DNA of 64,000 nucleotides from contig NZ_BATR01000096.1 of assembly GCF_000739655.1 (NCBI RefSeq), positions 62,001-126,000 on the forward strand, given 5' to 3'. The notes under the pieces were generated by a model. The model worked only from the letters and a program-made list of their open reading frames with translations, was not told the origin of the DNA and did no database searches. This DNA is from Verrucomicrobium sp. BvORR106 (GTDB lineage: Bacteria; Verrucomicrobiota; Verrucomicrobiia; Verrucomicrobiales; Verrucomicrobiaceae). Positions 1 to 64,000 of this stretch are shown here, piece after piece. The position numbers were made by a program, and so were the translations under genes. How positions within the stretch are numbered: the stretch's first letter is position 1; the number at the start of each line of letters is the position of its first letter.

Positions 1-1740
1 ATCTACGAGGGCCCAATCGCTGCCCTGAAAGGTGGCGTAGCCACCAAGAATGCCATATTCGTTGTTCAGGCTGGCGGAAGTGATGTTTGCCCGCCCGCTG
101 CCGCTGCCAACAGTGACGAAATCAATCGTGCTGCCAGCGCTGCGGGAAATTTCGCCGATGTTCAGCGTCGTTTCCTGGTTCAGGCCGGAAGTTACCGTGA
201 GCCGCGCACCGCCACCGGAGAGCCGTGCGGCGCTGCCTAAAACTAGTCCGCCGACGGTCTGGGTAGTGGCAGCATCATTGCTGCCCAGAATGCTGAAGGA
301 GCCACCGCTTAGGGTCAGGGTGGTGGTAGCGCTTATTTTGTCAGAGTTTGTTGTGGTGTAGTCGAGGGCGAGAGTGCCACCGTTGACAGTGGTGGAGCCA
401 GCGAAGGTATTGCTGCCGCTGAGGACTACGGTCCCGGCACCATTCACGGTGAGGGTGTCACCGCTTCCTGTGCCATCCGTGGCACGAACAATGTTGCCAA
501 TGATGGCAACGGTGCCACCTGCGGCGGAGGAAACGACAAGCCCCTTCGCAACTCCAGCGTTGGTCCCGAGTATGATGTTTCCACTGTAGGTGACGGTGCC
601 AGTGGTGTTGAGCCCGCCTATGACGGCGTTGCCTGTATTGCCTGATTGGAGGCGGATGTTGCGCCCCATGGTGACGCCTGCACCGTCGATGAGGAAAGCG
701 GCATTGCCGCTGCCAGAGGTTCCCCCTACAAGAACGTCACTGGAAGCGTTTCCCAATGCACTGGCGGTGCCGCTGAGCGCGGTGGCACTGATCACCAAGC
801 GGCCGGTGGAGACGCTGGTGGTGCCGGTGTAGGTGTTGTTGGATCCGGCCACGACGAAGGTGGTGTTGGCTCCTCCGACTGCCAAGGTGCCAACGCCACT
901 CATGACGCCGGAATACTGGTAGTAGCCAGCCAGAGTGGAGGTGATGCCGGAGCCGTTTTTGATGTTGCCTTCTCCAGAAATGGCTCCCATGGTTTCCCCG
1001 TTGGTGCCGAAGTCAAACGTGGCACCTGCCAGTACATTGAGTACGGCGGAACCGGAGAAAAGGTCCCCGCCGCTGGAGCCGTTGAAGCGCACGGTGCCGG
1101 TGCCACCAATGTTTATGGTGACATTGTTCAGGGCGCCGACGTTGCCAAGGTTCAGGAAAGTGGTGGAACTGTTGTTGATCAGGTTGAGGACGACCCCAGT
1201 ACCGGTGCCAGTGGACGCGTAGGTGATGTTGTCTGCCAAGGTGAGAGTGCCGGCACCGTTGTTGACATAAGTCACCTTCGTGCCGTTGGTATAGGTCTGA
1301 GCTCCCGAAAAGAGCAGCGTGCCGGTACTGTTGCGTGTTACAAGTCCGTTGGTTCGCCAGATGACGGGAGCGGAAATGGTGGCATTGCCTCCACCCGAGA
1401 CGTTGATGGAAGGGAGGGCCGGAGTGGTGTCTGCGACGAATTCCAGAGCGTCTGTAATGGGAGATGCGTTGAGAGTGACAGTGCCGGAGGAGTTTAAGAA
1501 GTTGAGCTGATTCAGAGCGAAGCTACCCAGATCATTCGTGGTTGTGAAGTTGGAGGATCCCAGGAATGTCAACGTAGTGGATGAACTGCTCGTGGGGCTG
1601 ATGCCGCTGCCCCAGCGATAGCCCTGGCTCCATGTGCCGGTGGTATTGCTCCATGTGATGCTTTCGGCCTTGGCACTGCAAGGTTGCAGCAGCTGCAGAA
1701 CCAAAGCAATCAAGCAGACCCAAGTCAGCGCATGTGACAT
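1..1740 (-). CDS. Autotransporter-associated beta-strand repeat protein (C-terminus beyond window)
   Basis: A reading frame without stops runs from an ATG at 1740 to the window edge, giving 580 codons with the 3' end missing. The N-terminus (MSHALTWVCLIALVLQLL, then CSAKAES) is a typical signal peptide, so the product is exported. The rest is Gly/Thr/Ser/Asn-rich, with recurring units such as GTGTVVLSGSNTFAGSTTVN and TYTGTTSVSTGRLVI. These match the autotransporter-associated beta-strand (PATR) repeat class, which folds as a long beta-helix; such proteins are abundant in Verrucomicrobiota. The C-terminal anchor (autotransporter barrel or PEP-CTERM) is not visible. No Shine-Dalgarno sequence is seen; the ATG lies inside a palindrome (1733-1750). 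The family call is secure; substrate or adhesion function is unknown. Confidence 0.85.
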   Translation of the reverse strand, partial: MSHALTWVCLIALVLQLLQPCSAKAESITWSNTTGTWSQGYRWGSGISPTSSSSTTLTFLGSSNFTTTNDLGSFALNQLNFLNSSGTVTLNASPITDALEFVADTTPALPSINVSGGGNATISAPVIWRTNGLVTRNSTGTLLFSGAQTYTNGTKVTYVNNGAGTLTLADNITYASTGTGTGVVLNLINNSSTTFLNLGNVGALNNVTINIGGTGTVRFNGSSGGDLFSGSAVLNVLAGATFDFGTNGETMGAISGEGNIKNGSGITSTLAGYYQYSGVMSGVGTLAVGGANTTFVVAGSNNTYTGTTSVSTGRLVISATALSGTASALGNASSDVLVGGTSGSGNAAFLIDGAGVTMGRNIRLQSGNTGNAVIGGLNTTGTVTYSGNIILGTNAGVAKGLVVSSAAGGTVAIIGNIVRATDGTGSGDTLTVNGAGTVVLSGSNTFAGSTTVNGGTLALDYTTTNSDKISATTTLTLSGGSFSILGSNDAATTQTVGGLVLGSAARLSGGGARLTVTSGLNQETTLNIGEISRSAGSTIDFVTVGSGSGRANITSASLNNEYGILGGYATFQGSDWALVD

Positions 1741-1750
1741 TGTAGTCACA
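1733..1750. promoter_or_regulatory. Palindrome TGTGAC-N6-GTCACA over a start codon
   Basis: The 6-bp arms are perfect, with a 6-nt spacer (ATTGTA on the plus strand). The ATG of the beta-strand repeat gene (1740-1738) is inside it. A second copy with the same arms, spacing and flanks is at 2183-2200. This could be an operator or a translational control hairpin. Confidence 0.5.
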
Positions 1751-2182
1751 CACGAAGTGGCAGGCGTGAATGAAAGGCTGAGTGTGAAACGACGATCTGA
1801 TGGGGTGGTGCCTCTGAATTGCGGCCGGCAGGTAGGGGGAACAAGCATTGCCCTTCCGCAAATAGGGAGCGCTCGGGCGCACGCATCCGACGAAAATGTC
1901 ACCGCCCTGTTAAGGAATGGAGGAAAACAAAATGTGTGAAAACTCGAGGAAGCAAGTGAGGTCGAGCTTGTAGCGCTATTTTGGTGCGTGAATGTGGTTA
2001 AAGAGGCGAGCTTGAAGCTGCTTGTGAAATTGTGTCTTGAAATGACGTTATTGTGATCCGGCGTCTCTCCGAGGTGCGATGGTCTCTGAAACCGATCTGG
2101 TGCCAGTAGCGGTGTCGGTCTTCCGAGAAGGTGTCGTTATTCACTGATTTCTCATGCTCATTTCACAGCGTGTTCATGCTCG
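1751..2182. other. Intergenic region, no gene recognised
   Basis: This stretch lies upstream of the minus-strand beta-strand repeat gene. Short frames on both strands lack a signal peptide, domain or start context, so none is called. It presumably carries the promoter of that gene, but no -35/-10 pair is convincing by eye. Confidence 0.4.
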
Positions 2183-2200
2183 TGTGACTTCATTGTCACA
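2183..2200. promoter_or_regulatory. Second TGTGAC-N6-GTCACA palindrome
   Basis: Same arms and spacing as 1733-1750, with spacer TTCATT. Read in the matching orientation, the two sites and their downstream flank agree at about 20 of 23 positions, including an ATG at or next to the right arm (here 2200-2202). Spacing differs from the CRP consensus (TGTGA-N6-TCACA), so it is not a standard CRP box. Confidence 0.5.
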
Positions 2201-2574
2201 TGAGCAGCTGCCATGAACATTCATCGACTATGAACTCAGTTCGAGAGGTCACGCGCCGGTTGATGGCTGCAATGGGATTGATGGCGTCGATGACGGCGGT
2301 TGCCGGTCATTCAGTGCTGCTTGTGGGCGCTGATGCGGTGATGCGGGGCCTTGGATACAAGGGAAGCTCGCAAACGGGGTGCGAAGAAAAGCGCTACTCG
2401 CCGGATTTGGCCATGGGGGGAGGAGACAGTGTCATGAAGCGGCTCTTCGGCTTTCTTGCCGCCGCAGTTGCCATTGCTACGGTTGGCGTATTGATCGTGG
2501 GGGGCACGTTGAGCATGGCATTCCTCAGTGGCAGGACACTTGTTTTCAGCAATAGAAGGGGGGAAGATCGCTGA
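2200..2574 (+). CDS. Possible small membrane protein, hypothetical
   Basis: A 124-residue frame with two hydrophobic stretches, around residues 20-45 and 80-110 (LFGFLAAAVAIATVGVLIVG). No family is recognised. The ATG abuts the right arm of the palindrome at 2183-2200, much as the beta-strand repeat gene's ATG lies in the palindrome at 1733-1750. That suggests either a real co-regulated gene or a decayed copy of a surface-protein 5' end. Codon use is plausible but not decisive, and an overlapping minus-strand frame (2311-2640) looks less protein-like. Confidence 0.35.
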   Translation: MSSCHEHSSTMNSVREVTRRLMAAMGLMASMTAVAGHSVLLVGADAVMRGLGYKGSSQTGCEEKRYSPDLAMGGGDSVMKRLFGFLAAAVAIATVGVLIVGGTLSMAFLSGRTLVFSNRRGEDR

Positions 2575-2628
2575 TGTGATCTTGAAGCCCTGGCAAAAAG
2601 AGGCTGCTATCCAATGGTCTGGAGATAA

Positions 2629-2663
2629 CAAAAAAGGCATCTCCGGTGATCCGGAGATGCCTT
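2629..2663 (-). terminator. Rho-independent terminator of the inverse autotransporter gene
   Basis: A perfect 11-bp stem (GGCATCTCCGG / CCGGAGATGCC), extendable to 13 bp, closes a 4-nt loop. On the minus strand it is followed by six T residues. It starts about 33 nt after the stop codon at 2696. Confidence 0.9.
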
Positions 2664-2695
2664 GATCAATGAAAACGGCTGAGCTCGGAGTGCCG

Positions 2696-4564
2696 TTAGA
2701 ACGGAAACTCGAATCCGTTGACGAAGAAGCTACCCGTGATGCCGAAGTTCAGCTGGATATCGCTGGTGAACGGGTTGGTCACGATGTTGTCCTGAGTGCC
2801 GAATACCGAGAAGGTGGCGGCCGCATCCTTGAAGAAGTCGAACCCGTAGTCCACATCACCAAAGATCAGGTTGTTGTCGAGTTGGGTGACCGCAACCGTG
2901 GCCGCGCCTTCTGTGGAGATCTGAAGGAAGGTCGAGTCAATGTAGGCGTCTTCTGCTACGGTGTTGTTGTACACCTTGATGTTTGCAGTGGCACCGTCCC
3001 CGACAAAGACGTCGATGGCGGAGTCACCGATGTAGTCGGTAAACTGGTTGCCAGCGACAGTGAGATCCAGAATGCCGTTTGAACTTTCGCTGCTCACATG
3101 GGCGTCGATGACGTCGTCTGAGAAGTCGCCACTGAAGAGGTTGTTCTCGAACTTGGCGATCAGTTTTCCGGCAGAGGTCCCGTAGACGTTGAGAGCGATG
3201 GCATCTTCGTCGAATTCAGCCTCTACAATGTTTTGGGCAAAATGGATGCTGAGCGTGGAGTCGTCATACTGCTCGACATACATCAACTGATCGATCTCAT
3301 TCGAGAAGAGGTTGTTTTGGATGTCCGCAGTGAGCGTGGATTGGTCGTAGGAGTAGAGATCGAATTGAGTTTCCCAGACCTCGCCGAGGAACTGGTTGTT
3401 CTTCACGGTGAGGTTGAACTTGGTATCGTCCGATATTTCAGCTCCGAACATGTATTCCACATCACTTGAGGAGGTGAAGACGTTGTTCGCGAAGGTGGAA
3501 TTCAGCGTGACGTCGCCCTCTGTCCAGGAGATGAAGGGGATGTAGAAGTTGCCGGTGATCTCGTTGTTTGTGAAGTTGGTCGTAACCAGGCCGGATCCGT
3601 AGGCACCTGTGGTAAAGATGGCGTAGCCCTCTCCCGCGAACAGGTTGTTTCGTACGTCGAGGGTGACGTTCAGCGTGTCGGAGAGCGAGTCGGCATCTGC
3701 AATGAGGCCGATGGAGTTGAACACGTCGCGGAATTCGTTGTTCTCCACTGCGAAGTGATGCGGCTGGTCGTCTTGCACGTAGAAGGTGACGGCACCTGCT
3801 CCCTCCTCAAGATCGAATTCTCCCATGTCGGAGAAGAGGTTGTGACGGATGAGGGCGTTGGAAGTGTTGATGCCGAAAACGGCCACACCGAATTCTTCGA
3901 TGCCGCTGCGGAAGTCATAGCCTTCCACGATGAGGGTCGGGCCAAAGAAGGAGAGGATGCCGCCGTACAGCACGGGGCGGTCTGTATTGCCGCCGAAGGT
4001 GCGGCCGTCGACCCCGACGATGGGCAGGTAGCTGCTGGTGAAGCGGGTCATTCCGGCGGTTATGGCATTGTCGTTATAGTCAATGCCTGTACCACCCTGG
4101 GTGTACACGCTCCAGAGGCGGGAGGTGCCAAAGCTGTTTTGAGCAGCGAGGCCAGTACCTTCCGTTACGGTATCGAAGGGCTTCTCAGCCGTGCCGTCGG
4201 CGCCGTTTGTGGAGGTGTCGCCAGCCTGGATGCCGTTGCCCACGGGGCTTCCGTTGTTCACGAAGACGATATCATCAGCCAGGACGAGCTTGCCCGGGGT
4301 CTGGGAGACCACCTTGGTGACCTTCTGCACACTGGTGAAGGTTTTCGTGTCCACATCCACGGTGTTGGCCACCTTGATGGCGGCATTCTGACGATGTACC
4401 GGCTCAGCCAGACGCTCGGCCAGATGGCGGCGGCGGGGCTTGAAGGAGTCGCCAATGCGGCCCCAGAAGCCTTTGCCATCGCCCAGATCCCCAGCTCGAA
4501 GGGAAGCTGAAGTTGGACACCTGCGGTCCAGTCGCTGCCGGTGAGGCGGTCGTCCTCGTACCAA
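2696..4564 (-). CDS. Inverse autotransporter, C-terminal piece: right-handed beta-helix passenger (frameshifted)
   Basis: This frame carries the passenger of the surface protein whose N-terminus is at 4258-5526. True coding resumes near 4489 with LGDGKGFWGRIGDSF and the barrel-end motif ERLAEPVHRQNAAIKV; codons upstream of that are out-of-frame noise. Next come a linker (DDIVFVNNGSPVGNG, ADGTAEKPFDTVTEG) and many beta-helix rungs beginning NN-L/Q/V/E-F (NNLFAGEGYAIF, NNQFLGEVW, NNLFSGDFSDD). The passenger is strongly acidic. In type Ve secretion the N-terminal barrel exports such a passenger to the cell surface. Restoring one G in the tract at 4489-4492 joins both pieces into a protein of about 943 residues. 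A terminator follows at 2629-2663. Confidence 0.8.
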   Translation of the reverse strand: MVRGRPPHRQRLDRRCPTSASLRAGDLGDGKGFWGRIGDSFKPRRRHLAERLAEPVHRQNAAIKVANTVDVDTKTFTSVQKVTKVVSQTPGKLVLADDIVFVNNGSPVGNGIQAGDTSTNGADGTAEKPFDTVTEGTGLAAQNSFGTSRLWSVYTQGGTGIDYNDNAITAGMTRFTSSYLPIVGVDGRTFGGNTDRPVLYGGILSFFGPTLIVEGYDFRSGIEEFGVAVFGINTSNALIRHNLFSDMGEFDLEEGAGAVTFYVQDDQPHHFAVENNEFRDVFNSIGLIADADSLSDTLNVTLDVRNNLFAGEGYAIFTTGAYGSGLVTTNFTNNEITGNFYIPFISWTEGDVTLNSTFANNVFTSSSDVEYMFGAEISDDTKFNLTVKNNQFLGEVWETQFDLYSYDQSTLTADIQNNLFSNEIDQLMYVEQYDDSTLSIHFAQNIVEAEFDEDAIALNVYGTSAGKLIAKFENNLFSGDFSDDVIDAHVSSESSNGILDLTVAGNQFTDYIGDSAIDVFVGDGATANIKVYNNTVAEDAYIDSTFLQISTEGAATVAVTQLDNNLIFGDVDYGFDFFKDAAATFSVFGTQDNIVTNPFTSDIQLNFGITGSFFVNGFEFPF

Positions 4565-5526
4565 GTACCCGTGAGGATCACGGCGGGCACGGGGCGGACT
4601 TCCACGCCGGCCTTCCAGCCTTCCACATTGCCGGTGCCGCCGGTCTGCGGGCCGAAGGGCTGGTTGTCAAAGCTGTAGTAGCCGCCGATGAGGCGGAGGT
4701 CGAAGTATTTGTCGAGCCCGGGTACCAGTACGGCTACCTCGGTGTCCCAGCCCTCCATGCCTTCTTCGTAGCGGCTGAAGAGACGCTCGATGGTGGTGGT
4801 GGTCGTCGTCGTCGTGCGCTGCGTCCGGTAGGAGACATCCTGAGACACGGTGTTGCCGGTCGCGTAGGGGTCGCTCAGAGCACTGACGGAGGTGGTATCG
4901 CGACTGGAGGAATTGCGCAGGATCTCACGGGTGCGGGTCTGCTCGGCCAGCTGCTTGTCGGAGAGGGGGATGTAGTAGTTGCCGCGAACTTCGACGTAGC
5001 GGGTGCCAGCCTCGACGCCCACGCCGAGCTGCCAGAACTGGTTGTTGGCCTCAGTGTCGAGCATGTCGATGAAGACATTGGCCCCGACGAAGAAGCCTTC
5101 TTCCAGGAAGCCGGCCTGGGGCGCATCTTTGCGGTTGAGTGCAGAGACGGGCTGGGAGCCAAAGAGGTGCCGCCAGCCGAGACCAAGAGAGGCGGCGATC
5201 TCGCCACCCTCACCCCAGGAGGTGTAGGGTTCAAGGTAGATGACGTCGCCGGAGAGGGTGGCGTCCGCACCCAGAGTGCTGAAGACGGGGGCGACGATGG
5301 AGAAATTGCCCTCAGTGTACACGTCGCTGGTCTTCACGCCGCCGGTGACCGTGCCCAGGTACATGGGGTGATTCTCCTGGACGGGGACCAGGTTCGGGTT
5401 CTTGACGGGATTCTTTTCCAGAGGACCGGCGAGCGCCAACAAGGGAGCAGCGGAAACCAGCGAGCCCAGGAGTTTCGCCCATGGGGCGAGCTTGGAGTTC
5501 TTTCGACGTGGGTGGGAGGGAGCCAT
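4258..5526 (-). CDS. Inverse autotransporter, N-terminal piece: signal peptide and IAT beta-barrel domain (frameshifted)
   Basis: The ATG at 5526 gives MAPSHPRRKNSK, a signal peptide (LLGSLVSAAPLLALA), then an outer-membrane barrel resembling the intimin/invasin-type inverse autotransporter beta-domain. Landmarks are IAASLGLGWRHLFG, QFWQLGVGVEAGTRYVEV, GNYYIPLSDKQ, EEGMEGWDTEVAVLVPG, LRLIGGYYSFDNQPFG and WTAGVQLQLPFELG. Family resemblance ends near 4490, where one G is missing from a run of four (plus-strand C4489-4492). The remaining codons to 4258 are out of frame. A TTG at 5553 would extend the start without adding recognisable sequence. The gene is either broken, phase-variable, or wrongly sequenced here. 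Confidence 0.8.
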   Translation of the reverse strand: MAPSHPRRKNSKLAPWAKLLGSLVSAAPLLALAGPLEKNPVKNPNLVPVQENHPMYLGTVTGGVKTSDVYTEGNFSIVAPVFSTLGADATLSGDVIYLEPYTSWGEGGEIAASLGLGWRHLFGSQPVSALNRKDAPQAGFLEEGFFVGANVFIDMLDTEANNQFWQLGVGVEAGTRYVEVRGNYYIPLSDKQLAEQTRTREILRNSSSRDTTSVSALSDPYATGNTVSQDVSYRTQRTTTTTTTTIERLFSRYEEGMEGWDTEVAVLVPGLDKYFDLRLIGGYYSFDNQPFGPQTGGTGNVEGWKAGVEVRPVPAVILTGTWYEDDRLTGSDWTAGVQLQLPFELGIWAMAKASGAALATPSSPAAAIWPSVWLSRYIVRMPPSRWPTPWMWTRKPSPVCRRSPRWSPRPRASSSWLMISSS

Positions 5527-5959
5527 CGGTGAGGGGAGTTGAGGTATGAACAAGCAATATCTGCCTGAAGCTGTGCTTCAGTGGTTCGCGCAGATTGCGG
5601 GAACTAAATGTCTCAGCACCAAGCACCCATCTTGAGTGGGCACAGAGGCAAACGCTTGCACTGGCGTTATTCTGCATAAAACCAGCGAATGCATCAAAAA
5701 TGTGCCCCAGCCATCAAATTAATTAGTGAGGCTGTTCGAGAAACTAGATGCTTGAATCAAAAGTGAGTAGCATGGGGGAGAATGAACTGCCTGAAGGAGA
5801 GTTCTAGGAAGCAGAGACAGGGGGCAGGCCACGTCTCAAACCTTGGATAGTTGATGATCGAAAATATCTTGGCGACGCCTATCAAAGGGTACGGGGCGGA
5901 GGCTGCCTTCATGCCATTGCCAAAGCTTGCGATGATCTCTTTGCAGGGTAGTTTCTCGA
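5527..5959. other. Divergent intergenic region
   Basis: This region separates the minus-strand inverse autotransporter from the plus-strand membrane protein and must hold both promoters. It is more AT-rich around 5685-5735 (AATTAATTAG at about 5717). A minus-strand frame at 5836-6099 overlaps the next gene and has no recognisable features. No RNA or repeat was found. Confidence 0.4.
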
Positions 5960-6391
5960 ATGAACTCCACCTCTACAGGCGAAGCGCCCCTTATCATTGC
6001 TAGACGGATGTCGCTGATGGATGTTTGTCCGTGGGCAATGTGGACGATGCTGGGGCTGACGGTGGTTTTGTTGGCGATGCTACTATGGCGGTTGACCAAG
6101 GATCGGACGACGGCTCCCGGGGCGTTTTATTTCGGTTTTTGCGCTCTGCTCTTCCTGCTGCCTTGTGCGGGTGTGTTGTATGAGTTGGGAGCCTATATTG
6201 CTCGCTTTCGTTGGACCGAGGAAGGGGTGGTGGATCCAGATGTCGCCCGCCACTGGGAGGTGTTCCTCTCCACAGCTTATTACTTTGTCGCCTTCGCGGC
6301 GGTAGCTGCGTCCTTGTTTGTCGTGCTGGGCTTGGTCGTGACTGGGGTGCACCGGCTGGTAAGGAAAGCCAAGACTGCTGAAGCGACATGA
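5960..6391 (+). CDS. Hypothetical membrane protein (three transmembrane segments)
   Basis: A 143-residue protein with hydrophobic helices at about residues 24-44 (AMWTMLGLTVVLLAMLLW), 55-80 and 105-132. The last is followed by a basic tail (RLVRKAKTAEAT), suggesting a cytoplasmic C-terminus. No family is recognised. Its TGA overlaps the ATG of the metallophosphoesterase (ATGA, 6388-6391), so the two are probably translationally coupled. An alternative ATG lies at 6008; the longer form is kept because a GCAGGG element precedes 5960. Confidence 0.65.
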   Translation: MNSTSTGEAPLIIARRMSLMDVCPWAMWTMLGLTVVLLAMLLWRLTKDRTTAPGAFYFGFCALLFLLPCAGVLYELGAYIARFRWTEEGVVDPDVARHWEVFLSTAYYFVAFAAVAASLFVVLGLVVTGVHRLVRKAKTAEAT

Positions 6392-7188
6392 GTGCGGGCT
6401 GTCTGCGTATCCGGGTGTTAAGTGATCTGCACCGCGAGTTTGGTCCGACGGAGATCCCGCCGATGGGGGAGGGCGAGGATCTGGTGGTGCTGGCGGGCGA
6501 TGTTGCCACCAAGCAGAATGCCCTGCCATGGATTCGTGAGTTCTGCGGAAGCACTCCTGCGGCGTATGTGTGCGGGAATCACGAGTTTTACGGCGACAAG
6601 TACCCGCGTGTGATTGAGCGGCTGCAAGAGGCGACGCGGGGGACGAATGTGCACGTGCTGGAGGACGGCTTCTTTGAAATGGACGGGTGGTTCATCTATG
6701 GCTGCACCCTCTGGACGGACCTGGCATTGATGGGGCCCTGGCAGGAGGGCGCGGCCCTGGCGGCGGAACAGATGAACGACTACAAACGGGTGCGAAACTC
6801 TCAAAAGGGGTATAGGAAATTGGCGCCAACGGACACCCGGGCGGCGCATCTGGCCAGTGTGGCAAAGTTGGGGGCGTTTTTTGAAACGCATGATCCGCGA
6901 CGGACGGTGGTCGTGACGCATCATGCCCCTTCGATCCTTTCACTGCCGGAGCGACGCCGTGCGGAGTTGATCAGTTGCGCCTATGCTTCGCACCTGGACG
7001 ACTTGATCCAGCGCCACCAACCTGCGCTGTGGGTTCACGGACACGTCCATCACAGCAACGACTACTTGATCGGAAGGACACGGGTTGTGGCGAATCCACA
7101 GGGCTACCCGGAGAAGGTCAATCCCGGATTTCAGCCCTGGATAATGGTGAACCTCGAACCCGGGACGGAAAGCGGACGGTCCTGTTAA
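6388..7188 (+). CDS. Calcineurin-like metallophosphoesterase
   Basis: 266 residues with the dimetal phosphoesterase motif set in order: LSDLHREF (D-x-H), VVLAGDVA (GD), CGNHEFYG (GNHE), VVVTHHAPS (H) and WVHGHVHH (GHxH). These residues bind the two metal ions, so an active enzyme is expected. It has no signal peptide and is probably cytoplasmic. The substrate is not predictable; relatives hydrolyse phosphomono- or diesters. It is coupled to the upstream membrane protein by a 4-nt overlap and converges with the glucosyltransferase gene that ends at 7223. Confidence 0.9.
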   Translation: MSAGCLRIRVLSDLHREFGPTEIPPMGEGEDLVVLAGDVATKQNALPWIREFCGSTPAAYVCGNHEFYGDKYPRVIERLQEATRGTNVHVLEDGFFEMDGWFIYGCTLWTDLALMGPWQEGAALAAEQMNDYKRVRNSQKGYRKLAPTDTRAAHLASVAKLGAFFETHDPRRTVVVTHHAPSILSLPERRRAELISCAYASHLDDLIQRHQPALWVHGHVHHSNDYLIGRTRVVANPQGYPEKVNPGFQPWIMVNLEPGTESGRSC

Positions 7189-7222
7189 GCGCGTGCCCGC
7201 AGCTGAGCTGGGGGCCCTTGCC

Positions 7223-8056
7223 TCAACTGACAGCGATGCTGCAGAGCTTGGGCCCGAGGTCGGGCAGGCGTTGGGAAGCTGTGTTCCAGGAGGGCAGGGT
7301 GCTGGGCGAGGGAGGGGTGGGAGGGCACTCGCTGGTGACCTCTTCGATCATCTTCGCGAAGACGGTGATGGCTCCCATCTCCTCGGCGGAGGTCTCCTCA
7401 AGCCCGTTAAACATCGCCTCATGGGCATAGCGGGTGAGGAGCATGCGGGCGATGGCGAGGTAGGTATCGGCCAGGCGCTCGAGCTTGCGGGGCTCTGCGG
7501 AAAAGCCGAGGTCGGCCCACAGGTGGTCCAGGAGGGCCCGGGTGACCTCGCGGGCCATGCGCATGAGGCCGCTGGTGGCATCTGGGATGCCCGTGACGGG
7601 ATCATAGCCCAAGTGCTGGTGCTTGTGCTCGAAGTTGCTGCCCAGGTCCACCTGGCAGAAGCGCTGGGCGGGCGCGTGGCGGAAGACATCGCAGAGCATG
7701 CCGATCTCAAGGCCCCAATCGGCAGCCAGGGGGATCTTGCGGAGAAACTCGGAGTCTGCGGCGAACTCACCGGAGAGCGGGTACCGGCACATGGCGAGGA
7801 AGCGCAGCAAGGGCGTGGATCCGAAGATTTCCCGGAGAGCCTGGATGAGGGGGAAGACGAGGAGCCGGGTGACCCGGCCATACATGCGCTCCCGCACTCG
7901 GCCGTAGTAGCTCTTGGCAAAAACGTAGCCCATGCCGGGGTGAACGACGGGCAGGCACAGGCGCCAGAGCATCTCCCGGTCGTAGTTCAGGATGTCACTG
8001 TCGTGGCAGGCAATGACCCCGCGGTGGCCAGTGGCGTGGAGGGCGGCGACGCCCAT
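7223..8056 (-). CDS. Glucosyl-3-phosphoglycerate synthase-like glycosyltransferase, C-terminal piece (frameshifted)
   Basis: This piece starts MGVAALHATGHRGVIACHDSDILNYDREML. DSD is the GT-A metal-binding motif, and RYPLSGEFAADSEFLR and ADWGLEIGML are typical of the GpgS/GT81 family. GpgS moves glucose from an NDP-glucose donor to 3-phosphoglycerate, the first step to the compatible solute glucosylglycerate. The N-terminal quarter is in another frame (7987-8448); adding one G to the five-G run at 8067-8071 restores the expected GPGKGGNVWMGVAA. Mannosyl-3-phosphoglycerate synthase activity is an alternative. No partner phosphatase (GpgP) is recognised next to it. Confidence 0.75.
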   Translation of the reverse strand: MGVAALHATGHRGVIACHDSDILNYDREMLWRLCLPVVHPGMGYVFAKSYYGRVRERMYGRVTRLLVFPLIQALREIFGSTPLLRFLAMCRYPLSGEFAADSEFLRKIPLAADWGLEIGMLCDVFRHAPAQRFCQVDLGSNFEHKHQHLGYDPVTGIPDATSGLMRMAREVTRALLDHLWADLGFSAEPRKLERLADTYLAIARMLLTRYAHEAMFNGLEETSAEEMGAITVFAKMIEEVTSECPPTPPSPSTLPSWNTASQRLPDLGPKLCSIAVS

Positions 8057-8448
8057 CCAGACATTGCCCCCTTGCCCGGACCACTGCGGCGGGTGCCGAG
8101 GGTGTCCACCTCACGGTGCAGGCTGGTGAGTTCCGGACCATCATTCCAGAGAACAGTGTGACGGAGGTTCGGGAGGCTCTTGGCGTAGAAGGCGCGGGCG
8201 CGGTCATACCCACGACGGTTCATGCCGTTCATGGTGAAAATGACCTGACTGATGTAGGGCACCCCGGTGAGCTGCTTCAGCATGCGAGGCAGCGCGGGAC
8301 GCTGTAGCTCGGCGTAGAGGGCGGGAATAACCAGCGCGACAGGTTTCTCCACCGAGAGCTCCTTCAACAGGGCCTCACGCTCTTCCAAAGCCGTCTCGGC
8401 AAGGTGATGCAGCGTGGGGAGCAGGATGGGCTGGTGGAAGTCGGGCAC
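7987..8448 (-). CDS. Glucosyl-3-phosphoglycerate synthase-like glycosyltransferase, N-terminal piece (frameshifted)
   Basis: It begins at a GTG (8448) with MPDFHQPILLPTLHHLAE, then ALVIPALYAELQRPALPRML, the start of the nucleotide-sugar fold in GpgS-type enzymes, and VLWNDGPELTSL. It runs in frame to GPGKG near 8070, after which the protein becomes meaningless because one G is missing. Together with 7223-8056 it would make one protein of about 408 residues, within the usual family size. No clear ribosome-binding site precedes the GTG. Confidence 0.7.
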   Translation of the reverse strand: MPDFHQPILLPTLHHLAETALEEREALLKELSVEKPVALVIPALYAELQRPALPRMLKQLTGVPYISQVIFTMNGMNRRGYDRARAFYAKSLPNLRHTVLWNDGPELTSLHREVDTLGTRRSGPGKGAMSGWASPPSTPLATAGSLPATTVTS

Positions 8449-8456
8449 GGGGAGCG

Positions 8457-8597
8457 CAGTGAAAAGTAAAAAGTGGTAAGTGAAAAGTAGGGGAAGTTTC
8501 CAGTAGTCAGTTCAAAAGGTGGAAGCAAAGGATCGTCGATCGTCTTCTGGCGCAGCCAGCTCCACCACTTTTCACTTTTGACTTTCTACTTTTCACT
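8457..8597. repeat. Inverted pair of 7-nt-period AGT(G/A)AAA tracts
   Basis: Left arm 8457-8494 reads AGTGAAA-AGTAAAA-AGTGGTA-AGTGAAA-AGTAGGG. Right arm 8565-8597 is the same type on the minus strand (AGTGAAA-AGTAGAA-AGTCAAA-AGTGAAA-AGTGG). The arms could pair across about 70 nt. The right arm overlaps the 3' end of pssA and contains its last codons (Glu-Lys-TAG). Confidence 0.85.
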
Positions 8598-9473
8598 AGG
8601 AGGAAGGCTGTGCCCCTCGCTGCTGAACGCTGATCCCTCGCCGTCTGCGTCTGTTTCCCCCTCGTTCGTATCCTCGATCTCACGACGCCATTTGCGGGAA
8701 ACCCACGGGCGTACCAGACCGTAGAGGAGGTAGGAGACAAAGAGGACGGTGGGCATCCACTGCCAGGCCTTCACGGTGAAAGCCAGCACGATGATGCTGA
8801 TGAGCACCCAGTGGAAAGAGCGGCGGGTGCGCCAGTTGATGGACTTGAAGCTGGGGTACTCCAGGCTGCTGACCATGAGGTAGGAGAGCAGAACCATGAG
8901 GGCGGGCAGGGTGTACTTCCACCGTCCGATCTCGCGGTCCATACCGTCCAGCCACATCAAGGTCATGGTGAGGGAGACGATGACGCCAGCCGCTGCGGGA
9001 ATAGGGCACCCTCGGAAGGAGGTGGAGGACTTCTTCCCGGTCTCTGTCTCGATTGCCGCCAGGCAGTTGAACCGGGCAAGGCGCATGGCTCCGCAGACGA
9101 GGTAAATGCAAGCGATGAGCCAGCCAAGGCCGCCGACTGTCTTTTCAAACTCGGCCAGCACGATATCATGCACAAGCAGGGCGGGGGCCATGCCAAACGA
9201 GACGATATCCGCCAGCGAGTCGAATTCACGGCCGAAGTCAGAGCTCTGACCGCTCATCCGGGCCAGGCGGCCATCAAGAAGATCAAACAAACACGCGACG
9301 AGGATGAAACCGATGGCCCACATGTAACGCTGATGGCCCGTGTCTGGCTGGAAGCGGCCGACGATGTGGAGGATCGCCATGAATCCACACAGCAGGTTCC
9401 CAGCCGTCATGAGGTTCGGCAGGACGTAGATGCGGGGCTCGCGGTCGCGGTCGTCGGTGGGGGACGTGGACAT
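8586..9473 (-). CDS. pssA: CDP-diacylglycerol--serine O-phosphatidyltransferase
   Basis: 295 residues of the CDP-alcohol phosphotransferase family. The signature D-G-x2-A-R-x8-G-x3-D-x3-D is intact (DGRLARMSGQSSDFGREFDS, then LAD), and NLMTAGNLLCGF precedes it as in PssA proteins. It makes phosphatidylserine from CDP-diacylglycerol and serine in the inner membrane; several transmembrane helices follow. The ATG at 9473 is chosen over an upstream TTG (9515), which would lie in a 9-nt-period repeat. The C-terminal Ser-Glu-Lys-stop is encoded by a heptad repeat (8565-8597). cdsA, which makes the substrate, is at 41632. Confidence 0.92.
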   Translation of the reverse strand: MSTSPTDDRDREPRIYVLPNLMTAGNLLCGFMAILHIVGRFQPDTGHQRYMWAIGFILVACLFDLLDGRLARMSGQSSDFGREFDSLADIVSFGMAPALLVHDIVLAEFEKTVGGLGWLIACIYLVCGAMRLARFNCLAAIETETGKKSSTSFRGCPIPAAAGVIVSLTMTLMWLDGMDREIGRWKYTLPALMVLLSYLMVSSLEYPSFKSINWRTRRSFHWVLISIIVLAFTVKAWQWMPTVLFVSYLLYGLVRPWVSRKWRREIEDTNEGETDADGEGSAFSSEGHSLPPSEK

Positions 9474-9502
9474 GGTGGCCGTGACTGTAGCGCGTTTTTT
9501 GG

Positions 9503-9545
9503 ACAGGATTGACAAGATTTTTAAGAGATTAACAAGATCAGGACG
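9503..9545. repeat. ACAGGATT(A)ACAAGATT-type repeat
   Basis: The copy reads ACAGGATTGACAAGATTTTT followed by AAGAGATTAACAAGATCAGG. Related copies are at 39444-39482 and 50161-50200. This one is just upstream of the pssA start. Confidence 0.75.
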
Positions 9546-9663
9546 GGATTGGAGGGGGGAGGCGGAAAAAGTGCCTGTTCAGGAGCTGTCTTAAACTAGC
9601 GAAGCGTCTCAAATTCCCTTGCTCGTTGCCTCTTTGGCATGACGGGCGTAAGGTCAGTCTATA

Positions 9664-10263
9664 ATGAGCACCGCGACTGTCGCCGATCCTGTTTCCTCTG
9701 ATGTTGTAGCCGACCTGCCGCCGCTGAGCGGGGCGACCAAAATGGGCTCGTTGCTGGAATCCTACCCGGGGGCTCAGCGGGCGCTGTTTGCCAAATATCA
9801 CATCGGCGGGTGCCGGAGTTGCGGTTTCCAGCCTGGGGAGACCCTGGCAGAGGTGTGCGCCCGGAACGAGAACATCCCGGTCGAGGAAGCGATTGCCTTC
9901 ATCCAAGAGAGCTACCAGAGCGATGCGAGCCTGCAAATTTCCCCCGAGGCGCTGGTGAAACTTCTGGAGACGAACCCGAATACGAAGGTGCTAGACGTGC
10001 GCTCTCGCGAGGAGCACGAGGCTGTGGCCATCCCTGGATCCCATCTGGTGTCACAAGAGTTGATTCAGGTGATTTTCGACCAGTGGAACAAGACTGACCC
10101 CGTGGTGATCTATGATCATCAGGGCAATAGTGCCATGGACGCGGCCGCGTACTTCCTGGGCCATGGATTTGTGGAGACGAAGTGTCTGAAGGGCGGGATT
10201 GATGCCTACAGCCTGGAAGTGGATCCTAGCATTCCGCGTTACCGTTTGGAGATCGAGGACTGA
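9664..10263 (+). CDS. DUF1858-like plus rhodanese-like domain protein without the catalytic cysteine
   Basis: 199 residues. The N-terminal domain (about 25-85: GSLLESYPGAQRALFAKYHI, GGCRSCGF, TLAEVCARN) resembles the ScdA-N/DUF1858 module with a conserved Cys pair. The C-terminal domain (about 95-190) is rhodanese-like (KVLDVRSREEHEAVAIPGSH), but the usual active-site Cys in the loop is replaced: PVVIYDHQGNSAMDAA has Asp where Y-C-x-x-G is expected. It is therefore unlikely to be a sulfurtransferase; a binding or regulatory role is more likely. It precedes an Fe-S scaffold gene and sufT on the same strand, suggesting a role in Fe-S or sulfur handling. Confidence 0.85.
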   Translation: MSTATVADPVSSDVVADLPPLSGATKMGSLLESYPGAQRALFAKYHIGGCRSCGFQPGETLAEVCARNENIPVEEAIAFIQESYQSDASLQISPEALVKLLETNPNTKVLDVRSREEHEAVAIPGSHLVSQELIQVIFDQWNKTDPVVIYDHQGNSAMDAAAYFLGHGFVETKCLKGGIDAYSLEVDPSIPRYRLEIED

Positions 10264-10442
10264 GCCTGTTGCGCAGGAGGCTCCAGATTGCCAGACGCCA
10301 GAGATCAGACTGAGCCGATCGGCAGCCAAGCAAGCTCTGGGTTTTTCCTGCGGTTGGAACTGCCAGTTATTACAAATCTTCCATGATGCTGCTGCCGGTC
10401 AGGTCTGATGTCTGGTAGTCTGCCTCTGGTGTCTTTTTTACT

Positions 10443-10934
10443 ATGAACGAAGAAGTTTTGCAGGATGCCCTGGCGAACCCCCAGAATGTGGGGGAGATCC
10501 CGGATGCGGATGCGGTGGGTACGGTGGGGAGCCCGGACTGCGGGGACATGGTGCGCATGTGGATCAAGTACAAGGAGCAGGACGGGAAAAAGGTCATCGA
10601 CAAGGCGACCTTTCAGAGCTTTGGCTGCCAGACCGCGATCGCCGTGGCGAGCCTGGCGACGCAGCTCATCAAGGGCAAAACACGGGAGGAGGCACTGGAT
10701 CTGAGTGCCGAGGAGCTCTCGAAACCGCTGGGACCGTTGCCGCCGATGAAGATTCATTGCGGGCAGATGGTGGAAGGGGCTCTGAAGGCGGCCCTGGAGG
10801 CTGAATCTGCGGAGAAAGCCAGTGCGCCAGCGCCGATAACTTCCGCTCCCGTGGAGCAGGCTCCGACGCTTCATGATGCCCTGGCGGCAGCTGGGAAGAA
10901 GCAGGGGGCAAAGATCAAGATCGTGAAGATCTAG
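10443..10934 (+). CDS. NifU/IscU-like Fe-S cluster scaffold protein
   Basis: 163 residues. Three scaffold cysteines are in the expected order: GSPDCGDMVRMWI, FQSFGCQTAIAVASL and MKIHCGQMVEGAL. This matches the NifU N-terminal/IscU fold on which [2Fe-2S] clusters are built before delivery to apoproteins. The last 40 residues (SAPAPITSAPVEQAPTLHDA and a Lys-rich end) are a low-complexity tail, not the NifU central or C-terminal domains. The neighbours, a DUF1858-rhodanese protein and SufT, support the assembly role. No cysteine desulfurase gene is in the window. Confidence 0.88.
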   Translation: MNEEVLQDALANPQNVGEIPDADAVGTVGSPDCGDMVRMWIKYKEQDGKKVIDKATFQSFGCQTAIAVASLATQLIKGKTREEALDLSAEELSKPLGPLPPMKIHCGQMVEGALKAALEAESAEKASAPAPITSAPVEQAPTLHDALAAAGKKQGAKIKIVKI

Positions 10935-11043
10935 CTGGGGCGCTTTCCGCTACGGCCGCCCGGTTCCGGGCCACGTACCCCCAATACGGTGCCGAAGTGC
11001 GCGGTCAGGCGGCTCCAGCAAGCCCGCGGCCTAAGCTGTGCGA

Positions 11044-11076
11044 CCACTTTTCACCTTTTACTTTTTACTTTTCACT
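11044..11076. repeat. 7-nt-period repeat upstream of sufT
   Basis: Minus-strand reading AGTGAAA-AGTAAAA-AGTAAAA-GGTGAAA-AGTGG, the same class as 8457-8597 and 11717-11894. It lies 64 bp upstream of the sufT start. Confidence 0.85.
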
Positions 11077-11140
11077 GGTTCGCAGCTTCTTAGGGATTCT
11101 CGCAGCCTGACATCACCCCCTTTCCCTTTCCCACACTGCC

Positions 11141-11698
11141 ATGCACACTGACATAGACCTGAATCGAGAAGTTGAAGCCATCCAGATCCCGAGCGGGGAT
11201 GCCATCCGCCTGCCAGCTGGGACCCGGGTGATCATCACGCAGTCCCTGGGGGGTACCTACACGGTGGCGACGGATCACGGATTGGCCCGCATTTCCTCCA
11301 AGGATGCAGATGCTCTGGGCATCAATCCTGAGGAAGACAAAAAACAGGAGACGCAGAGCTCCTCGAACATCCCTGGTGATGCGAGCGATCTGGAGATGCA
11401 GGTGTGGCAGCAGCTCCGCGGGGTCTATGACCCGGAAATCCCGGTGAACATCGTGGATCTGGGGCTGGTGTACGACTGCTCCGTGAGCAACGAAGATGAC
11501 GGCAAGACCAAGGCGCTCGTGAAGATGACCCTCACGGCTCCCGGCTGCGGCATGGGCCCCACCATCGCAGCCGACGCCCAAGCCCGCATCATGACCATTG
11601 AGAACATGGACGATGCCGCCGTGGAACTCGTCTGGGATCCGCCATGGAACCAGAGCATGATCTCCGAAGAGGGGAAGATGAAGCTGGGGATGATCTGA
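11141..11698 (+). CDS. sufT: Fe-S assembly protein SufT (MIP18/DUF59 domain)
   Basis: 185 residues. The N-terminal half (EAIQIPSGDAIRLPAGTRVI, ITQSLGGTYTV) is the extension that marks SufT. The C-terminal half is a MIP18-type domain: VYDPEIPVNIVDLGLVYDC, MTLTAPGCGMGPTIA and VELVWDPPWNQSMISEEGK. SufT proteins help mature Fe-S proteins downstream of the scaffold. Cys in TAPGCGMG is the conserved residue. It follows the NifU-like gene by about 200 bp and shares its strand. The ATG sits after a pyrimidine tract (CCCCCTTTCCCTTTCCC) rather than a Shine-Dalgarno sequence. Confidence 0.9.
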   Translation: MHTDIDLNREVEAIQIPSGDAIRLPAGTRVIITQSLGGTYTVATDHGLARISSKDADALGINPEEDKKQETQSSSNIPGDASDLEMQVWQQLRGVYDPEIPVNIVDLGLVYDCSVSNEDDGKTKALVKMTLTAPGCGMGPTIAADAQARIMTIENMDDAAVELVWDPPWNQSMISEEGKMKLGMI

Positions 11699-11716
11699 GG
11701 CGCAGAGCGCCAGATC

Positions 11717-11894
11717 AGTAAAAAGTAGCTAGTAAAAAGTGAAAAGTGGGGAGCTTGAGTCGCAGGCTCCCCTTTTTCATTTTTTGGTGTCAGCGACGGG
11801 ACGGTTGAACCCCGGATGGTCGCGATCTCCCCAGCCTTCGAGCACCTTCACAGGATGATCTCGACTTTTTACTTTTCACTTTTTACTTTTCACT
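11717..11894. repeat. Inverted pair of 7-nt-period tracts between sufT and purT
   Basis: Left 11717-11749 reads AGTAAAA-AGTAGCT-AGTAAAA-AGTGAAA-AGTGG. Right 11863-11894 is its inverted counterpart (minus strand AGTGAAA-AGTAAAA-AGTGAAA-AGTAAAA-AGT). They enclose about 110 nt. A GGCGC-AGA-GCGCC hairpin (11699-11711) directly follows the sufT stop. Confidence 0.85.
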
Positions 11895-11933
11895 CATCGT
11901 TCTGTCCCGCTCAACACTCTCTCCAGTCACCTC

Positions 11934-13121
11934 ATGTCATCCCCGACCATTGGTACCCCCTTCACCTCTTCCGCAACTCGTGTTCTCATGCTTGGCTCTG
12001 GGGAGCTGGGCAAGGAGGTGGTGATCGAGCTGCAGCGGTTCGGGTGTGAGGTGATTGCGGTGGATTCCTATGAGAATGCCCCTGCCATGCAGGTGGCGGA
12101 CCGGGCGCATGTGGTCTCCATGTTGGATGCAGAGGCGCTGCGGGCGGTGTTGGTGGCGGAGAAGCCGAATTTGATCGTGCCTGAGGTCGAGGCGATCGCT
12201 ACCGACGTCCTCGTGGAACTGGAGGCAGAGGGCTACAAGGTGGTGCCCACGGCACGGGCGGCGAAGCTGACGATGAATCGTGAAGGCATCCGCCGTCTGG
12301 CGACGGAGGAGCTGGGGCTGCGGTCTTCACCCTACAAGTTCGCTGCCACAGAAGATGAGTTCCGCGCGGCGGTGGCGGAGATCGGCATGCCCTGCGTGGT
12401 GAAGCCCATTATGAGCAGCTCCGGCAAGGGGCAGAGCGTGGTTCGCAGCGAGGCCGATCTGGCCTATTCCTGGAAGTATGCCCAGGAGGGCGGCAGGGCT
12501 GGCAAGGGCAAGGTCATCGTGGAAGGCTTTGTGGACTTTGACTATGAAATCACCATGCTGACGGTGCGCCATGCCGGTGGCACGTCCTTCTGCGAGCCGA
12601 TCGGGCACCTGCAGATAGATGGCGACTATCGCGAGAGCTGGCAGCCGCAGCCCATGACCGGGGCCGCGTTGGCGGAGTCCAAGCGCATCGCCGAGGCCAT
12701 TACGACCGCCCTGGGCGGGTGGGGCATCTTTGGCGTGGAGCTCTTTGTGAAGGATGACGTGGTGTGGTTCAGCGAGGTTTCCCCGCGGCCGCATGACACT
12801 GGCCTGGTCACGATTATTTCTCAGGACCTGAGTGAGTTTGCCCTGCATGCTCGCGCCATCTTGGGGCTGCCCATCCCGAACATCACCCAACACGGCCCAA
12901 GCGCCTCCGCGGTGATCCTCGTGGAAGGGCATTCCAAAGACGTGCAGTTTGGCAATCTCACTGCAGCGCTGAGCGAACCCGACACGGCTCTGCGCCTCTT
13001 CGGCAAACCAGAAGTGAAGGGCAAACGCCGCATGGGCGTGCTGGCCGCCCGGGCGGCGAGCATCGAGGCGGCGCGCGAGAAGGCTCGCAATGCGGCTGCG
13101 GCCGTGGATGTGCGGCTCTAA
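11934..13121 (+). CDS. purT: Formate-dependent phosphoribosylglycinamide formyltransferase
   Basis: 395 residues, close to the usual PurT length. It shows the N-terminal ATP-grasp preface ([40 protein letters not shown]), the nucleotide part ([18 protein letters not shown]) and the metal/active-site region ([27 protein letters not shown]). The enzyme uses formate and ATP to make N-formylglycinamide ribonucleotide in purine synthesis, independently of 10-formyl-tetrahydrofolate. The ATG follows a CT-rich leader. Neighbours are not other purine genes. Confidence 0.95.
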
Positions 13122-13252
13122 GTGGGGGGGGCACTGCGCGTTGCGATTGTAGACTCCGCAATGGGTGTTGAGAGGCTTCGCTGGTTGAGTTGGCGCGTGC
13201 GACGACAGAAAGTAACTTCAAACATCGTGTTGATGGGGCGGTGCAAACAGCT

Positions 13253-13909
13253 ATGTCGCAGCAATATCCAGACACAATCACGGTACAAAAGTCACTGACG
13301 GTGACGGTCCGACCTGCGTCGGCCTCCCTGGAATTGGAGGTTCGAGGTGAGTCCTATTACTCTGGAAGAGAGGCCTTTGCCAAGGCAAAGGAATTACGGT
13401 TGTTGGTTGAGGAACTGAAGTCTGCCGGGGTGCCGGAGGACAAGGTGACGCTGCAATCAGTGAGCCTCTCCTCAAAGAGCGGGAAACTGCTGAGCTCGTC
13501 TGAGGTGTCGTATCTGCTCAAGATCGTTGACGTGACGATGGACAAGCTCAGTGTGGTGATCTCGGTAGTTGCCCGGCAGAAGAATGTGATGCTGGACTGC
13601 GTGCAGTGGGACTATTCTGGCCTGGAGGCACTTAAGGACCGGCTCTATGGAGAGGCGGCTGTGCAAGCCAAGGCGCAAGCGGTTGACGTCGCCGCGAAAC
13701 TGAACGTGGCGCTCTTGGGAGTCTATGAAATGACGGCGACGTGGCAAGAGCCCGCGGGCAGCAGTCATACGCAAGGCATCTCAGGGATGAGGCTGAGCAA
13801 GACGACGCGCGTTCGAGAGCCGGAGGATCTGGGGTTGTCACTCAATCATGAGGAATCGCTGTCCCTCACATTGAAATGCAAATTCCGACTCGGGAGTTTC
13901 CGAGACTGA
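13253..13909 (+). CDS. SIMPL domain (DUF541) protein
   Basis: 218 residues. TITVQKSLTVTVRPASASLE, VTLQSVSLSSKSGKLLSSSE, VYEMTATWQEP and the closing SLTLKCKFRLGSF follow the SIMPL/DUF541 pattern of two related alpha/beta halves. Family members are usually periplasmic, but no signal peptide is visible here, so a cytoplasmic location is possible. The ATG at 13253 is chosen; an upstream TTG (13190) adds 21 residues of no recognisable value. Cellular role unknown. Confidence 0.7.
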   Translation: MSQQYPDTITVQKSLTVTVRPASASLELEVRGESYYSGREAFAKAKELRLLVEELKSAGVPEDKVTLQSVSLSSKSGKLLSSSEVSYLLKIVDVTMDKLSVVISVVARQKNVMLDCVQWDYSGLEALKDRLYGEAAVQAKAQAVDVAAKLNVALLGVYEMTATWQEPAGSSHTQGISGMRLSKTTRVREPEDLGLSLNHEESLSLTLKCKFRLGSFRD

Positions 13910-14350
13910 ATGGAAGAGCCTGGATAAAGGCGGCAAGAGTGGAGGCCATGCGTTAAGTGCGGTGGGTGTTGGGATTCATTGTAACTGCCTTGAGTGCCGG
14001 ATCATCGAAAGTGGAGTGATTCAGAGTTCAGATTTTTCACCTTTTGAATCTCATGATTGCTCTCAGTGAATACTCTCCTCAGTTGCCTGATAGCGCGAGC
14101 TTGAGGGACCTGTAGCGGGCCACGGAAGCTCCCATTCACATGCTGTGGGCAGGGTTGGTAGGTTGAGGGTTCCTGGACTGCCTTCCCTGGGCTACCTGTT
14201 AGAGTCGGTCGGTTTTAGGAAATGACCTCGGCAGGTGAGAGTGGCGTCGAGCCGCCAGCACTCCAAGACGCTTCGCGCCGGAGAGTGCGATGAGTGGATC
14301 GAACTTCCGGATAGAGTGGAGGTTCAGATTTCTAACAACCAAGAGCCGTG
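13910..14350. other. Intergenic region with one R1 repeat arm
   Basis: No gene is recognised between the convergent SIMPL and membrane-protein genes. Positions 14231-14277 hold a single arm of the R1 element family (GTGGCGTCGAGCCGCCAGCA, then CTCCAAGACGCTTCGC) without the inverted partner seen at 43863, 46771 and 60361. Confidence 0.6.
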
Positions 14351-14890
14351 CTACTTCGCCACCTTGCAATAGGCCCGCACCTTGGCACGGCAGAGCAACG
14401 CGAATTGCACGATGGTCCACACCACTGCGACGAGGAACCCGACAAACAGCGAGACGGTCATCGCCACCTCCATGATTTTTTGTGCCGTCGCATCGCTTCC
14501 GGTGTTTTTCATCGCTTCGGCCATGGCTGGGCCAGACAGGTGGGTGTGGCTGATCCAACCGTTCACTCCGGCCACCACTACTCCAACCAGGGCCATGGCC
14601 AGCGTAAGTTTGCGCGCCCACTCGCGTCCGCGGATGAGGCCGATGGCGGCTGCCAGGTTCGCGGGAACGAGGAGGAACGAGAAGCCCAGGAGACCTTTGT
14701 AGTAGGTGGCGTAGGCGACGTCATTCTGCATGATGGTGACCACGGGATTCGCGGCGTACATTTCCGGCTTCACCAGCATCATGACGCTGGTGATCAGCCC
14801 GTAGATGCCAAAGGCGGCGAACGCGAGATTGAGAATGCCGAGAACGAGGAGTGTCTTTGGCTTCTCGATGGGAAGGGTGGGAGGTTGCAT
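14351..14890 (-). CDS. Hypothetical four-helix membrane protein, tandem paralogue 1
   Basis: 179 residues from the ATG at 14890. Hydrophobic helices lie at about 14-38 (LLVLGILNLAFAAFGIYGLI), 65-90, 98-118 and 148-172. The motif AAIGLIRGREWARKLTL recurs as ASIGLIRLREWARQTTV in the gene at 14952-15563, and both share a helix containing NL-x-FA-x2-GI, so they are tandem paralogues. No known family is recognised. Upstream in-frame codons (to 15028) would overlap the neighbour and lack a signal, so the shorter start is preferred. Confidence 0.6.
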   Translation of the reverse strand: MQPPTLPIEKPKTLLVLGILNLAFAAFGIYGLITSVMMLVKPEMYAANPVVTIMQNDVAYATYYKGLLGFSFLLVPANLAAAIGLIRGREWARKLTLAMALVGVVVAGVNGWISHTHLSGPAMAEAMKNTGSDATAQKIMEVAMTVSLFVGFLVAVVWTIVQFALLCRAKVRAYCKVAK

Positions 14891-14951
14891 GGGGAACGTG
14901 AGTAATGGGGTTGCGGGGTTGTGGGGTGAAAGCGGCTGCTGCCTGGTTGTT

Positions 14952-15563
14952 CTAAAGGCAGGCCTGGCGAACGCGGGGACGGGTGAGGAGGATGATCTGC
15001 AGGAGACTGTAAATGAGCGATAGAGCAAAGAGCGTGATCAGCACGACCTTGAAAATGGTGCCCAAGGTGCCGAAGACCGCGTTGAGGAACTCCAGCTTTC
15101 CCTGGATGGAAGGATCTGTGGAGGTCACGGGCGCGGGGGTGTCTGGGGCTCCAGGCAGGGGCAGAATGCCGGTGATCACGGCCATGCCGCCGATGCAGAT
15201 GAGCGACTGCAAACCCGCGAGAATGACGGTGGTCTGCCGTGCCCATTCCCGCAACCGGATGAGCCCGATGGAGGCGACGATCTGTAGCGCGACGACGAGA
15301 CTGCCGATGCCCAAGAGCCATGTTGTGGCGGCTGATCCAGAGGACCCGGACAGAGGATTTTGACCCGAACTGATGAGGGGAAAGAGACTGGAGCCAATGC
15401 CGGAGACCGCGAAGCACAGATTCATGATCCCGAATGCCAGGGGCGCTTTTGGGGAACGGGGGGCGGCAGCCAGCGGCGTGGCTGTCGCCTGGACGGTGTG
15501 GAGAATGGGCAGTTGCGGAGGCGACTTTGGCTGGGGGAGCGGAGGGGGCGCGTCTGGGGACAT
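14952..15563 (-). CDS. Hypothetical four-helix membrane protein, tandem paralogue 2
   Basis: 203 residues from the ATG at 15563. A proline-rich cytoplasmic head (MSPDAPPPLPQPKSPP) precedes four hydrophobic segments, including FGIMNLCFAVSGIGSSLFPL and VALQIVASIGLIRLREWARQ. It ends KVVLITLFALSLIYSLLQII with a short basic tail. It is upstream of, and co-oriented with, its paralogue at 14351-14890 (61-bp gap), so the two are probably one transcription unit. Function unknown. Confidence 0.6.
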   Translation of the reverse strand: MSPDAPPPLPQPKSPPQLPILHTVQATATPLAAAPRSPKAPLAFGIMNLCFAVSGIGSSLFPLISSGQNPLSGSSGSAATTWLLGIGSLVVALQIVASIGLIRLREWARQTTVILAGLQSLICIGGMAVITGILPLPGAPDTPAPVTSTDPSIQGKLEFLNAVFGTLGTIFKVVLITLFALSLIYSLLQIILLTRPRVRQACL

Positions 15564-15760
15564 CGGGCGTTTTTTTAAGGGGGGAACCTTTTTGGGGAAG
15601 GCGGGGGACTTAGGAATGATGGGTGTGAAATGGAGAAAAGCAACGGGGGCGTGAAGGCAGAGGGGAGTGGGTGAGGGTCCAATAGCCCCGGAAAGGCGCA
15701 CGATGGAGGAGCTGTATTATTTCTCTTGTTCGATCAAGGAAGGGGATTAGCTTGGAAAGC

Positions 15761-16189
15761 ATGAAAGTGCTCCTCCCACGTGTGTTGATGAGTTTTTTCC
15801 TGGCCGCTGCAAACTTAATCCCGGTCTGGGCGGAGGGGCCGCCGACGGTATCCCGCGAGTCGAACGCGGAGGGGGTGAGGGAGGTGCAGATAGGCGGAGC
15901 ACGCTGGAAGCTGGAGTACCGGGGTGTGAACGCGGACGGAAGCCTGGTCGATGTGACGGGCGTCAGGCTAAGTGGAGGCGAACCAGCAGGCGACATGTCC
16001 TTTCATGCAGGCCGGGTGTCGGTGCTGGGGGATCGGATTGAGATAGGAAATAACTTCAAGCTGCAAATGGGCTCGGCGCTGATCCAGAACACTGAAGACC
16101 AGGCGGGCGAGGTGCTGATCTACGACCGGCAGTTCAAGGTCAAAGGTCGCACCAAGACTCGGGTGGGGGCCGGTGGCGGGCGTGAATAA
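15761..16189 (+). CDS. Hypothetical exported protein
   Basis: 142 residues. MKVLLPRVLMSFFLAAANLI ending PVWAEG is a standard signal peptide, so the protein is periplasmic or outer-membrane associated. The mature part is rich in short beta-like segments (IGGARWKLEYRGVNADGSLV, VSVLGDRIEIGNNFKLQMG) and resembles no family I recognise. A TTG at 15752 with a better-placed AAGGAAGGGG element is an alternative start, adding MES. It converges with the hydroxylase gene ending at 16256. Confidence 0.55.
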   Translation: MKVLLPRVLMSFFLAAANLIPVWAEGPPTVSRESNAEGVREVQIGGARWKLEYRGVNADGSLVDVTGVRLSGGEPAGDMSFHAGRVSVLGDRIEIGNNFKLQMGSALIQNTEDQAGEVLIYDRQFKVKGRTKTRVGAGGGRE

Positions 16190-16212
16190 TGGATGGAGCG
16201 CCAGTCAAGGTG

Positions 16213-16241
16213 CAAACTTCAAACTTCAAACTTCAAACTCC
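16213..16241. repeat. 7-nt tandem repeat (AAACTTC)x4
   Basis: Four nearly perfect copies of AAACTTC lie in the convergent gap between 16189 and 16256. They belong to the intergenic tracts with a 7-nt period. Confidence 0.9.
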
Positions 16242-16255
16242 AGCCGCCCGAAGAA

Positions 16256-17119
16256 CTAAGAACCTTTCCCGCCCCACATCTTCTTCTCCCACGCCTTCTG
16301 TTTGCCTTTGGCTTCACGAAGGAAGGGGGCGAGTGGGGCGAGATTCATGATGAGGTGGTTGAGCCAGCTCAGCGGCCACTTGAGGGGGCGCTCGAAGTCA
16401 ATGAAGAGGACGACGCGATACCCGTTGGTGTCGTTCCAGACTTCGTGGTTCCAAGTGTCGTCAAAGATGAGGCACTTGCCTTCCTCCCAGGTATGGATCT
16501 GATTGGCGATGCGGATGCGGCACTGCTCGCGAGGCTCGGGCACGAGCAGGCCGACGTGTAGGCGCAGGACTCCGGCCCAGGCACCGCGGTGGGAGGGGAT
16601 GTGTTTGCCCGGGGAAAGGATGCTGAAGAAGGCGGTGGTGAGCCCGGGAATCTTGTCCAGTAGCTTCATCGTCTCCGGGCAGCGGGCGGAGTTCTCCCCG
16701 CAGTCCATGCCCACCGCCTTGAGGAAAAAGGTCTTCCAGTTGTCGTCTGCCTGGATGTCGCCTACTTCCTTCATGATGTCCTGGAAGCTGGGCATGGCGT
16801 CACGGTACTTCATGACCTGATCGAGCTCGGTACGGACGCTTTGCCAGTCCGCCTCCACGTCGTCCACCCAGGGGAAGTGCTTGTTGCTGTACACCGGGGG
16901 ATCTCCCAAGGGCGAGAATCGGGCAATAACGTCCTCTAACCAGTCCTGTAGGGCCTCCAGCTTCTGGCCCAACGGAGTCGCCGCGGGCTTGATGCGGTGG
17001 GTGCGGTCGTACGCCTGCAAGGGGAGGCTGCCGAGCGCGTGCTGCTTTTTGTGATCGGCGACTGCGGTATCAGCGGTGCTGGCTACGGTTGGCAGAGAGG
17101 CGGGAGCAGGAGCGGACAT
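16256..17119 (-). CDS. Aspartyl/asparaginyl beta-hydroxylase family dioxygenase (LpxO-like)
   Basis: 287 residues. The double-stranded beta-helix core has the family's iron ligands and flanks: LSPGKHIPSHRGAWAGVLRL (first His), IRIANQIHTWEEGKCLIFDD and TWNHEVWNDTNGYRVVLFID (second His), then FERPLKWPLSWLN. Enzymes of this class use Fe(II) and 2-oxoglutarate; LpxO relatives hydroxylate acyl chains of lipid A and others act on peptides or amino acids. The C-terminus is basic, and the N-terminal ~40 residues are an unrelated low-complexity extension. The natural substrate here is unknown. Confidence 0.85.
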   Translation of the reverse strand: MSAPAPASLPTVASTADTAVADHKKQHALGSLPLQAYDRTHRIKPAATPLGQKLEALQDWLEDVIARFSPLGDPPVYSNKHFPWVDDVEADWQSVRTELDQVMKYRDAMPSFQDIMKEVGDIQADDNWKTFFLKAVGMDCGENSARCPETMKLLDKIPGLTTAFFSILSPGKHIPSHRGAWAGVLRLHVGLLVPEPREQCRIRIANQIHTWEEGKCLIFDDTWNHEVWNDTNGYRVVLFIDFERPLKWPLSWLNHLIMNLAPLAPFLREAKGKQKAWEKKMWGGKGS

Positions 17120-17136
17120 GGGAAGATGCAGACTGG

Positions 17137-17171
17137 GGAATTAGGAATTCGGAATGAAGAATTGCAAATGA
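17137..17171. repeat. 7-nt-period tract GGAATTA-GGAATTC-GGAATGA
   Basis: Five roughly 7-nt units (GGAATTA, GGAATTC, GGAATGA, AGAATTG, CAAATGA) lie just upstream of the hydroxylase start. Confidence 0.7.
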
Positions 17172-17378
17172 GAATGGATGAACGGTCGGAGGGAGGGAGT
17201 AAGCAGCTTTGCAAACCGATAATACGGTGGATGAACCTTGGAGGGATGGATCCCAAATTGAGCCGGGCCTTGCGGAATCCTCCCATCGGCTGCTTGTCCC
17301 CTTCTTTTGGTTTGACAATTCCAGCCCGGAGGGCAGAATCCCTCCCACGCAGGTCCCCAAAAAGGGCCTGAAGTGAAT

Positions 17379-17452
17379 GCGGGCGTAGTTCAATGGTAGA
17401 ACACGAGCTTCCCAAGCTTGATACGTGAGTTCGATTCTCATCGCCCGCTCCA
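17379..17452 (+). tRNA. tRNA-Gly (anticodon CCC)
   Basis: Acceptor arms GCGGGCG / CGCCCGC, discriminator T and encoded CCA. The D arm is GTAGTTCAATGGTAGAAC, and the anticodon arm CGAGC-TTCCCAA-GCTTG gives CCC. The T arm reads GTGAGTTCGATTCTCAT. All cloverleaf elements are present. Confidence 0.95.
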
Positions 17453-17496
17453 CAAAACTCTGTGGGCAAAGAATCAGATTGGGAACGGAATGCCCC

Positions 17497-17826
17497 TCAG
17501 TCCCATGCATTCAGCCGCCGCCTTGCGGTGATGTTCATGCGGTGAACAAAGTTGGCGACTTCTCGCCGGTTCGTGCCGTTTCCTGTGCAGGTGGGCATGG
17601 GGCCAGTTTTGAAGACGGCTTCTGTCAGTCGTTCCAAGAGATCGAGACTGACGGTGGCGTGGAGTTTCGGGGGATCGGAGTCGCCCGCGGAATTTTCAGC
17701 GGGGGTGGCGCAGAGGCTATCCCACATCACGGCACTTTCCCACTCATGTGCCAGTGGGGTGTTGCGCAGGATTTCGCGAATGAAGAGGGCGATCGGTCGG
17801 TTGATCGCGTAGGTGACGGATTGCAT
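17497..17826 (-). CDS. Hypothetical protein
   Basis: 109 residues from the ATG at 17826. The sequence (MQSVTYAINRPIALFIREIL, then NTPLAHEWESAVMWDSLCAT) looks like a soluble protein with amphipathic helices, followed by KLHATVSLDLLERLTEAVFK and ending NFVHRMNITARRRLNAWD. It has no transmembrane segment or signal peptide and no known family. In-frame codons upstream to 18027 are Arg/Ser/Pro-rich and unconvincing. It converges with the tRNA-Gly gene. Confidence 0.5.
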   Translation of the reverse strand: MQSVTYAINRPIALFIREILRNTPLAHEWESAVMWDSLCATPAENSAGDSDPPKLHATVSLDLLERLTEAVFKTGPMPTCTGNGTNRREVANFVHRMNITARRRLNAWD

Positions 17827-17941
17827 TGAATGACTGAGCAAGGGAGTCGGATCGGTCAGGCGCGTGCCAACATGGATTGGCGGCCACGACGGGAGCCACG
17901 GAAATGATCGAACAAGAGCGAGGCGCGAATGTTCGATACGC

Positions 17942-18139
17942 TTAGTCGACGGCTTCCCAACAGACGAGGGAACTGGCGGGGATGACGAGCGGCTCCTGGC
18001 CATCCGTCTCAAAGCGCAGTTTCTCATGGAGCACCTTCACGCGGTGGGCGAGAACCACGCGGAGCGTCCCATCTGTGAGTGTCAGTTCGTAACGAGTGAG
18101 TTCTGGAGTGGAGTCAGGTTGAATCCCATCACTGGACAT
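17942..18139 (-). CDS. Small hypothetical protein
   Basis: 65 residues. ELTRYELTLTDGTLRVVLAH, RVKVLHEKLRFETDGQEPLV and IPASSLVCWEAVD suggest a small beta-rich domain. A 62-residue protein at 53091-53279 shows the same layout: Y at the start of the first strand, a G in the first turn, A-H, a DG/NG turn, a P before the last helix, and L-x2-W near the end. The two may be distant paralogues. No family is recognised. Confidence 0.5.
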   Translation of the reverse strand: MSSDGIQPDSTPELTRYELTLTDGTLRVVLAHRVKVLHEKLRFETDGQEPLVIPASSLVCWEAVD

Positions 18140-18315
18140 AGACCGTCGGACGCCGGAGGTTCAGCGGTGTATGTAAGATACCCTGTGCGCTGGGCCTCCT
18201 AGGCCGGGCGCAATAGTAATGCAGGGACCGAGCAAGGGAAGGGGATTTTTGGTATGGTTTCTAGAACCAAGGGGGGAGGGTGGCGACGATCTCCCAAGAC
18301 TGCAGTCCCAGTGAA

Positions 18316-19287
18316 TCACCGGTCCGACCAGCCCCACCAGTACCAAGCAGGCGACTGCGGGTCACGACGCATCTGAGCACCGGGGTGCAGAATGAGAGAG
18401 TGGCTGAGGTGGTAGTCCCGGGGGGAAGTGCCGGGCAGATAGGTGACGGGAACGGTGAGATACCAAGGGCTGGCAAAGGCTGGGATGTTGGGAAGCTCAG
18501 CCGGGTAGGGATAAGTGCCGTGGTGGGTGATTTCCTCGAGCTCAGCGGCAAGGCGATCGCCATGGACACGGGCCAAGTGTTCCTGTAACCGGCCTAGGCC
18601 GAGTGTCGCGGCGATGGCAAATGCGAGTGTGAGAACGCTCGGGGCGGCTACTTGCAAGGTGGGCGAGAGCCTGTGCCAGAGTGTGGACGGCCAAGTGGAC
18701 GGGATGGCGAGATCCGCGGAAGCCGGCGGCGGTGGCAGAAAGTCGCGGGCAGCAAAAATAGTGGCGACCAAGACGACGATGGCGGCCCAGATGGCCACGG
18801 GGATGTTGACAAACGGGTGGCGGTGAAACAACAGGGCGGCACCCACCGCAATGGCAAAAAGGGCAGCCCAGGCCTTATAACGGGACATCCGCTCTGGAGA
18901 GTTGGCGGGCGCCAAGGATGGCTGCAACTTGGAGGCTTTGCGGCAAAGGATGTGGCAGCTGAAAATGAGGAGGAGGGAGACCGTGGCAGTGGTAAGGTGC
19001 GAATGCGTCCAAAGGAGGTGGCTGCGCAAGTCATCATAGATGGTGTAGCCCTGTAGGAACATTGAGAACTCGATCATGACGATGCCTGAAATGGCGAAGC
19101 CAAGCGCATAGTAGCACCAACGTCTGGCGAAGTGTATGAACTCAATGGCGCGAGCTGAAAGGGCTGTAGGCTGAAGGAGCGCTGAGAGCAGACAGGCAGC
19201 GGGAAAGACCAGGATAAGTGCCGCAATCCCGAGAGCCACTTGATCAGGGATGCCCGTGGGCACACCGCCGGCAAAGAAGGGTTGCAT
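18316..19287 (-). CDS. Hypothetical polytopic membrane protein
   Basis: 323 residues with about six hydrophobic segments (near 16-38, 52-74, 94-112, 137-155, 160-178, 214-232). A C-terminal soluble region of roughly 90 residues follows (HGTYPYPAELPNIPAFASPW, YLTVPVTYLPGTSPRDYHLS). It is the third gene of an apparent operon: only 18 bp separate it from the membrane protein at 19306-20031, which is 17 bp from the acyl-carrier-like lipoprotein gene. No family is recognised. Confidence 0.65.
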   Translation of the reverse strand: MQPFFAGGVPTGIPDQVALGIAALILVFPAACLLSALLQPTALSARAIEFIHFARRWCYYALGFAISGIVMIEFSMFLQGYTIYDDLRSHLLWTHSHLTTATVSLLLIFSCHILCRKASKLQPSLAPANSPERMSRYKAWAALFAIAVGAALLFHRHPFVNIPVAIWAAIVVLVATIFAARDFLPPPPASADLAIPSTWPSTLWHRLSPTLQVAAPSVLTLAFAIAATLGLGRLQEHLARVHGDRLAAELEEITHHGTYPYPAELPNIPAFASPWYLTVPVTYLPGTSPRDYHLSHSLILHPGAQMRRDPQSPAWYWWGWSDR

Positions 19288-19305
19288 GGCAATTGGGGCG
19301 CTGGG

Positions 19306-20031
19306 TTAGGCGGCTTTCCGCCTGAGGGAATCGGGATGGTGGAGATAAAACAAGAAGAACAACCCGGCGACGGTGATGGGGTAGTACCAGCCCAGATAGC
19401 TATTCAAGAGGATGAAAAGAAAGCTCAGAGAATCCAGATAGGACCAGATGGAGAGAACAAGCGCCGCGGTGAGGAAGAGGGTGATGAGGACAAGCGGGCG
19501 GGATGGGCGATTCTGAGACCGGTGGGCGAGGAAACAAGCCAGGCCGGCAGCGAGGACGTTGGTGCCGGAGAAGATGCGCAGGTCGAGCAGCAGTGCCTGG
19601 AGGGTGTTTTGGTAGTGGCTGTGGATGTGTTCCTTGATGGCAGCAATCTTGTCGGAGAGGGGAAGGGTTTTCTTTTTGATCGCCGCAAGGGCCCGGTCAG
19701 CCGTGGACCTAAGCGTCGGAGTGGAATCTTCTGGTGTTGGTACGGGTGGGGTTGCGGTGACGTTGAGGATGTAGTCCTTGGGGTTGGTACGGAAGCTGGC
19801 GATCTCGGTTTCGATCATGACAACCTGAGTCGGGGTGAGGAGCTTTTGGGCCAGGTCCGTCTGGAGGGCTTTCTCGGTCGCGTCAATGGCGGGCGTGACG
19901 AGTTGCTCAGTCCTTAAGGAGACGTAGTCTTGCGCATACGCCTCGATGCGCTGTTGCCCGATGAAAGTGTATGCGAAACAACTGGCAAACAGAACGGCGA
20001 GAGCCAAATGCAGGGTCTTCAGAACAGGCAT
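19306..20031 (-). CDS. Hypothetical membrane protein with periplasmic loop
   Basis: 241 residues. An N-terminal signal-anchor (TLHLALAVLFASCFAYTFIG) is followed by about 120 polar, partly helical residues likely in the periplasm (TEKALQTDLAQKLLTPTQVV, ADRALAAIKKKTLPLSDKIA). Three closely spaced helices and a basic tail (HHPDSLRRKAA) end the protein. It is the middle gene of the three-gene set starting at 20762. No known family. Confidence 0.65.
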   Translation of the reverse strand: MPVLKTLHLALAVLFASCFAYTFIGQQRIEAYAQDYVSLRTEQLVTPAIDATEKALQTDLAQKLLTPTQVVMIETEIASFRTNPKDYILNVTATPPVPTPEDSTPTLRSTADRALAAIKKKTLPLSDKIAAIKEHIHSHYQNTLQALLLDLRIFSGTNVLAAGLACFLAHRSQNRPSRPLVLITLFLTAALVLSIWSYLDSLSFLFILLNSYLGWYYPITVAGLFFLFYLHHPDSLRRKAA

Positions 20032-20048
20032 GTGGCGAGGGGTTGGAG

Positions 20049-20762
20049 CTAGGGCTGGGCCTTCGGCTGAACCGGCGGGGCTACGGTGCCGGCAGGAGCG
20101 GCGGGACGGTTGCGTTGTTCCTTGAACTTGGCGGCGTCAGCCGGAGGCATGGCCATCACGACGGCTTTGTTTTTGAGCGCAATGCGTTCGGGCTCGGTGA
20201 GTTTCTGACCGAGCTTCTGTGCGGCGGCGGCTTCGAGCGCGGAGAGTTCCGGAACGAAGACCAGTTCGTACCCCCGCGGGTTGGGGAGCTTGCTAAGATC
20301 TTGATAAGCCCCCACTTGGGCGAGGCGAAGCGTGCCGTCGTGGGGCTCGTCGAGCTTCGGGGACGAGAATCTGGCCTTGGGGGCCTGGGAGACCGTGGTG
20401 ACAAACGCTCCGACTGTGAGCCGGGCGGGTAGGGGCGGAGTCCCCGGCGGAGGTTTGATGGGACCGAGGGCTTCGTCAGGGATGGTGATGTCCAGCGCTT
20501 CCTCAGTGGCCATCACGATCTCGACAACATCAAGATCATCAGCGCCGAGGGCGGCGAAGGTTGACTCGGGTTTGATGCTCTCAGGGCGAAGGCCGAGTTG
20601 CCGGGCAACGATGGCTTGCACCGCAGAGAAGGGGGCGGTCGATGCAGGCTCGGACTGGGCAGGTGTTGCCGAATGTGTCGGAGGAGGGGGCCTTTGATCG
20701 CAAGAAGCCAGACTGGCGGCGAGGATGACCAAGGGCAGAGCGATGGGGGAACTTCGTGACAT
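20049..20762 (-). CDS. Exported lipoprotein with acyl-carrier-protein-like domain lacking the attachment serine
   Basis: 237 residues from the ATG at 20762. The lipoprotein signal MSRSSPIALPLVILAASLAS is followed by Cys21. After a proline/serine spacer, residues 45-125 read like an acyl carrier protein (AVQAIVARQLGLRPESIKPE, TFAALGADDLDVVEIVMATE, EALDITIPDEALG). The DSL motif that carries 4'-phosphopantetheine is DDL here: Asp76 replaces Ser. It should therefore not carry an acyl chain and is predicted outside the cytoplasm. The C-terminal ~110 residues (ELSALEAAAAQKLGQKLTEP, ERIALKNKAV) are a separate helical region. It leads an apparent operon with two membrane proteins. Confidence 0.75.
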   Translation of the reverse strand: MSRSSPIALPLVILAASLASCDQRPPPPTHSATPAQSEPASTAPFSAVQAIVARQLGLRPESIKPESTFAALGADDLDVVEIVMATEEALDITIPDEALGPIKPPPGTPPLPARLTVGAFVTTVSQAPKARFSSPKLDEPHDGTLRLAQVGAYQDLSKLPNPRGYELVFVPELSALEAAAAQKLGQKLTEPERIALKNKAVVMAMPPADAAKFKEQRNRPAAPAGTVAPPVQPKAQP

Positions 20763-20927
20763 TTGAACTGGGGCAAATTTTTGGACCATTAAGGATCCAT
20801 CCTTTTTGCATCAGTTTACCTTGAGCGGGACGGCGTTTGAAACACAAAAAGTGGGACGCGTTTTTGCCATGCCGCGCTGGGGGGGGCAGCCTTCCGGCGA
20901 ACGCTTCGCGGTCGGATTGATGCCATT

Positions 20928-20939
20928 TTGATGCATCAA
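20928..20939. promoter_or_regulatory. 12-bp perfect palindrome TTGATGCATCAA
   Basis: Perfect dyad preceded by a half-site (TTGATGC at about 20917), upstream of the lipoprotein operon starting at 20762. Possible operator; a chance palindrome cannot be excluded. Confidence 0.25.
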
Positions 20940-21007
20940 GCATATCCAGGTAGAGAGAGTCGTCCAGAATACAGCGTTCTGATGCCTGCTGTCCCGCCTA
21001 GTTGAAA

Positions 21008-23134
21008 TCAGCGCTGCCTCCGATTCCGGCGCAGAATCAATCCCAGGGCTGCCACCAAAAGCAGCAGCCCACGCGTTGGCTCGGGAGTCACCACGAGGAT
21101 GCCGTATTGGTTGAAGAGGTCAAAGTTCCATTCCCAGTTTGCATCGGCCAGCGTTGGCAGGAGCCACATCTGTTCAGCCGTCAGCACGCCGGCGTTTAGG
21201 ACGCCAAAATCCAGCAGGTGGAAGGCGTCGCCCCAGGTGGGCAAGTAGCCGTTGAGTGGGTTGAATTGCAGGCTCTGTGCGACAGACAGGTTCAAGGCGC
21301 CAGTGATCTCCAGATGGTCGTGATTGCCCACTTGTTCCAGCTGCGCGGCAAACTGCGTGGGGATGGCCTCCACGGCTGTGCCGCCCACGTTGAAGGTGGC
21401 ACCGGCCACGTCAAACACCAGTTTGGCCCCGGCATTCACATACACCGTGCCCGCCACTTCCAGGGCTCCCACAGGGGAAGCTGCGCCTCCGCCCGCGGAG
21501 AGTTCAGCACCTGGGGCGCCGCCATACAGAAAGACGTCCCCTGTGATCCTGCCTGTGCCACCTGCCCGGGCCCCCGCGTACACATCCACGTTGCCGTAGA
21601 AGTTCGATGTATTAACCAGCAGTGTCCCTCGCAGGACTTCAGCCACCCCGATGGAACCGGTGCCGGTGGTGGTGGAGGCCACGTGTGAGGTGCCATCCAG
21701 GATCACCGTGCCTGTGGGGGCTGCTTCGTAGTACTTGATGGTGCCTCCGCTGGTGGTGGGATTGACCAGTTGATTCACATCCATGCCCTGCTCGCCCGCG
21801 ATCGCGATGCTACCTTGAAATGTTACGCTGCCTCCGCTTTCTGAAACCAAGTTAACGGAGCGGTAATCGCTCTCCAGGATCCGGATGTCTCCGGTGAAGG
21901 TGGCGTCATACGCATTGCCGTTGTGATTGATCTGGCCCACGCTCAACTTGTCAGTGTAGTCGGACACGGTGTTCATCACTGACACATCGCCATTGAAGGT
22001 GAAGTCACCCCGCAGGAGGAAGCCTGACTGGTGCGTGCCTGCCAGCAGCGTCTCACTCCAGGAGATTTCTGAGACATTTTCCCAGGCCACTCCGCTGGAG
22101 TTGGCTGCGGCGAGCACGATCTCAGATCCGTAGCGTGCGGTCACTTTCCCACCAAAGGACATGTCTGCCCCTTCAAAGATCATCTGCTGGTTGGTCTGAG
22201 CAATCAGCCAGAGTGATACGACGGTAGGAACTGCAGAGCCTCCTGTCAGATTGCCAGTGAACCGCAACTGCCGCTGCGCGGTGCCGCCGTGCAGGAGCAG
22301 GGCCCGTGCTCCGCTGAGAGCGGACAGGGCGATGTTGTAGCTGATGGTGGTGCCTCCGTTGGCGGCGCTGATCGTGCTGGCCGTCAGGTCCCATGTCACC
22401 GCTCCCGTGTCGGCAAAGTACAGAGTCTTGTTTCCGACGCCGAGGCTGTCTGCATAGGCTTGGGCTACGTAACCCGCTATGATGTAGACATCGCCTGTGA
22501 ACGTGTTGTGCCGGTTGAAAAGGATGCGGCCGCCGCTGGAAGTGGTGTTGCTGGTAACGGTCAGGTCTCCGTCTCCGCTGATCAAGCCATCCAGCGTCAC
22601 CCGGCGGAACGTGCTGGTGGAACCCCCTCCGACGCGGGTGAGCGTGAGGTTGTCCTCCAGCACCAGGTCTGCCCCCAGGGTCAAACTGCGGTGATCTGTC
22701 ACCGTGCCAGTGCCCAGCATGTTCAGCGTGAGAACCGGGTTCGTTCCGCCTGCAGTTGCTTGAAACACCAGTTTGGACCCCGCCGTTCCCGCAGCCGCCA
22801 GTTGTTTATCTGTGACCCCGTAGTCCGCGCCCGAAACAATGAGGCTGTTGATGTAGTAGGTGCCATCCAGCGTCAGTATGTCTCCGTTGCGGTCGAAGCC
22901 TCCCATGCTGATGCCTGACGGGTTGCCGGACGTCGTGCTCGGTGGGCCGCCTGACCAGTTTCCCGCCGTGGCCCATGAGTCATTGACCGTGCCCTGCCAG
23001 ACGGACTGGTCGTGCGTGAAACCCACCGCCACGGAAAAACTGAGGGTGTTGAGAAGCAGTTGCGCAATCGACAGGTTTGAAACCTTGCGCTGAAGAAAAG
23101 CTATGAGCCGGCGGGAGTGGGTTCTAGGCATCAT
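21008..23134 (-). CDS. PEP-CTERM-anchored autotransporter-associated beta-strand repeat protein
   Basis: 708 residues. An N-terminal export signal (LSIAQLLLNTLSFSVAVGF) leads to DQSVWQGTVNDSWATAGNWS, the usual opening of this class. A long Gly/Thr-rich beta-helix follows (GTGTVTDHRSLTLGADLVLE, LTLDGTYYINSLIVSGADYG). The C-terminus carries a PEP-CTERM signal: VVTPEPTRG (PEP at 684-686), the hydrophobic LLLLVAALGLIL, and RRNRRQR. Such proteins are processed by an exosortase, which is not in this window. The gene is divergent from the Verru_Chthon cassette at 23.6 kb, suggesting a linked surface role. Substrate unknown. Confidence 0.9.
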   Translation of the reverse strand: MMPRTHSRRLIAFLQRKVSNLSIAQLLLNTLSFSVAVGFTHDQSVWQGTVNDSWATAGNWSGGPPSTTSGNPSGISMGGFDRNGDILTLDGTYYINSLIVSGADYGVTDKQLAAAGTAGSKLVFQATAGGTNPVLTLNMLGTGTVTDHRSLTLGADLVLEDNLTLTRVGGGSTSTFRRVTLDGLISGDGDLTVTSNTTSSGGRILFNRHNTFTGDVYIIAGYVAQAYADSLGVGNKTLYFADTGAVTWDLTASTISAANGGTTISYNIALSALSGARALLLHGGTAQRQLRFTGNLTGGSAVPTVVSLWLIAQTNQQMIFEGADMSFGGKVTARYGSEIVLAAANSSGVAWENVSEISWSETLLAGTHQSGFLLRGDFTFNGDVSVMNTVSDYTDKLSVGQINHNGNAYDATFTGDIRILESDYRSVNLVSESGGSVTFQGSIAIAGEQGMDVNQLVNPTTSGGTIKYYEAAPTGTVILDGTSHVASTTTGTGSIGVAEVLRGTLLVNTSNFYGNVDVYAGARAGGTGRITGDVFLYGGAPGAELSAGGGAASPVGALEVAGTVYVNAGAKLVFDVAGATFNVGGTAVEAIPTQFAAQLEQVGNHDHLEITGALNLSVAQSLQFNPLNGYLPTWGDAFHLLDFGVLNAGVLTAEQMWLLPTLADANWEWNFDLFNQYGILVVTPEPTRGLLLLVAALGLILRRNRRQR

Positions 23135-23602
23135 GTTATTTTTCCGGGTTGATGATGCTGTTGTCTGTAAGCTGGATGCGTGCCCCGGGCCAGTGATGGG
23201 CGCCGTGACTGGGGGCCAAATTGTGGACTTTTGTCAGATCATTTTCATACCATTAAGTGCGTTTATAGGATGTGCGGGACAGGGCAGGGATGCTCCGACG
23301 CCCGCCGCAGGGGGATCGTGCGCAACAGGAGATGGTTATTAGTTGACGGAAAAACAGGGCCTTGTGGGATAAAAACAGGTTTCTGGTGGCTCCTGAGCAC
23401 CGTTTGCGTGTGGTGGGCGGGATGGAGCTGTGTGTTATGGGTGGGAACCTGTTTTGGCCCATGATTTGGCCGGATGGTGGCTGAAAATGAGCTGAAAATG
23501 CTGTGTGGAATGCATGGCATCTGGGTGCCTGACGTCACATTTGCATCATTCTGGGTCCAGATTGGATAGGTAAATATTATTCATTTCGGCACGCGTCCAG
23601 CT
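23135..23602. other. Divergent promoter region between PEP-CTERM gene and pseudopilin cassette
   Basis: No gene recognised. It lies between two divergent units and should hold both promoters. It is more AT-rich than its surroundings near 23225-23265 and 23560-23590. Short frames on both strands show no family features. Confidence 0.4.
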
Positions 23603-23635
23603 ATGATGGAACGCGGTTTCAAACTTCACCCTCAT

Positions 23636-24289
23636 ATGAAACTGAAGATCCACGAATCCCGCTGTGCTGCGCCAGGCCTTGAGCCGGTAGCCGCCCCGTC
23701 GCCACCCTTCATCATGAAGGTCACTGAGTCCGCCACCCCTGTTGCGTCTGGTGCGGGGTTCCGCCCCTTTGCTGGACTGCGGAGAAACCGTGCTGCCGGT
23801 TCCACTCTGGTGGAGATGGTCGTCACCGTGGGGCTCGTGGTCTCTGTGATGCTGCCTCTCGTAGGCATGCTGACCATGGGCATGGAGACGAGCCTCAAGG
23901 CCGGCGTCAACACCATCGGCTCCCGCATTACCAACCACCTTTTGGGTGAGATGCAGCAGGCCCGGTGGAAGGATCTGGACAACTGGGGGAGAGACACCCT
24001 CTACTTCAACGATCAAGGCCATCTCGTGAAGGATGGGGAGAACAGCACGGAAGTTGCCTTTGTGGCCAAGGTGCACATCGCGCCGCCTGGACTCACTCTC
24101 ACCACCGGCAATGCTCCTGTGAGCAATGGGATGCAGCGCAAGGTGACCACACTCATCTCACCCGCCGGTGTCCGCCACGGGGAGCGCCTGCTAACGGAGG
24201 CGCTCACTGCGCTGGAGCAGGGGAAACCTACTCCAGCCTCCGTGAGGGTGGGGCACGGGCTCATCATCAATACCGGCAAGGACGCCTGA
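23636..24289 (+). CDS. Verru_Chthon cassette protein B (pseudopilin)
   Basis: About 217 residues. A long polar leader ends in a prepilin peptidase site, RNRAAG|STLVEMVVTVGLVV, with Glu at +5, followed by the pilin-type helix. The rest (ITNHLLGEMQQARWKDLDNW, VEVAF-like strands) is a small extracellular domain. The Verru_Chthon cassette is a conserved four-gene set of Verrucomicrobiota in which B, C and D are pilin-like and A is large. The start is uncertain: ATGs at 23603, 23636 and 23714 are all possible. Its stop is 12 nt before the C gene. Confidence 0.8.
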   Translation: MKLKIHESRCAAPGLEPVAAPSPPFIMKVTESATPVASGAGFRPFAGLRRNRAAGSTLVEMVVTVGLVVSVMLPLVGMLTMGMETSLKAGVNTIGSRITNHLLGEMQQARWKDLDNWGRDTLYFNDQGHLVKDGENSTEVAFVAKVHIAPPGLTLTTGNAPVSNGMQRKVTTLISPAGVRHGERLLTEALTALEQGKPTPASVRVGHGLIINTGKDA

Positions 24290-24301
24290 CCTCCACCCCA
24301 C

Positions 24302-25411
24302 ATGATGCCCCCGAATCTCACCTCCCGGGGCCCGCAGCCCCCTCTCTGTCCCCATATGCACCGCCTGCCCGCACGGGGATTCAGCCTGGTGGAGCTTCTC
24401 ACCAGTCTGGCCATCTTCTCCATCGTCCTCGTTGCCATGGGCGAGATGGTGGGCGCCGTGCTCAATCAGTTGCGCATTGGGGAAGCCCGTTTTGGTCAGT
24501 TTCAGGAGTCACAGGCCGCCTTTGACAGCATCACCCGGCGGCTTTCCACCTGTGAGCTGAATCCCTACTATGATTTCCAGTACCCAGGCTCTCCGCCGGA
24601 CACGAGTGCCGTGCCCACCCGATATGATCTGGAGTCTGACCTGCATTTCGTGAGTGGCCCCGCGGCGAGCGGTCCCAATGCTCTGCTGCCCACGGGTCCT
24701 CATCCAGGACATGCCATCTTTTTCCACGGGACCTTTGGTCTTACGGACAATCCCGCCTGGAGCGAGTTGGGAACGCTGTTGAACAGCTGGGGATATTATG
24801 TGGAGTTTGGCGATGACGATGGGCAGAGAGCGGCCTTTCTGAATGCTGGCTCCACATCGCCGCGCCGCCATCGCTTCCGGCTCAAGGAACTGCAGGTGCC
24901 TGCTGAAGCCTTGCGGACCTATGCCGCCGGACTGAACGTCCAGACCAATGCTGCGGGACTTTACTCCTGGTTCCGTATGGCAGCTGCCGCCGGACAATCC
25001 CACACCCTGGCAGAGAATGTGGTGGCGCTCGTCATCAGTCCGCTGAGCCCGGTGCCGGAGACTGGCACTACGGAAAAAGAGACGGACGTGGCGCCAGATT
25101 ACTTTTATGACACGCGAGCCTATCAACATGCCGCCACGAGCAGCGCCTTGATGCAACGAACCCGCCATCAGCTTCCGCCCCTGTTGCGCGTGACTCTTGT
25201 TGCCCTTGATGAGCCCTCCGCTCAAAAGCTGGCTGAGGCCAGCGGCAGTGACATGCCCGAGCTCCTTTCGACTGGAGCCTTTCATGATGCGACGAAATTC
25301 GATGCCGATCTTCAGCAGTTCGAAAGCGCCCTCACGGAGCGGAACCTTCGTTTCCGCACCTTCTCCACGACCATCCGGCTGCGCAATGCGCGGTGGAATG
25401 ACCTCCCGTGA
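24302..25411 (+). CDS. Verru_Chthon cassette protein C (pseudopilin)
   Basis: 369 residues. The prepilin site LPARG|FSLVELLTSLAIFSIV lies at about residue 27, with the conserved Glu5. The extracellular part carries FGQFQESQAAFDSITRRLST and ELNPYYDFQYP, typical of the larger minor pseudopilin in this cassette, plus LRVTLVALDEPSAQKLAE near the end. It probably assembles with B and D into a pseudopilus-like fibre driven by type II secretion/type IV pilus machinery encoded elsewhere. ATG 24356 is an alternative start nearer the cleavage site. Confidence 0.85.
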   Translation: MMPPNLTSRGPQPPLCPHMHRLPARGFSLVELLTSLAIFSIVLVAMGEMVGAVLNQLRIGEARFGQFQESQAAFDSITRRLSTCELNPYYDFQYPGSPPDTSAVPTRYDLESDLHFVSGPAASGPNALLPTGPHPGHAIFFHGTFGLTDNPAWSELGTLLNSWGYYVEFGDDDGQRAAFLNAGSTSPRRHRFRLKELQVPAEALRTYAAGLNVQTNAAGLYSWFRMAAAAGQSHTLAENVVALVISPLSPVPETGTTEKETDVAPDYFYDTRAYQHAATSSALMQRTRHQLPPLLRVTLVALDEPSAQKLAEASGSDMPELLSTGAFHDATKFDADLQQFESALTERNLRFRTFSTTIRLRNARWNDLP

Positions 25412-25448
25412 GCTTCGTGGTTTTCCCAATCCTCTTCTCCAAAAAATC

Positions 25449-26150
25449 ATGAACTCCGATCTGACCGCCAGGGCTGGCTTGAGGCTTGACAGGAGGCGGT
25501 GTTCTGCGCGCCGGTCGGCCGCATTCACCCTCATCGAGCTGCTGCTCGTGGTCACCATCATGGCGCTCATGCTCTCCCTCACTGCAGGTGTCTCTCAGGG
25601 GGTGGTGAACTCCATGAACTTCCGTCAGGCCATCCAGAACGTGAAGACCCAACTGGATACGGCCAGACAGACCGCGATGACGAAGAATCGCCCCGTCATG
25701 GTTCGCCTCACTGAGGAGCGGGATGATCTGGGGGTGCTCTCCTGGCGAGGCATCCAGATCGGGATGGTGGAGGCTGTCACAGACCCTTCCGCCAGCGGCT
25801 ACCAGCGTCCTGTGCCCGGCAGCTATGAGCCTGAATTCAAAGCCGTCTCGCCGCCTGAGCGCCTGCCTTCTGGCTTTGTGTTTCATCCTTCAGATGCCTA
25901 CTCCACCCTGCTGGGGGATCATTCCGCAGTGGCCAGCGGCACGGTGACGGGGCCAGATGGAGGATCAAGGAAATATCAAGAGTTTGTCTTTCTGCCGGAC
26001 GGGCGTTGTGCCCTGCCCGCCAGCCAGTCGTGGACGTTGACCCTGGTGCGTGAAAGGGATGTGAGCGATTCGGCAAATGATTTGCCGGCCGACTTTGCCA
26101 CGATCCAGATCGACACCCGCACGGCGCGTGCCCGCATTTACCGTCGCTAG
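25449..26150 (+). CDS. Verru_Chthon cassette protein D (pseudopilin)
   Basis: 233 residues. After a basic leader (RLDRRRCSARRSA), AFTLIELLLVVTIMALMLSL is a classical prepilin N-terminus (A|FTLIE, Glu5). FRQAIQNVKTQLDTARQTAM, TKNRPVMVRL and YQEFVFLPDGRC resemble GspH-type minor pseudopilins. It lies 37 bp after C and 75 bp before A on the same strand. The ATG at 25449 is chosen; the frame upstream overlaps gene C. Confidence 0.85.
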   Translation: MNSDLTARAGLRLDRRRCSARRSAAFTLIELLLVVTIMALMLSLTAGVSQGVVNSMNFRQAIQNVKTQLDTARQTAMTKNRPVMVRLTEERDDLGVLSWRGIQIGMVEAVTDPSASGYQRPVPGSYEPEFKAVSPPERLPSGFVFHPSDAYSTLLGDHSAVASGTVTGPDGGSRKYQEFVFLPDGRCALPASQSWTLTLVRERDVSDSANDLPADFATIQIDTRTARARIYRR

Positions 26151-26225
26151 GGACGGCCTGTCATTTCCTACAGACCAACCACTCGAACCCCGCCATTGCA
26201 AAAACCCCCCTCACACCTGCTGCCG

Positions 26226-29200
26226 ATGACCCCCCGTCCATCAGGAATGACCCTCCTTCCGGTCCTCTTCATCATCGCCCTCATTACCATTGTAGTGGTG
26301 ATGTTCTTTGGTCTCTCGACAGTGCAGTATCAATCCTCCACCCAGCAGGCCGCCGCGCAGGACGTGGGGAGCCTGCGGGACATGGCGGTGAACCTGGCCA
26401 TCGGCCAGCTCCGCCAGGGGACCACAGAGAGCAATGCGGTCTGGATCTCGCAGCCTGGCGCCGTGCGTACTTATGCCTCCAATTCCGGGGCTCCCTCACG
26501 CATCTACAAGCTCTACAGCGCAGGGGAGATGGTGACCTCCGCATCAGGGCTCACGGCGGCCGCGCTCAATCTGGAGACAGACGTCCCTCCCTCCTGGCAG
26601 AGTCTGCCGGAAGTCTACGCCGACCTCAATGAGCCAGCGATACGAGATACCGGTGAGCTGGCGTTTCCTGTGCTCGACCCACGCGCCATGGAGAGCAATG
26701 GTGCCGTGCCGCCACCCGGAGCAACCACCCCGGAGGGGTTTCGTTACACCGCGAGCCTGGCTGTGGGCGGATCCGCCGTGGATGGGGTGCATCTGCCCGG
26801 CACATTCCCGGAGGATCAGCGGGTTCCCATGCCGGTGCGGTGGATCTATCAGCTGGCCAATGGCACTTATGGGGTGCTGGATCCGGCAACGAAAGAGTTT
26901 GTTCCCTTCCTGGATCAGGGAAGCGGCACCACACCCAGTGTGGACAATCCCATTATTGGCCGCATTGCCTTCTGGACGGATGACGAGACGAGCAAGGTGA
27001 ATGTCAACACCGCCAGTGAGGGCATCCACTGGGACACGCCTCGTGCCGCCACTCCGGAGGACGTGGCCTATGCTTCACAGACGCCGGTTCGCAACGAGGT
27101 ACAGCGTTTTGGCGGGCACCCCGCATCCACCAGCCTGAGCAGCGTATTCTTTCCCCATGAGCGCCTGGTCCCCGGTGTGGGGCAGGGGAGTGCGCGGCTG
27201 CAGCAGATCTATGACATGGCGCCGCGGGTGAACTACCGCAGTGGTACGGGAGTGGGTGCATCTGCCACCGGCATTCTTGGGGGGAGCGCCAGTCCGGTTG
27301 CGTTTGACAAGGACCGCCTCTACGCGAGCATTGACGAGTTTATTCTACAGGCTCCTGGAGCCAGTCCACCCGCCCAGAGGACCATGCAGCCGCTCCTGGC
27401 TGCAGATCCCTCCAGACTCGCCCGTTTGCGTTTTTTCCTCACTGCTGAGAGTCGTGCGCCGGAGACCACTGCTGCGGGCACACCACGAATCTCCCTGTGG
27501 CCCACCAGCTGGGATCCTGACACGAGCTCGAGCCGGTACACTTCGTTTGACCGTCTCGGCATGTTCGCCGCCACCCTCGGCGGCAAGCCTTACTACTACC
27601 GGCGCTACCTCAATCCCAACAGTGCGCTCACAGAGTACGGATCTTCCAACAGCACAGGGGCCAACTTGGAGAATCTGCGTGGCAACGCTGATTTGTCACG
27701 CTATCTCATTGCCCTCAGCACCCTGACCAAGCAGGGCTACACCGGCTCGCTCAAGGACAAGTATGGTCAGGCCAACATGGCCGCCGGCCTGATCTCGATG
27801 CTGGAGTACGTCCGCCAGACCAACATACACGACACCACGCTCTCCACCACTGGCACAAAGGTGCAGCCATATGATCAGGGGGTTTGGGGGTCAACGTCCT
27901 TTCCTGGAACCGAGACGCACGGGCAAATCATCAATGTGGCCTACACTGCTTTGCCTGCGCCCGTGGTGGATCATCTCAACGAAGATTCCCAGATTCGGGC
28001 CAATGCGCTGAACCGCATCTACACACTTTCCGAGTTTGGTCTCGTGCTGAGTCTCGCGGCAGAGAACCCCAGCTCGGGGCCCAAGTACAATGAAACACTC
28101 TGCACGCAGCTGAAGGTGCCTGCGGGATACAAGGCCATCCAGATTGGCACGGCATTTGAGGGCTTCTGCCCCAGCCAGGGATATTCCATGATCGCCCCGT
28201 CCGCAGGGATTCGCGTGGTGGGACTGGACACCCTGCGCATGGTGACCAGCCAGTCTGGGACTGCTGGCCGTGCCGCCGGTGGAGACGTCACGGGCCCGCA
28301 GCCTACCTACACGCAAACGGCCTTCAACACTTGGGGGAGATGGAATCACAGCGTGCCTCACCTTTGCTACCTCACCGGCATGGCCATGCCGGGTGCTGCG
28401 GCCAAGGTGTCGAAGGGGGTCGACTGGTGGATCGGCTGGGGCGGGTCCGGCGGACGTAGCCTGTATGTGGATGCCCCCACCAAGGCGGGCATCGGCACCA
28501 CCGGCGCCTATGTCACGAACATCACCTCCATTGGCGAGGCGAATTTTTACTTGCCGCAGTTTGGCGAGACTGTTTCGAACCAGACGCAGGCCAGTTTTTA
28601 CAGCCGGGGTTATTTTCTCGTACCCAGCGCGGACACCCACGTCACTCTGAAGTCCGCCACAGCTCTCCAGCTCTACAGCGGCTATGTGAACTACGGTCCC
28701 AGTCATGCGTTGATCCGGCACTACATCACCATCCCCACGGGCATGGTGGTGCCTGTGCCCAAGGCACCGGTGGCATTGCTGCCCACCTGGCGGGAGCGCA
28801 TCGCCGCCGCCAGTGCCAATCGTGCGCGTGCGCCGGAAGTCATTGACCGTGGCGATGTCGTCCGGACCTGGACGGTTCGCCACGGCGACTATCGGCTGGT
28901 TTCCATGCGGGAGAATGAGAAAAGTCACAACGAGACCCACAAGCTCTTCCTGCCTCATCCGGAGTGGAATCCGGGCGAGGCTGGTGGTGAAGCGCAGAAC
29001 AAGCTGCAGATCCATTCCTTCACCAAAGCTGGCGGCGAGTGGGAGCGTCAGCAGCAAGGGGATCCGCGAAGCACAAATTCAGCAGTGGCCCAGCCGGTGG
29101 ATGCTCGGCCGGCCCGTGGTCTGGCCGCTGGCGTCACGTATGCGGAAAAGACCCAGCCCGACTTCACCCGGCTGCCTTCGTCGCCTTTGTACTTTGCCGG

Positions 29201-30335
29201 GAGGCCTGCGAGCTACCCCTACAGCCTGGATCCCAGTGACACACGGGATTGGGACAACGGCACCGGTATCGCGCCTGATGGAGCCTACTGGAACAAGCCA
29301 GATGACGTGGCCAAGATCGCCGATGGCACGATCCCGCCCTATTTTTCCTCCCGGCCTTGGGATGGAGTGCGTCCGGAGGAGCTCAATCAAACCAGTGCGC
29401 CCAACCAGCTTATTCCCTCCGCCGTCATGTTTGGCTCCATCTCCTCAGGGGTGGTCACTGGTTTGCCTTGGACCACTTACCTCTTCCGGCCGAACCTCTC
29501 TCCCACTGGGCACGTGGGGGAGAAAGGCCAGTCTGTGGCGGGCAGCGATCCGAACGCGCCGCCGGATCACACAATCTTGGACTGGTTTTGGATGCCGGTG
29601 TTGCAGCCCTATGCCATCAGCGAGCCCTTCTCCACCGCGGGGAAGATCAACATGAACTACCGGATCGTGCCCTTCACGAACATCCGTCGTGCCACCGGCC
29701 TTCATGCAGTGCTGAAGAGCGAACGGCTGCTGGCCATCCCCAATGATGCCGGGGCCACCTACAAGGATTATGCCAGCGCTTCCGCCAACACTGGCTGGCG
29801 GCACTATCTGGATGTGGACAAGACGCTCCTCCAGTGGGACCTCAAGTTCAACAGCGGCGGCTTCTTCAAAAATGCCAGCGAGATCTGTGAGCAATTCCTC
29901 GTACCCGAAGGGCAGGGCATCTCAGCCACCAGCACCAATGCCTTGCGGGTGGAGATGACGCAGTACTGGGACAATCACCGCCTCACCGGTGACAACACGC
30001 TGGAAAGACCCTATGCCAATCTCTATCCACGCCTTACCACCCGGTCAAACACCTTCCGCGTGCACTATCTGGTTCAAAGCCTGAGGAAAGCCCGAACGAG
30101 TGATCCGCTCACCTTTGATCCTGCCAAAGATGTTGTGACGGGGGCAGCTCAAGGGGACGCGCTGGTGGAGCGCGCCATTGATCCCAGTGATCCTGCGCTC
30201 TCCACCAGCCAGTATGACTACATGGCCAAGCTCAATGCAGGAACCTTCACCACGGATCTTGATTCGGGCGCGCTCAAGTCCCTGGATAGACTCTATACCT
30301 GGCGCGTCCGGCAATTCCGGAACTTCGCGAAGTGA
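26226..30335 (+). CDS. Verru_Chthon cassette protein A, large
   Basis: 1369 residues. A short polar N-terminus and a single helix (GMTLLPVLFIIALITIVVVM) precede SSTQQAAAQDVGSLRDMAVN, the usual opening of cassette protein A. The helix anchors a very large extracytoplasmic domain. Near the C-terminus AISEPFSTAGKINMNYRIVP and FTNIRRATGLHAVLKSERL form the most family-like block. N-terminal features resemble GspK/PilX-like components, so A may cap or organise the pseudopilus; that is inference. The ATG at 26226 is preferred to a TTG at 26196. No enzymatic motif was seen. Confidence 0.85.
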   Translation: MTPRPSGMTLLPVLFIIALITIVVVMFFGLSTVQYQSSTQQAAAQDVGSLRDMAVNLAIGQLRQGTTESNAVWISQPGAVRTYASNSGAPSRIYKLYSAGEMVTSASGLTAAALNLETDVPPSWQSLPEVYADLNEPAIRDTGELAFPVLDPRAMESNGAVPPPGATTPEGFRYTASLAVGGSAVDGVHLPGTFPEDQRVPMPVRWIYQLANGTYGVLDPATKEFVPFLDQGSGTTPSVDNPIIGRIAFWTDDETSKVNVNTASEGIHWDTPRAATPEDVAYASQTPVRNEVQRFGGHPASTSLSSVFFPHERLVPGVGQGSARLQQIYDMAPRVNYRSGTGVGASATGILGGSASPVAFDKDRLYASIDEFILQAPGASPPAQRTMQPLLAADPSRLARLRFFLTAESRAPETTAAGTPRISLWPTSWDPDTSSSRYTSFDRLGMFAATLGGKPYYYRRYLNPNSALTEYGSSNSTGANLENLRGNADLSRYLIALSTLTKQGYTGSLKDKYGQANMAAGLISMLEYVRQTNIHDTTLSTTGTKVQPYDQGVWGSTSFPGTETHGQIINVAYTALPAPVVDHLNEDSQIRANALNRIYTLSEFGLVLSLAAENPSSGPKYNETLCTQLKVPAGYKAIQIGTAFEGFCPSQGYSMIAPSAGIRVVGLDTLRMVTSQSGTAGRAAGGDVTGPQPTYTQTAFNTWGRWNHSVPHLCYLTGMAMPGAAAKVSKGVDWWIGWGGSGGRSLYVDAPTKAGIGTTGAYVTNITSIGEANFYLPQFGETVSNQTQASFYSRGYFLVPSADTHVTLKSATALQLYSGYVNYGPSHALIRHYITIPTGMVVPVPKAPVALLPTWRERIAAASANRARAPEVIDRGDVVRTWTVRHGDYRLVSMRENEKSHNETHKLFLPHPEWNPGEAGGEAQNKLQIHSFTKAGGEWERQQQGDPRSTNSAVAQPVDARPARGLAAGVTYAEKTQPDFTRLPSSPLYFAGRPASYPYSLDPSDTRDWDNGTGIAPDGAYWNKPDDVAKIADGTIPPYFSSRPWDGVRPEELNQTSAPNQLIPSAVMFGSISSGVVTGLPWTTYLFRPNLSPTGHVGEKGQSVAGSDPNAPPDHTILDWFWMPVLQPYAISEPFSTAGKINMNYRIVPFTNIRRATGLHAVLKSERLLAIPNDAGATYKDYASASANTGWRHYLDVDKTLLQWDLKFNSGGFFKNASEICEQFLVPEGQGISATSTNALRVEMTQYWDNHRLTGDNTLERPYANLYPRLTTRSNTFRVHYLVQSLRKARTSDPLTFDPAKDVVTGAAQGDALVERAIDPSDPALSTSQYDYMAKLNAGTFTTDLDSGALKSLDRLYTWRVRQFRNFAK

Positions 30336-30360
30336 GGCTCGGCCCGCTTCGCGGGAGACA

Positions 30361-30391
30361 GAAGACTTTAAGACTCAAGACTCAAGACCTG
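30361..30391. repeat. 7-nt-period tract (AAGACTC)
   Basis: Units AAGACTTT, AAGACTC, AAGACTC, AAGACCT lie 25 nt after the stop of cassette gene A. The nearby CCCGCTTCGCGGG hairpin (about 30344-30356) has no T-run and is not called a terminator. Confidence 0.75.
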
Positions 30392-30549
30392 ATGTGACGC
30401 CTTTTTTGGTTGTGGTGGATCGTGTGTCTCTTTTGGAGGGGAGTCCAGATCGCCGCTCCTTGGATCCTTAGGCGTGATCACAGTGAACCGGCGACTGGGT
30501 GCAGCAGACTCTTAACCTGACTCTCCAATCGCGGGCTCATAGCCAAATT

Positions 30550-31731
30550 CTACTCCAGCGGCGGCAACTTCGCGCTGTAGTGCACAGCCCGGTGACGGTT
30601 GTCGTCGTAGGCAAAGTGCAACCACTGCTTGTCCTTGCTCACGAAGCCGTCCGGGTAGTTGATGTTGCCCTTTGGTCCATCGCTGGATTCAGGCACCAGC
30701 ACGCGCTGGTAGGGCCAGGTCTTCAATCCGTCAAAGCTGATCCACAGGGCCAGCGGGGTGCGGCGCTTGGGATTGGGATTGTGCACCATCGCGACGGTGT
30801 CGCCGCCCAGGGGATAGAGCGTGGCCTTGCTGCCGGGATTGGGGACGTCCGTTTTTTCGGCGAACTCCGGCCAGGTCCGGCCCCCGTCTTTGGATTCGGC
30901 GTAGTAGAGGACTCCGCCCAGTTTGTCGCCACGGATGATCATGGCGATGCGTCCGTCGCTCAGTTCTGCCAGATTGTTCTCCGCCCAGCCAAAGTATTTG
31001 TCATCTGTGGTCAGGCGGATGTTGCCATGCTCGGTCCAGGTCTTGCCGCCATCGCTGCTCATGATCACACCGTTGCGGGGATTCGTGAAGGCGCGGTCAA
31101 GCGGGGCTTTGTCCTGCTCTGCCTCCGGCCCGACGTAGTGCTGGAAGGGGAGGAGGATGCGGCCGTCCTTGGTGATGATGTGATTGCGGATGAAAGTGCG
31201 CTCTTTCAGGCGGCCGGGCACCTCCTGAGGCTTGCTCCAGGTCTTGAAGGAGTCGTCGCTGGTCAAGAACCACGAACGCCAGTCATTCGCCCAGTGCTTG
31301 GAGTGGGTGGAGAAATAGAGGGTGGCCCGTCCATCGCGAATCATTAGCTCTGTCGGACCTTGACCGATGGTCTTTCCTTCGCGGGGAAAGCCCACGTCAA
31401 ACGACTCCAGCGGCGTCCAAGTTTTACCTTGATCCTTGCTGCGGGTCACGCCGGTGTAGTTGAGCGGGGAGGGCTCGGTGTCGCCGCCGGCCAGGATGAA
31501 GAGAATCCAGGACCCGTCCGGCAGTTCCCGCAACGTGGTGTCACAGACCATGGAGTTCGGTTTGATCCCGTCATAGGGGATGGAGGAGCGGTCCTGCTTG
31601 GCGTCCTCAGCAGCCTGGACGGTCCAGTCCTTGGCCTGCAGGGGGCTCAGATGGGAAAGAGGAAACAAAGCAGCGGTCAGGGCCAGCCGCGCCAGGCTGT
31701 GGAGTGGGTGAGAGTGCGGTTGAGGATTCAT
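30550..31731 (-). CDS. Sialidase-like BNR-repeat exported protein
   Basis: 393 residues from the ATG at 31731. A signal peptide (SLARLALTAALFPLSHLSPL, QAKD) is followed by a six-bladed propeller with Asp-box motifs S-x-D-x-G-x-T-W: RSKDQGKTWTPL, MSSDGGKTWTEH and ESKDGGRTWPEF. The protein resembles exo-alpha-sialidase-family glycosidases of Planctomycetes/Verrucomicrobiota that act on complex glycans. RIP-type arginines are not clear to me, so true sialidase activity is uncertain. It is convergent with the pseudopilin cassette and divergent from the gene at 31922. Confidence 0.8.
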   Translation of the reverse strand: MNPQPHSHPLHSLARLALTAALFPLSHLSPLQAKDWTVQAAEDAKQDRSSIPYDGIKPNSMVCDTTLRELPDGSWILFILAGGDTEPSPLNYTGVTRSKDQGKTWTPLESFDVGFPREGKTIGQGPTELMIRDGRATLYFSTHSKHWANDWRSWFLTSDDSFKTWSKPQEVPGRLKERTFIRNHIITKDGRILLPFQHYVGPEAEQDKAPLDRAFTNPRNGVIMSSDGGKTWTEHGNIRLTTDDKYFGWAENNLAELSDGRIAMIIRGDKLGGVLYYAESKDGGRTWPEFAEKTDVPNPGSKATLYPLGGDTVAMVHNPNPKRRTPLALWISFDGLKTWPYQRVLVPESSDGPKGNINYPDGFVSKDKQWLHFAYDDNRHRAVHYSAKLPPLE

Positions 31732-31921
31732 GTGAGGCTGATACGGAGCGTGAGAACGTTTTGCGCAGCTGTTGGCGGGGTAAGTGGTGTTATGGTAACA
31801 TTTTGGCTGCCGGTCCAGAATCAGAGGGGCCGGCATGGTGCTTCTATGTAATATTTTCACCTTCCGGGACTGGGGTTGTTTCGCTACGGTGGTGTGTTTG
31901 TAAAAAAATACCCCCTGATAC

Positions 31922-32713
31922 ATGAAGCGCCGCTCTCTCATTGCATTGGCCAGCACCTCGCTTGCACCTCTTTTGGGGACGCAGTCAGCCGCTGCTGAGG
32001 ATAGACCCAAGAGTGGAGGAAACGACGGAGACACATCGCCGGTCCGTCTCTCCAGCATGGACTGGCTCAAGCGCGCTTTTGAACCTGGTGACTTCGTGGT
32101 GGCCTACTATCTGCGCGATCCGGAGGACGCAGACAGGCGCCCCAAAGTTCCAGGCGCGGATCCGTTCGACGGTGGGGATGCCGGGGCATGGGCAAATGAG
32201 CATGGTGCCAGCTCACCAGCACCCACTACGGCCCCGACTGTAGAGCCGACCCGGAACTTGGGTTATCGTATTCTGAACCATTCCGGTCCGGGACCGGTGA
32301 TGGTTGATGTCGCCGCGCTGATCAGCCGCAAGGTGAAAGAGGCGCGAGTGCCTGGGCCGGAGATCGCTCCATTGGTGGCCGCGCTACTGGACAGCCAAGA
32401 GCTGCTCACCCTTAAAGACTGTTACTCGCCGCGGCATCTCGTCCTTTTCTACGATTCCCTGGGCAGCGTAAAGGCTGGCTTGGAGATCTGCTTTTCCTGC
32501 GAGAGTTTTCGAGTCGTGCCAGTTTTCCAAGAAGGCGTTTCGCAAACGGGTGATCTCCTTACGGTCGCCCGCCTCTTTGACAAACTCGGTCTTCCGTTGG
32601 GACATGAAGGGCTTACCTTGAAAGCTTATGAGGAATTCATCCTCGGTGAGCGTGCTGAAGCGAAGTCGTCTGCAACGCCCGAGGCAGAGGAGAATAGAGG
32701 GGGCGCGCGATGA
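31922..32713 (+). CDS. Uncharacterised exported protein with CxSPR...CFxC motif, copy 1
   Basis: 263 residues. MKRRSLIALASTSLAPLLGT ending AAAED is a signal peptide. The middle is rich in Gly/Ala/Pro/Thr. The C-terminal domain has KDCYSPRHLVLFYDSLGSV, AGLEICFSCESFRVVPV and FDKLGLPLGHEGLTLKAYEE. The next gene repeats this pattern (ACFSPRQLVVFYDPYGSP, VELCFTCRRY), so the pair are tandem paralogues. The three conserved Cys could bind metal or form disulfides outside the cytoplasm. No name is assigned. The stop overlaps the next ATG (ATGA, 32710-32713). Confidence 0.65.
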   Translation: MKRRSLIALASTSLAPLLGTQSAAAEDRPKSGGNDGDTSPVRLSSMDWLKRAFEPGDFVVAYYLRDPEDADRRPKVPGADPFDGGDAGAWANEHGASSPAPTTAPTVEPTRNLGYRILNHSGPGPVMVDVAALISRKVKEARVPGPEIAPLVAALLDSQELLTLKDCYSPRHLVLFYDSLGSVKAGLEICFSCESFRVVPVFQEGVSQTGDLLTVARLFDKLGLPLGHEGLTLKAYEEFILGERAEAKSSATPEAEENRGGAR

Positions 32714-33471
32714 ATTTCAACGAACCGCGCAGCGCCACCGGCTTTGGCAACGTCTGGTCTCCGCTGGTTTCATTGGCTGGTGCGGCTGCGGTCTTGATCG
32801 TGGCAAGCATTCCCATCGTGCCCAAACCACTGTCCCAGCTAAGCGGTCGCAATGCCTGCGTAGCGGTCTTTGGCCCCGGATCTCAGTCCACGGGGCGCTT
32901 TGTGACGGCTTCTCACGAAGATTTGGCCGATATATTCCTCCAGGAGTTGCTGGCTCCAGGAAACTTCGTGATGGCCTATTCGATGCATGATCCAGTCGAG
33001 GAAAAGGGTTCCCGGTCGGACTATTCGATCCGGAACTCCAATGATGAACTCAACGTCCGTGATCTGGTGAGCCGTGTGGCACATCAGGTGCGACTTCGGA
33101 ATGCTGTAGCCACCAGTGTCATGAAGTCGCTGTTGGTCAGTCGGCTGGAGTTGGATCCCGCAGCGTGCTTTTCTCCCCGGCAGCTAGTGGTGTTCTATGA
33201 TCCTTATGGTTCGCCGGTAGGGGTCGTGGAGCTGTGCTTCACTTGCCGGAGGTACACCCTCGCCCGGCCCGGGGTGCGCACGCTATTCTTTGGGAGAGGG
33301 GACCTGCTGGCTGTGGCTACCACCCTCAAGGAGGCCGGATTGGCCATTGGGCAGGAAGTGCCTGATTTGGCGACTTACGCTGCGGGACTCCAGCGGAGCA
33401 GGGACAACTGGCTGAAATGGACGGATGAGGCCGCAGCTGAAGACGAGGCCAGCCATCAGCACTGGCGTTGA
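32710..33471 (+). CDS. Uncharacterised membrane-anchored protein with CxSPR...CFxC motif, copy 2
   Basis: 253 residues. An N-terminal helix (WSPLVSLAGAAAVLIVASIP) probably anchors it. Shared with copy 1 are the early block GNFVMAYSMHDPVEE (copy 1: GDFVVAYYLRDPEDA) and DLVSRVAHQVR. Also shared are CFSPRQLVVFYDPYGSPVGV, ELCFTCRRYTL and LKEAGLAIGQEVPDLATYA. Translational coupling to copy 1 and shared motifs suggest the two act together. Function unknown. Confidence 0.65.
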   Translation: MNFNEPRSATGFGNVWSPLVSLAGAAAVLIVASIPIVPKPLSQLSGRNACVAVFGPGSQSTGRFVTASHEDLADIFLQELLAPGNFVMAYSMHDPVEEKGSRSDYSIRNSNDELNVRDLVSRVAHQVRLRNAVATSVMKSLLVSRLELDPAACFSPRQLVVFYDPYGSPVGVVELCFTCRRYTLARPGVRTLFFGRGDLLAVATTLKEAGLAIGQEVPDLATYAAGLQRSRDNWLKWTDEAAAEDEASHQHWR

Positions 33472-33657
33472 CCCGTGCCCAAGCAGCCGCCCGTGTACGT
33501 ATTAGACCGTCCATCCGGACGCTTGACCGCAGAAGATATAGTGAACTTTCTGGTTGAAGGTGGATGGCATTTTATCGTCCAATCTCGCGTGCCCGGTACA
33601 TCCTTATCCTGAGGCCCTTTCTCTAAAACACCCATCTTGAACCTCTTGAGCAACTCT

Positions 33658-33957
33658 ATGAAAAGAACCCAATATTCCTTGCTGGCCGCTCTCACAGTTG
33701 GCCTCGCTTCCTGCAGCAGCGGTCCCAACGCCCAGACCGGTACGGTGCTCGGCGCTCTCGGTGGCGCCGCGGCGGGCGGCATCATCGGTCACCAGAGCGG
33801 TCGCGGCCTGGAAGGTGCCGCTATCGGTGCAGGCCTCGGCGGCCTCGGCGGCAACATGATCGGCGGTGCGCAGGATCAGCGCAACTATGAGCGTCGCGAG
33901 TACTACCGCCGCGGCGGTGGCTACGGTGGATATGGTGGCGGCTACGGCGGGTACTGA
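33658..33957 (+). CDS. Glycine-zipper lipoprotein
   Basis: 99 residues from the ATG at 33658. MKRTQYSLLAALTVGLAS plus Cys19 is a lipoprotein signal. It is followed by glycine-zipper repeats (LGALGGAAAGGIIGHQSGRG, AAIGAGLGGLGGNMIGGA) of the kind that insert into or pack against membranes, as in outer-membrane SlyB/OsmB-type proteins. The tail YRRGGGYGGYGGGYGGY is Gly/Tyr-rich. A strong terminator follows at 34017. Likely a small envelope protein; specific role unknown. Confidence 0.8.
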   Translation: MKRTQYSLLAALTVGLASCSSGPNAQTGTVLGALGGAAAGGIIGHQSGRGLEGAAIGAGLGGLGGNMIGGAQDQRNYERREYYRRGGGYGGYGGGYGGY

Positions 33958-34016
33958 GTTGCCCTCCAGGCTTTGCCGTGTCGACCTTGTGAGGTCGGAG
34001 TGCAGATGCCCTTTTG

Positions 34017-34051
34017 GTGGCCGTCCTCCCGAGGACGGCCACGTTTTGTTT
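34017..34051 (+). terminator. Rho-independent terminator after the glycine-zipper lipoprotein
   Basis: Stem GTGGCCGTCC / GGACGGCCAC with a small loop, followed by TTTTGTTT on the plus strand. Confidence 0.85.
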
Positions 34052-34151
34052 ATCATTCCGGTCTAGCCCTCCATCCAGCCTGCCACTTGATGGGCAGAGG
34101 GGCGTAGGGTGGACGAATGCCGGGTGATGTGGCATCAGTTCGGGCGCAGTC

Positions 34152-35171
34152 ATGACGAGTTCCCCGGTTGAATCCCCGCCTCCATGCGATTTGCCAGCAG
34201 GGATGGCTGAGGCCGTGAATGAGACTGTGGAGGGGGTGGCAGAGGGGCACCCGGTTCCCGTCTTCCGCCAGCTTCGTCTTTTCGCGGCGGAGAATCCCAT
34301 GCGCGCTCGTTTTCCGCGCGCTTTCATGCAGACAGTCCCTCGTGAGCCCGGGGTGTACTACTTTCGTGATGTCGCGGGGAAGTTGCTCTATGTCGGCCAG
34401 TCTCATGAGCTGCGCAAACGAGTGGGAAGCTACCGTCACATTCATCCCGATCGTCATCCGCGCCGGTTGGTGCGGCTGGTTCATCAGGTGAGGCAGATCG
34501 AGTGGGAAATATGCGAGAGTCCAGAAGCTGCCATTGAGCGCGAACGGGTGCTCTTGCTCGAACTCCGCCCGGGGTTTAATCGCGCCGGGGTGTGGAAGCC
34601 GCCGCCTTGGTGGTTGCGCGTGAGTTTGGATACCGGCGTGGAAGGGCAGGGGAATGACTTGTCGCCCCTGCTGCGGGTGGACCTCTGCACCGATGCATCG
34701 CTCATTGCCAATGCCGCTCCGGTTGCTGCTGCCATGGAAGATCTGGTCGGTGAAGGTTCAGGCAGCCCCTTGCGCGCGGAGCGCCAGAGCTTCTTACTGG
34801 GGCCATTTCCTTCCTCTTTCCGCTGGGTGCATGCCGCGATGCTGCGATGCCTGCATCGATGGTTGTTTCCAGAAATCCCGCTGCACGCCCTGCCGGCGGG
34901 GCTCATGAGGGAAAAAGCTCTGCGTCAGGTGGCGTGGGCGCTCCCAACCACGATGACGGCAGAGGAGGTGGCCCGGCAGATCTGTGAGTGCTTCCAGGTA
35001 TCCTCCGGTGACGGCGATTCCACCGCGAGTTCGCTGCTCAGTGCCTTCACCTCGCTCGTTCACGACGACCTACCACCCATGGAGAAAGAGTTTTGGCACT
35101 CCCAGGTGGAAGCTGTGGTGAAGTTTGTGGAGAAGTTGGGCGGGCGCCCGTTAAAGGGGGAGGCTCAGTAA
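34152..35171 (+). CDS. GIY-YIG nuclease domain protein with long C-terminal extension
   Basis: 339 residues. The GIY-YIG domain is at about residues 62-145: EPGVYYFRDVAGKLLYVGQS (GIY and YIG motifs), LRKRVGSYR (catalytic Arg) and PEAAIERERVLLLELRPGFN (Glu). This resembles the UvrC/Cho N-terminal nuclease. The remaining ~190 residues do not look like the UvrC C-terminal nuclease or UvrB-binding region and have no name I recognise. DNA repair is likely but unproven. The stop TAA lies inside the left end of an R2 repeat element (35164-35312), so the original C-terminus may have differed. Confidence 0.8.
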   Translation: MTSSPVESPPPCDLPAGMAEAVNETVEGVAEGHPVPVFRQLRLFAAENPMRARFPRAFMQTVPREPGVYYFRDVAGKLLYVGQSHELRKRVGSYRHIHPDRHPRRLVRLVHQVRQIEWEICESPEAAIERERVLLLELRPGFNRAGVWKPPPWWLRVSLDTGVEGQGNDLSPLLRVDLCTDASLIANAAPVAAAMEDLVGEGSGSPLRAERQSFLLGPFPSSFRWVHAAMLRCLHRWLFPEIPLHALPAGLMREKALRQVAWALPTTMTAEEVARQICECFQVSSGDGDSTASSLLSAFTSLVHDDLPPMEKEFWHSQVEAVVKFVEKLGGRPLKGEAQ

Positions 35172-35312
35172 AAGAAGCGAGGGACATTCTTGTCCCGGTT
35201 CGAGCCGGGTGTCCCATAAGGAGGCCGCGGCGATGTCTGTCGGTCGGTATTGCCTGCCGCTGGATCGTGCGATGAGTCCGGGACTGGAAAGTCCCTGCCT
35301 CCTTTTACTGAG
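35164..35312. repeat. R2 interspersed element, copy 1
   Basis: Inverted ends CTCAGTAAAAG / CTTTTACTGAG bound a 149-bp element. Inside the ends are two small hairpins (GGGACATTCTTGTCCC and GGGACTGGAAAGTCCC). Copies 2 and 3 are at 47654 and 60110. No open reading frame for a transposase. Confidence 0.85.
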
Positions 35313-35376
35313 AGGCGCTGGGCGTACTCCTTCGCTTGACCCGTCCGCCGGGCCTGCTTAGGGAGAGCACAATCTC

Positions 35377-36303
35377 ATGAGCTCCCCCACCAGCCCATCC
35401 ACCGCCCCTGCCTTTGACTCCACCATCCCTGCCATCGGCATCATCGGTGGGAGTGGTCTGTACGACATTGAAGGTCTGACGGACCGCGAGGAGATTCGCG
35501 TGAGCACGCCCTTTGGTGATCCTTCGGACGTGATCGTCACCGGCGTCCTGGCGGGGCGGCGAGTCTATTTCCTGCCCCGACACGGTCGTGGCCATCGTCT
35601 CCTGCCCACGGAACTGCCGCACCGGGCCAACATCTACGCGCTGCGCTCCCTGGGAGTGCGCTTCATCATTGCGGTCACTGCCGTGGGCAGCCTGCGTCAG
35701 GAGTATCGGCCCCGGGACATCGTCCTCCCGCATCAGTTCTTTGACCGGCTTTCCCGCCGGGATCAGCACACTTTCTTTGGTCGTGGGATCGTGGCGCATG
35801 TCGCTTTTGCAGACCCGATCAGCACCGGCTTGCGCCTGCTCCTGGCCGAGGCGGCCCGCGAGGAGGGCGCGACCGTCCACGACGGTGGCACCTACGTCTG
35901 CATGGACGGCCCTGCCTTCTCGACCCGGGCGGAGTCCAATGCGAACCGTCAGCTCGGATTTGACGTCATCGGCATGACCAACCTCCCCGAGGCCAAGCTG
36001 GCCCGTGAGGCGGAGATTGCCCTCGCCACTCTCGCGATGGTGACTGACTACGACTGCTGGAAGATCGAGGAGGAGCCTGTCACGGCCGAGACCGTGGTGG
36101 GGCATCTGCACGCGAACGCTGCCCGGGCAAAAAACATCGTGGCCCGGGTCATTGCCCGTATTCCCACGGTCGCCAGCTGGCCCGAGCACTCCGCGTTGAA
36201 CGGTGCCATGCTTACCCCCCGCAGCTTCTGGCCCTCAGAGACCGTGTCGTCTCTGGAGGCCATTCTCAGCCCGTATCTAGGCGAAGCCGCAACCGGGGAG
36301 TAG
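35377..36303 (+). CDS. mtnP: S-methyl-5'-thioadenosine phosphorylase
   Basis: 308 residues of the purine nucleoside phosphorylase fold. Landmarks: IGIIGGSGLYDIEGL, YFLPRHGRGHRLLPTELPHR (phosphate and base contacts), IIAVTAVGSLRQEYRPRDIV, YVCMDGPAFSTRAESNANRQ and VIGMTNLPEAKLAREAEIAL. It splits methylthioadenosine, a by-product of polyamine synthesis, to adenine and methylthioribose-1-phosphate. TNLPEAKLA is typical of MTAP-type members rather than inosine/guanosine phosphorylases. The gene starts shortly after an R2 element, with a CT-rich leader. Confidence 0.92.
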   Translation: MSSPTSPSTAPAFDSTIPAIGIIGGSGLYDIEGLTDREEIRVSTPFGDPSDVIVTGVLAGRRVYFLPRHGRGHRLLPTELPHRANIYALRSLGVRFIIAVTAVGSLRQEYRPRDIVLPHQFFDRLSRRDQHTFFGRGIVAHVAFADPISTGLRLLLAEAAREEGATVHDGGTYVCMDGPAFSTRAESNANRQLGFDVIGMTNLPEAKLAREAEIALATLAMVTDYDCWKIEEEPVTAETVVGHLHANAARAKNIVARVIARIPTVASWPEHSALNGAMLTPRSFWPSETVSSLEAILSPYLGEAATGE

Positions 36304-36422
36304 AGCTACGTGGCCCTGACCATGCACCTCGAGCATTTTCCGCCTTTTCAACCCGGAGGGATCGTTTACGGTGCTTAACCAATCCGCCCCCCCCATTTCA
36401 CCTTAAAAGATTTTTTCATCAC

Positions 36423-37421
36423 GTGACCAAACCTCGCATGCTATTCTCCCTCTGGCTCAGTGTCATCCTCGCAGGTGGGCAAACGGGTTGCTCCGTGCTG
36501 AAGAAGGAACCGCAGGTGGTCACGCCTGCACCCATCCAGAGTCGGCCCACGCCGCCGCCCAACACGGGAGGTGGTCTCAAACGTGGTCTGCAGAACCCGG
36601 ATTTCTACCAGATCCCCAAGGTCCCGCCGCCGGGAGCCCGTTACTCGTACTCCTCGGTGCGCGTGAACGGCCCGTACATCGCGATGACGTTTGACGATGG
36701 CCCGCACCCCACGAATACGCCGCGGCTGCTGAACATGCTGAAGGAGCGCAACATCAAGGCGACCTTCTATGTGGTGGGGCAGCTGGCACGGGAATACCCC
36801 AACATCATCCGCCGCATCCTGGCGGAAGGGCACGAAATCGGTAACCACACCTACTCCCACCCCATCCTCACCAAGGTGTCTGACGACCGGATCCGCAAGG
36901 AACTGGGGGATACCCACAAGGCACTGGTGGACATCGCTGGCTATCATCCCCGCACCATGCGCCCTCCTGGTGGCGGCACCAATGCCCGCCTGAAGCAGTG
37001 GTTCCATGACGAGTACGGCTACAGCACCATCATGTGGAGTGTGGATCCCATGGACTGGAAGCGCCCGGGCGTGAGCGTCGTCACCAGCCGACTGGTGAAC
37101 GGGGCCCATCCTGGTGCCATCCTCCTGGCACACGATCTGCATGCTCCTACCATCGACGCCATGCCCAACACGCTGGATGGCCTCCTCTCCAAAGGTTACC
37201 GCTTCGTCACCGTGAGCCAGCTCATCAACATGGAAGTGGCAGCGCCCGCCGGTGGTGCTGCTGTGACCGGCAACGCGGCCCCGGCAGGCAATGCCCCGGC
37301 ACCGTTGCCAGGTCTGGGCTCTCCCATGAGCGCCCCGGCCCCGTCCGCAGCTCCTGGCGTGGGGTTCCCCCAGCAGCTGCCGTCAGAGGCACCTCTGGCC
37401 CCGGCGCCTGGCGGTTTCTAA
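36423..37421 (+). CDS. Exported polysaccharide deacetylase (NodB domain)
   Basis: 332 residues. The NodB homology domain shows YIAMTFDDGPHPTNTPRLLN (Asp-Asp), KATFYVVGQLA, EGHEIGNHTYSHP (metal-binding HxxxH), MRPPGGGTN and HPGAILLAHDLHAPTIDA. These residues bind a divalent metal and catalyse N-deacetylation of peptidoglycan, chitin-like or exopolysaccharide GlcNAc. The N-terminus is a signal sequence; Cys23 (GGQTGC) may be lipidated, although the lipobox is weak. The C-terminal 80 residues are Ala/Pro-rich. A GTG at 36423 is chosen because it keeps the basic n-region; ATG 36438 is the alternative. Confidence 0.88.
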   Translation: MTKPRMLFSLWLSVILAGGQTGCSVLKKEPQVVTPAPIQSRPTPPPNTGGGLKRGLQNPDFYQIPKVPPPGARYSYSSVRVNGPYIAMTFDDGPHPTNTPRLLNMLKERNIKATFYVVGQLAREYPNIIRRILAEGHEIGNHTYSHPILTKVSDDRIRKELGDTHKALVDIAGYHPRTMRPPGGGTNARLKQWFHDEYGYSTIMWSVDPMDWKRPGVSVVTSRLVNGAHPGAILLAHDLHAPTIDAMPNTLDGLLSKGYRFVTVSQLINMEVAAPAGGAAVTGNAAPAGNAPAPLPGLGSPMSAPAPSAAPGVGFPQQLPSEAPLAPAPGGF

Positions 37422-37526
37422 GAAGTGATTTCTCCACCTTCCGCACCCTCCCGCCTCCGCTTCAGTTTTAACCTCACCCTCCCATCCCCAGAGGCCCCAT
37501 GCAGAAAGGAGACGCAACGGAGCAGG

Positions 37527-39269
37527 ATGATCGGTGAGGAGTATTTCGACCTGCGTTCCCGTCTCGGCGCCGCCCTCTATTCGCTCAAGGCCCTCGTGCC
37601 TGAGCTCGGGGCGGGGCCGGAGGAGGCGGGCATTCTGGAGAACCTGGTCAACAGCCTCAAGGACCCCTTCGTCTTCGTGGTGGTGGGGGAGGTGAATGTG
37701 GGCAAGTCCACTTTCCTGAATGCGCTCTTCGGTACCGATCTCACGAAGACCGGCATCGTCCCCACCACGGACAAGATTTTCTTCTTCAAGCATGGCCCGC
37801 AGCTCCGCCATGTGCCGGTGAGCCGCACGCTGGAGGAGGTGTACGCTCCGGTGGAGTTCCTCAAGGACTTCCACATTGTGGACACGCCGGGGACGAACTC
37901 GATTGAAAACGAGCATCAGGAAATAACGGAGCGCTTTGTCCCTCTGGCGGACATGGTGATCTTCGTGTTCTCCGCGATGAACCCCTGGGGGGCCTCCACC
38001 TGGCAGTTCCTGGACAAGGTGCACCGCCAGTGGATGCGGCACGTCATCTTCGTGCTCCAGCAGGCGGATCTGCGCACTCCTGAGGAGATTGTCTCCATCC
38101 AGCAGTACATGCTGCAGCTTTGCCGTCAGCGTTTTGGGCGGGAGTTTCCCGTGTTTCCTGTCTCGGCCAAGCGCGCCTATCTGGCCCGCAGTTCCGGGCT
38201 GGACCGGGAGAAGCTCATGGAGGAGAGCGGCTATCCCCGCCTGGAGCAGCACATCTCTGACTGCATCGGCGGCAGTGGTCCGCGCCTGGGGAAGCTGGGC
38301 AATGCCCTCCGTATCGCCCAGACCATGGTGGGCAAGCTGGCCACCCAGTCCGCCACCCGCATCGCTGCACGTGAGCGTAAGCAGGCTGGCCTGGCCACGA
38401 TCGAGACGGAGCTCGCCACGCGTCAGGACCGTACGCTCACGAAGCTCAGCGCCGCCGTGGACGCTACAGAGCACGACTTCACCTGGCTGGCGGAAGAGCT
38501 GTTGAGGCACCTCGAAGTCCTCTTCGACCAGAAGCTGGCGTTTAAGTGCACGTTCAAGGAGCGCCGCTCCGTCGTGGGCGTGGAAAAGGTCCTGCGTGAC
38601 AAACTGGACGTTCCCTCCAGCCAGCGGTGGGAGCAGAGCGCTTCCATCCTGGAGGATGATCTGAATGAGGCTGCCGATCACCTCGCCCGTCACATGACGG
38701 AGGAGCTACGGGTGCAGCTCCATGAAGACCTGCGTCAGTCTCCCGCCTTCTGGAAAAAGTACAAATCCACTTTCGCCACCAACACCGGTGCTCTGGTAAA
38801 CCGCGTCATCAAGGCGGTGGGTATTGAGGCGGAACTCGCCCCCGCCCTGGCGAACTCCCGCCAGATGATGATCTGGATGGTGCTCGTTGGTGTTGTTTCC
38901 GCGATCTCTGCCGGCATCTTCACCGGACTGGGCCACTGGGGCGTAGGCCTCGGGGCGCTCGGTGCCGGTTCGCTCATGGCCTGGCTTCTCTGGCTGGCCT
39001 GTGGGCGCGTCTTTGCCACCACGAGGAAGGCCGCAACTTTCAAACTCAACGCCGCCCGCCCCGAGCTGCGCCACCAGCTTCACCTGCACACGCAGGAGGA
39101 GGTGAGGGAGCTCTACGCCGGTCTCCATCGCATCCTCGCCCCCACCCGCGAAAAGCTGTCTGATCAGCAGAAGCGCCAGACCTTCCAACACGAGAACCTC
39201 GGCAAACTGGACGTTAATTTCAAAGAACTCGACGCCAAGATGGCAGGGTTGGTGGCCCGGGGTGTTTGA
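37527..39269 (+). CDS. Bacterial dynamin-like GTPase
   Basis: 580 residues from the ATG at 37527. The GTPase domain has a P-loop at 54-62 (GEVNVGKST), the switch PTTDKIFFF, IVDTPGTNS (119-122) and a diverged G4 (VLQQADLRT instead of TKxD). A long helical region follows (about 260-430). Two close hydrophobic helices (MMIWMVLVGVVSAISAGIF and VGLGALGAGSLMAWLLWLAC, near 450-505) insert into membrane, and a helical tail ends the protein. This is the layout of bacterial dynamin-like proteins that remodel or fuse membranes. Codons before 37527 are a CT-rich leader. Confidence 0.85.
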   Translation: MIGEEYFDLRSRLGAALYSLKALVPELGAGPEEAGILENLVNSLKDPFVFVVVGEVNVGKSTFLNALFGTDLTKTGIVPTTDKIFFFKHGPQLRHVPVSRTLEEVYAPVEFLKDFHIVDTPGTNSIENEHQEITERFVPLADMVIFVFSAMNPWGASTWQFLDKVHRQWMRHVIFVLQQADLRTPEEIVSIQQYMLQLCRQRFGREFPVFPVSAKRAYLARSSGLDREKLMEESGYPRLEQHISDCIGGSGPRLGKLGNALRIAQTMVGKLATQSATRIAARERKQAGLATIETELATRQDRTLTKLSAAVDATEHDFTWLAEELLRHLEVLFDQKLAFKCTFKERRSVVGVEKVLRDKLDVPSSQRWEQSASILEDDLNEAADHLARHMTEELRVQLHEDLRQSPAFWKKYKSTFATNTGALVNRVIKAVGIEAELAPALANSRQMMIWMVLVGVVSAISAGIFTGLGHWGVGLGALGAGSLMAWLLWLACGRVFATTRKAATFKLNAARPELRHQLHLHTQEEVRELYAGLHRILAPTREKLSDQQKRQTFQHENLGKLDVNFKELDAKMAGLVARGV

Positions 39270-39443
39270 GAGCGGGGGAGCGGTCGGGGAGCTATGGGGG
39301 GCTTGGGAGTGATTCGCTTCGGATTCCAGTGCGTCAGTGGGCAGTGGTCAGTGCGTCAAGGCTTTGGATGCGCCATGATGGGAGGAGGTGCTTCGGGCCT
39401 GCGGTTGTCGGAAGTTGGGTCCTTTATTTTGATTCTGCCCCCA

Positions 39444-39482
39444 TCCTGTTAATCTCTTCTAAATCTTGTTAATCCTGTCTCT
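39444..39482. repeat. ACAGGATTAACAAGATT repeat at the 3' end of the antiporter gene
   Basis: Minus-strand reading ACAGGATTAACAAGATTTAG then AAGAGATTAACAGGATGG. It contains the TAA stop of the antiporter gene (39471-39469). The same motif holds the stop of the gene ending at 50170. Confidence 0.85.
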
Positions 39483-41241
39483 CTGAGCGTCCATCTTCCC
39501 CTGATCCGCTCTCCAGTTCGTGGTAGATGCCCTCGGCATAGCGCAACATTGAGGTGGCGGCCTCAGATTCATCCTGCACGACGGCGGTGGCACCGCGATC
39601 CAGCAGGCGTCCGCGGTCGGAGGCAAAGCGACTGCGGGCAAGGATGGGCACCTCCGCGTTGAACTCCTTCACGAGTTGAATGGCCTCGAAGGCGATGCGC
39701 GCATCAGGGAAGGTGAAGGCGACCAGGCTCGCGTCATTGAGCCGTGCTAGCTCCCAGGTCTCGCGCTGAGCAGCATCGGCATAAAGCACAGAGATGCCCT
39801 GGCGCTTCAGCGTGCGCACGGTGTCCACATTCAGCTCGATCACCAGCACCTCGATGCCGTATTTCGACAGGGACCTGTGTAGGGCCGTGCCGACGTGACC
39901 GTACCCGCACAGCACCGCATGGCCGCGCAGGGATTTGATCTTCTGCTTGTAGTCCGCATCCGCCAAGGAGGACTTCTTTGCTTTCACGTAGCCCTTGCGC
40001 TCCAGCCAGTCGGCGATGTTTGGCACCGCTCGCATCAGGGTGGGCACCAGAGCCATGGAGATGGCGCCGGAGGTGTTGAAGACCTGCACAAAGACATCAT
40101 CCCACGGCATCAGTGCCTTGGACCGAGTCACGAGAATGAGTGAGAACTCTCCCGCGGAAGCCAGTGCCGCGGTGGTCATCAGGCCCGCGCGCCAGGTCAG
40201 ATGCAGCGCCCGGCACGCCAGAGCGACGATGGCTGCCTTCACCACGATGAGCGCAAGCGTGAATGCCACCACTGACGGCAAGTTCTGGGAGAGAATACTC
40301 ACATCAATAGTCAGGCCGATGGAGACAAAGAAAAGGGTCAGGAACAGGTCCTTGAAGGGGAGGATGTCTGCCATGACGCGGTGGCTATAGATGGATCCAC
40401 TGGCCACCAGACCTGCCACAAAGGCTCCCAAGGCCGGGCTCAACCCGAGTGCGGCAGCCAGACAGGTGACGCCTGCGCAAAGCGCCACCACCATGAGGGT
40501 AAAGAGCTCCCGGCTCCGGGTGTTGGACACCGCCAGCATCACCCGCGGCACTACGTAGCGGCCCAGCAGCCAAACCGCGACGGCGAAGATGGCGCCGTTT
40601 CCGACTGTGCCCGCCAGAGATCCCCATAGATGCGAGTCCTCCCCGCCCCCTGAGGCGGACTTGCTCAGTGCGGGCAGCAGCACCATGAAGAAGATCACCA
40701 GCAGATCCTGGAACAGGGCGATCCCCAGCGTCGCCCGACTCGCCGGACCCGCCGGGATGCCCAGACTCTGAAAGGTCTTCATACTCACCGCCGTGGAGCT
40801 CACGGCCACTGCCACGGCCGCCACCAGGGCTTGCACGACGCTGAAGTCGCACAGTTTGAACACCGCGAAGGCCAGCAGCATCGTCAAACCGCACTGAATG
40901 CCGCCGCCGACAAAGGAGGTGTGTCGCAGGTGCTTCAACTCCGCCAGGGAGAACTCAATGCCAATGGTGAACATCAGCAGCACCACTCCCACCTCGGCGA
41001 AGCCCGACATGCTGTGGTGGAACTCCGGTCCTGCCAATTCCAGCAAGCCTGAATTCGCCGCCGCGACCCCGCACAGGAAGTACCCGATGAGCAGCGACTG
41101 CTGAAATCTCACCAGCGCAAGCGACACCAACACCAGCGAGGTGAGGAGTAGCGCCAGGATGATCAGCATGGGGGACACCCCCTCCGCGATGGCCAGCAGG
41201 CCCCCGTTCATGAGTTGAGCAAGCGAATTGAGAAACTCCAT
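39469..41241 (-). CDS. Kef-type cation/proton antiporter with RCK (TrkA-N) domain
   Basis: 590 residues from the ATG at 41241. The N-terminal ~390 residues are a CPA2-type sodium/proton-exchanger membrane domain (FAEVGVVLLMFTIGIEFSLA, LGIALFQDLLVIFFMVLLPA, LGLSPALGAFVAGLVASGS, LFFVSIGLTIDVSIL). The C-terminal RCK domain begins RGHAVLCGYGHVGTALHRSL and contains VLVIELNVDTVRTLK for nucleotide binding. Such proteins exchange potassium or sodium for protons and affect pH or electrophile stress. No KefF/KefG partner is adjacent. The final Arg-Gln-Asp-stop is encoded by a repeat motif also ending the protein at 49709-50170. Confidence 0.9.
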   Translation of the reverse strand: MEFLNSLAQLMNGGLLAIAEGVSPMLIILALLLTSLVLVSLALVRFQQSLLIGYFLCGVAAANSGLLELAGPEFHHSMSGFAEVGVVLLMFTIGIEFSLAELKHLRHTSFVGGGIQCGLTMLLAFAVFKLCDFSVVQALVAAVAVAVSSTAVSMKTFQSLGIPAGPASRATLGIALFQDLLVIFFMVLLPALSKSASGGGEDSHLWGSLAGTVGNGAIFAVAVWLLGRYVVPRVMLAVSNTRSRELFTLMVVALCAGVTCLAAALGLSPALGAFVAGLVASGSIYSHRVMADILPFKDLFLTLFFVSIGLTIDVSILSQNLPSVVAFTLALIVVKAAIVALACRALHLTWRAGLMTTAALASAGEFSLILVTRSKALMPWDDVFVQVFNTSGAISMALVPTLMRAVPNIADWLERKGYVKAKKSSLADADYKQKIKSLRGHAVLCGYGHVGTALHRSLSKYGIEVLVIELNVDTVRTLKRQGISVLYADAAQRETWELARLNDASLVAFTFPDARIAFEAIQLVKEFNAEVPILARSRFASDRGRLLDRGATAVVQDESEAATSMLRYAEGIYHELESGSGEDGRSERQD

Positions 41242-41288
41242 GGTACGTCCCTGCACAAACAACGGAAAAGGGAGAGGCGCAAGCTGGA

Positions 41289-41583
41289 GGTTGAGACGCT
41301 GCGCTGGTTGAGACGCTGGCGCTGGTTGAGACGCTGCGCTGGTTGAGGCGCTGCGCTGGTTGAGACGCTGGCGCTGGTTGAGACGGCTGCGCTGGTTGAG
41401 ACGGCTGCGCTGGTTGAGACGGCTGCGCTGGTTGAGACGGCTGCGCCTGGTTGAGATGGCTGCGCCTGGTTCATACGCCGACGCTTTCTTCCCTGACCTC
41501 CTCCCAATCCAGCGAAGCGCCTCAACAGGCCGCTTGCGGCCCCCTCAACCAGCGTAGCGTCTCAACCAGCGCAGCGTCTCAAC
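41289..41583. repeat. 17-19-nt tandem array GGTTGAGACG(G)CTGCGCT with inverted partner units
   Basis: About 11-12 direct units run from 41289 to about 41485 (17, 18 and 19 nt long). Three units in the opposite orientation are at about 41511-41583 (AGCGTAGCGTCTCAACC and similar). The two halves could fold into a long hairpin. It lies between the divergent antiporter and cdsA genes. Isolated related units appear at about 9587-9612 and 13163-13190. Confidence 0.85.
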
Positions 41584-41631
41584 TAAAAAAGGGTTGTTCG
41601 AGAGCCCTCTTTCAGCTTGGTTTAGGCTTCA

Positions 41632-42531
41632 ATGCCCGCTTCTCCCTCTGCCTCCGATTCCGCCAGCCCAGCCCCCAGCAAAGCTCAGGTGTTTCGGGTC
41701 CGGCTCACCAGCACACTTATCCTGTGGGCGCTCATCAGCGTGGCCCTGTGGTTGCAGCTGGACTCCGTACTCGTAGGCATCGTGGGGCTGCTGGGAATTC
41801 TCGGCACTTGGGAGTACTTCAGGCTGCAGAATGCCGATGCCCAGTCCCGGGACTTCACCCGTCTGGCAGTCTCCGTTTCCTTTGTTTATTGGGTGGCTAC
41901 CGGCCTGCTGACCGTGCCCGGGCACCGGGAGCCGCCGTGGTGGCTGGATGCTGCCATGCTGGTGGTCACTTTGCACGGTGCCTTTTACTTGAGCTTCCGC
42001 ACAGCACTGGATGGGGCCAATACGCTCCGCCGCATTCAGAATCTCGTGTTTGGCATGGTGTACACCACTTTCCTGGCGGGGTTCATGACGCGGTTGCTCT
42101 TCTTTGAAGGGGCCGCGAGCGGTCGCCACCTGCTGCTGCTGTTCGTCATGACGACCAAGTTCGGCGATATGGGGGCGTACGCGATCGGCTCTTTGATCGG
42201 AAAGCACAAGATGATCCCTCACATCAGTCCGGCCAAGACCTGGCAAGGCTTTGGGGGAGCCATCGCTGGCAGTTACATCGCGATGGTGATCATGATGCTG
42301 ATCGTGCCGGAAAAGCTGGCCCCGCTTACCTGGGGACACGCCCTCATCCTGGCTCCGCTCCTCAGCATCTCAGGCGTGGCAGGGGATCTTGCCGAGTCTG
42401 TGTTGAAGCGGTGTCATTCCATCAAAGACTCCGGGCACAAGCTTCCTGGGATCGGTGGGATTCTGGACCTCACGGACAGCCTCATCTTCACCGCCCCCGT
42501 GGCCTACTGCTACCTGAAGTCCATTTCCTGA
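41632..42531 (+). CDS. cdsA: Phosphatidate cytidylyltransferase
   Basis: 299 residues with about seven membrane helices. The C-terminal signature is clear: SGVAGDLAESVLKRCHSIKD, SGHKLPGIGGILDLTDSLIF. It varies from the textbook pattern (GIGGILDLTDS in place of GHGGxxDRxD). MTTKFGDMGAYAIGSLIGKH and ISPAKTWQGFGGAI are also CdsA-like. It makes CDP-diacylglycerol for phospholipid synthesis, the substrate of pssA at 8586. It is directly followed by dxr (63 bp), a common bacterial arrangement. Confidence 0.92.
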   Translation: MPASPSASDSASPAPSKAQVFRVRLTSTLILWALISVALWLQLDSVLVGIVGLLGILGTWEYFRLQNADAQSRDFTRLAVSVSFVYWVATGLLTVPGHREPPWWLDAAMLVVTLHGAFYLSFRTALDGANTLRRIQNLVFGMVYTTFLAGFMTRLLFFEGAASGRHLLLLFVMTTKFGDMGAYAIGSLIGKHKMIPHISPAKTWQGFGGAIAGSYIAMVIMMLIVPEKLAPLTWGHALILAPLLSISGVAGDLAESVLKRCHSIKDSGHKLPGIGGILDLTDSLIFTAPVAYCYLKSIS

Positions 42532-42594
42532 CGCGGACTTTCCATTTCGTCCCTCCCGGAATCAAGCACCCGTCTTCCGCTTCCAGTCTCCTGC

Positions 42595-43800
42595 ATGACC
42601 GTTTCCAGCGCCTCCTTCTCCGCCTCCGCACCTGTTCCTGCCCGTCCTCGTCCTCATCGTCGGAAGGTGCTTGTGCTGGGCTCGACAGGTTCTATCGGAC
42701 ACAGTGCGTTGAAGGTCGCCCAAGACATTCCGGATCGCATGGAGATCGTGGGGCTTGCCGCCCAGCGCAGCGTGGAAGCCCTGGTCCGCCAGGTCGCAGA
42801 GACCGGTGTGAAGCAAGTGGCCGTGACCGACTCTCAGGCGGCTGAGCAAGCCCGCCAACTTCTGCCGGCAGATGTTCAGATTTTCAATGGCGCACGAGGA
42901 CTCGTGGATCTGGTAAAGGCGACCGAGGCTGACCTCGTGCTGGTTGCTATCGTCGGCACCGCCGGGCTTGAGCCCGCGCTTGAAGCCATCAGCCTGGGCA
43001 AAGACCTTGCTGTCGCCAGCAAGGAAATCCTCGTCATGGCGGGTGAGGCCGTCATGGGGGCTGCCAAGGCCCAGGGCGTGTGGGTGCTGCCCGTGGACAG
43101 CGAGCACAACGCGATCTACCAGTGCCTGGAGGGACGCAATCCTGCCCACGTACGCCGGCTGCTCCTTACCGCCAGTGGCGGACCGTTCCGCAAAGCGGAT
43201 GCCGCCGACCTTGAGCACGTGACGGTGGCTCAAGCCCTGAAGCACCCCACCTGGAACATGGGGCGCAAGATCACCATTGATTCCGCTACGCTCTTCAACA
43301 AGGGGCTGGAGATGATCGAGGCCCGCTGGCTCTTCGACGTGCCGATGGGGCGCGTGGACGTGGTGGTGCACCCCCAGAGCATCGTGCACAGCATGGTGGA
43401 GTTTGTGGATAGCTCCGTGCTGGCCCAGCTCAGCCACTCAGACATGTGCTTCCCCATTCAGTATGCGGTCACCTGGCCGGATCGCGTGCCCAACACGTTG
43501 CCACCGCTTGATTTTGCCCGTCTGGCGGCATTGCATTTTGAAGCTCCTCGCGTGGATGTGTTTCCCGCTCTCCGCCTCGCTCGTGAGGCTGGCGAAGCTG
43601 GCGGCACGCTGCCGGCGGTATTGAACGCAGCCAACGAGGTGGCGGTGGACGCCTTCCTCAACGAGCGACTCAAGTTCCCTGCCATCTGGGCCACGGTGGA
43701 GGAGGTGATGCTAAAGCACACCAATGTGGAACATCCGTCCTTGGAATCCATCATCGAAGCCGATGCCTGGGCGAGAAGAGAGGCGGAGGGGCTGGTGTAG
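42595..43800 (+). CDS. dxr: 1-deoxy-D-xylulose 5-phosphate reductoisomerase
   Basis: 401 residues. NADPH site VLVLGSTGSIGHSALKV; active-site blocks AVASKEILVMAGE, PVDSEHNAIYQCLEG, LLLTASGGPFRK, HPTWNMGRKITIDSATLFNK and HPQSIVHSMVEFVD, all expected for IspC/Dxr. It catalyses the committed step to methylerythritol phosphate in isoprenoid synthesis. Residues 1-21 are a nonconserved Ser/Ala/Pro head. Overlapping function with cdsA is in envelope biogenesis (undecaprenyl supply). Confidence 0.95.
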   Translation: MTVSSASFSASAPVPARPRPHRRKVLVLGSTGSIGHSALKVAQDIPDRMEIVGLAAQRSVEALVRQVAETGVKQVAVTDSQAAEQARQLLPADVQIFNGARGLVDLVKATEADLVLVAIVGTAGLEPALEAISLGKDLAVASKEILVMAGEAVMGAAKAQGVWVLPVDSEHNAIYQCLEGRNPAHVRRLLLTASGGPFRKADAADLEHVTVAQALKHPTWNMGRKITIDSATLFNKGLEMIEARWLFDVPMGRVDVVVHPQSIVHSMVEFVDSSVLAQLSHSDMCFPIQYAVTWPDRVPNTLPPLDFARLAALHFEAPRVDVFPALRLAREAGEAGGTLPAVLNAANEVAVDAFLNERLKFPAIWATVEEVMLKHTNVEHPSLESIIEADAWARREAEGLV

Positions 43801-43862
43801 GGCATCCTGCGTGGTTTCCTCGAACCGGCTGGCAAAGTCTTTCCTTGATTGCGCCTGCTTTA

Positions 43863-44030
43863 GCCAGGCGAAAGCGGCGTCGAGCCGCCAGCACTCCAAG
43901 ACACTGTCGTGAGGTTGGGAGGGCCTTGCCCAATTTGTTCAATCAACTCTGCATGTCCGTCCGGTCAGCGTGTGTATGCTTCGCGAAGCGTCTTGGAGTA
44001 CGGTGGCTTGACACCGTTTTCGCCTGCCGG
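43863..44030. repeat. R1 interspersed inverted-repeat element, full copy (168 bp)
   Basis: Left arm GGCGAAAGCGGCGTCGAGCC then GCCAGCACTCCAAGAC; right arm is its imperfect inverse (43983-44030). About 70 nt separate the arms. Same overall length as the copy at 46771. No protein-coding content. Confidence 0.85.
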
Positions 44031-44215
44031 TTTTGCGTGAGGAACTCCAAACCAGTCACCGGGCTGGCGTGGTGCAGATGAGGATGCGGGTGCACGATGT
44101 TCCCGCGGGCAGTGCCGTCAGGCTCTCTCCATGCCTGCCCGGGTTCAGTGGAGTTATTACCTTTAATCCTGTTTGTCTGTCTAGCTAGCTAGCTTCGCTC
44201 TGGTCCCCTCCACGT

Positions 44216-44425
44216 TCACATGCCGTACACTTCCCGATCATCATAGAAGACCTTCTTCTCGACCTTGGCTGGAACTGGGGCGGAACTGATCGTGCTGTTA
44301 TCCGTCGCGCGGGAGCTGGGCGCGGCAGCTGAAATGGGGACGCTGGCGGTGGCGCGATCAGCTTCAGTTTTTTGCTGATCCGCAGAGGAAGCGTCCGCCT
44401 TTGCAAAGATTGGCTGCGCATTCAT
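44216..44425 (-). CDS. Possible small hypothetical protein
   Basis: 69 residues. Ala/Ser/Pro-rich first half (MNAQPIFAKADASSADQQKT, EADRATASVPISAAAPSS), then KVEKKVFYDDREVYGM at the end. No signal peptide or known domain. Another minus-strand frame overlaps. It may be a small secretion-independent protein or noise; support is limited to plausible codon use and a distinctive C-terminus. Confidence 0.35.
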   Translation of the reverse strand: MNAQPIFAKADASSADQQKTEADRATASVPISAAAPSSRATDNSTISSAPVPAKVEKKVFYDDREVYGM

Positions 44426-44570
44426 GGCGGCATCATACCGTTTTTCCTCATCGGAAGACAGGGTTAATCCACTGCAGTTGAAAGTTGCAGTGATGAAAAT
44501 TATGGAAATGGCGGCGAGTTGGTCTTTTTGCTTCCCGCTGCTTGATGTTTTGAAGGTGTGAATCAGTTTA

Positions 44571-44960
44571 TCAGTTCGCCGTGGTTGATGTCTTCCCGGT
44601 CTCTCTAGGCATGCTCTCTATCGTGAGATGGTAGCGCTGGTATCCATCCTGCCAACTTAGCGTATTGCCCTCCGCCTTGAGATCACGAGCCACGGGCGAG
44701 CCTTCTTGAAAGTCCCGTCTGGCTTTGTAAAGCGTGATGTCATTCAGTTGAATGATCGAGGTGTCCGTGTCGAGGAACCCGAGGCCGATGGTTTCCATCA
44801 CTTGAAGACGCTTCAAGGTCCCCAACGTGGACTCCACACGCTCTTCCTTCAACACCTCCAGCTTGTAGCCGCTCTTCATGCTCTGGTAGCCTCGACCGCA
44901 GAAGAAGGTGATGAGGCTCAACAGGCAACTGGCGGAGAGCCAAATGAGGAATGATTTCAT
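44571..44960 (-). CDS. Hypothetical membrane-anchored protein
   Basis: 129 residues from the ATG at 44960. MKSFLIWLSASCLLSLITFF is an N-terminal anchor or signal sequence, then a soluble domain: KLEVLKEERVESTLGTLKRL, VMETIGLGFLDTDTSIIQLN and LTIESMPRETGKTSTTAN. No family recognised. Upstream codons to 45047 lack signal-like features. It is downstream of and co-oriented with the PhoD-type gene's strand but 126 bp away. Confidence 0.6.
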   Translation of the reverse strand: MKSFLIWLSASCLLSLITFFCGRGYQSMKSGYKLEVLKEERVESTLGTLKRLQVMETIGLGFLDTDTSIIQLNDITLYKARRDFQEGSPVARDLKAEGNTLSWQDGYQRYHLTIESMPRETGKTSTTAN

Positions 44961-45086
44961 GCCGTGTGGATTTCCGAGGGCGGCGGGTTGTGACCGTGCA
45001 GACGATGGATAGCAAAGGTTTCTGAGAAGCCTCCGCACGATCTGCACGGTGTTTTCCTTGCGCTACCCGAGTTGACATCCGGAGGC

Positions 45087-46583
45087 TCAGCTTGCTTGCG
45101 GCTTTTTCTTGGGTGCAGGCTTCTTCGGTTCCATCCGCTCCGGGATCAGTGGGTAGGGGGAGGGCTCGATGGCCTTGCGGCCATTGACCTCGTCCATGCT
45201 CAGTGCCCGGCGCTCCAGCAGCCCGCCTCCGGCCTGCCAGATCTCATAGTGCAGCGTGGGTGGGGTCGCACTGGTGTCGAGATCCAGCACCGTCCAGAGC
45301 TTGCCGTCGTCCGCGCCCGTGAAGCGCTCCGGATTTTCCTGGAGGGTTCCATTCGTGCTGCCAAACGGTCCGCTGGTGAACTCCAGGAACCGGCCCTGTA
45401 TCTGGTAACCTGCCGTGAAGTGTCGGTCGCCGGAGAGCAGTACCACGCCCTCGATCTTGTTGTTGATGATGTGGTCGAAAATCTCCTTCCGCTCACGGGC
45501 GAAGGAGGACCAGCAATCTGGCTGCGTCATCGTCTGCCACTCGCTGCCGCAGGCCACCACCTTGAATGTTGCCGTGGAGGCGGAGAGTTTGTCCTTTAAC
45601 CACTGAAGCTGGCGGGCTCCCAGCATGGTCTTGGTGCCGTCCTCCGCGACCTTGTTGGGCGTGCGGTGGTAGCGGCTGTCCAGCATGATGAAATCCACCC
45701 CGCTGCGGGAGAAGCTGTGGTAGCAGCCGGGATTGCCTTCCTCGCCATAGCCTGGATTGGCCCACCATTCCTGAAACACGCGCAAGGAATCCTCCTTGCC
45801 CTTCGAGGTGCCGTCGGAATTGTTGGGGCCAAAGTCGTGGTCATCCCAGATGGCGTAGGTGGGTTTCTGTCGGATCACTTTCTCAAAGCCGTCCACGGTG
45901 CGGCTCATGTGGTAGAAGTCGCGAAGCAGCGCGGGATCGGTGGTGTCGCCATAGTGGTTGTCACCCAGCATGAGGAGCAGGTCGAAGTTGTCGCGCGCGG
46001 CCATCTCGCCAAAGGCAGCGGCCGAGACATAGCCGCGTCTCCCTACGCAGGAGCCAAAGGCAAAGCGGAGCCGCCCGTGATGTTCGGCTGCCGGGGCCGT
46101 GGTGAAGCTGGGGTAGGGGCGGGACAGGGCCGGGACACCATCCAGCAGAGGAGAGTAGAAGTAAGTGGACGCGGGCTCCAGCCCCGGCACTTCCGCCTGA
46201 CCGGTGAAGGAGGACTGCTCCGAGAGAGCCGCCGCGGGCACGGTACGACCGTCGGTTAGATCAGGCGACTTGCCCACCTTGAAGGCGAGTTGACCTTGAT
46301 TGGAACCCTTAGCCCAAAGCCGGGTGGTGGTGGGCGTCACGTGACCGATCATTGGGCCCGCGTGCAGAAATGCCGGGCCGGGCACAGGCGTGACGGTGGG
46401 TACCGGGCCGTGCTCCTCCTTGGATACGGTCGGCTTTGGTTTCGCCTTGGGCGCAGGCTCGAGTGGCTCCGCAGATGCTCCCAGTGCCACGGACGTGGAG
46501 GTTAGGGACGTGGCCAGCAGGAAGTCGCGGCGGGTCGTCTTGGTGGTGGTGATCGACGAGGGCAGGGGAGTGGGGCTGGACAT
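45087..46583 (-). CDS. PhoD-type alkaline phosphatase/phosphodiesterase, Tat-exported
   Basis: 498 residues. TTRRDFLLATSLTSTSVALG is a twin-arginine signal. The N-terminal fibronectin-like region has GPMIGHVTPTTTRLWAKGS. The catalytic domain shows FAFGSCVGRRGY, LLLMLGDNHYGDTTD, YAIWDDHDFGPNNSDGTSKG, FIMLDSRYHR, VVLLSGDRHFTAGYQ and LEFTSGPFGST, matching the PhoD metallophosphatase family (Fe/Ca-dependent phosphomono- and diester hydrolysis). The C-terminus is Lys/Pro-rich. Role: phosphate scavenging outside the cytoplasm. No Pho box was identified. Confidence 0.9.
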   Translation of the reverse strand: MSSPTPLPSSITTTKTTRRDFLLATSLTSTSVALGASAEPLEPAPKAKPKPTVSKEEHGPVPTVTPVPGPAFLHAGPMIGHVTPTTTRLWAKGSNQGQLAFKVGKSPDLTDGRTVPAAALSEQSSFTGQAEVPGLEPASTYFYSPLLDGVPALSRPYPSFTTAPAAEHHGRLRFAFGSCVGRRGYVSAAAFGEMAARDNFDLLLMLGDNHYGDTTDPALLRDFYHMSRTVDGFEKVIRQKPTYAIWDDHDFGPNNSDGTSKGKEDSLRVFQEWWANPGYGEEGNPGCYHSFSRSGVDFIMLDSRYHRTPNKVAEDGTKTMLGARQLQWLKDKLSASTATFKVVACGSEWQTMTQPDCWSSFARERKEIFDHIINNKIEGVVLLSGDRHFTAGYQIQGRFLEFTSGPFGSTNGTLQENPERFTGADDGKLWTVLDLDTSATPPTLHYEIWQAGGGLLERRALSMDEVNGRKAIEPSPYPLIPERMEPKKPAPKKKPQAS

Positions 46584-46661
46584 GGAAGGTTGGCCTGAGG
46601 TGGCAGGAAGGGCTATTCAACGCTGATTGGGGACTGTTTTTCGCAGGGGAGTGGGAGAGAC

Positions 46662-46682
46662 GTTAGGAGTTAAGAGTTAGGG
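46662..46682. repeat. 7-nt tandem repeat GTTAGGA-GTTAAGA-GTTAGGG
   Basis: Three 7-nt units upstream of the PhoD-type gene. Member of the period-7 intergenic class. Confidence 0.75.
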
Positions 46683-46770
46683 GGCTAGGGGGGAGGACTT
46701 GGACTGCAGGGGAGTCGATGGGCGATGTTTCTCCTGCTGGCTATGTGATTGCATCGAACCGGTTGCTATG

Positions 46771-46938
46771 GGCAGGCGAAAGCGGCGTCGAGCCGCACGC
46801 ACTCCAAGACGCTGCCGCGCGGTTGTGGCTGCCAGGTGCGAAGAACGCCAATCTTATTTGGTTGTCCGTCTTTCCAGCATTCGCAAATTTCGCGAAGCGT
46901 CTTGGAGTAGGGTGGCTTGACACCGTTTTCGCCAGCGG
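46771..46938. repeat. R1 interspersed inverted-repeat element, full copy (168 bp)
   Basis: Left arm GCAGGCGAAAGCGGCGTCGA then GCCGCACGCACTCCAAGACG; right arm CGCGAAGCGTCTTGGAGTAG then GGTGGCTTGACACCGTTTTC. Same length and arm order as 43863-44030, with related spacer sequence. Confidence 0.85.
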
Positions 46939-47055
46939 ATTGAGTGAGCCTCTGACTGCTCTCGTCCAACGGGTTTGTTACAGCCAATCTCCCCCCCAAC
47001 AAAACAGCGCGGCCGATCATTCCAGATCAACCGCGCTGCTGCTTCGAAATTCACC

Positions 47056-47490
47056 TCACTTGTTCTGGCAATTCACCATCCATTGCACCCCGAACTTGTC
47101 GGTCAGGCTACCGAAGTAGGCACCCCAGAACATGTCTTGAATCGGCATCTCGATCTTGCCACCCTCGCTCAGGGAGTTGAAGAGGCGGTCTGCGTCTTCG
47201 CGGGTGTCGGGTTCGAGGTTGATGTAGACGTTGTTGCCGGGGTTCACCTTGAACCCCATGGACTCGGGTGCGTCCGTGCCCATGAGCACGTGCTCACCCA
47301 GAGTGGGCAATTCCACGTGCATGATCAGATTCTGGTCTTCTTCCGGGAGCGGCGGTTGGCCGGGCTGCGGTGGCACGTCCTTGAACCGGGCGATGTGGCA
47401 GGAGTACTCCGTGCCGAACACGGTCTTGTAGAAGGCAAAGGCTTCCTCGGTGTTGCGCGGGAAGTTCAGGTAAGTGCTGACGCGGGCCAT
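47056..47490 (-). CDS. VOC-family (PhnB/glyoxalase-like) protein
   Basis: 144 residues. MARVSTYLNFPRNTEEAFAF, YKTVFGTEYSCHIARF, DQNLIMHVELPTLGEHVLMG and DAPESMGFKVNPGNNVYINL match the PhnB-like branch of the vicinal oxygen chelate superfamily. IEMPIQDMFWGAYFGSLTDK and FGVQWMVN close the fold. Many members are annotated as 3-demethylubiquinone methyltransferase-like, but the reaction is usually unknown. Confidence 0.85.
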   Translation of the reverse strand: MARVSTYLNFPRNTEEAFAFYKTVFGTEYSCHIARFKDVPPQPGQPPLPEEDQNLIMHVELPTLGEHVLMGTDAPESMGFKVNPGNNVYINLEPDTREDADRLFNSLSEGGKIEMPIQDMFWGAYFGSLTDKFGVQWMVNCQNK

Positions 47491-47653
47491 AAGATGGAAG
47501 GTTGGGTGGGTGGTTTGGGTTAGGACATCCGCCGGATGTGCAGGCCCCGGAGCTTGTAAGGCTATCGGTACGTCCCTGTGCTGCCAAGCCTCAATACGAA
47601 ACCTTTTTGTGCGATCTCCATCTCACGCCTCGGTTCGGGACGGACGGAGGAGG

Positions 47654-47836
47654 CAGTAAAAGGAGCGAGAGACATTCCTGTCCTGGTTCGCCACAAGCGT
47701 CCCATGATGGTGCCTCTGCCATCCCAGTCGATCTGCCACGCAACTGGCGACTGTCAGCGTTCGGCATCGCTTGGGTTGCAAACCGCTGGATCGTTCAACG
47801 GCTCCGGGACTGGAAAGTCCCTGCCTCCTTATACTG
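47654..47836. repeat. R2 interspersed element, copy 2
   Basis: Left end CAGTAAAAGGAGCGAGAGAC, right end GTCCCTGCCTCCTTATACTG, 183 bp. It lies between the VOC gene and thiS. Internal hairpin GGGACTGGAAAGTCCC is conserved. Confidence 0.85.
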
Positions 47837-47893
47837 ACGGGGCGTGAGCTGGGGATGCGTGCCGATTGGCACGGTGTGAAGCCTTGTGACTCC

Positions 47894-48094
47894 CTAGCCG
47901 CCTGCGGTGATTTGAACCACTTCCAACGCATCGCCATCGTGCAGTGCGGTTTCTCCCAGCTCCCGCGGGAAGAGGGCGCGCTGATTCAGCTCCACCACCA
48001 CCGGCTTGCCTTCAAACCCGAGCACGTCGAGCAGGGCCTGCACGGTGAGTGGCTCCACGTGTTCCTGCGCAATCCCGTTGATGGTGAGTGTCAT
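47894..48094 (-). CDS. thiS: Sulfur carrier protein ThiS
   Basis: 66 residues, beta-grasp fold: MTLTINGIAQEHVEPLTVQA, LLDVLGFEGKPVVVELNQRA and GDALEVVQITAGG. The terminal Gly-Gly is adenylated by ThiF and thiocarboxylated to donate sulfur to the thiazole of thiamine. It is isolated here: no thiG, thiF or TPP riboswitch is next to it. hflX lies 52 bp upstream on the same strand. Confidence 0.93.
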   Translation of the reverse strand: MTLTINGIAQEHVEPLTVQALLDVLGFEGKPVVVELNQRALFPRELGETALHDGDALEVVQITAGG

Positions 48095-48146
48095 GACGAT
48101 GTCCGCTATTCCATTCTAGTTCGTGGGGAGTCCTTCTACCGGTCCT

Positions 48147-49454
48147 CTAGTTCTGAATCTTGGCTTTGGTCGCAAACTTTTCAAATCGCGACGCCAGCCG
48201 CTTGGGCACCACACACTGGACCACGGCCACATCTTCCTCGTACTCTTCGCTGAGCACCTTGCCTTCTTCGTGTGCCAGAGCCAGGAGGTCCAGGCGGTTC
48301 ATCGGCAGACGCAGGGTGAGGCGCAGCACGCGGTCGAAGACCATTTCGTGCAGCTTGTGCAGCAGTTCGTCGAAGCCCTGGCCCGTCTGCAGGGACATCT
48401 GGACGGCATCCGGGAACTGGTTCTTCAGTTCATGCAGGCGGGACTCCTCGGTGACAAGATCCATCTTGTTCAGCACCAGAATGACGCGTTTGTCGCCAGC
48501 ACCGATCTCCTTGAGCACCTCCGTGGTCGTTTCATAAAAGGTGTGAGCGCTCGGGTGGCTGGCATCCACCACGTGGATCAGGAAGTCAGCCAGCGTCGTT
48601 TCCTCCAGCGTGGCGCGGAAGCTCTGCACCAGATCGTGCGGCAGGCGGCGCACAAAGCCCACCGTGTCCGTCAGCAGGAGTTGCTGACCGTCGGGCAGTT
48701 CCATGCGGCGGGTGCTGGTGTCCAGCGTGGCAAAGAGTTTGTTCTCGGCCAGAACATCGCTTGCTGTGAGCTTGTTCAGCAGAGAAGACTTGCCTGCGTT
48801 CGTGTAGCCCACGATCGCGCCGTGTGGCACGGGCACGCGGCTGCGCTCCTTGCGCTGGGTGTCGCGTTGCTTCCGCACCTCGATCAGGTCTGCCTTCAGC
48901 TTGTCGATCCGTTTGTTCGCGAGCCGGCGGTCAATTTCGAGCTGTAGCTCACCTTCACCACGGGCTGAGCCGCCTGCACCGCCGCCACCAGCTCCGCGCT
49001 GACGGTCAAGGTGGGCCCACATGCGGGTCAGCCGGGGCATTGAGTACTCCATACGCGCCAGAGCCACCTGGAGGCGGGCCTCCCGGGTGCGGGCGCGGAG
49101 GTTGAAGATGTCCAAAATGACTTCCTGGCGGTCGATCACACACAGCCCGGACTCCTCTTCCCAAGCCCGTTGCTGGGCAGGGGAGATCTCGTTGTCGAAG
49201 ATGATGCTGTCACAGCCCAACTCCTTGGCCCGGGCCATGAGTTCAGCGGCCTTGCCGCTGCCGGTCAGGTATCGCGGAGTGATTTCCCGCACATGCACGC
49301 AGAGTGCCTCACCAATACCGATGCCCAGGGTGCTCACCAACTCCTTGAGTTCGTCGAGCAGGTCCTTGGATTCCGCCGCTTCTTCCTTGCGGAAATAGAC
49401 ACTGATCAGCAACGCGCTCTCGACCAGATTGGGTTTTTCACGAATATCGAACAT
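48147..49454 (-). CDS. hflX: Ribosome-associated GTPase HflX
   Basis: 435 residues from the ATG at 49454. The HflX N-terminal domain (ITPRYLTGSGKAAELMARAK, IIFDNEISPAQQRAWEEESG, VIDRQEVILDIFNLRARTRE) is followed by a Gly-rich stretch (RQRGAGGGGAGGSARGEGE), a coiled linker and the G domain: GYTNAGKSSLLNKLT (P-loop), LFATLDTSTRRMEL, LLTDTVGFVRRLP (G3) and LVLNKMDLV (G4). HflX splits stalled 70S ribosomes, for example in heat stress. The in-frame codons upstream to 49688 are not conserved. Confidence 0.93.
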   Translation of the reverse strand: MFDIREKPNLVESALLISVYFRKEEAAESKDLLDELKELVSTLGIGIGEALCVHVREITPRYLTGSGKAAELMARAKELGCDSIIFDNEISPAQQRAWEEESGLCVIDRQEVILDIFNLRARTREARLQVALARMEYSMPRLTRMWAHLDRQRGAGGGGAGGSARGEGELQLEIDRRLANKRIDKLKADLIEVRKQRDTQRKERSRVPVPHGAIVGYTNAGKSSLLNKLTASDVLAENKLFATLDTSTRRMELPDGQQLLLTDTVGFVRRLPHDLVQSFRATLEETTLADFLIHVVDASHPSAHTFYETTTEVLKEIGAGDKRVILVLNKMDLVTEESRLHELKNQFPDAVQMSLQTGQGFDELLHKLHEMVFDRVLRLTLRLPMNRLDLLALAHEEGKVLSEEYEEDVAVVQCVVPKRLASRFEKFATKAKIQN

Positions 49455-49708
49455 GGAACTAGACGGAGGAGCAGGGGCCGATGGCTCTGCAAGGGGGACG
49501 AAGACTGAGGGGTGGGCAACTTGCCACAGATAAGGCGGGAAGCAAGCTGGGCGGAAATCCGCAGGCTCACTCAGGAGGTCTATACGCCTGAAAACGACAC
49601 TCAGGCTGGCGGACTGAAATCTCCTGAGCGGTTGACATGGCCCGGCTTTGCCGGGATGAACGCCCTGCCGCAACCCATTCCCCGCCACTCATTTCGCCCT
49701 CCCCCCGA

Positions 49709-50170
49709 ATGAACATCCTCGCCGTCACCGTGCAGCTTCCAGATCTTCTGGCCACGACGGTCGCAGGAGCGGCCGGGGCGGTGGCTCCTGCGGCGTTCAG
49801 GGTGACGGCCGTTTCAGTGCTTAACTTTCTCACCCAGACCGTCCTGGTGGTCGCAGCCGGGGTTGCCGTCTATCGCTGGCGGTGGTCGGCTTTGGGACTG
49901 GTGTTGTTTCTCTTCAAACCGTATCTGCCCATCGTGCTGGACTATTGGGTGGACGCCTTTTTCCCCATCCAGGGAAATGCCGCCCTGGAGAGATGGCACC
50001 TGTTCATCCAGATCTCCAACCTCATCACCGCCATCGCCCTGCTCATCAGCCTGCGTCTCATCATCCGGCGGGAAATGTTAGGTGGATTCCTTGAACCCAA
50101 GGGGCGGACGAAGGCAGTGAAAAAGCGGACGGGGCTCAGGAGACGGCGGGTGCCCACGAGACAGGATTAA
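49709..50170 (+). CDS. Hypothetical membrane protein
   Basis: 153 residues from the ATG at 49709. Four hydrophobic stretches (VAGAAGAVAPAAFRVTAVSV, LNFLTQTVLVVAAGVAVYRW, LGLVLFLFKPYLPIVLDYW, ISNLITAIALLISLRLIIR) precede a strongly basic tail (GRTKAVKKRTGLRRRRVPTR). No family recognised. The last codons (Arg-Gln-Asp-TAA) lie within an ACAGGATTAACAAGATT repeat, as in the antiporter gene. Confidence 0.6.
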   Translation: MNILAVTVQLPDLLATTVAGAAGAVAPAAFRVTAVSVLNFLTQTVLVVAAGVAVYRWRWSALGLVLFLFKPYLPIVLDYWVDAFFPIQGNAALERWHLFIQISNLITAIALLISLRLIIRREMLGGFLEPKGRTKAVKKRTGLRRRRVPTRQD

Positions 50171-50200
50171 CAAGATTTGGGGGAAGATTTACAAGATGGG
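50161..50200. repeat. ACAGGATTAACAAGATT repeat containing a stop codon
   Basis: ACAGGATTAACAAGATTTGG then GGGAAGATTTACAAGATGGG. The first unit encodes the last codons and TAA of the gene ending at 50170. Confidence 0.85.
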
Positions 50201-50240
50201 ATCTTGAACTCGGTGGCTGGTCGATTCGGGGCTCGCTTTT

Positions 50241-51521
50241 CTACCGCGCGGCCCCTTCACTCTGCGGCTTTTCCGCATTTGCGTGAGCATTCGTGTTCAC
50301 AGTCGGAGGACTCGCCGCATGGACAGGTGCCTGTCTTTTCGGATGGAGGCGCACTTCGGTCACCCCTGCATGCATGATGTGACCCAGGTAGAAGGCGTCG
50401 CCCAGTGGCACGGCCACGCTCGGCGCATGAGTGTCGCCATCGAGGTCCTTCACCCACTCGGCATCGTGCCGGAGCTTGAAATGCCCGGCGTCCCAGTGAA
50501 GCCGCGCTACTCCGCCGCGTGAGGGCAGGCGCGCTCCGCTGAGCAGGTGCAGAAAGGTAGGGACGGGCGAACGCTGACCGGTGCACCAGAGATCCCCGTT
50601 GGGTGGGCACTTCAAGTTGTCCGGCCGGAAAGGAAGGCCGCGATAGACAACACCGTGACATTTCTTGAGTTCACCACCCGGTTGCTCATAGCGTTCGAAG
50701 GCCAGGATCTGCCGGCCGTGGTAGGCGTTGCAGTAGAGCAGCGTTTCGCCCGGGCTCAGCGCCAGGCCGTTGGCTCCGTTGATCCCTGACGCGACCACGC
50801 CCCAAGTTCCCTTGGTCGCATCGGCCTTGTCAGGGGTGAAGCAAACGACCGAGTTGATGGTTCGCGTCTGGCCAGCGGGGGAGTTGGGTTCGAGGAGCTC
50901 TGCTTCCCCGGTTTTGGCCGGGAACGTGCCAAACGTGGTGGCGTACACCGTGCCGTCCCGGCTGGCGGTGATGCCATTGATCTTGTGGAGCAGCTTGCTG
51001 CGTCCACCACCCAGGGTGCCCAGATGCTTCACCTGCCCAGCGTCATCATCCACCTCGAACACCTCTACTGCTCCACCCCGTGCCAGCAGTCCCTTGCCAG
51101 GGTAGGCGTTCGTGACATAAGCCAGTTGCTTGCCTTCCAGGCCGGGTGCCAGAGAGTTTCTCACCACGCTGAGACCCACGGGGGCGAAGTGTTCCGGCGG
51201 TGTTGAGGCCATGGGGGCAGGTTGGAACCGATCCTCACCCGGGAGATAAATCTCCAGTGCACCAACGCGCGGTTTTGGGTGCGGCTCCCTCGGAAACCGG
51301 GCTCGTGAGTAGGTGGCGGTGAGCAGGGCGGTGCGCCCCTTCCATTCGATGAGGTCCAGATCCTCCGGGCCGGGACCTGAAGCCAGCGTGCGCAAGGTGG
51401 GAGTCGTCATGAGTGGGAAGGAGGGTGCAGGGTCGGCGGCATCAAGCATCACTTGCCCCATCCCCGCAAAGAGACACGCCATGCCAGAGATCATGCCGGG
51501 CCACCAGCCGGGTTGGTGCAT
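50241..51521 (-). CDS. Exported SMP-30/arylesterase-like beta-propeller protein
   Basis: 426 residues from the ATG at 51521. An N-terminal hydrophobic stretch (WWPGMISGMACLFAGMGQVM) suggests export. Propeller motifs: PEDLDLIEWKGRTALLTATY, HKINGITASRDGTVYATTFG, GANGLALSPGETLLYCNAYH and LPFRPDNLKCPPNGDLWCTG, resembling SMP-30/paraoxonase-type lactonases (NGI, NGLA and PDN metal-ligand regions). The tail is Ala/Asn/Pro-rich. Substrate unknown. An ATG at 51494 is an alternative start. Its 5' region is duplicated at 52301-52385. Confidence 0.75.
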   Translation of the reverse strand: MHQPGWWPGMISGMACLFAGMGQVMLDAADPAPSFPLMTTPTLRTLASGPGPEDLDLIEWKGRTALLTATYSRARFPREPHPKPRVGALEIYLPGEDRFQPAPMASTPPEHFAPVGLSVVRNSLAPGLEGKQLAYVTNAYPGKGLLARGGAVEVFEVDDDAGQVKHLGTLGGGRSKLLHKINGITASRDGTVYATTFGTFPAKTGEAELLEPNSPAGQTRTINSVVCFTPDKADATKGTWGVVASGINGANGLALSPGETLLYCNAYHGRQILAFERYEQPGGELKKCHGVVYRGLPFRPDNLKCPPNGDLWCTGQRSPVPTFLHLLSGARLPSRGGVARLHWDAGHFKLRHDAEWVKDLDGDTHAPSVAVPLGDAFYLGHIMHAGVTEVRLHPKRQAPVHAASPPTVNTNAHANAEKPQSEGAAR

Positions 51522-51595
51522 GGGGTAAGGGAACGATATGCCGTGCCGACTGGCAAGGATTTTGAGGCATGGATCGGATGATTGCCGGGTCAGGG
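51511..51595. repeat. 85-bp direct repeat, copy 1 (5' region of the SMP-30-like gene)
   Basis: Matches 52301-52385 at roughly 88% by eye, including TGGCAAG(G/A)ATTTTGAGGCA and GGATCGGATGATTG. It spans the start codon of the gene at 50241-51521 and its upstream region. Confidence 0.85.
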
Positions 51596-51672
51596 TAGCA
51601 GTCCTGGACCTATTTTGGGTTGGACGTTTGTGCCGATGCTGACACATGCGGCCGTCAAGCCATTCAGTTGCG

Positions 51673-52227
51673 CTAATGGATGCTCCTAAACCCGACTCCC
51701 TTTTCTCCTGGGAAGCCTTTTGGCAGCAGGGGGCAGGAAATTTTTCCCGTGATGACGCGCGCCAGAAACTGCATGGCACTCATCTCAAACACATGGTGTT
51801 CGCCTTGGGCGGCTCTCAGAACGACAACGTGCCAGTTGTCCACCAGTTCTCCCCGTACCTGCCAACAGAGGTCGATCTGGTTGCCCGCCGTCGCCCAGGG
51901 CAACAATCCTCCGGGTTCCCAGTAGAGGGGCAGAGGAACGGATTTCGGGCGTTTTTCCTTCTGCACCCGCAGGTCCGAGAGCCGCCTTGGCACAAAGTTG
52001 AGATACTGCATGCTCATCGTCCCGGCGCACAAGGAGAGGTACGCTGATGTCTTGTGGCTGTGGGAGAAGAAGTGCCCCTCTCCGTAGCGCTCGTATGCTG
52101 CCGCAAAGTCACCCGGCAACCGGGTGCCCATATGAGTGAAGATCTGCATCCAGTCCGCTTGCGTCATTCTGACGTTTGGCGTGGACGGAGGCGGAACGAC
52201 GGCGACCAGTTCATCAATTCCAAACAT
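51673..52227 (-). CDS. SUKH/SMI1-KNR4 family protein
   Basis: 184 residues. MTQADWMQIFTHMGTRLPGD, FAAAYERYGEGHFFSH (the W...LP-x-D...YG-x-G pattern), PLYWEPGGLLPWATAGNQID, LCWQVRGELVDNWHVVVLRA and FEMSAMQFLARVITGKI are typical of the SUKH superfamily. Many SUKH proteins are immunity partners of polymorphic toxins; others are regulatory. No toxin gene is next to it, so it may be an orphan immunity gene. Confidence 0.82.
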   Translation of the reverse strand: MFGIDELVAVVPPPSTPNVRMTQADWMQIFTHMGTRLPGDFAAAYERYGEGHFFSHSHKTSAYLSLCAGTMSMQYLNFVPRRLSDLRVQKEKRPKSVPLPLYWEPGGLLPWATAGNQIDLCWQVRGELVDNWHVVVLRAAQGEHHVFEMSAMQFLARVITGKISCPLLPKGFPGEKGVGFRSIH

Positions 52228-52300
52228 GGCGGAGCAGGAGGGCTGATTGATCTTCGCTGCACTGCCTCACAACGGAGTGACCAGGCTCTCCCATGCGATA

Positions 52301-52385
52301 AGTTGGTGCATGAGGTGAGGGAACGACATGCCGCGTCGACTGGCAAGAATTTTGAGGCAGGGATCGGATGATTGCTGGGTCTGGG
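52301..52385. repeat. 85-bp direct repeat, copy 2
   Basis: Second copy of 51511-51595. On the minus strand it preserves an ATGCACCAAC start-like segment, but the frame stops after 14 codons, so it looks like a duplicated leader with a truncated gene start. Confidence 0.85.
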
Positions 52386-52387
52386 GG

Positions 52388-52906
52388 CTACTCCAACTCT
52401 GCCTCCCAATCCCTCCAACCAAGTCGCACGGCTGAACTCTCAACGTTCCGGTCGTAGGGGCGTCCCATGGGGATGCCGGCGTACACGACAGACAGCGTCA
52501 CCTCCAGATTTTCAAGAGCACGCTGTAGATCCACCTCCATCTTCATGACATCGATCTCCCCTGCCACTTGGATGCCGTAGTGCTTGATGCGCTCTTCCAG
52601 GTTGGCTACGGCGTCCAACACCAAAGCTCCCAATGGGTCTGCGGTGCATGCTGCGGCCTCCGCCACCAACCGGATGACACCATTTAGAACGCAGTGCCAG
52701 AGGCCGTGTTGCATGACCGTCTCCATTTTCCAGCCGTGGGTCTCCATGATGCCAAAGAGCCGCCAGTAGTAGCAGTGGAGCATGTCCGCCTGCCAGGCGA
52801 CCCGGGAGCGGGCCGATGTCAGGCCATAGTCACGGAGGATCTGTTGAATTTCTTCATGCTCGTTGTCCCATCGGCGTGGACCTGGATGATGCGTGTCTGA
52901 ATTCAT
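52388..52906 (-). CDS. Hypothetical protein
   Basis: 172 residues. HEEIQQILRDYGLTSARSRV, AWQADMLHCYYWRLFGIMET, HGWKMETVMQHGLWHCVLNG, LEERIKHYGIQVAGEIDVMK and ALENLEVTLSVVYAG indicate a soluble, mainly helical protein with several Trp/His/Cys. No family recognised. It lies upstream of the SUKH gene on the same strand, with the 85-bp repeat between them. Confidence 0.6.
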   Translation of the reverse strand: MNSDTHHPGPRRWDNEHEEIQQILRDYGLTSARSRVAWQADMLHCYYWRLFGIMETHGWKMETVMQHGLWHCVLNGVIRLVAEAAACTADPLGALVLDAVANLEERIKHYGIQVAGEIDVMKMEVDLQRALENLEVTLSVVYAGIPMGRPYDRNVESSAVRLGWRDWEAELE

Positions 52907-53090
52907 GCGACCTCGGGCACCCGGTGAGAAGGAGGCTCACCATCTCCGGTGTCGTCGTCCAGGCAAGTCAAAGCTGGAGTCAGCGTAATATCGTCACGCA
53001 GCCCTTGCCAAGGTAGAAGAACCGTCCCGGTTCTTGTTCAGGTCCGCATGGCCTGAAGGTATTTCTGACCAGCGATAAAAACGCCGGGCT

Positions 53091-53279
53091 TCAGGCGATG
53101 CCGCGCAAGGCTGGGGCAGGGGTGGTCACCAGTTGCCATCCTCTGAGTTTGTTCATGGGGAAGCGCACTTGTTCCCCGTTGTCCTGGATAAGAACAAACG
53201 CCTCCCGGCCTGTAACATGGCCATGCGCCTGATAGTGCTTCCGTTCTCCGTTGATGAAGATAATGGTGTAGTTCCGCAT
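53091..53279 (-). CDS. Small hypothetical beta-rich protein
   Basis: 62 residues from the ATG at 53279: MRNYTIIFINGERKHYQAHG, HVTGREAFVLIQDNGEQVRF and PMNKLRGWQLVTTPAPALRG. Similar layout to the 65-residue protein at 17942-18139. No known family. Codons upstream in the same frame look like readthrough of intergenic DNA. Confidence 0.55.
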   Translation of the reverse strand: MRNYTIIFINGERKHYQAHGHVTGREAFVLIQDNGEQVRFPMNKLRGWQLVTTPAPALRGIA

Positions 53280-53554
53280 GCCTGGAAAATAAGCTCTCCA
53301 ACACGGCGTACAACGGGTTAGTGGCCCGGCACCCAATTGCGGGGGCTGGGCTGAGCAGGGGAAAATGAGAAGGGTTTGAACTAGGATGTATGAAATAACT
53401 GTGTGTCGCAGGCGTCCAGTATTTTGGTGGACCTCGCCCACCCTCGCTGGTGCGAACTGGTGGAAGTCCGGGTCTCAAGAACCCTCGTGATTGTTCAAGT
53501 GCTTTCGGGAAGACTTGGTGTCGCGGTGTCGCAAACTCGTGGCGATCACGGGCA
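53280..53554. other. Intergenic region upstream of the small protein
   Basis: No gene, RNA or repeat recognised. It lies between the small protein gene and the terminator that follows tRNA-Pro, so the small gene probably has its own promoter here. Confidence 0.4.
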
Positions 53555-53581
53555 CAAAAAAAGGAGCCCTTTCGGGCTCCT
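53555..53581 (-). terminator. Terminator of the tRNA-Pro transcript
   Basis: AGGAGCCC-TTTC-GGGCTCCT stem-loop on the plus strand; on the minus strand the stem is followed by seven T residues. It is 28 nt past the tRNA 3' end. Confidence 0.9.
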
Positions 53582-53608
53582 GGCTTTCCGGTTTCACTTA
53601 CCTGAATC

Positions 53609-53685
<77 letters not shown>

Positions 53686-54070
53686 CGAGCAGATTCGGTT
53701 TGTTTGGCGGGACGGCAGTGTGGCGCGTTGTGAAAAGATTTCAAGTGCCAGATGCAATTTTTCCAAAACATTCTGCCGGAACCTCTTGGAACCGGGTGGG
53801 GGAGGGCATCGTCCCTGCTCTCCGATGGGTGCGGCTGGCCTGGCCACAGGCAGTTCTCAGTCTTTCTCAAACACCCCTCCGATCCGCCTCCACCGTATCC
53901 CATATCGCGCGTCTGCTTTTTGCCCCGCAATTGCGAGCCAAAAAGCATCCTTCACCCCAGAACCAAGCGCGAAGCACCAAGCACTTGTTAACTACCTTCC
54001 CATAATCTCACGAAAAGCATCTTGCACCCCGGACGATGCGAACCATCTTCCGCCCTTCCCCTCATGCCTC
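53686..54070. other. Divergent leader between tRNA-Pro and argC
   Basis: No gene recognised. It must hold the tRNA-Pro promoter (minus strand) and the start of the arginine cluster transcript. The last ~90 nt before argC are pyrimidine-rich. No clear ARG-box palindrome was found by eye. Confidence 0.4.
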
Positions 54071-55120
54071 ATGTCTCAGAAAGTTAAAGTCGCAGTCGTT
54101 GGCGCCAGTGGTTATTCCGGCAGGGAGCTGTTGCGCCTTCTCCTCCTGCACCCGCACGCCGAGCTCACTGCGGTGACCTCCCGCGCGCTGGCTGGTAAGC
54201 CCCTGACTTCTGAGTTCCCGCGATTCCGAGGGATCGCCCAGGCGGATGCCATTTCATTTATGGCTCCGGATATAGCCGCCATCGCCGCCACTGGGGCGGA
54301 GGTGGCATTTCTTGCCCTCCCGCATGGGGTGGCGCATGAGTTTGCCGTCGGCCTGCTTGCCGCTGGCCTGCGCGTCATTGACTTGAGCGCGGACTTCCGG
54401 CTGCGCAGTGCCGAGGTGTACGCGGAGCACTATGGCCACGCCCACCCATCGCCCGAGTTGCTGGCGGAGGCCGTGTATGCCCTCCCAGAGCTGCGCGCCG
54501 CGGAGATCCGGGATGCCAGGCTCATTGCCTGCCCGGGCTGCTACCCCACCAGCGTGCTGGTTCCGCTGCTGCCCTTGCTGAAAGCGGGCTTGCTCGACGA
54601 GTCACCGATCGCCGTCTCCAGCATGAGCGGCGTGAGCGGTGCCGGACGTGAGGCCAAGACCGCCTTCCTCTTCTGTGAGTGCAACGAGAGCGTGCGCAGC
54701 TACGGCATCCCGCGCCACCGGCACGTCAGTGAGATCGGCCAGGAGCTGGATCTCGCTGCTAGCCGTGCGGTCAAGTTCACTTTCGTGCCCCACCTCATTC
54801 CGGTGAATCAGGGCATCTGCACCACCATCTTCGCCGGATTGCGCGAAGGCGTCACCCTGGAGGAAGTGGAGGCCGCCTACGCCGCCGCTTACTCTGGGCG
54901 TCCCTTCGTGCGGCTGCTCGGTCGCAACCAGAGCCCGGACACGAAGAACGTCACCGGTACGAATTTCATCGACGTGGGCTGGGCCTACGACGCTGGCGCG
55001 GGGCGTCTCCTGCTCCTGAGCGCGGAGGACAATCTCGTCAAGGGTGCCTCTGGCCAGGCGGTGCAGAATTTCAACCTCGCCTTTGGCTTCGCGGAAAACG
55101 CGGGCCTTCAGGTGGTGTGA
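54071..55120 (+). CDS. argC: N-acetyl-gamma-glutamyl-phosphate reductase
   Basis: 349 residues. NADP site VAVVGASGYSGRELLRLLLL; active-site Cys157 in LIACPGCYPTSVLVPLLPLL; SSMSGVSGAGREAKTAFLFC and VPHLIPVNQGICTTIFAG complete the family pattern. It reduces N-acetylglutamyl phosphate to the semialdehyde in arginine synthesis. It is the first gene of the argC-argJ-argB-argD-argF run. The ATG at 54071 is supported by the immediate start of the NADP fold; a nearby ATG at 54064 is out of frame. Confidence 0.95.
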   Translation: MSQKVKVAVVGASGYSGRELLRLLLLHPHAELTAVTSRALAGKPLTSEFPRFRGIAQADAISFMAPDIAAIAATGAEVAFLALPHGVAHEFAVGLLAAGLRVIDLSADFRLRSAEVYAEHYGHAHPSPELLAEAVYALPELRAAEIRDARLIACPGCYPTSVLVPLLPLLKAGLLDESPIAVSSMSGVSGAGREAKTAFLFCECNESVRSYGIPRHRHVSEIGQELDLAASRAVKFTFVPHLIPVNQGICTTIFAGLREGVTLEEVEAAYAAAYSGRPFVRLLGRNQSPDTKNVTGTNFIDVGWAYDAGAGRLLLLSAEDNLVKGASGQAVQNFNLAFGFAENAGLQVV

Positions 55121-55382
55121 TTTCTGCGCCCGCGCCCGGGAAAGTTTTTCTTCTCTAGTGAAAAAATCAGTTCCATTCTTCGGTTTTCCCTCCTGACCCG
55201 TTCCACCATGAATCAGATGCTCCCAGGCAGCCGACTCCCACGACGACAGGGCCATGCCCTGCCCGATGGCTGCCCTGATTCCTCCGCCGTCGGCACCAGC
55301 GTTCGTTTCCGCTCTGCGGTGACGCCTCCCGCCCCGGCTTTCGCATCCGCATCGACCCCTTTCACAAATCCCCGCTACTCTC

Positions 55383-56660
55383 ATGACCTCGCCTGACACC
55401 GCCAACGACTTCGTCTTCAAGGAAATCCCTGGAGGCGTCACTGCTCCCAAGGGATTCCGTGCCGGGGCCATTTCCTGCGGAATTAAGAATCCGACGGCCA
55501 CCCGTCTGGATCTGGCGTTGATCGCTTCCGACCTGCCCACGGCCACGGAGGCCTGCTTCACCACGAGCCGGGTGAAGGCCGGTTGCGTGCGTGTGTCCCA
55601 GCAGCATGTGAAGGTGGGGGATGTGCGCGCCATCATTGCGAACAGCGGCAATGCCAACGCCTGCACCGGTCCGCAGGGCATCCGCGATGCCAAGGCGATG
55701 ACCAAGGCCACGGCGGAAAAGCTGGGGGTGAAAATGCGTCAGGTGCTGGTGTGCTCCACCGGCATCATCGGCATGCCCATGCCCATTGAGCGGATCGTGC
55801 CCCGGGTGGGGGATCTTGTTGCATCCTTGAACCTTGAAGGTTCTGAGCAGGCCGAACAGGCCATCATGACCAGCGACACCAAGCCCAAGACCGTCGCCAT
55901 CGAGGTCGAGTGCGAGGGCCAGACCTTCCGCGTGGGCGGCATCGCCAAGGGGGCCGGCATGATCTGCCCGAACATGGCCACCATGCTCGCCTTTATCACT
56001 ACTGATGCCAAGGTGGAACAGTCCGAGCTCAAGCGCGCCACCCAGGCCGCTGTGGAGCAGACGTTCAACCGTATCACCATCGACGGTGACACCAGCACGA
56101 ATGACACCGTCATCGTCATGAGCAACGGTGCCAGCGACGTGCCGCTCATCAAGAGCAAGTCCCCGTGCACGGAGATCTTTCGCGCTGCGCTGCGTCACGT
56201 GATGATGCAGCTGGCCAAGATGATCGTCAGCGATGGCGAGCGCGTCACGAAGTTCGTGGAAATTCGCGTGCAGGGTGCCCGCACCTATCAGGACGCCAAG
56301 GCTGTGGCCGAGACGGTGGCCAAGTCCATGCTGGTGAAATGCTCCTGGCACGGTGGCGACCCCAACTGGGGCCGCGTCATGCATGCCGTGGGTTACGCCA
56401 AGGCCCGTATTCGTGAAGAGCTGGTGGACATCTACTTCGGCGGCCTCTGTGCCACCAAGGGCGGTCTGGCCACGAACACCCCGGTCAAGGAACTGGAGAA
56501 GGTCACCGCCAAGCCCAAGTTCACGGTCACCATCGACCTGAACCTCGGCGACGCGTCGTACAACGTCTTCACCACCGACCTGAGCGAGGAGTACGTGGAC
56601 TTCAACTCCAGCGAGTACTCTGCGACCATCCACGCCAAGCGACAGACCGGCCTCGCCTGA
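55383..56660 (+). CDS. argJ: Glutamate N-acetyltransferase / amino-acid acetyltransferase
   Basis: 425 residues, the usual ArgJ size. The self-cleavage site is GMICPNMAT|MLAF (nucleophile Thr200). IIANSGNANACTGPQGIRDA, STGIIGMPMPIERI and FNRITIDGDTSTNDTVIVMS are family blocks, and GGDPNWGRVMHAVGYA ends the beta chain region. ArgJ recycles the acetyl group from N-acetylornithine to glutamate; whether it also uses acetyl-CoA (bifunctional) cannot be told from sequence alone. A 262-bp gap separates it from argC. Confidence 0.95.
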   Translation: MTSPDTANDFVFKEIPGGVTAPKGFRAGAISCGIKNPTATRLDLALIASDLPTATEACFTTSRVKAGCVRVSQQHVKVGDVRAIIANSGNANACTGPQGIRDAKAMTKATAEKLGVKMRQVLVCSTGIIGMPMPIERIVPRVGDLVASLNLEGSEQAEQAIMTSDTKPKTVAIEVECEGQTFRVGGIAKGAGMICPNMATMLAFITTDAKVEQSELKRATQAAVEQTFNRITIDGDTSTNDTVIVMSNGASDVPLIKSKSPCTEIFRAALRHVMMQLAKMIVSDGERVTKFVEIRVQGARTYQDAKAVAETVAKSMLVKCSWHGGDPNWGRVMHAVGYAKARIREELVDIYFGGLCATKGGLATNTPVKELEKVTAKPKFTVTIDLNLGDASYNVFTTDLSEEYVDFNSSEYSATIHAKRQTGLA

Positions 56661-56730
56661 TCCCTCCTTTTTTAGAGGAGCTCTCAGGACCCGCCAGCCT
56701 CTTTGGGTTTCTCCACTGGCTGGCATCTGT

Positions 56731-56770
56731 ATTTCCTTTTCCCTCTTCCCTTACCTCTTTCCCTCTCCCA
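56731..56770. repeat. CT-rich 7-nt-period tract before argB
   Basis: Minus-strand units GGGAGAG-GGAAAGA-GGTAAGG-GAAGAGG-GAAAAGG. A similar purine tract in the opposite orientation ends argF (60022-60075). It serves as the argB leader, with no Shine-Dalgarno sequence. Confidence 0.65.
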
Positions 56771-56773
56771 TCC

Positions 56774-57658
56774 ATGAGCCAGTCCGCTGATTCCATCCGC
56801 CAGGCCGCCGTGCTGCTGGAGGCCCTGCCTTACATTCAGAACTTCCGCGGCCAGACCTTCCTCATCAAGGTGGGGGGCAGTGCCATGGAGGAGCAGTCCC
56901 TGGTGGACAGCCTGTTGCGTGACATCGTTTTCCTGGAGGCCGTGGGCATCAATCCGGTGCTGGTGCACGGTGGAGGCAAGGCCATTAACAAGGCCATGAA
57001 GGATGCGGGTCTGGAAGCCCGCTTCGTGGGCGGTCTGCGCGTTACGGACGAGGCGACCATCAGCATCGTGGAGGAGACCTTGGCCCGCATCATCAACCCC
57101 GACCTCGTGGAGCGCATCAAGTCCGCCGGTGGCAAGGCCATCGGTCTGGCGGGAACTACCGTCTTTCGTGGCCAGCGCATGAAGGGCACCGATCCCGCCA
57201 CCGGCGAGGCCGTGGACATTGGCTATGTGGGCGAGGTCGTGGAATGCGACACTTCGATTGTGGATCTCGCCGTTGCCGGTGAGGTCGTCCCCGTTGTCTC
57301 TCCAGTGGCCCGCGAGATCGGTTCCCGCGCCACGCTCAATGTGAACGCCGACATCGCTGCCTGCGCTCTGGCCAAGAAACTCAAGGCCACCAAGCTCATC
57401 TTTCTGAGCGATGTGCTGGGGGTGATGCGTGATCCCAAGGACAACAGCACCCTCATTCCTTCCTTGAACCCGGCCGCCATCGACCAGCTTAAAAAGGAAG
57501 GCATCATCTCCGGCGGCATGATCCCCAAGGTGGACAGCGCCGTGGACTCCCTGCGCGGCGGTGTGGGCAAGGTGCACATGATTGACGGCCGCATCCCGCA
57601 CTCCGTCATCCTCGAGTGCTTCACCGACACCGGCATCGGCACGGAAATTGTATTGTAA
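56774..57658 (+). CDS. argB: Acetylglutamate kinase
   Basis: 294 residues of the amino-acid kinase fold: FLIKVGGSAMEEQSLVDSLL, NPVLVHGGGKAINKAMKDAG, FVGGLRVTDEATISIVEETL, NVNADIAACALAKKLKATKL and IISGGMIPKVDSAVDSL, GKVHMIDGRIPHSVILEC. It phosphorylates N-acetylglutamate with ATP, typically the arginine-feedback step. The N-terminal extension (SQSADSIRQAAVLLEALPYI) matches arginine-sensitive hexameric kinases; that inference is moderate. Confidence 0.95.
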   Translation: MSQSADSIRQAAVLLEALPYIQNFRGQTFLIKVGGSAMEEQSLVDSLLRDIVFLEAVGINPVLVHGGGKAINKAMKDAGLEARFVGGLRVTDEATISIVEETLARIINPDLVERIKSAGGKAIGLAGTTVFRGQRMKGTDPATGEAVDIGYVGEVVECDTSIVDLAVAGEVVPVVSPVAREIGSRATLNVNADIAACALAKKLKATKLIFLSDVLGVMRDPKDNSTLIPSLNPAAIDQLKKEGIISGGMIPKVDSAVDSLRGGVGKVHMIDGRIPHSVILECFTDTGIGTEIVL

Positions 57659-57778
57659 GACTCCAGACCTGATTCAAGCAACAAACGACGAACCTGACGC
57701 ACCGATGCACTGCATCGCTGCTCCTTGACCCTCAAACCACCCACCCACTCCCAACCACCCCCACACCTCCAAACGAAA

Positions 57779-59056
57779 ATGTCCCAGAACCTGATCGAAA
57801 AGTACGTCATGCCCAACTACGGCCGCTACGACTTCTGGCCGGAGCGAGGTCAGGGCACGTACGTTTGGGATCGGGACGGGCGGAAGTATCTGGACTTCGC
57901 GGGTGGGGTGGCGGTGTGCCCGGTGGGGCATTGTCACCCTGAGGTGGTGGAGGCCATTCAGACACAGGCCGCCACGCTGATCCATATCTCCAACTGGTAC
58001 TGCATTCGCCAGCAGGGCGAGCTCGCCGAGTTGCTGGTGGAGAAAGTCATGGGCATTCCCGGGAAGTGCTTCTTTAGCAACAGCGGGGCGGAGGCTAATG
58101 AAGGCCTCATCAAGCTGGCCCGCCGCTTCGGCACCACCCGGCCCAAGGCGGATGGCAGCCCGCGGTTCGAGATCATCACCTGCACCGGTAGCTTCCATGG
58201 GCGGACGTTTGCCACTATGACGGCCACGGCTCAGGAGAAGATCCATGGTGGCTTCGGTCCACTCTTGCCGGGCTTCAAGTACATCCCGTTCAATGATGTG
58301 GAGGCCCTCAAGGCGGCGGTGAATGAGAACACCATCGGCATTTTGTTCGAGCCTGTCCAGGGCGAGAGCGGGGTGAACGTGGCCACGCCGGAATTCCTCC
58401 GCGCCGCCGCAGCCCTGCGGGATCAGCACGATCTGCTGCTCCTGTTGGATGAGGTGCAGTGCGGCCTGGGCCGGACCGGGGAACCCGGCGGCTGGCGCAG
58501 CATCATTCCGGGAGATGAGATTCTGCCCGACGCCATCAGCTGGGCCAAGTCTATCGGCTCGGGCTATGCCCTCGGTAGCTTCTGGACCCGTGATCGTGCG
58601 ATCGGACCTGAGCCGGACGCGGTGCGTCTTTGCAATCTGCTCGGTGCCGGCAGTCATGGCACCACCTATGGCGGATCCCCGCTGGCCTGTGCCACGGGCC
58701 TGGCCACGCTCAAGGTCATCCTTCGTGACGGCCTCATCGCCCGCTCCAAGGTGATGGGTGAGCGCATCGTGCAGGAGGTGTCCTCATGGAACCTGCCTGC
58801 CCTCACCGCCACCCGTGGATTCGGCTTCATGCTCGGGTTCGAGCTGAACACTGACCTCATCGAGGCGCGTGAGGATTTCAAGGCCTCCGGCAAGCTGCCT
58901 TCCATCTGGGTGACCAAGCTTCTCATGGATGCTGGCCTGCTGGTCGTGCCCGCTGGACCCAAGGTCATTCGCTGGCTCGCCCCCATGAATACGTCCGACG
59001 CCGAGGCGCAGGAGGGCCTCAGCATCATGAAATCCGTCCTCTCCGCTCTCGCCTGA
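57779..59056 (+). CDS. argD: Acetylornithine aminotransferase
   Basis: 425 residues, class-III PLP aminotransferase. FFSNSGAEANEGLIKLARRF binds the cofactor phosphate, TCTGSFHGRTFATMTATAQE follows, LLLLDEVQCGLGRTG carries the PLP-binding Asp, and DAISWAKSIGSGYALGSFW supplies the Schiff-base Lys257. It converts N-acetylglutamate semialdehyde to N-acetylornithine. The ATG at 57779 is preferred to an upstream in-frame TTG (57725) in a CT-rich leader. Confidence 0.93.
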   Translation: MSQNLIEKYVMPNYGRYDFWPERGQGTYVWDRDGRKYLDFAGGVAVCPVGHCHPEVVEAIQTQAATLIHISNWYCIRQQGELAELLVEKVMGIPGKCFFSNSGAEANEGLIKLARRFGTTRPKADGSPRFEIITCTGSFHGRTFATMTATAQEKIHGGFGPLLPGFKYIPFNDVEALKAAVNENTIGILFEPVQGESGVNVATPEFLRAAAALRDQHDLLLLLDEVQCGLGRTGEPGGWRSIIPGDEILPDAISWAKSIGSGYALGSFWTRDRAIGPEPDAVRLCNLLGAGSHGTTYGGSPLACATGLATLKVILRDGLIARSKVMGERIVQEVSSWNLPALTATRGFGFMLGFELNTDLIEAREDFKASGKLPSIWVTKLLMDAGLLVVPAGPKVIRWLAPMNTSDAEAQEGLSIMKSVLSALA

Positions 59057-59129
59057 TCCCGCTTCGGCGCGAGATGTGCTCGCACTCCCGCCCCGCATTC
59101 CTTTCACCCTTTTCAGCCCTCATCGTCCC

Positions 59130-60035
59130 ATGAAGAACCTGTTGTCCATCGAGGCTCTCACTGCCCAGGAGATCACAGCCATCGTCGAGCTCGGTGCCGA
59201 CCTTCGCAAGAACCGCGCCGCCACCCCTCAGGTGCTGACAGGCCAGACGTGGGCTCTCATTTTCAACAAGTCCTCCACTCGCACCCGCGTCAGTTTTGAG
59301 GTCGGTATTCGCGAGCTCGGCGGCAGCGTCATGTTCCTGAGCGGGGCTGACACCCAGCTCGGCCGGGGAGAGCCGGTGAAGGATACGGCTCGTGTCCTGG
59401 GGCGCATGGTGCATGGGGCGGTCATCCGCACCTATGCCCAGGCAGATGTGGAGCAGTTCGCGGAATACAGCCACCTGCCTACTATCAACGCCCTCACCGA
59501 TGAGGAGCACCCGTGCCAGATCCTGGCCGATCTTCAGGTCATGCACGAGCGCCTCGGCGGATGGCAGGGGAAGAAAGTCTGCTTCCTGGGTGACGGCGAC
59601 TGCAACGTGGCCCGCTCCTGGATGTGGGCCGCAGCCCGGCTCGGCTTTGATCTCGCCATCGGCGCGCCCAAGGCCTTCCAGCCCCCAGCGGAGTTCATGG
59701 AAAAACTTGGCACTGACAAGGTCGTGCTGGAGGAAGATCCTGCCAAGGCCGTTGCGGGTGCCGATGTCGTGTACACCGACGTCTGGGTGAGCATGGGCAA
59801 GGAAGAGGAAAGCGCCCAACGCATCGAGATCCTCAAGCCCTACCAGATCAATGCCGGCCTCATGCAGCATGCGGCCAAAGATGCCATCGTCATGCACTGC
59901 CTGCCTGCTTATCGCGAGAAGGAAATCACCGACGAAGTTCTGGAGCAGCACGCTGATGTGATCTTCCACGAGGCAGAAAACCGACTGCATGTGCAGAAGG
60001 CGATCATTTGCTGGATGGCGCGGGGAGAGGGATAA
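59130..60035 (+). CDS. argF: Ornithine carbamoyltransferase
   Basis: 301 residues. Carbamoyl-phosphate motif NKSSTRTRVSFEV (residues 46-58); GADTQLGRGEPVKDTARVLG; NALTDEEHPCQILADLQVMH; DAIVMHCLPAYREKEITDEV (HCLPA, ornithine-specific); and HEAENRLHVQKAII. It forms citrulline from ornithine. argG and argH are not in the window. The last codons (Gly-Glu-Gly-TAA) fall within a purine-rich 7-nt-period tract that continues to 60075. Confidence 0.95.
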   Translation: MKNLLSIEALTAQEITAIVELGADLRKNRAATPQVLTGQTWALIFNKSSTRTRVSFEVGIRELGGSVMFLSGADTQLGRGEPVKDTARVLGRMVHGAVIRTYAQADVEQFAEYSHLPTINALTDEEHPCQILADLQVMHERLGGWQGKKVCFLGDGDCNVARSWMWAAARLGFDLAIGAPKAFQPPAEFMEKLGTDKVVLEEDPAKAVAGADVVYTDVWVSMGKEEESAQRIEILKPYQINAGLMQHAAKDAIVMHCLPAYREKEITDEVLEQHADVIFHEAENRLHVQKAIICWMARGEG

Positions 60036-60075
60036 GGGAGAGAGGGAAAAGGGGAAAGGGAAGAGGGATAAGGTG
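60022..60075. repeat. Purine-rich 7-nt-period tract over the argF stop codon
   Basis: Units GGGGAGA, GGGATAA, GGGAGAGA, GGGAAAA, GGGGAAA, GGGAAGA, GGGATAA. The argF TAA (60033-60035) is inside the second unit. Inverse orientation of the tract before argB. Confidence 0.75.
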
Positions 60076-60109
60076 GGAGCTTGGGCCCCATGGGGATCTG
60101 CGCGTGCGT

Positions 60110-60284
60110 CAGTAAAGGGAGCGAGGGACATTCCTGTCCCGGTTCTGGCCAAGCGTCCCATGAGGTTGCTTGGTTAGATGGTCTCCATATGTCCCAGTGC
60201 GCTACGTTAGTTATCGCTCGCTGAGGTCACCCGCTGGAACGTCCCACGGGTCCGGGACTGGAAAGTCCCTGCCTCCTTTTGCTG
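60110..60284. repeat. R2 interspersed element, copy 3
   Basis: Left end CAGTAAAGGGAGCGAGGGAC, right end GTCCCTGCCTCCTTTTGCTG, 175 bp, with the conserved small hairpins GGGACATTCCTGTCCC and GGGACTGGAAAGTCCC. Confidence 0.85.
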
Positions 60285-60360
60285 AGCGGCCAAGGTGGGC
60301 GATAAGGGGGCGCTGTGATGCTCCGCTGTTCGACCTCTTAGGTTCGAGGTGCTCACAAGA

Positions 60361-60497
60361 TCCGCCAAAGCGGTGTTGAGCCACACGCACTCCAAGACGC
60401 TTCGCGTTTTTGAGGGCGAACTCCGAGTCTGGGCCTGTCCCGGTTCGAGGCAGCGTCTTGGAGTGCTGGCGGCTTGACGCCGCTTTCGCCAGCAGGT
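60361..60497. repeat. R1 interspersed inverted-repeat element, short copy
   Basis: Left arm CCAAAGCGGTGTTGAGCCAC then ACGCACTCCAAGACGCTTCG; right arm GCAGCGTCTTGGAGTGCTGG then CGGCTTGACGCCGCTTTCGC. About 137 bp, with a shorter spacer than the 168-bp copies. Downstream (60535-60620) are two more small palindromes, AGGCTTCAGCCT-like and AGGCTAAAGCCT. Confidence 0.8.
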
Positions 60498-60626
60498 TCG
60501 ACCTACAGTAAACTTATGACCCTCAACAGGACTGCAGTCCAAAGTAGTCACAGGCTTCAGCCTGTTCAGGCGCGATAACCACGTCAACGCCGCCAGGCTA
60601 AAGCCTAGCACTACCTTCCGCATTCC

Positions 60627-60917
60627 CTACGCCTTCTCGTAGTCAATCTCCATAAACTCCGCCACCTCCTTCAGCCACCGCTCCTGCACAAACTTCACGT
60701 GCTCGGGGTGCTCATTGTATCCTGCGTAGGCCGCGGCATTGGCGAACTCCATGGACAGGCCGAAGGTGTAGGGATTCTTTGGGCTGACTTGACGCAGGGT
60801 CTCGAACTTCTCCACGCCGGGGATGGCGGCGAGCTCTCCAGCGGCTTTCAGAAAGTCCTGCTCCTCTGCGGAACCGGTGGCATGCTTCAAACGAAAAACG
60901 ACGGTGTGACGAATCAT
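60627..60917 (-). CDS. Dabb-family (stress-responsive A/B barrel) protein
   Basis: 96 residues from the ATG at 60917: MIRHTVVFRLKHATGSAEEQ, AIPGVEKFETLRQVSPKNPY, TFGLSMEFANAAAYAGYNEH and PEHVKFVQERWLKEVAEFME. This is the dimeric alpha/beta barrel Dabb domain (H-x-V-x-F...Y-x2-H-P-x-H). Function in bacteria is mostly unknown. Located 45 bp from the ceramidase-like gene end and on the same strand. Confidence 0.85.
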   Translation of the reverse strand: MIRHTVVFRLKHATGSAEEQDFLKAAGELAAIPGVEKFETLRQVSPKNPYTFGLSMEFANAAAYAGYNEHPEHVKFVQERWLKEVAEFMEIDYEKA

Positions 60918-60962
60918 AGGGGATTCAGCTTTGCGATGAATGGATGAAATAAACAAGCCAGG

Positions 60963-62495
60963 CTATGGCTTCTTCGCGCTGTCGGTCTCGGCAGCTCCCA
61001 CAGGAACTGGTGCTGGCCACATGTCCCGAATGGACTGGACCGTGCGGTCCACCAGGATCTGGCCACCCTCAGGGCCCACTTTGTTCGTGTGGGGAAGACC
61101 GCTGTAGCTGCCACCTTCGATCGCCTCGGGCGTGGGCAGATACTGCCCTGAGCCGCAGGCGAGCTGGATCAAGAAGGTCTGCAGCGCCGGGCTGCGGGAT
61201 TTCATCTGGATGCCATAGTTCAGATACAGTTCGAAGGGATTGGTGGCGATGGCCACATCGCCCAGGCGGAGCGTGTGCAGTTCCATCTCGTAGTTTGGCG
61301 CCTTGTCGCCGACCTCGGCCCGTCGCACCACCTCGCGTTCGCGCTCCAGCATGTTCAGCAGGTAGGGGTTCAAGTTCCCCATGTTTTCGTACTGCATGAT
61401 CTGCATCTGGGCCTGCTCCTTCTCCCGCGGCAGGATGCGCCTCGGGGGCAGGGAGAGGGCTTCCACCTGGTGCTGGAAGGGTGGGGTGGTGGTTATTTCC
61501 TTGCGGGCAATCTCCACTGTGTCCATCACGGCGGCCGTCAACCGGCGGGCGATCTCCTCCTTGCTGGTCAGGCCGCGGAGCTTGCGCATGCGTTCCTCAG
61601 CCTGCTTGCGGAACATGAGGTGCGGGCTCTGATCTCCCGCGGCGCTGATCCAGCCGAGGATGGTGAGGTTGGGCACCTGCAATTCCTTGCGCAACTGCTC
61701 GCGGGCTTCATGCCAGAAGTCGGCATTGATCGCCTTGCGGCTTTCCACCTCCTGCGCAGGGCAGGCCAGGTTCACGGCCAGCGCCTGCAGTTCCTGTTTC
61801 GCATTCCAGAAGAAGAGCATCTCCACGCCATGGTCTTCGCCGCCCTCCAGGCCGCGGAAACGGGCGTCATTGGTGTTGCCGTACATTTGGGCGCGTCCGT
61901 CGGCGTACACTGCGCGGCGGTTCTGGCCGACGACGGCGTGACCCAGGGTCCAGCTCACGCCACCGGGAGCCCGGTTCTTCCAGGCCTGCTCTGCCGCTGC
62001 CACCAGCCGGGTCAGCAGGAATGCGGTGTACTCATCCGGTTGCATCACCCCTTCCTTGGGTATCTCATAGCGATTCGGAGCCTTCTCCAGTTCCAGTGTC
62101 ACCGGCGCCGTGTGCGTATGGGTGGCATTCAGAAAGAGTTTCTTCAGGTCCAGTCCGGGAAGCTTGCCAGCTAGGTTCATGCGCAGACGGTCCTGGAGGC
62201 CGTCCCGAATCGCCACCAGATCACAGGTGATGATCAACGCCTGATCCACCGGCTTGTCGCCTTCCCTGGACTCGATGGCCAGGGCTGCGGCCACGATGGG
62301 GGTCTCGGCCTTCTGGGAGATGCGGGTGTTGAACTGTCCCGCCAGCGCCACGGGCCGGTCAGGAGTAATGTCCACCGTGGCATGGCCAATGTGCAGCTCC
62401 GCGGCGCGGAGGGTTCCGGTTGCGAACAAGAGGCCGGTCAGCGCCAGAGGCAGGGACGGGCGGCGGAGTACGAGGTTACAGATGGAGTGAAGCAT
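60963..62495 (-). CDS. Neutral/alkaline ceramidase-like exported protein
   Basis: 510 residues from the ATG at 62495. A signal peptide (RPSLPLALTGLLFATGTLRA, AELHIGHATVDITPDRPVAL) leads into a neutral/alkaline non-lysosomal ceramidase-like domain (VDITP, LFLNATHTHTAPVTLELEKA, LAVNLACPAQEVESRKAINA, LGWISAAGDQSPHLMF, GSYSGLPHTNKVGPEGGQIL). The THTHTAP His motif probably binds zinc. Planctomycete and verrucomicrobial paralogues are common and their amide substrates unknown. It follows the heme-binding protein gene by 40 bp, so the two are likely co-transcribed. Confidence 0.82.
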   Translation of the reverse strand: MLHSICNLVLRRPSLPLALTGLLFATGTLRAAELHIGHATVDITPDRPVALAGQFNTRISQKAETPIVAAALAIESREGDKPVDQALIITCDLVAIRDGLQDRLRMNLAGKLPGLDLKKLFLNATHTHTAPVTLELEKAPNRYEIPKEGVMQPDEYTAFLLTRLVAAAEQAWKNRAPGGVSWTLGHAVVGQNRRAVYADGRAQMYGNTNDARFRGLEGGEDHGVEMLFFWNAKQELQALAVNLACPAQEVESRKAINADFWHEAREQLRKELQVPNLTILGWISAAGDQSPHLMFRKQAEERMRKLRGLTSKEEIARRLTAAVMDTVEIARKEITTTPPFQHQVEALSLPPRRILPREKEQAQMQIMQYENMGNLNPYLLNMLEREREVVRRAEVGDKAPNYEMELHTLRLGDVAIATNPFELYLNYGIQMKSRSPALQTFLIQLACGSGQYLPTPEAIEGGSYSGLPHTNKVGPEGGQILVDRTVQSIRDMWPAPVPVGAAETDSAKKP

Positions 62496-62535
62496 GGCGT
62501 GGGGCGTGAGTGAAGGGGGGCGAGGATTCAAGCCG

Positions 62536-64000
62536 TTACTTGGGCACTTTCAGATAGGCGATGAGGTCGGCGAGAGACTGTGGAGTCAGTAGAGCCTCCA
62601 GTCCGTCGGGCATGAGGGAGACATTCGCACTCTGCAGGCGTTTCAGGCCGCTGCGGAGGACGGTGCGGCTGCTCCCATCGGCAAGGCGGAGCGTCAGGCT
62701 GTCGCCCGCCTCGGTGGTGATCGCCCCGTAGAGCTGGGTGCCGTCATTGAGTTCACAGAAATAAGCGGTGAATCCGGGCTCGATGTTCGCACTGGGATCC
62801 AGGATGGATGCGAAGAGCTTGTCTGCCGGATGTTGCACGACGGTGCGCAAATCAGGGCCCACAGCCAATCCCACGCCGTCCAGTTGATGACAGGCCACGC
62901 AGGCTTGGGCGAAAGTCTGACGGCCGCGCGTGGCGTCACCGGGCAGAGTCAACGCGGGGCGGAAGGTGTCCAATACCTTCTGGCGAGAGGAGGGAGCGCC
63001 CAACAGGGCGGCTGCCCGCTCGCGTAGCTTCTTGTCCGGATGCTTGAGCAGGCGGGACTGGCGTTGCACATCCAGACCGCCCAAGGCAATGCGCTTGTCC
63101 GCCACGGCATCTAGCAGCCGTCCTGTTGACTCGGGACGGTCCAGCAGTAGGTCCACGACGGCCTCACGTTGCGCAGGACTGTAGCGTGTCCATCGCTCAA
63201 GCAGTGGCGTGGATGCGGCATTGCCAGCAGCACCCCGCAATGCTGTCGTGGCTGCTTTGAAATTGCCCAGCTCCTGCTCTGGAACGACGACGCTGACAAG
63301 CACGCTCGTCGCCCAGGAGGGATCAGCATCGTACGCCATGAGCGCTGTGGCTGCAGACACCCTGATGCTGGCGGGACGGCTGGCGTCCTCCCCCATGGAC
63401 CGAATCTTCTGCACGGCCTCCTTCTCCTGCGCGAGCAACGTCTGCGCAATTTCGGTTGGGCCACCACTGGCTGCGGCCTTGGCGACATTTCCCAGGACGA
63501 TGGCCTCCAGTGTGGTGGCCGGTTGTTTCTTCTTCAGGGCTTGCCAGAGCTGGGTTGCTCCCTCGATGCTGCTTGAGGTCAGTTTGGGATCCATGTCCTG
63601 CAGCGTGCCTTCGAACAAGGGCTGCGCCAGCAAAGCCAAGGCAGTGCCATCTCCAACACCCACCGCTGTTTGCAGGATGCCAGCCTTCAGCGGAGCGGGT
63701 AGACTATGGTCTGTTGAAGCCTGGGCCAAAGTTGCCAGATGGGGCAGAGCGGCACTCAGGATGGCACCCTGGAGCAGCGGATCATTCTGCGAAGCCTTGG
63801 CCAGAGTCACCATGGCCTTCGCGCCAGCGGGGGTGGTCCAGCCGTCAAGGGCTGTGGCCAGGTGCAACCGGACTTTTGCATCCTCATCATTGGCGAGGGC
63901 GCAAGCCGCAGAGATAACCTCCTGCTCCCGCCTCCCAGCCGCCATCTGTACCGCATTCTCTCTCACTGCGGCTGCGGGGTCCTGGAGAGCTTGCATCAAC
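62536..64000 (-). CDS. PVC-type heme-binding (cytochrome c) domain protein, 5' end beyond window
   Basis: At least 487 residues; the frame stays open to the window edge. The N-terminal part visible is helical repeat-like (DPAAAVRENAVQMAAGRREQ, EVISAACALANDEDAKVRLH), suggesting HEAT-type repeats. The C-terminal domain has the c-type heme motif QACVACHQLDGVGLAVGPDL, then ILDPSANIEPGFTAYFCELN and LMPDGLEALLTPQSLADLIA, YLKVPK, characteristic of the planctomycete/verrucomicrobial putative heme-binding domain often fused to a sugar-dehydrogenase-like propeller. Probably periplasmic. Confidence 0.88.
   Translation of the reverse strand, partial: LMQALQDPAAAVRENAVQMAAGRREQEVISAACALANDEDAKVRLHLATALDGWTTPAGAKAMVTLAKASQNDPLLQGAILSAALPHLATLAQASTDHSLPAPLKAGILQTAVGVGDGTALALLAQPLFEGTLQDMDPKLTSSSIEGATQLWQALKKKQPATTLEAIVLGNVAKAAASGGPTEIAQTLLAQEKEAVQKIRSMGEDASRPASIRVSAATALMAYDADPSWATSVLVSVVVPEQELGNFKAATTALRGAAGNAASTPLLERWTRYSPAQREAVVDLLLDRPESTGRLLDAVADKRIALGGLDVQRQSRLLKHPDKKLRERAAALLGAPSSRQKVLDTFRPALTLPGDATRGRQTFAQACVACHQLDGVGLAVGPDLRTVVQHPADKLFASILDPSANIEPGFTAYFCELNDGTQLYGAITTEAGDSLTLRLADGSSRTVLRSGLKRLQSANVSLMPDGLEALLTPQSLADLIAYLKVPK

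Follow-up and report, generated by a model that had tools for sequence, protein, structure and literature searches.

A predicted lipoprotein of Verrucomicrobium with an acyl carrier protein domain lacking the attachment serine

Results

Gene layout and lipoprotein signal

In the present study, a two-domain protein of Verrucomicrobium sp. BvORR106, designated ORF1, was found to carry behind a lipoprotein signal an acyl carrier protein (ACP) domain in which aspartate occupies the place of the phosphopantetheine serine. ACP is normally the shuttle of fat synthesis in the cell interior and is among the best-studied cytoplasmic proteins, whereas the signal on ORF1 predicts a location outside the cytoplasm. 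The window analysed is a stretch of 64,000 nucleotides (G000:C114:62001-126000) from a genome of 8.7 Mb in 209 contigs, and the relevant features are as follows.

20049..20762, minus strand: ORF1, ACP-domain lipoprotein, 237 aa from the ATG at 20762
20703..20762, minus strand: predicted signal peptide of ORF1, MSRSSPIALPLVILAASLAS, followed by Cys21 (from sequence; lipobox Cys shared by 5 homologues)
20700..20702, minus strand: Cys21 of ORF1, predicted lipidated residue, with Asp next (invariant alignment column)
20385..20630, minus strand: ACP domain of ORF1, residues 45-126, four helices (PF00550, AF2, Foldseek)
20535..20537, minus strand: Asp76 of ORF1, aligned with the phosphopantetheine Ser36 of E. 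coli AcpP (alignment)
20097..20348, minus strand: C-terminal domain of ORF1, residues ~139-222, unnamed family (hhalign, dN/dS)
19306..20031, minus strand: ORF2, membrane protein of 241 aa, large loop after the first transmembrane segment (TM)
18316..19287, minus strand: ORF3, membrane protein of 323 aa with ~6 TMs and a soluble C-terminus of ~90 aa (hydropathy only)

An in-frame ATG at 20789 provides an alternative start for ORF1. The lipoprotein signal reported in the initial annotation was upheld, as a signal peptide is followed by a lipobox Cys present in all five full-length members of the ORF1 family in the alignment, and a simple lipobox rule was positive for 9 of 11 exported ACPs and for none of the 40 short DSL ACPs used as a control. 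The two proteins missed by the rule, from the congener Verrucomicrobium sp. BvORR034 (L054) and from the distant homologue L056, have a visible LTAC and ITGC, respectively. Export of ORF1 is well supported by these sequence features, from which we also infer lipidation and a location in the envelope. In E. coli, Asp at position +2 after the lipidated Cys leads to inner-membrane retention; since the residue after the Cys is Asp in ORF1 and Asn or Gly in its relatives, no claim on sorting is made for ORF1.

ACP domain and Asp76

The ACP-like fold assigned to ORF1 in the initial annotation was borne out by profile matches and structure prediction, and the range given there for the domain (residues 45-125) was right. 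PF00550 matched ORF1 at E=1.7e-10, with 41.4 bits against a curated cut-off of 20.8. The AcpP subfamily models matched at E=1.7e-15 (NF002148) to 1e-14, all below their own cut-offs, and the AcpP equivalog TIGR00517 was not reached (53.6 versus 70.45). The closest solved relatives in a sequence search of the PDB were ACPs (E=5e-10). The AF2 model of ORF1, built from 4 sequences with a mean pLDDT of 69.5 and a block pLDDT of 67-89 over the ACP stretch, has helices at residues 44-56, 76-90, 96-99 and 117-126. When compared with the PDB using Foldseek, the best 50 matches listed were all ACPs or ACP-containing complexes, with TM-scores by target of 0.71-0.87, and 40 had E<=0.001. A four-helix ACP fold is strongly supported by this prediction and by homology.

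Asp76 is the first residue of helix II and takes the position of Ser36, and the DSL serine that receives 4'-phosphopantetheine is absent. The replacement of this serine, described previously for this protein, proved to be a family-wide feature and not a local mutation, with Asp in all six members of the ORF1 clade. Given the established chemistry of attachment, aspartate at position 36 cannot take phosphopantetheine, and the ACP domain of ORF1 is thus fixed in the apo state. Compared with AcpP-type ACPs (PF00550, TIGR00517), ORF1 shares the four-helix fold and the helix II acids D35, D38, E41, E47 and D56, but differs in being a predicted exported lipoprotein, in having Asp for Ser36, in the loss of the acid at position 30 and in the change of Glu53 to Thr/Ser. 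One residue is deleted before LGADDLD, a 12-column insertion follows helix III in the loop to helix IV, a C-terminal domain is added, and the net charge is lower.

Distribution and selection

Three members of the genus have well-assembled genomes (G000, G001 and G003, the last a single 8.2-Mb contig), and each of them carries ORF1; the fourth member, G002, is an incomplete genome. The orthologues in congeners were 82% and 73% identical to ORF1. Across 84,980 species genomes scanned, full-length homologues turned up in two MAGs, one of Verrucomicrobia (L055) and one of Lentisphaerae (L056). Each is 44% identical to ORF1 and has a lipobox, and the Ser36 region reads SDDLD or ADDLD. Since a profile of the C-terminal domain detected the ORF1 family in only the genus Verrucomicrobium within a sample of 388 Verrucomicrobiota, the family is patchy. 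A search of the same 388 genomes with the DNA pattern LG[AS]DDLD returned known loci and two candidates (L090 and L091), which were rejected as antisense readings of other genes. Against phages and plasmids, ORF1 gave only partial matches, covering 21-31% of its length and none over the C-terminal domain; those with an annotation were ACPs.

Among the three congeners, dN/dS was 0.10, 0.19 and 0.27 in the ACP domain, 0.36-0.63 in the signal and linker, and lowest in the C-terminal domain (0.03, 0.04 and 0.06). These low values indicate that ORF1 is a maintained protein and not a relic, and purifying selection, together with distant homologues of identical layout, excludes chance as the source of this architecture.

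C-terminal domain

The domain at residues ~139-222 was overlooked in the initial annotation, and no Pfam family and no PDB chain matched it. A profile search detected a stand-alone relative of 120 aa (L114) in another genome of the same order. The domain shares a homologous core with A7 (E=6e-16, hhalign; 2e-14, blastp to L125), a family of 8 small stand-alone proteins from Verrucomicrobia, Pantoea and Cupriavidus, the latter two on plasmids. The Cupriavidus member is 44% identical to the C-terminal domain over 63 residues, and its gene encodes an N-terminal hydrophobic stretch. Unlike ORF1, the A7 proteins have no ACP domain and end in an invariant R-x-Y-x-D...W-x-x-W motif, which is absent from ORF1.

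On a Cupriavidus campinensis plasmid (L127 5932-6971), the relative of the C-terminal domain adjoins a Tdi1-domain immunity protein, and the gamma-mobile-trio genes gmtX and gmtY, with a recombinase of this trio, are nearby. This single neighbourhood is considered a lead only.

ORF2, ORF3 and neighbouring genes

The three minus-strand ORFs are separated, as described initially, by 17 bp (ORF1-ORF2) and 18 bp (ORF2-ORF3). The description of ORF2 and ORF3 as unrecognised membrane proteins, one with a large loop, also agrees with our results: neither reached the cut-off of any Pfam or NCBIfam family, and hydropathy predicts for ORF2 one TM, a loop of ~125 aa and then at least two TMs. Among 57 genomes searched, the sole orthologue of ORF2 was in G003 (81%) and that of ORF3 in G001 (65%), with none outside the genus. 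ORF3 had no match among plasmids, and its AF2 model, from two sequences, had a pLDDT of 46.

The neighbourhood is conserved in part. In G003, ORF1 adjoins ORF2, window positions 18290-19230 are missing, and the first ~20 codons of ORF3 run into downstream sequence, a remnant indicating that ORF3 was lost there. In G001, ~19290-20097 of the window is missing, including ORF2, and ORF1 adjoins ORF3; judged from sequence, this absence might reflect a loss there or a gain elsewhere. The neighbours of the distant homologues in L055 and L056 are unrelated genes, and scans for promoters and terminators performed no better than shuffles. Co-conservation of the three genes, named in the initial annotation as a test of its reading, thus fails in part: ORF2 and ORF3 are missing independently of each other, and a single three-gene unit is not supported; the "operon" is a loose one. 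Since ORF1 is kept while ORF2 and ORF3 vary, we take ORF1 as the core and the two membrane proteins as no more than accessories.

Downstream of ORF3, a 65-aa ORF (window 17942-18139, minus strand) has a conserved counterpart in G003, which there forms one continuous reading frame with the remnant of ORF3. Upstream of ORF1 lies a gene (window 21008-23134, minus strand) whose large secreted product has a PEP-CTERM-like end; it is kept in G001, and a sialidase-like gene takes its place in G003.

Other exported ACPs in Verrucomicrobiales

By profile searches and inspection of individual loci, at least six further ACP-domain lipoproteins were identified in the order, all without the C-terminal domain of ORF1. 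The survey is not exhaustive, as ordinary AcpP swamps profile searches, including that with profile A2 across the phylum.

L165 (G780): exported ACP, Asp at position 36
L062 (G228): exported ACP, Asp at position 36, sister of L160
L160 (G841): exported ACP, Ser at position 36
L060 (G285): exported ACP, Ser at position 36
L140 (G898): exported ACP, Ser at position 36
L158 (G882): exported ACP, Ser at position 36

In a tree of 21 ACP domains, L165 grouped with the ORF1 family (100/100), and the other five fell among AcpP. In L165, the C-terminal domain and the greater part of helix IV are absent, yet the protein belongs to the same clade as ORF1, which indicates that the ACP and C-terminal domains are not obligate partners. 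The exported label requires 3 changes on the best tree, only 1 of which is forced by well-supported branches, and on these sequences either a single origin or several origins would be possible.

The residues D35, L37, D38, E41, E47 and D56 were unchanged in all 11 exported ACPs. The acid at position 30 was absent from all 11 and present in all 10 AcpPs compared, and position 53 was Ser/Thr in 11/11 exported ACPs versus an acid in 8 of the 10 AcpPs. Within the compared set, Asp at position 36 was confined to exported ACPs (7 of 11). The metal sites described for ACP comprise residues 30, 35 and 38 (site A) and 47, 51, 53 and 56 (site B) (PMC12469350); in the exported proteins, residues 35, 38, 47 and 56 are kept, and the acid is lost at 30 in site A and at 53 in site B.

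Several settings of ACP genes were also observed. The locus L164 1-9001 (G898:C19:3000-12000) is an integron-like cassette array in which a 64-nt repeat occurs 14 times at intervals of ~400-1640 bp, and one cassette (L164 4380-4748, minus strand) holds the gene for a Ser-bearing exported ACP lipoprotein. In G285 (L166 7755-8093 and 8141-8632), a Ser-bearing exported ACP lipoprotein is encoded directly 3' of a dnaX-like gene. Next come the gene for an exported protein with a Secretin_N domain (E=1.4e-8) and a ybaB-like gene. A different kind of membrane-linked ACP was found at L085 1450-2463 (minus strand, G352), where two TMs and a zinc-ribbon-like N-terminus are combined with a DSL-bearing ACP domain at the C-terminus.

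Discussion

Herein, we propose that ORF1 is an exported, lipid-anchored two-domain protein in which an apo-locked ACP domain serves as a docking module and the C-terminal domain as a second binding surface, with ORF2 and ORF3 as optional partners; as a whole, we consider this proposal about as likely to be right as wrong. ORF1 would be anchored by its lipid at a membrane surface facing the periplasm, either the outer face of the inner membrane or the outer membrane. The ACP part was probably recruited for protein-protein docking through the conserved acidic helix II, the C-terminal domain, as the most constrained part, is probably a second binding surface, and ORF2 and ORF3, where present, are likely but optional membrane partners. 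The fold, supported by prediction and homology, the loss of the serine, the lipobox and the purifying selection form the basis of this reading, on which lipidation, location, docking and partners are suggested. The docking role is proposed because the conserved residues form the surface by which ACPs meet their partners, although the acids of helix II may have been retained for folding rather than for binding. The earlier suggestion that the ACP fold has been put to structural or docking use in the envelope thus fits the conserved acidic helix II, while docking itself remains at the level of inference.

The constraint on the C-terminal domain might also be explained if the ACP domain were a mere folded spacer holding off the membrane the domain that does the work. 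The lower dN/dS of the C-terminal domain (0.03-0.06 versus 0.10-0.27) and its occurrence alone in other bacteria favour this idea, but a spacer would not need the invariant D35, D38, E41 and E47, and the exported ACPs lacking the C-terminal domain (L165, L062, L160, L060, L140 and L158) indicate that the ACP part has a use of its own; we regard a spacer as unlikely. Somewhat less probable still is the operon view of the initial annotation, by which ORF1, ORF2 and ORF3 would form one obligate membrane complex. Same-strand genes only 17 and 18 bp apart, with ORF1 beside ORF2 in G003 and beside ORF3 in G001, are consistent with such a complex, whereas the ~20 ORF3 codons left in G003, the lack of ORF2 in G001, the lack of other matches to ORF2 and ORF3 in 57 genomes and the different neighbours of the distant ORF1 homologues argue against it.

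Cationic antimicrobial peptides bind cytoplasmic ACPs via helix II (PMC13256389), and ORF1 might accordingly be an acidic envelope decoy for such peptides, with conserved helix II acids and an Asp for Ser that adds a negative charge close to the end of the helix at which peptides are reported to bind. Against this explanation, exported ACP domains are less acidic (net charge -3 to -13) than AcpP (-12 to -18), and mature ORF1 is nearly neutral (net -2); we consider it quite improbable. The lost serine, the residue deleted before LGADDLD and the 12-column insertion after helix III might instead suggest a decaying AcpP duplicate with a signal-like N-terminus arising by chance, but strong purifying selection and the identical layout with a retained lipobox in distant genomes refute this origin, to which we assign hardly any probability.

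ACPs that act as structural subunits usually carry phosphopantetheine and reside in the cytoplasm or the interior of organelles. Compared with the mitochondrial FeS-cluster/complex I ACP, the AcpP of MukBEF and the Ycf2-FtsHi ACP (PMC4991935), all with entries among the PDB matches of ORF1, the lipid-anchored docking protein proposed here would likewise place an ACP fold within a protein assembly, but it lacks the serine and is predicted to be exported. In the open-access literature, of which our coverage was incomplete, no paper that refers to an exported, secreted, periplasmic or lipoprotein ACP was found, and a paper on mitochondrial ACP contained nothing on mutants of the serine. A bolder and rather improbable idea is that exported ACPs form an extracytoplasmic class of their own, in which members with Ser, charged before or after export, would present a thiol or acyl arm in the envelope, and the Ser-less members such as ORF1 would be their non-loadable docking counterparts.

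The automatic annotation of such genes as "acyl carrier protein" would be misleading. The related exported ACPs in other Verrucomicrobiota point to a class of envelope proteins that has drawn little attention. An ACP fold that follows a lipoprotein signal in several lineages, and in which the defining serine is optional, would mean that this fold has uses beyond acyl transfer and beyond the cytoplasm.

Follow-up and report, generated by a model that had tools for sequence, protein, structure and literature searches.

A tandem gene pair of Verrucomicrobium sp. BvORR106 and a domain family with a conserved Cys/Pro/His signature and a putative envelope site

Two overlapping genes of Verrucomicrobium sp. 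BvORR106, here called ORF1 and ORF2, encode proteins that share a motif containing three cysteines. A first, sequence-only reading of the locus proposed that the two proteins form a secreted and membrane-anchored two-component device. The locus raises the question of whether the genes are a functional pair or two copies of a more widespread domain, and of what the shared cysteines might do. In this study, we report the analysis of the pair in a window of 64,000 nucleotides (contig NZ_BATR01000096.1, positions 62,001 to 126,000), taken from a genome of 8.69 Mb in 209 contigs, together with the distribution, conservation and predicted structure of the domain family to which both proteins belong.

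The overlapping genes and their N-termini

Both genes were found on the plus strand (Table 1), and the tandem paralogy and 4-nt overlap noticed earlier were confirmed, the two proteins matching each other by blastp at E 4e-16 with 27% identity over 190 columns. Against a profile of 34 relatives, which included neither ORF, ORF1 scored 69.5 bits and ORF2 54.3 bits, and no shuffled copy among 1,000 (500 per ORF) exceeded 1.6 bits; on these sequence comparisons ORF1 and ORF2 are homologous beyond chance. The CxSPR...CFxC motifs quoted in the sequence-only reading are exact in both proteins, as CYSPRHLVLFYD...EICFSC in ORF1 and CFSPRQLVVFYD...ELCFTC in ORF2, with the spacing C-x22-C-x2-C in each. 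The three Cys and the Pro of the signature are present in both, and the His that follows P-[RH] is present in ORF1 and replaced by Gln in ORF2. ORF1 contains exactly three cysteines (167, 190 and 193), all inside the motif; ORF2 carries Cys50 in addition to its three motif cysteines. A further block had been described as '(G)DFVVAY' in both proteins. This wording fits ORF1 only, because the block reads GDFVVAYYLRDP in ORF1 and GNFVMAYSMHDP in ORF2.

Table 1. Positions of the features of the locus within the window
Feature	Coordinates	Strand	Basis
ORF1 (P0001), 263 aa, putatively exported family member	31922..32713	+	blastp, profile score
ORF2, 253 aa, duplicate in tandem with ORF1; disrupted in G021 and G049	32710..33471	+	
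ATGA in which the ORF1 stop and the ORF2 start overlap, 4 bases	32710..32713	+	
Twin-arginine-like signal of ORF1, MKRRSLIALASTSLAPLLGTQSAAA	31922..31996	+	sequence and regular expression
GDFVVAYYLRDP block of ORF1, predicted first strand of the domain	32087..32122	+	blastp, structure prediction
ORF1 signature CYSPRH...EICFSC; Cys167, Cys190, Cys193	32420..32500	+	
Hydrophobic segment of ORF2, residues 19-37, hydropathy 2.48	32764..32820	+	hydropathy
GNFVMAYSMHDP block of ORF2	32959..32994	+	blastp
ORF2 signature CFSPRQ...ELCFTC; Gln at the usual His	33166..33246	+	
High-identity tract to G021 (BvORR034), within ORF2	about 32940..33420	+	0.83-0.97 per 60-base bin

The N-terminus of ORF1, MKRRSLIALASTSLAPLLGTQSAAA, has a best 19-residue hydropathy of 1.22. 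Its orthologues start with MNRRALI in two congeners, namely Verrucomicrobium sp. BvORR034 (G021, a draft assembly) and a genome of the same genus in a single contig of 8,220,857 bases (G049), which we take to be V. spinosum. The hydrophobic segment of ORF2 is probably a membrane anchor, judging from its hydropathy, and a secreted ORF1 beside an anchored ORF2 is therefore plausible from the two N-termini. Among 110 rows of the family, regular expressions found upstream lipobox-like strings in 54 and RR-type starts in nine, the latter including ORF1 and its orthologues in G021 and G049. In other bacteria the domain is fused to the Pfam domains OmpA (L106), LprI (L119) and SdiA-regulated (L121) and to HEAT repeats (L091). 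These fusions and the lipobox-like and RR-type starts would fit a location in the cell envelope.

Divergent to ORF1, positions 30550-31731 (minus strand) encode a secreted, sialidase-like BNR-repeat protein (PF13088, E 4.4e-31). An ORF of 1,379 residues with a pilin-like hydrophobic start, GMTLLPVLFIIALITIVVVMFF, occupies 26196-30335 (plus strand) and is also present in BvORR034. Downstream of the pair, 33637-37421 (plus strand) encodes a glycine-zipper lipoprotein, a GIY-YIG protein, a PNP_UDP_1 phosphorylase and a polysaccharide deacetylase. Clustering the neighbours of 49 family loci gave no recurrent partner beyond close synteny.

Distribution of the domain and pairing of its genes

The domain has at least seven occurrences in the BvORR106 genome, where further members lie on contigs C23, C101, C177, C191 and C106 and a weak member match on C29 (E 0.004). 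Matches were found in 30 of 68 genomes at the family level, covering all 11 of 11 genera, in 26 of 75 genomes at the order level, and in at least 14 of 288 genomes of the phylum sample, this last count being a lower bound because at most 10 candidates per genome were scored. A scan with a pattern that demanded C1, P and [HR]H, and left the cysteines of CFxC free, returned 40 named loci. Most are in Verrucomicrobiota, and the others are in a Planctomycetaceae bacterium, a Sumerlaeia bacterium and Bacteroidota, including Crocinitomix and Saprospiraceae. The search of other phyla proposed in the sequence-only reading thus places the domain in Verrucomicrobiota, Planctomycetes, Sumerlaeia and Bacteroidota. 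Samples drawn from the phyla of two of these genomes, with the starting genome counted, gave matches in 7 of 198 genomes (Crocinitomix) and in 16 of 199, most of them weak (Planctomycetaceae); the Crocinitomix genome itself had six matches at E up to 0.01.

A second subfamily, CFxPRHG[IV]R...[DH]xLICYxC, was observed at L032, L034, L078 and L081 (P0006 and L081 being examples). Its members are single genes, and it is also present in BvORR106 on C106 and C191. A search of plasmids gave no match for ORF2, one canonical member or one divergent member, and with these matches absent a mobile origin was dropped from consideration.

Pairing was counted over 86 genes in 49 genomes, with gene places taken from the order, phylum, family and own-genome search tables. 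Twelve of these genes are adjacent, in six pairs, three of which are the ORF1/ORF2 locus itself in three genomes; the others are at G021:C76, G066:C8 and G064:C14. Two motif ORFs occurred within the flanks at 2 of the 40 named loci, so that the check for conserved pairing found mostly single relatives. Among these, the tandem pairs at G064:C14 and G021:C76 (L043 and L044) differ from the ORF1/ORF2 locus in origin or position. In the family tree, in which some forks are weak, the rows of ORF1 and ORF2 form one group (91/95), the ORF2 rows cluster on a long branch (97/93), and the G066 pair falls with G056 (98/97). On this tree ORF1/ORF2 is a duplication of its own lineage, separate from the G066 pair, and the grouping leads us to read the adjacent pairs as separate local duplications.

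State of ORF2 in the genus

BvORR034 has the same tandem arrangement and overlap, but codon 126 of its ORF2 is an in-frame TAG. G049 has an open ORF1; in its ORF2 region a stop follows the hydrophobic segment, the first-strand block is missing, and the frame shifts beyond a CSxC version of the motif (frames read by eye). ORF2 is hence damaged in both of the other near-complete congeners examined, and ORF1 is open in both; a fourth genome of the genus (G384, 76% complete) shows only a 65-residue open fragment and is uninformative on this point. Substitution rates against BvORR034 (NG86) were dN 0.224 and dS 1.057 for ORF1, and dN 0.121 and dS 0.336 for ORF2. The low dS of ORF2 coincides with the high-identity tract (Table 1), directly upstream of which identity is 0.70-0.75 per 60-base bin, and the tract is probably the trace of a recent exchange between the BvORR106 and BvORR034 lineages. 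ORF2 may still be used in BvORR106, since it is intact there and its dN/dS is 0.36, not 1. Across the genus, ORF2 is best read from these comparisons as a decaying, membrane-anchored and site-altered duplicate under loss, with the limit that the stop in BvORR034 comes from a draft assembly.

The proposal of a two-component device can be weighed against these results. The overlap, which would couple translation, is found in BvORR034 as well, the N-termini of the two proteins differ, and the dN/dS of ORF2 is below 1, all of which speak for a device. Against it, ORF2 is broken in two related bacteria that keep ORF1 open, which makes a working pair unlikely; moreover, the relatives are mostly single, the pairs have more than one origin and ORF2 is without the signature His. 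We regard a secreted/anchored device as very improbable. The pair itself is, on the sequence evidence, an unremarkable case of tandem duplication in which one copy is decaying, and the sequence-only reading was right about the family signature and over-read the pairing.

Signature, predicted structure and the putative site

Conservation of the signature was scored on 109 distinct profile-aligned rows (111 profile rows, reduced to 110 by one duplicate and to 109 by one row without letters at the site). C1 is conserved in 108 of the 109, P in 108, C2 in 103, C3 in 108 and His in 97, counts to be read with the facts that the profile behind the family search carries all signature residues and that, for the named rows, the conservation of C1, P and [HR]H is partly built in because the search pattern demanded them. 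The residue preceding the signature His is His in 66 rows and Arg in 37. The signature His is lost in 12 rows, several divergent ones having L, M, N, D, A or Y, and Gln occurs in two rows only, ORF2 and its BvORR034 copy. C2 is lost in six rows, which have S, S, G, D, A and Y; four of these retain C1 and C3, L060 is also without C1, and L145 is also without C3. The putative site thus tolerates loss, given the rows that lack His or C2. The cysteines are a hallmark of the whole family, and a metal or disulfide site, as suggested earlier, would be the natural reading of them. Homologues that routinely occur singly and do not conserve the cysteines had been named as evidence that would count against the earlier proposal; the relatives are routinely single, but the cysteines are kept.

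The structural modelling that had been recommended for the cysteine cluster gave a confident model of the BvORR034 orthologue of P0004, a canonical member (mean pLDDT 92.9, pTM 0.86), and an ORF1 model with mean pLDDT 80.7 and pTM 0.77. In the canonical model a strand at 95-100 follows C90, a second strand at 106-113 has C113 as its last residue, and C116 sits in the turn after it. The register of this hairpin (loop 101-105) would set C90 opposite C116 and P93 opposite C113, and from this register, read from the secondary-structure string, the three cysteines and His95 should cluster. The named loci omitted from one or both of the structure alignments include L095 and L117. Neither ORF1 nor a 24-row profile matched any PDB sequence, and Foldseek gave no match at E up to 0.001, either against the PDB for the canonical and ORF1 models or against BFVD for the canonical model. 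VIA-align 2 reached at most Z 2.3 for the canonical model (rmsd 4.3, 61 aligned) and Z 5.3 for ORF1 (rmsd 4.0, 99 aligned), the latter with 4r7r, a putative lipoprotein of Clostridium perfringens. Kinship to any VIA-align 2 or Foldseek match, 4r7r included, was not accepted, and the absence of a fold match in the PDB or BFVD does not prove a new fold.

The domain is absent from the family libraries searched: ORF1 and ORF2 matched nothing in Pfam or NCBIfam at E up to 1, and for the family members no model reached its cut-off in the copies of these libraries that were searched. Four members had no match in PHROGs, and one of four had a single weak PADLOC match (E 0.028). Matches to Perm-CXXC, two_CW and similar models were single, lay under their cut-offs and were set aside. 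A divergent form of TIGR02117 (chp_urease_rgn, NCBIfam), a conserved hypothetical family of the urease region, was considered because 3 of 34 members matched it weakly (E up to 1, with a best E of 4.5e-4) over one helix and the stretch that follows. That best member, however, scored 19.8 bits against a curated cut-off of 131, the two profiles aligned over 18 columns of one helix with a probability of 0.5%, and the Asn-Thr-Cys-Asn-x-Trp stretch of TIGR02117 fails to align with the domain. Membership was dropped after comparison with TIGR02117's own sequences, and we give it a negligible chance. TRASH/YHS-type metal domains also have three cysteines with a long first spacing, but their spacing, presumably C-x19-22-C-x3-C, differs from C-x22-C-x2-C of ORF1 and ORF2 in the last gap; YHS-type Pfam models gave no match at E up to 1 among the scanned members. 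Thioredoxin-like proteins resemble the domain as exported proteins with a CxxC (CFxC here), whereas the domain has a nearly invariant third Cys. Only one of 34 members matched Thioredoxin_8, at E 0.49, and fold comparisons of the domain models gave no clear match to anything. In literature searches, the titles and abstract openings listed did not name the motif C-x2-P-[RH]-H...C-F-x-C.

Taken with the predicted model, the signature suggests how the domain may be built. It would be exported to the cell envelope, either as a soluble protein or with a lipid or membrane anchor, and would form a small alpha/beta unit, with C-x-x-P-[HR]-H running into a hairpin of two strands and C-F-x-C closing that hairpin. 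With these elements at the entry and the end of the hairpin, the three cysteines and the His would meet at its base and form one putative site, which would most probably bind a thiophilic metal ion or act as a redox-active thiol/disulfide. ORF1 would retain the full Cys3-His site, and ORF2 would be a membrane-anchored copy with Gln for His that is being lost in the genus and is not an obligate partner of ORF1. The signature counts, the confinement of ORF1's three cysteines to the motif and the confident canonical model all argue for a Cys3(-His) site, and the rows without the His or C2 count against it. We hold it an even call that the family carries such a metal or thiol site in the envelope, with ORF2 as its decaying anchored duplicate.

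The main rival is a purely structural role, in which the cysteines, as one disulfide plus a spare Cys, stabilise a binding or inhibitor domain of the envelope that has no metal or redox function. Export to an oxidising compartment is consistent with this, as are the fusion of one relative to LprI, a lysozyme-inhibitor family, and the usual retention of C1 and C3 in rows without C2. Against it, the third Cys and the His are conserved nearly as strictly as the other two cysteines, and ORF1 has no other Cys. A structural disulfide is in our judgement a serious though tentative possibility.

Returning to the Cys3(-His) site, it is a rather doubtful prospect that the domain is a previously undescribed small fold whose Cys3-His envelope centre represents an extracytoplasmic metal or redox site of a new class. 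Transposon-insertion and targeted-deletion genetics already exist for Verrucomicrobium spinosum (PMC12283558). The domain deserves a name, because no Pfam or NCBIfam cut-off was reached, its model is confident, it has at least seven copies in one genome and its Cys/His signature is nearly invariant, and that signature is within reach of a simple binding assay. If the new-class reading is true, a new-fold Cys3-His site would be carried in several phyla by lipoproteins, twin-arginine-type proteins and fusions to the peptidoglycan-binding OmpA, and would have been repeatedly duplicated within genomes.
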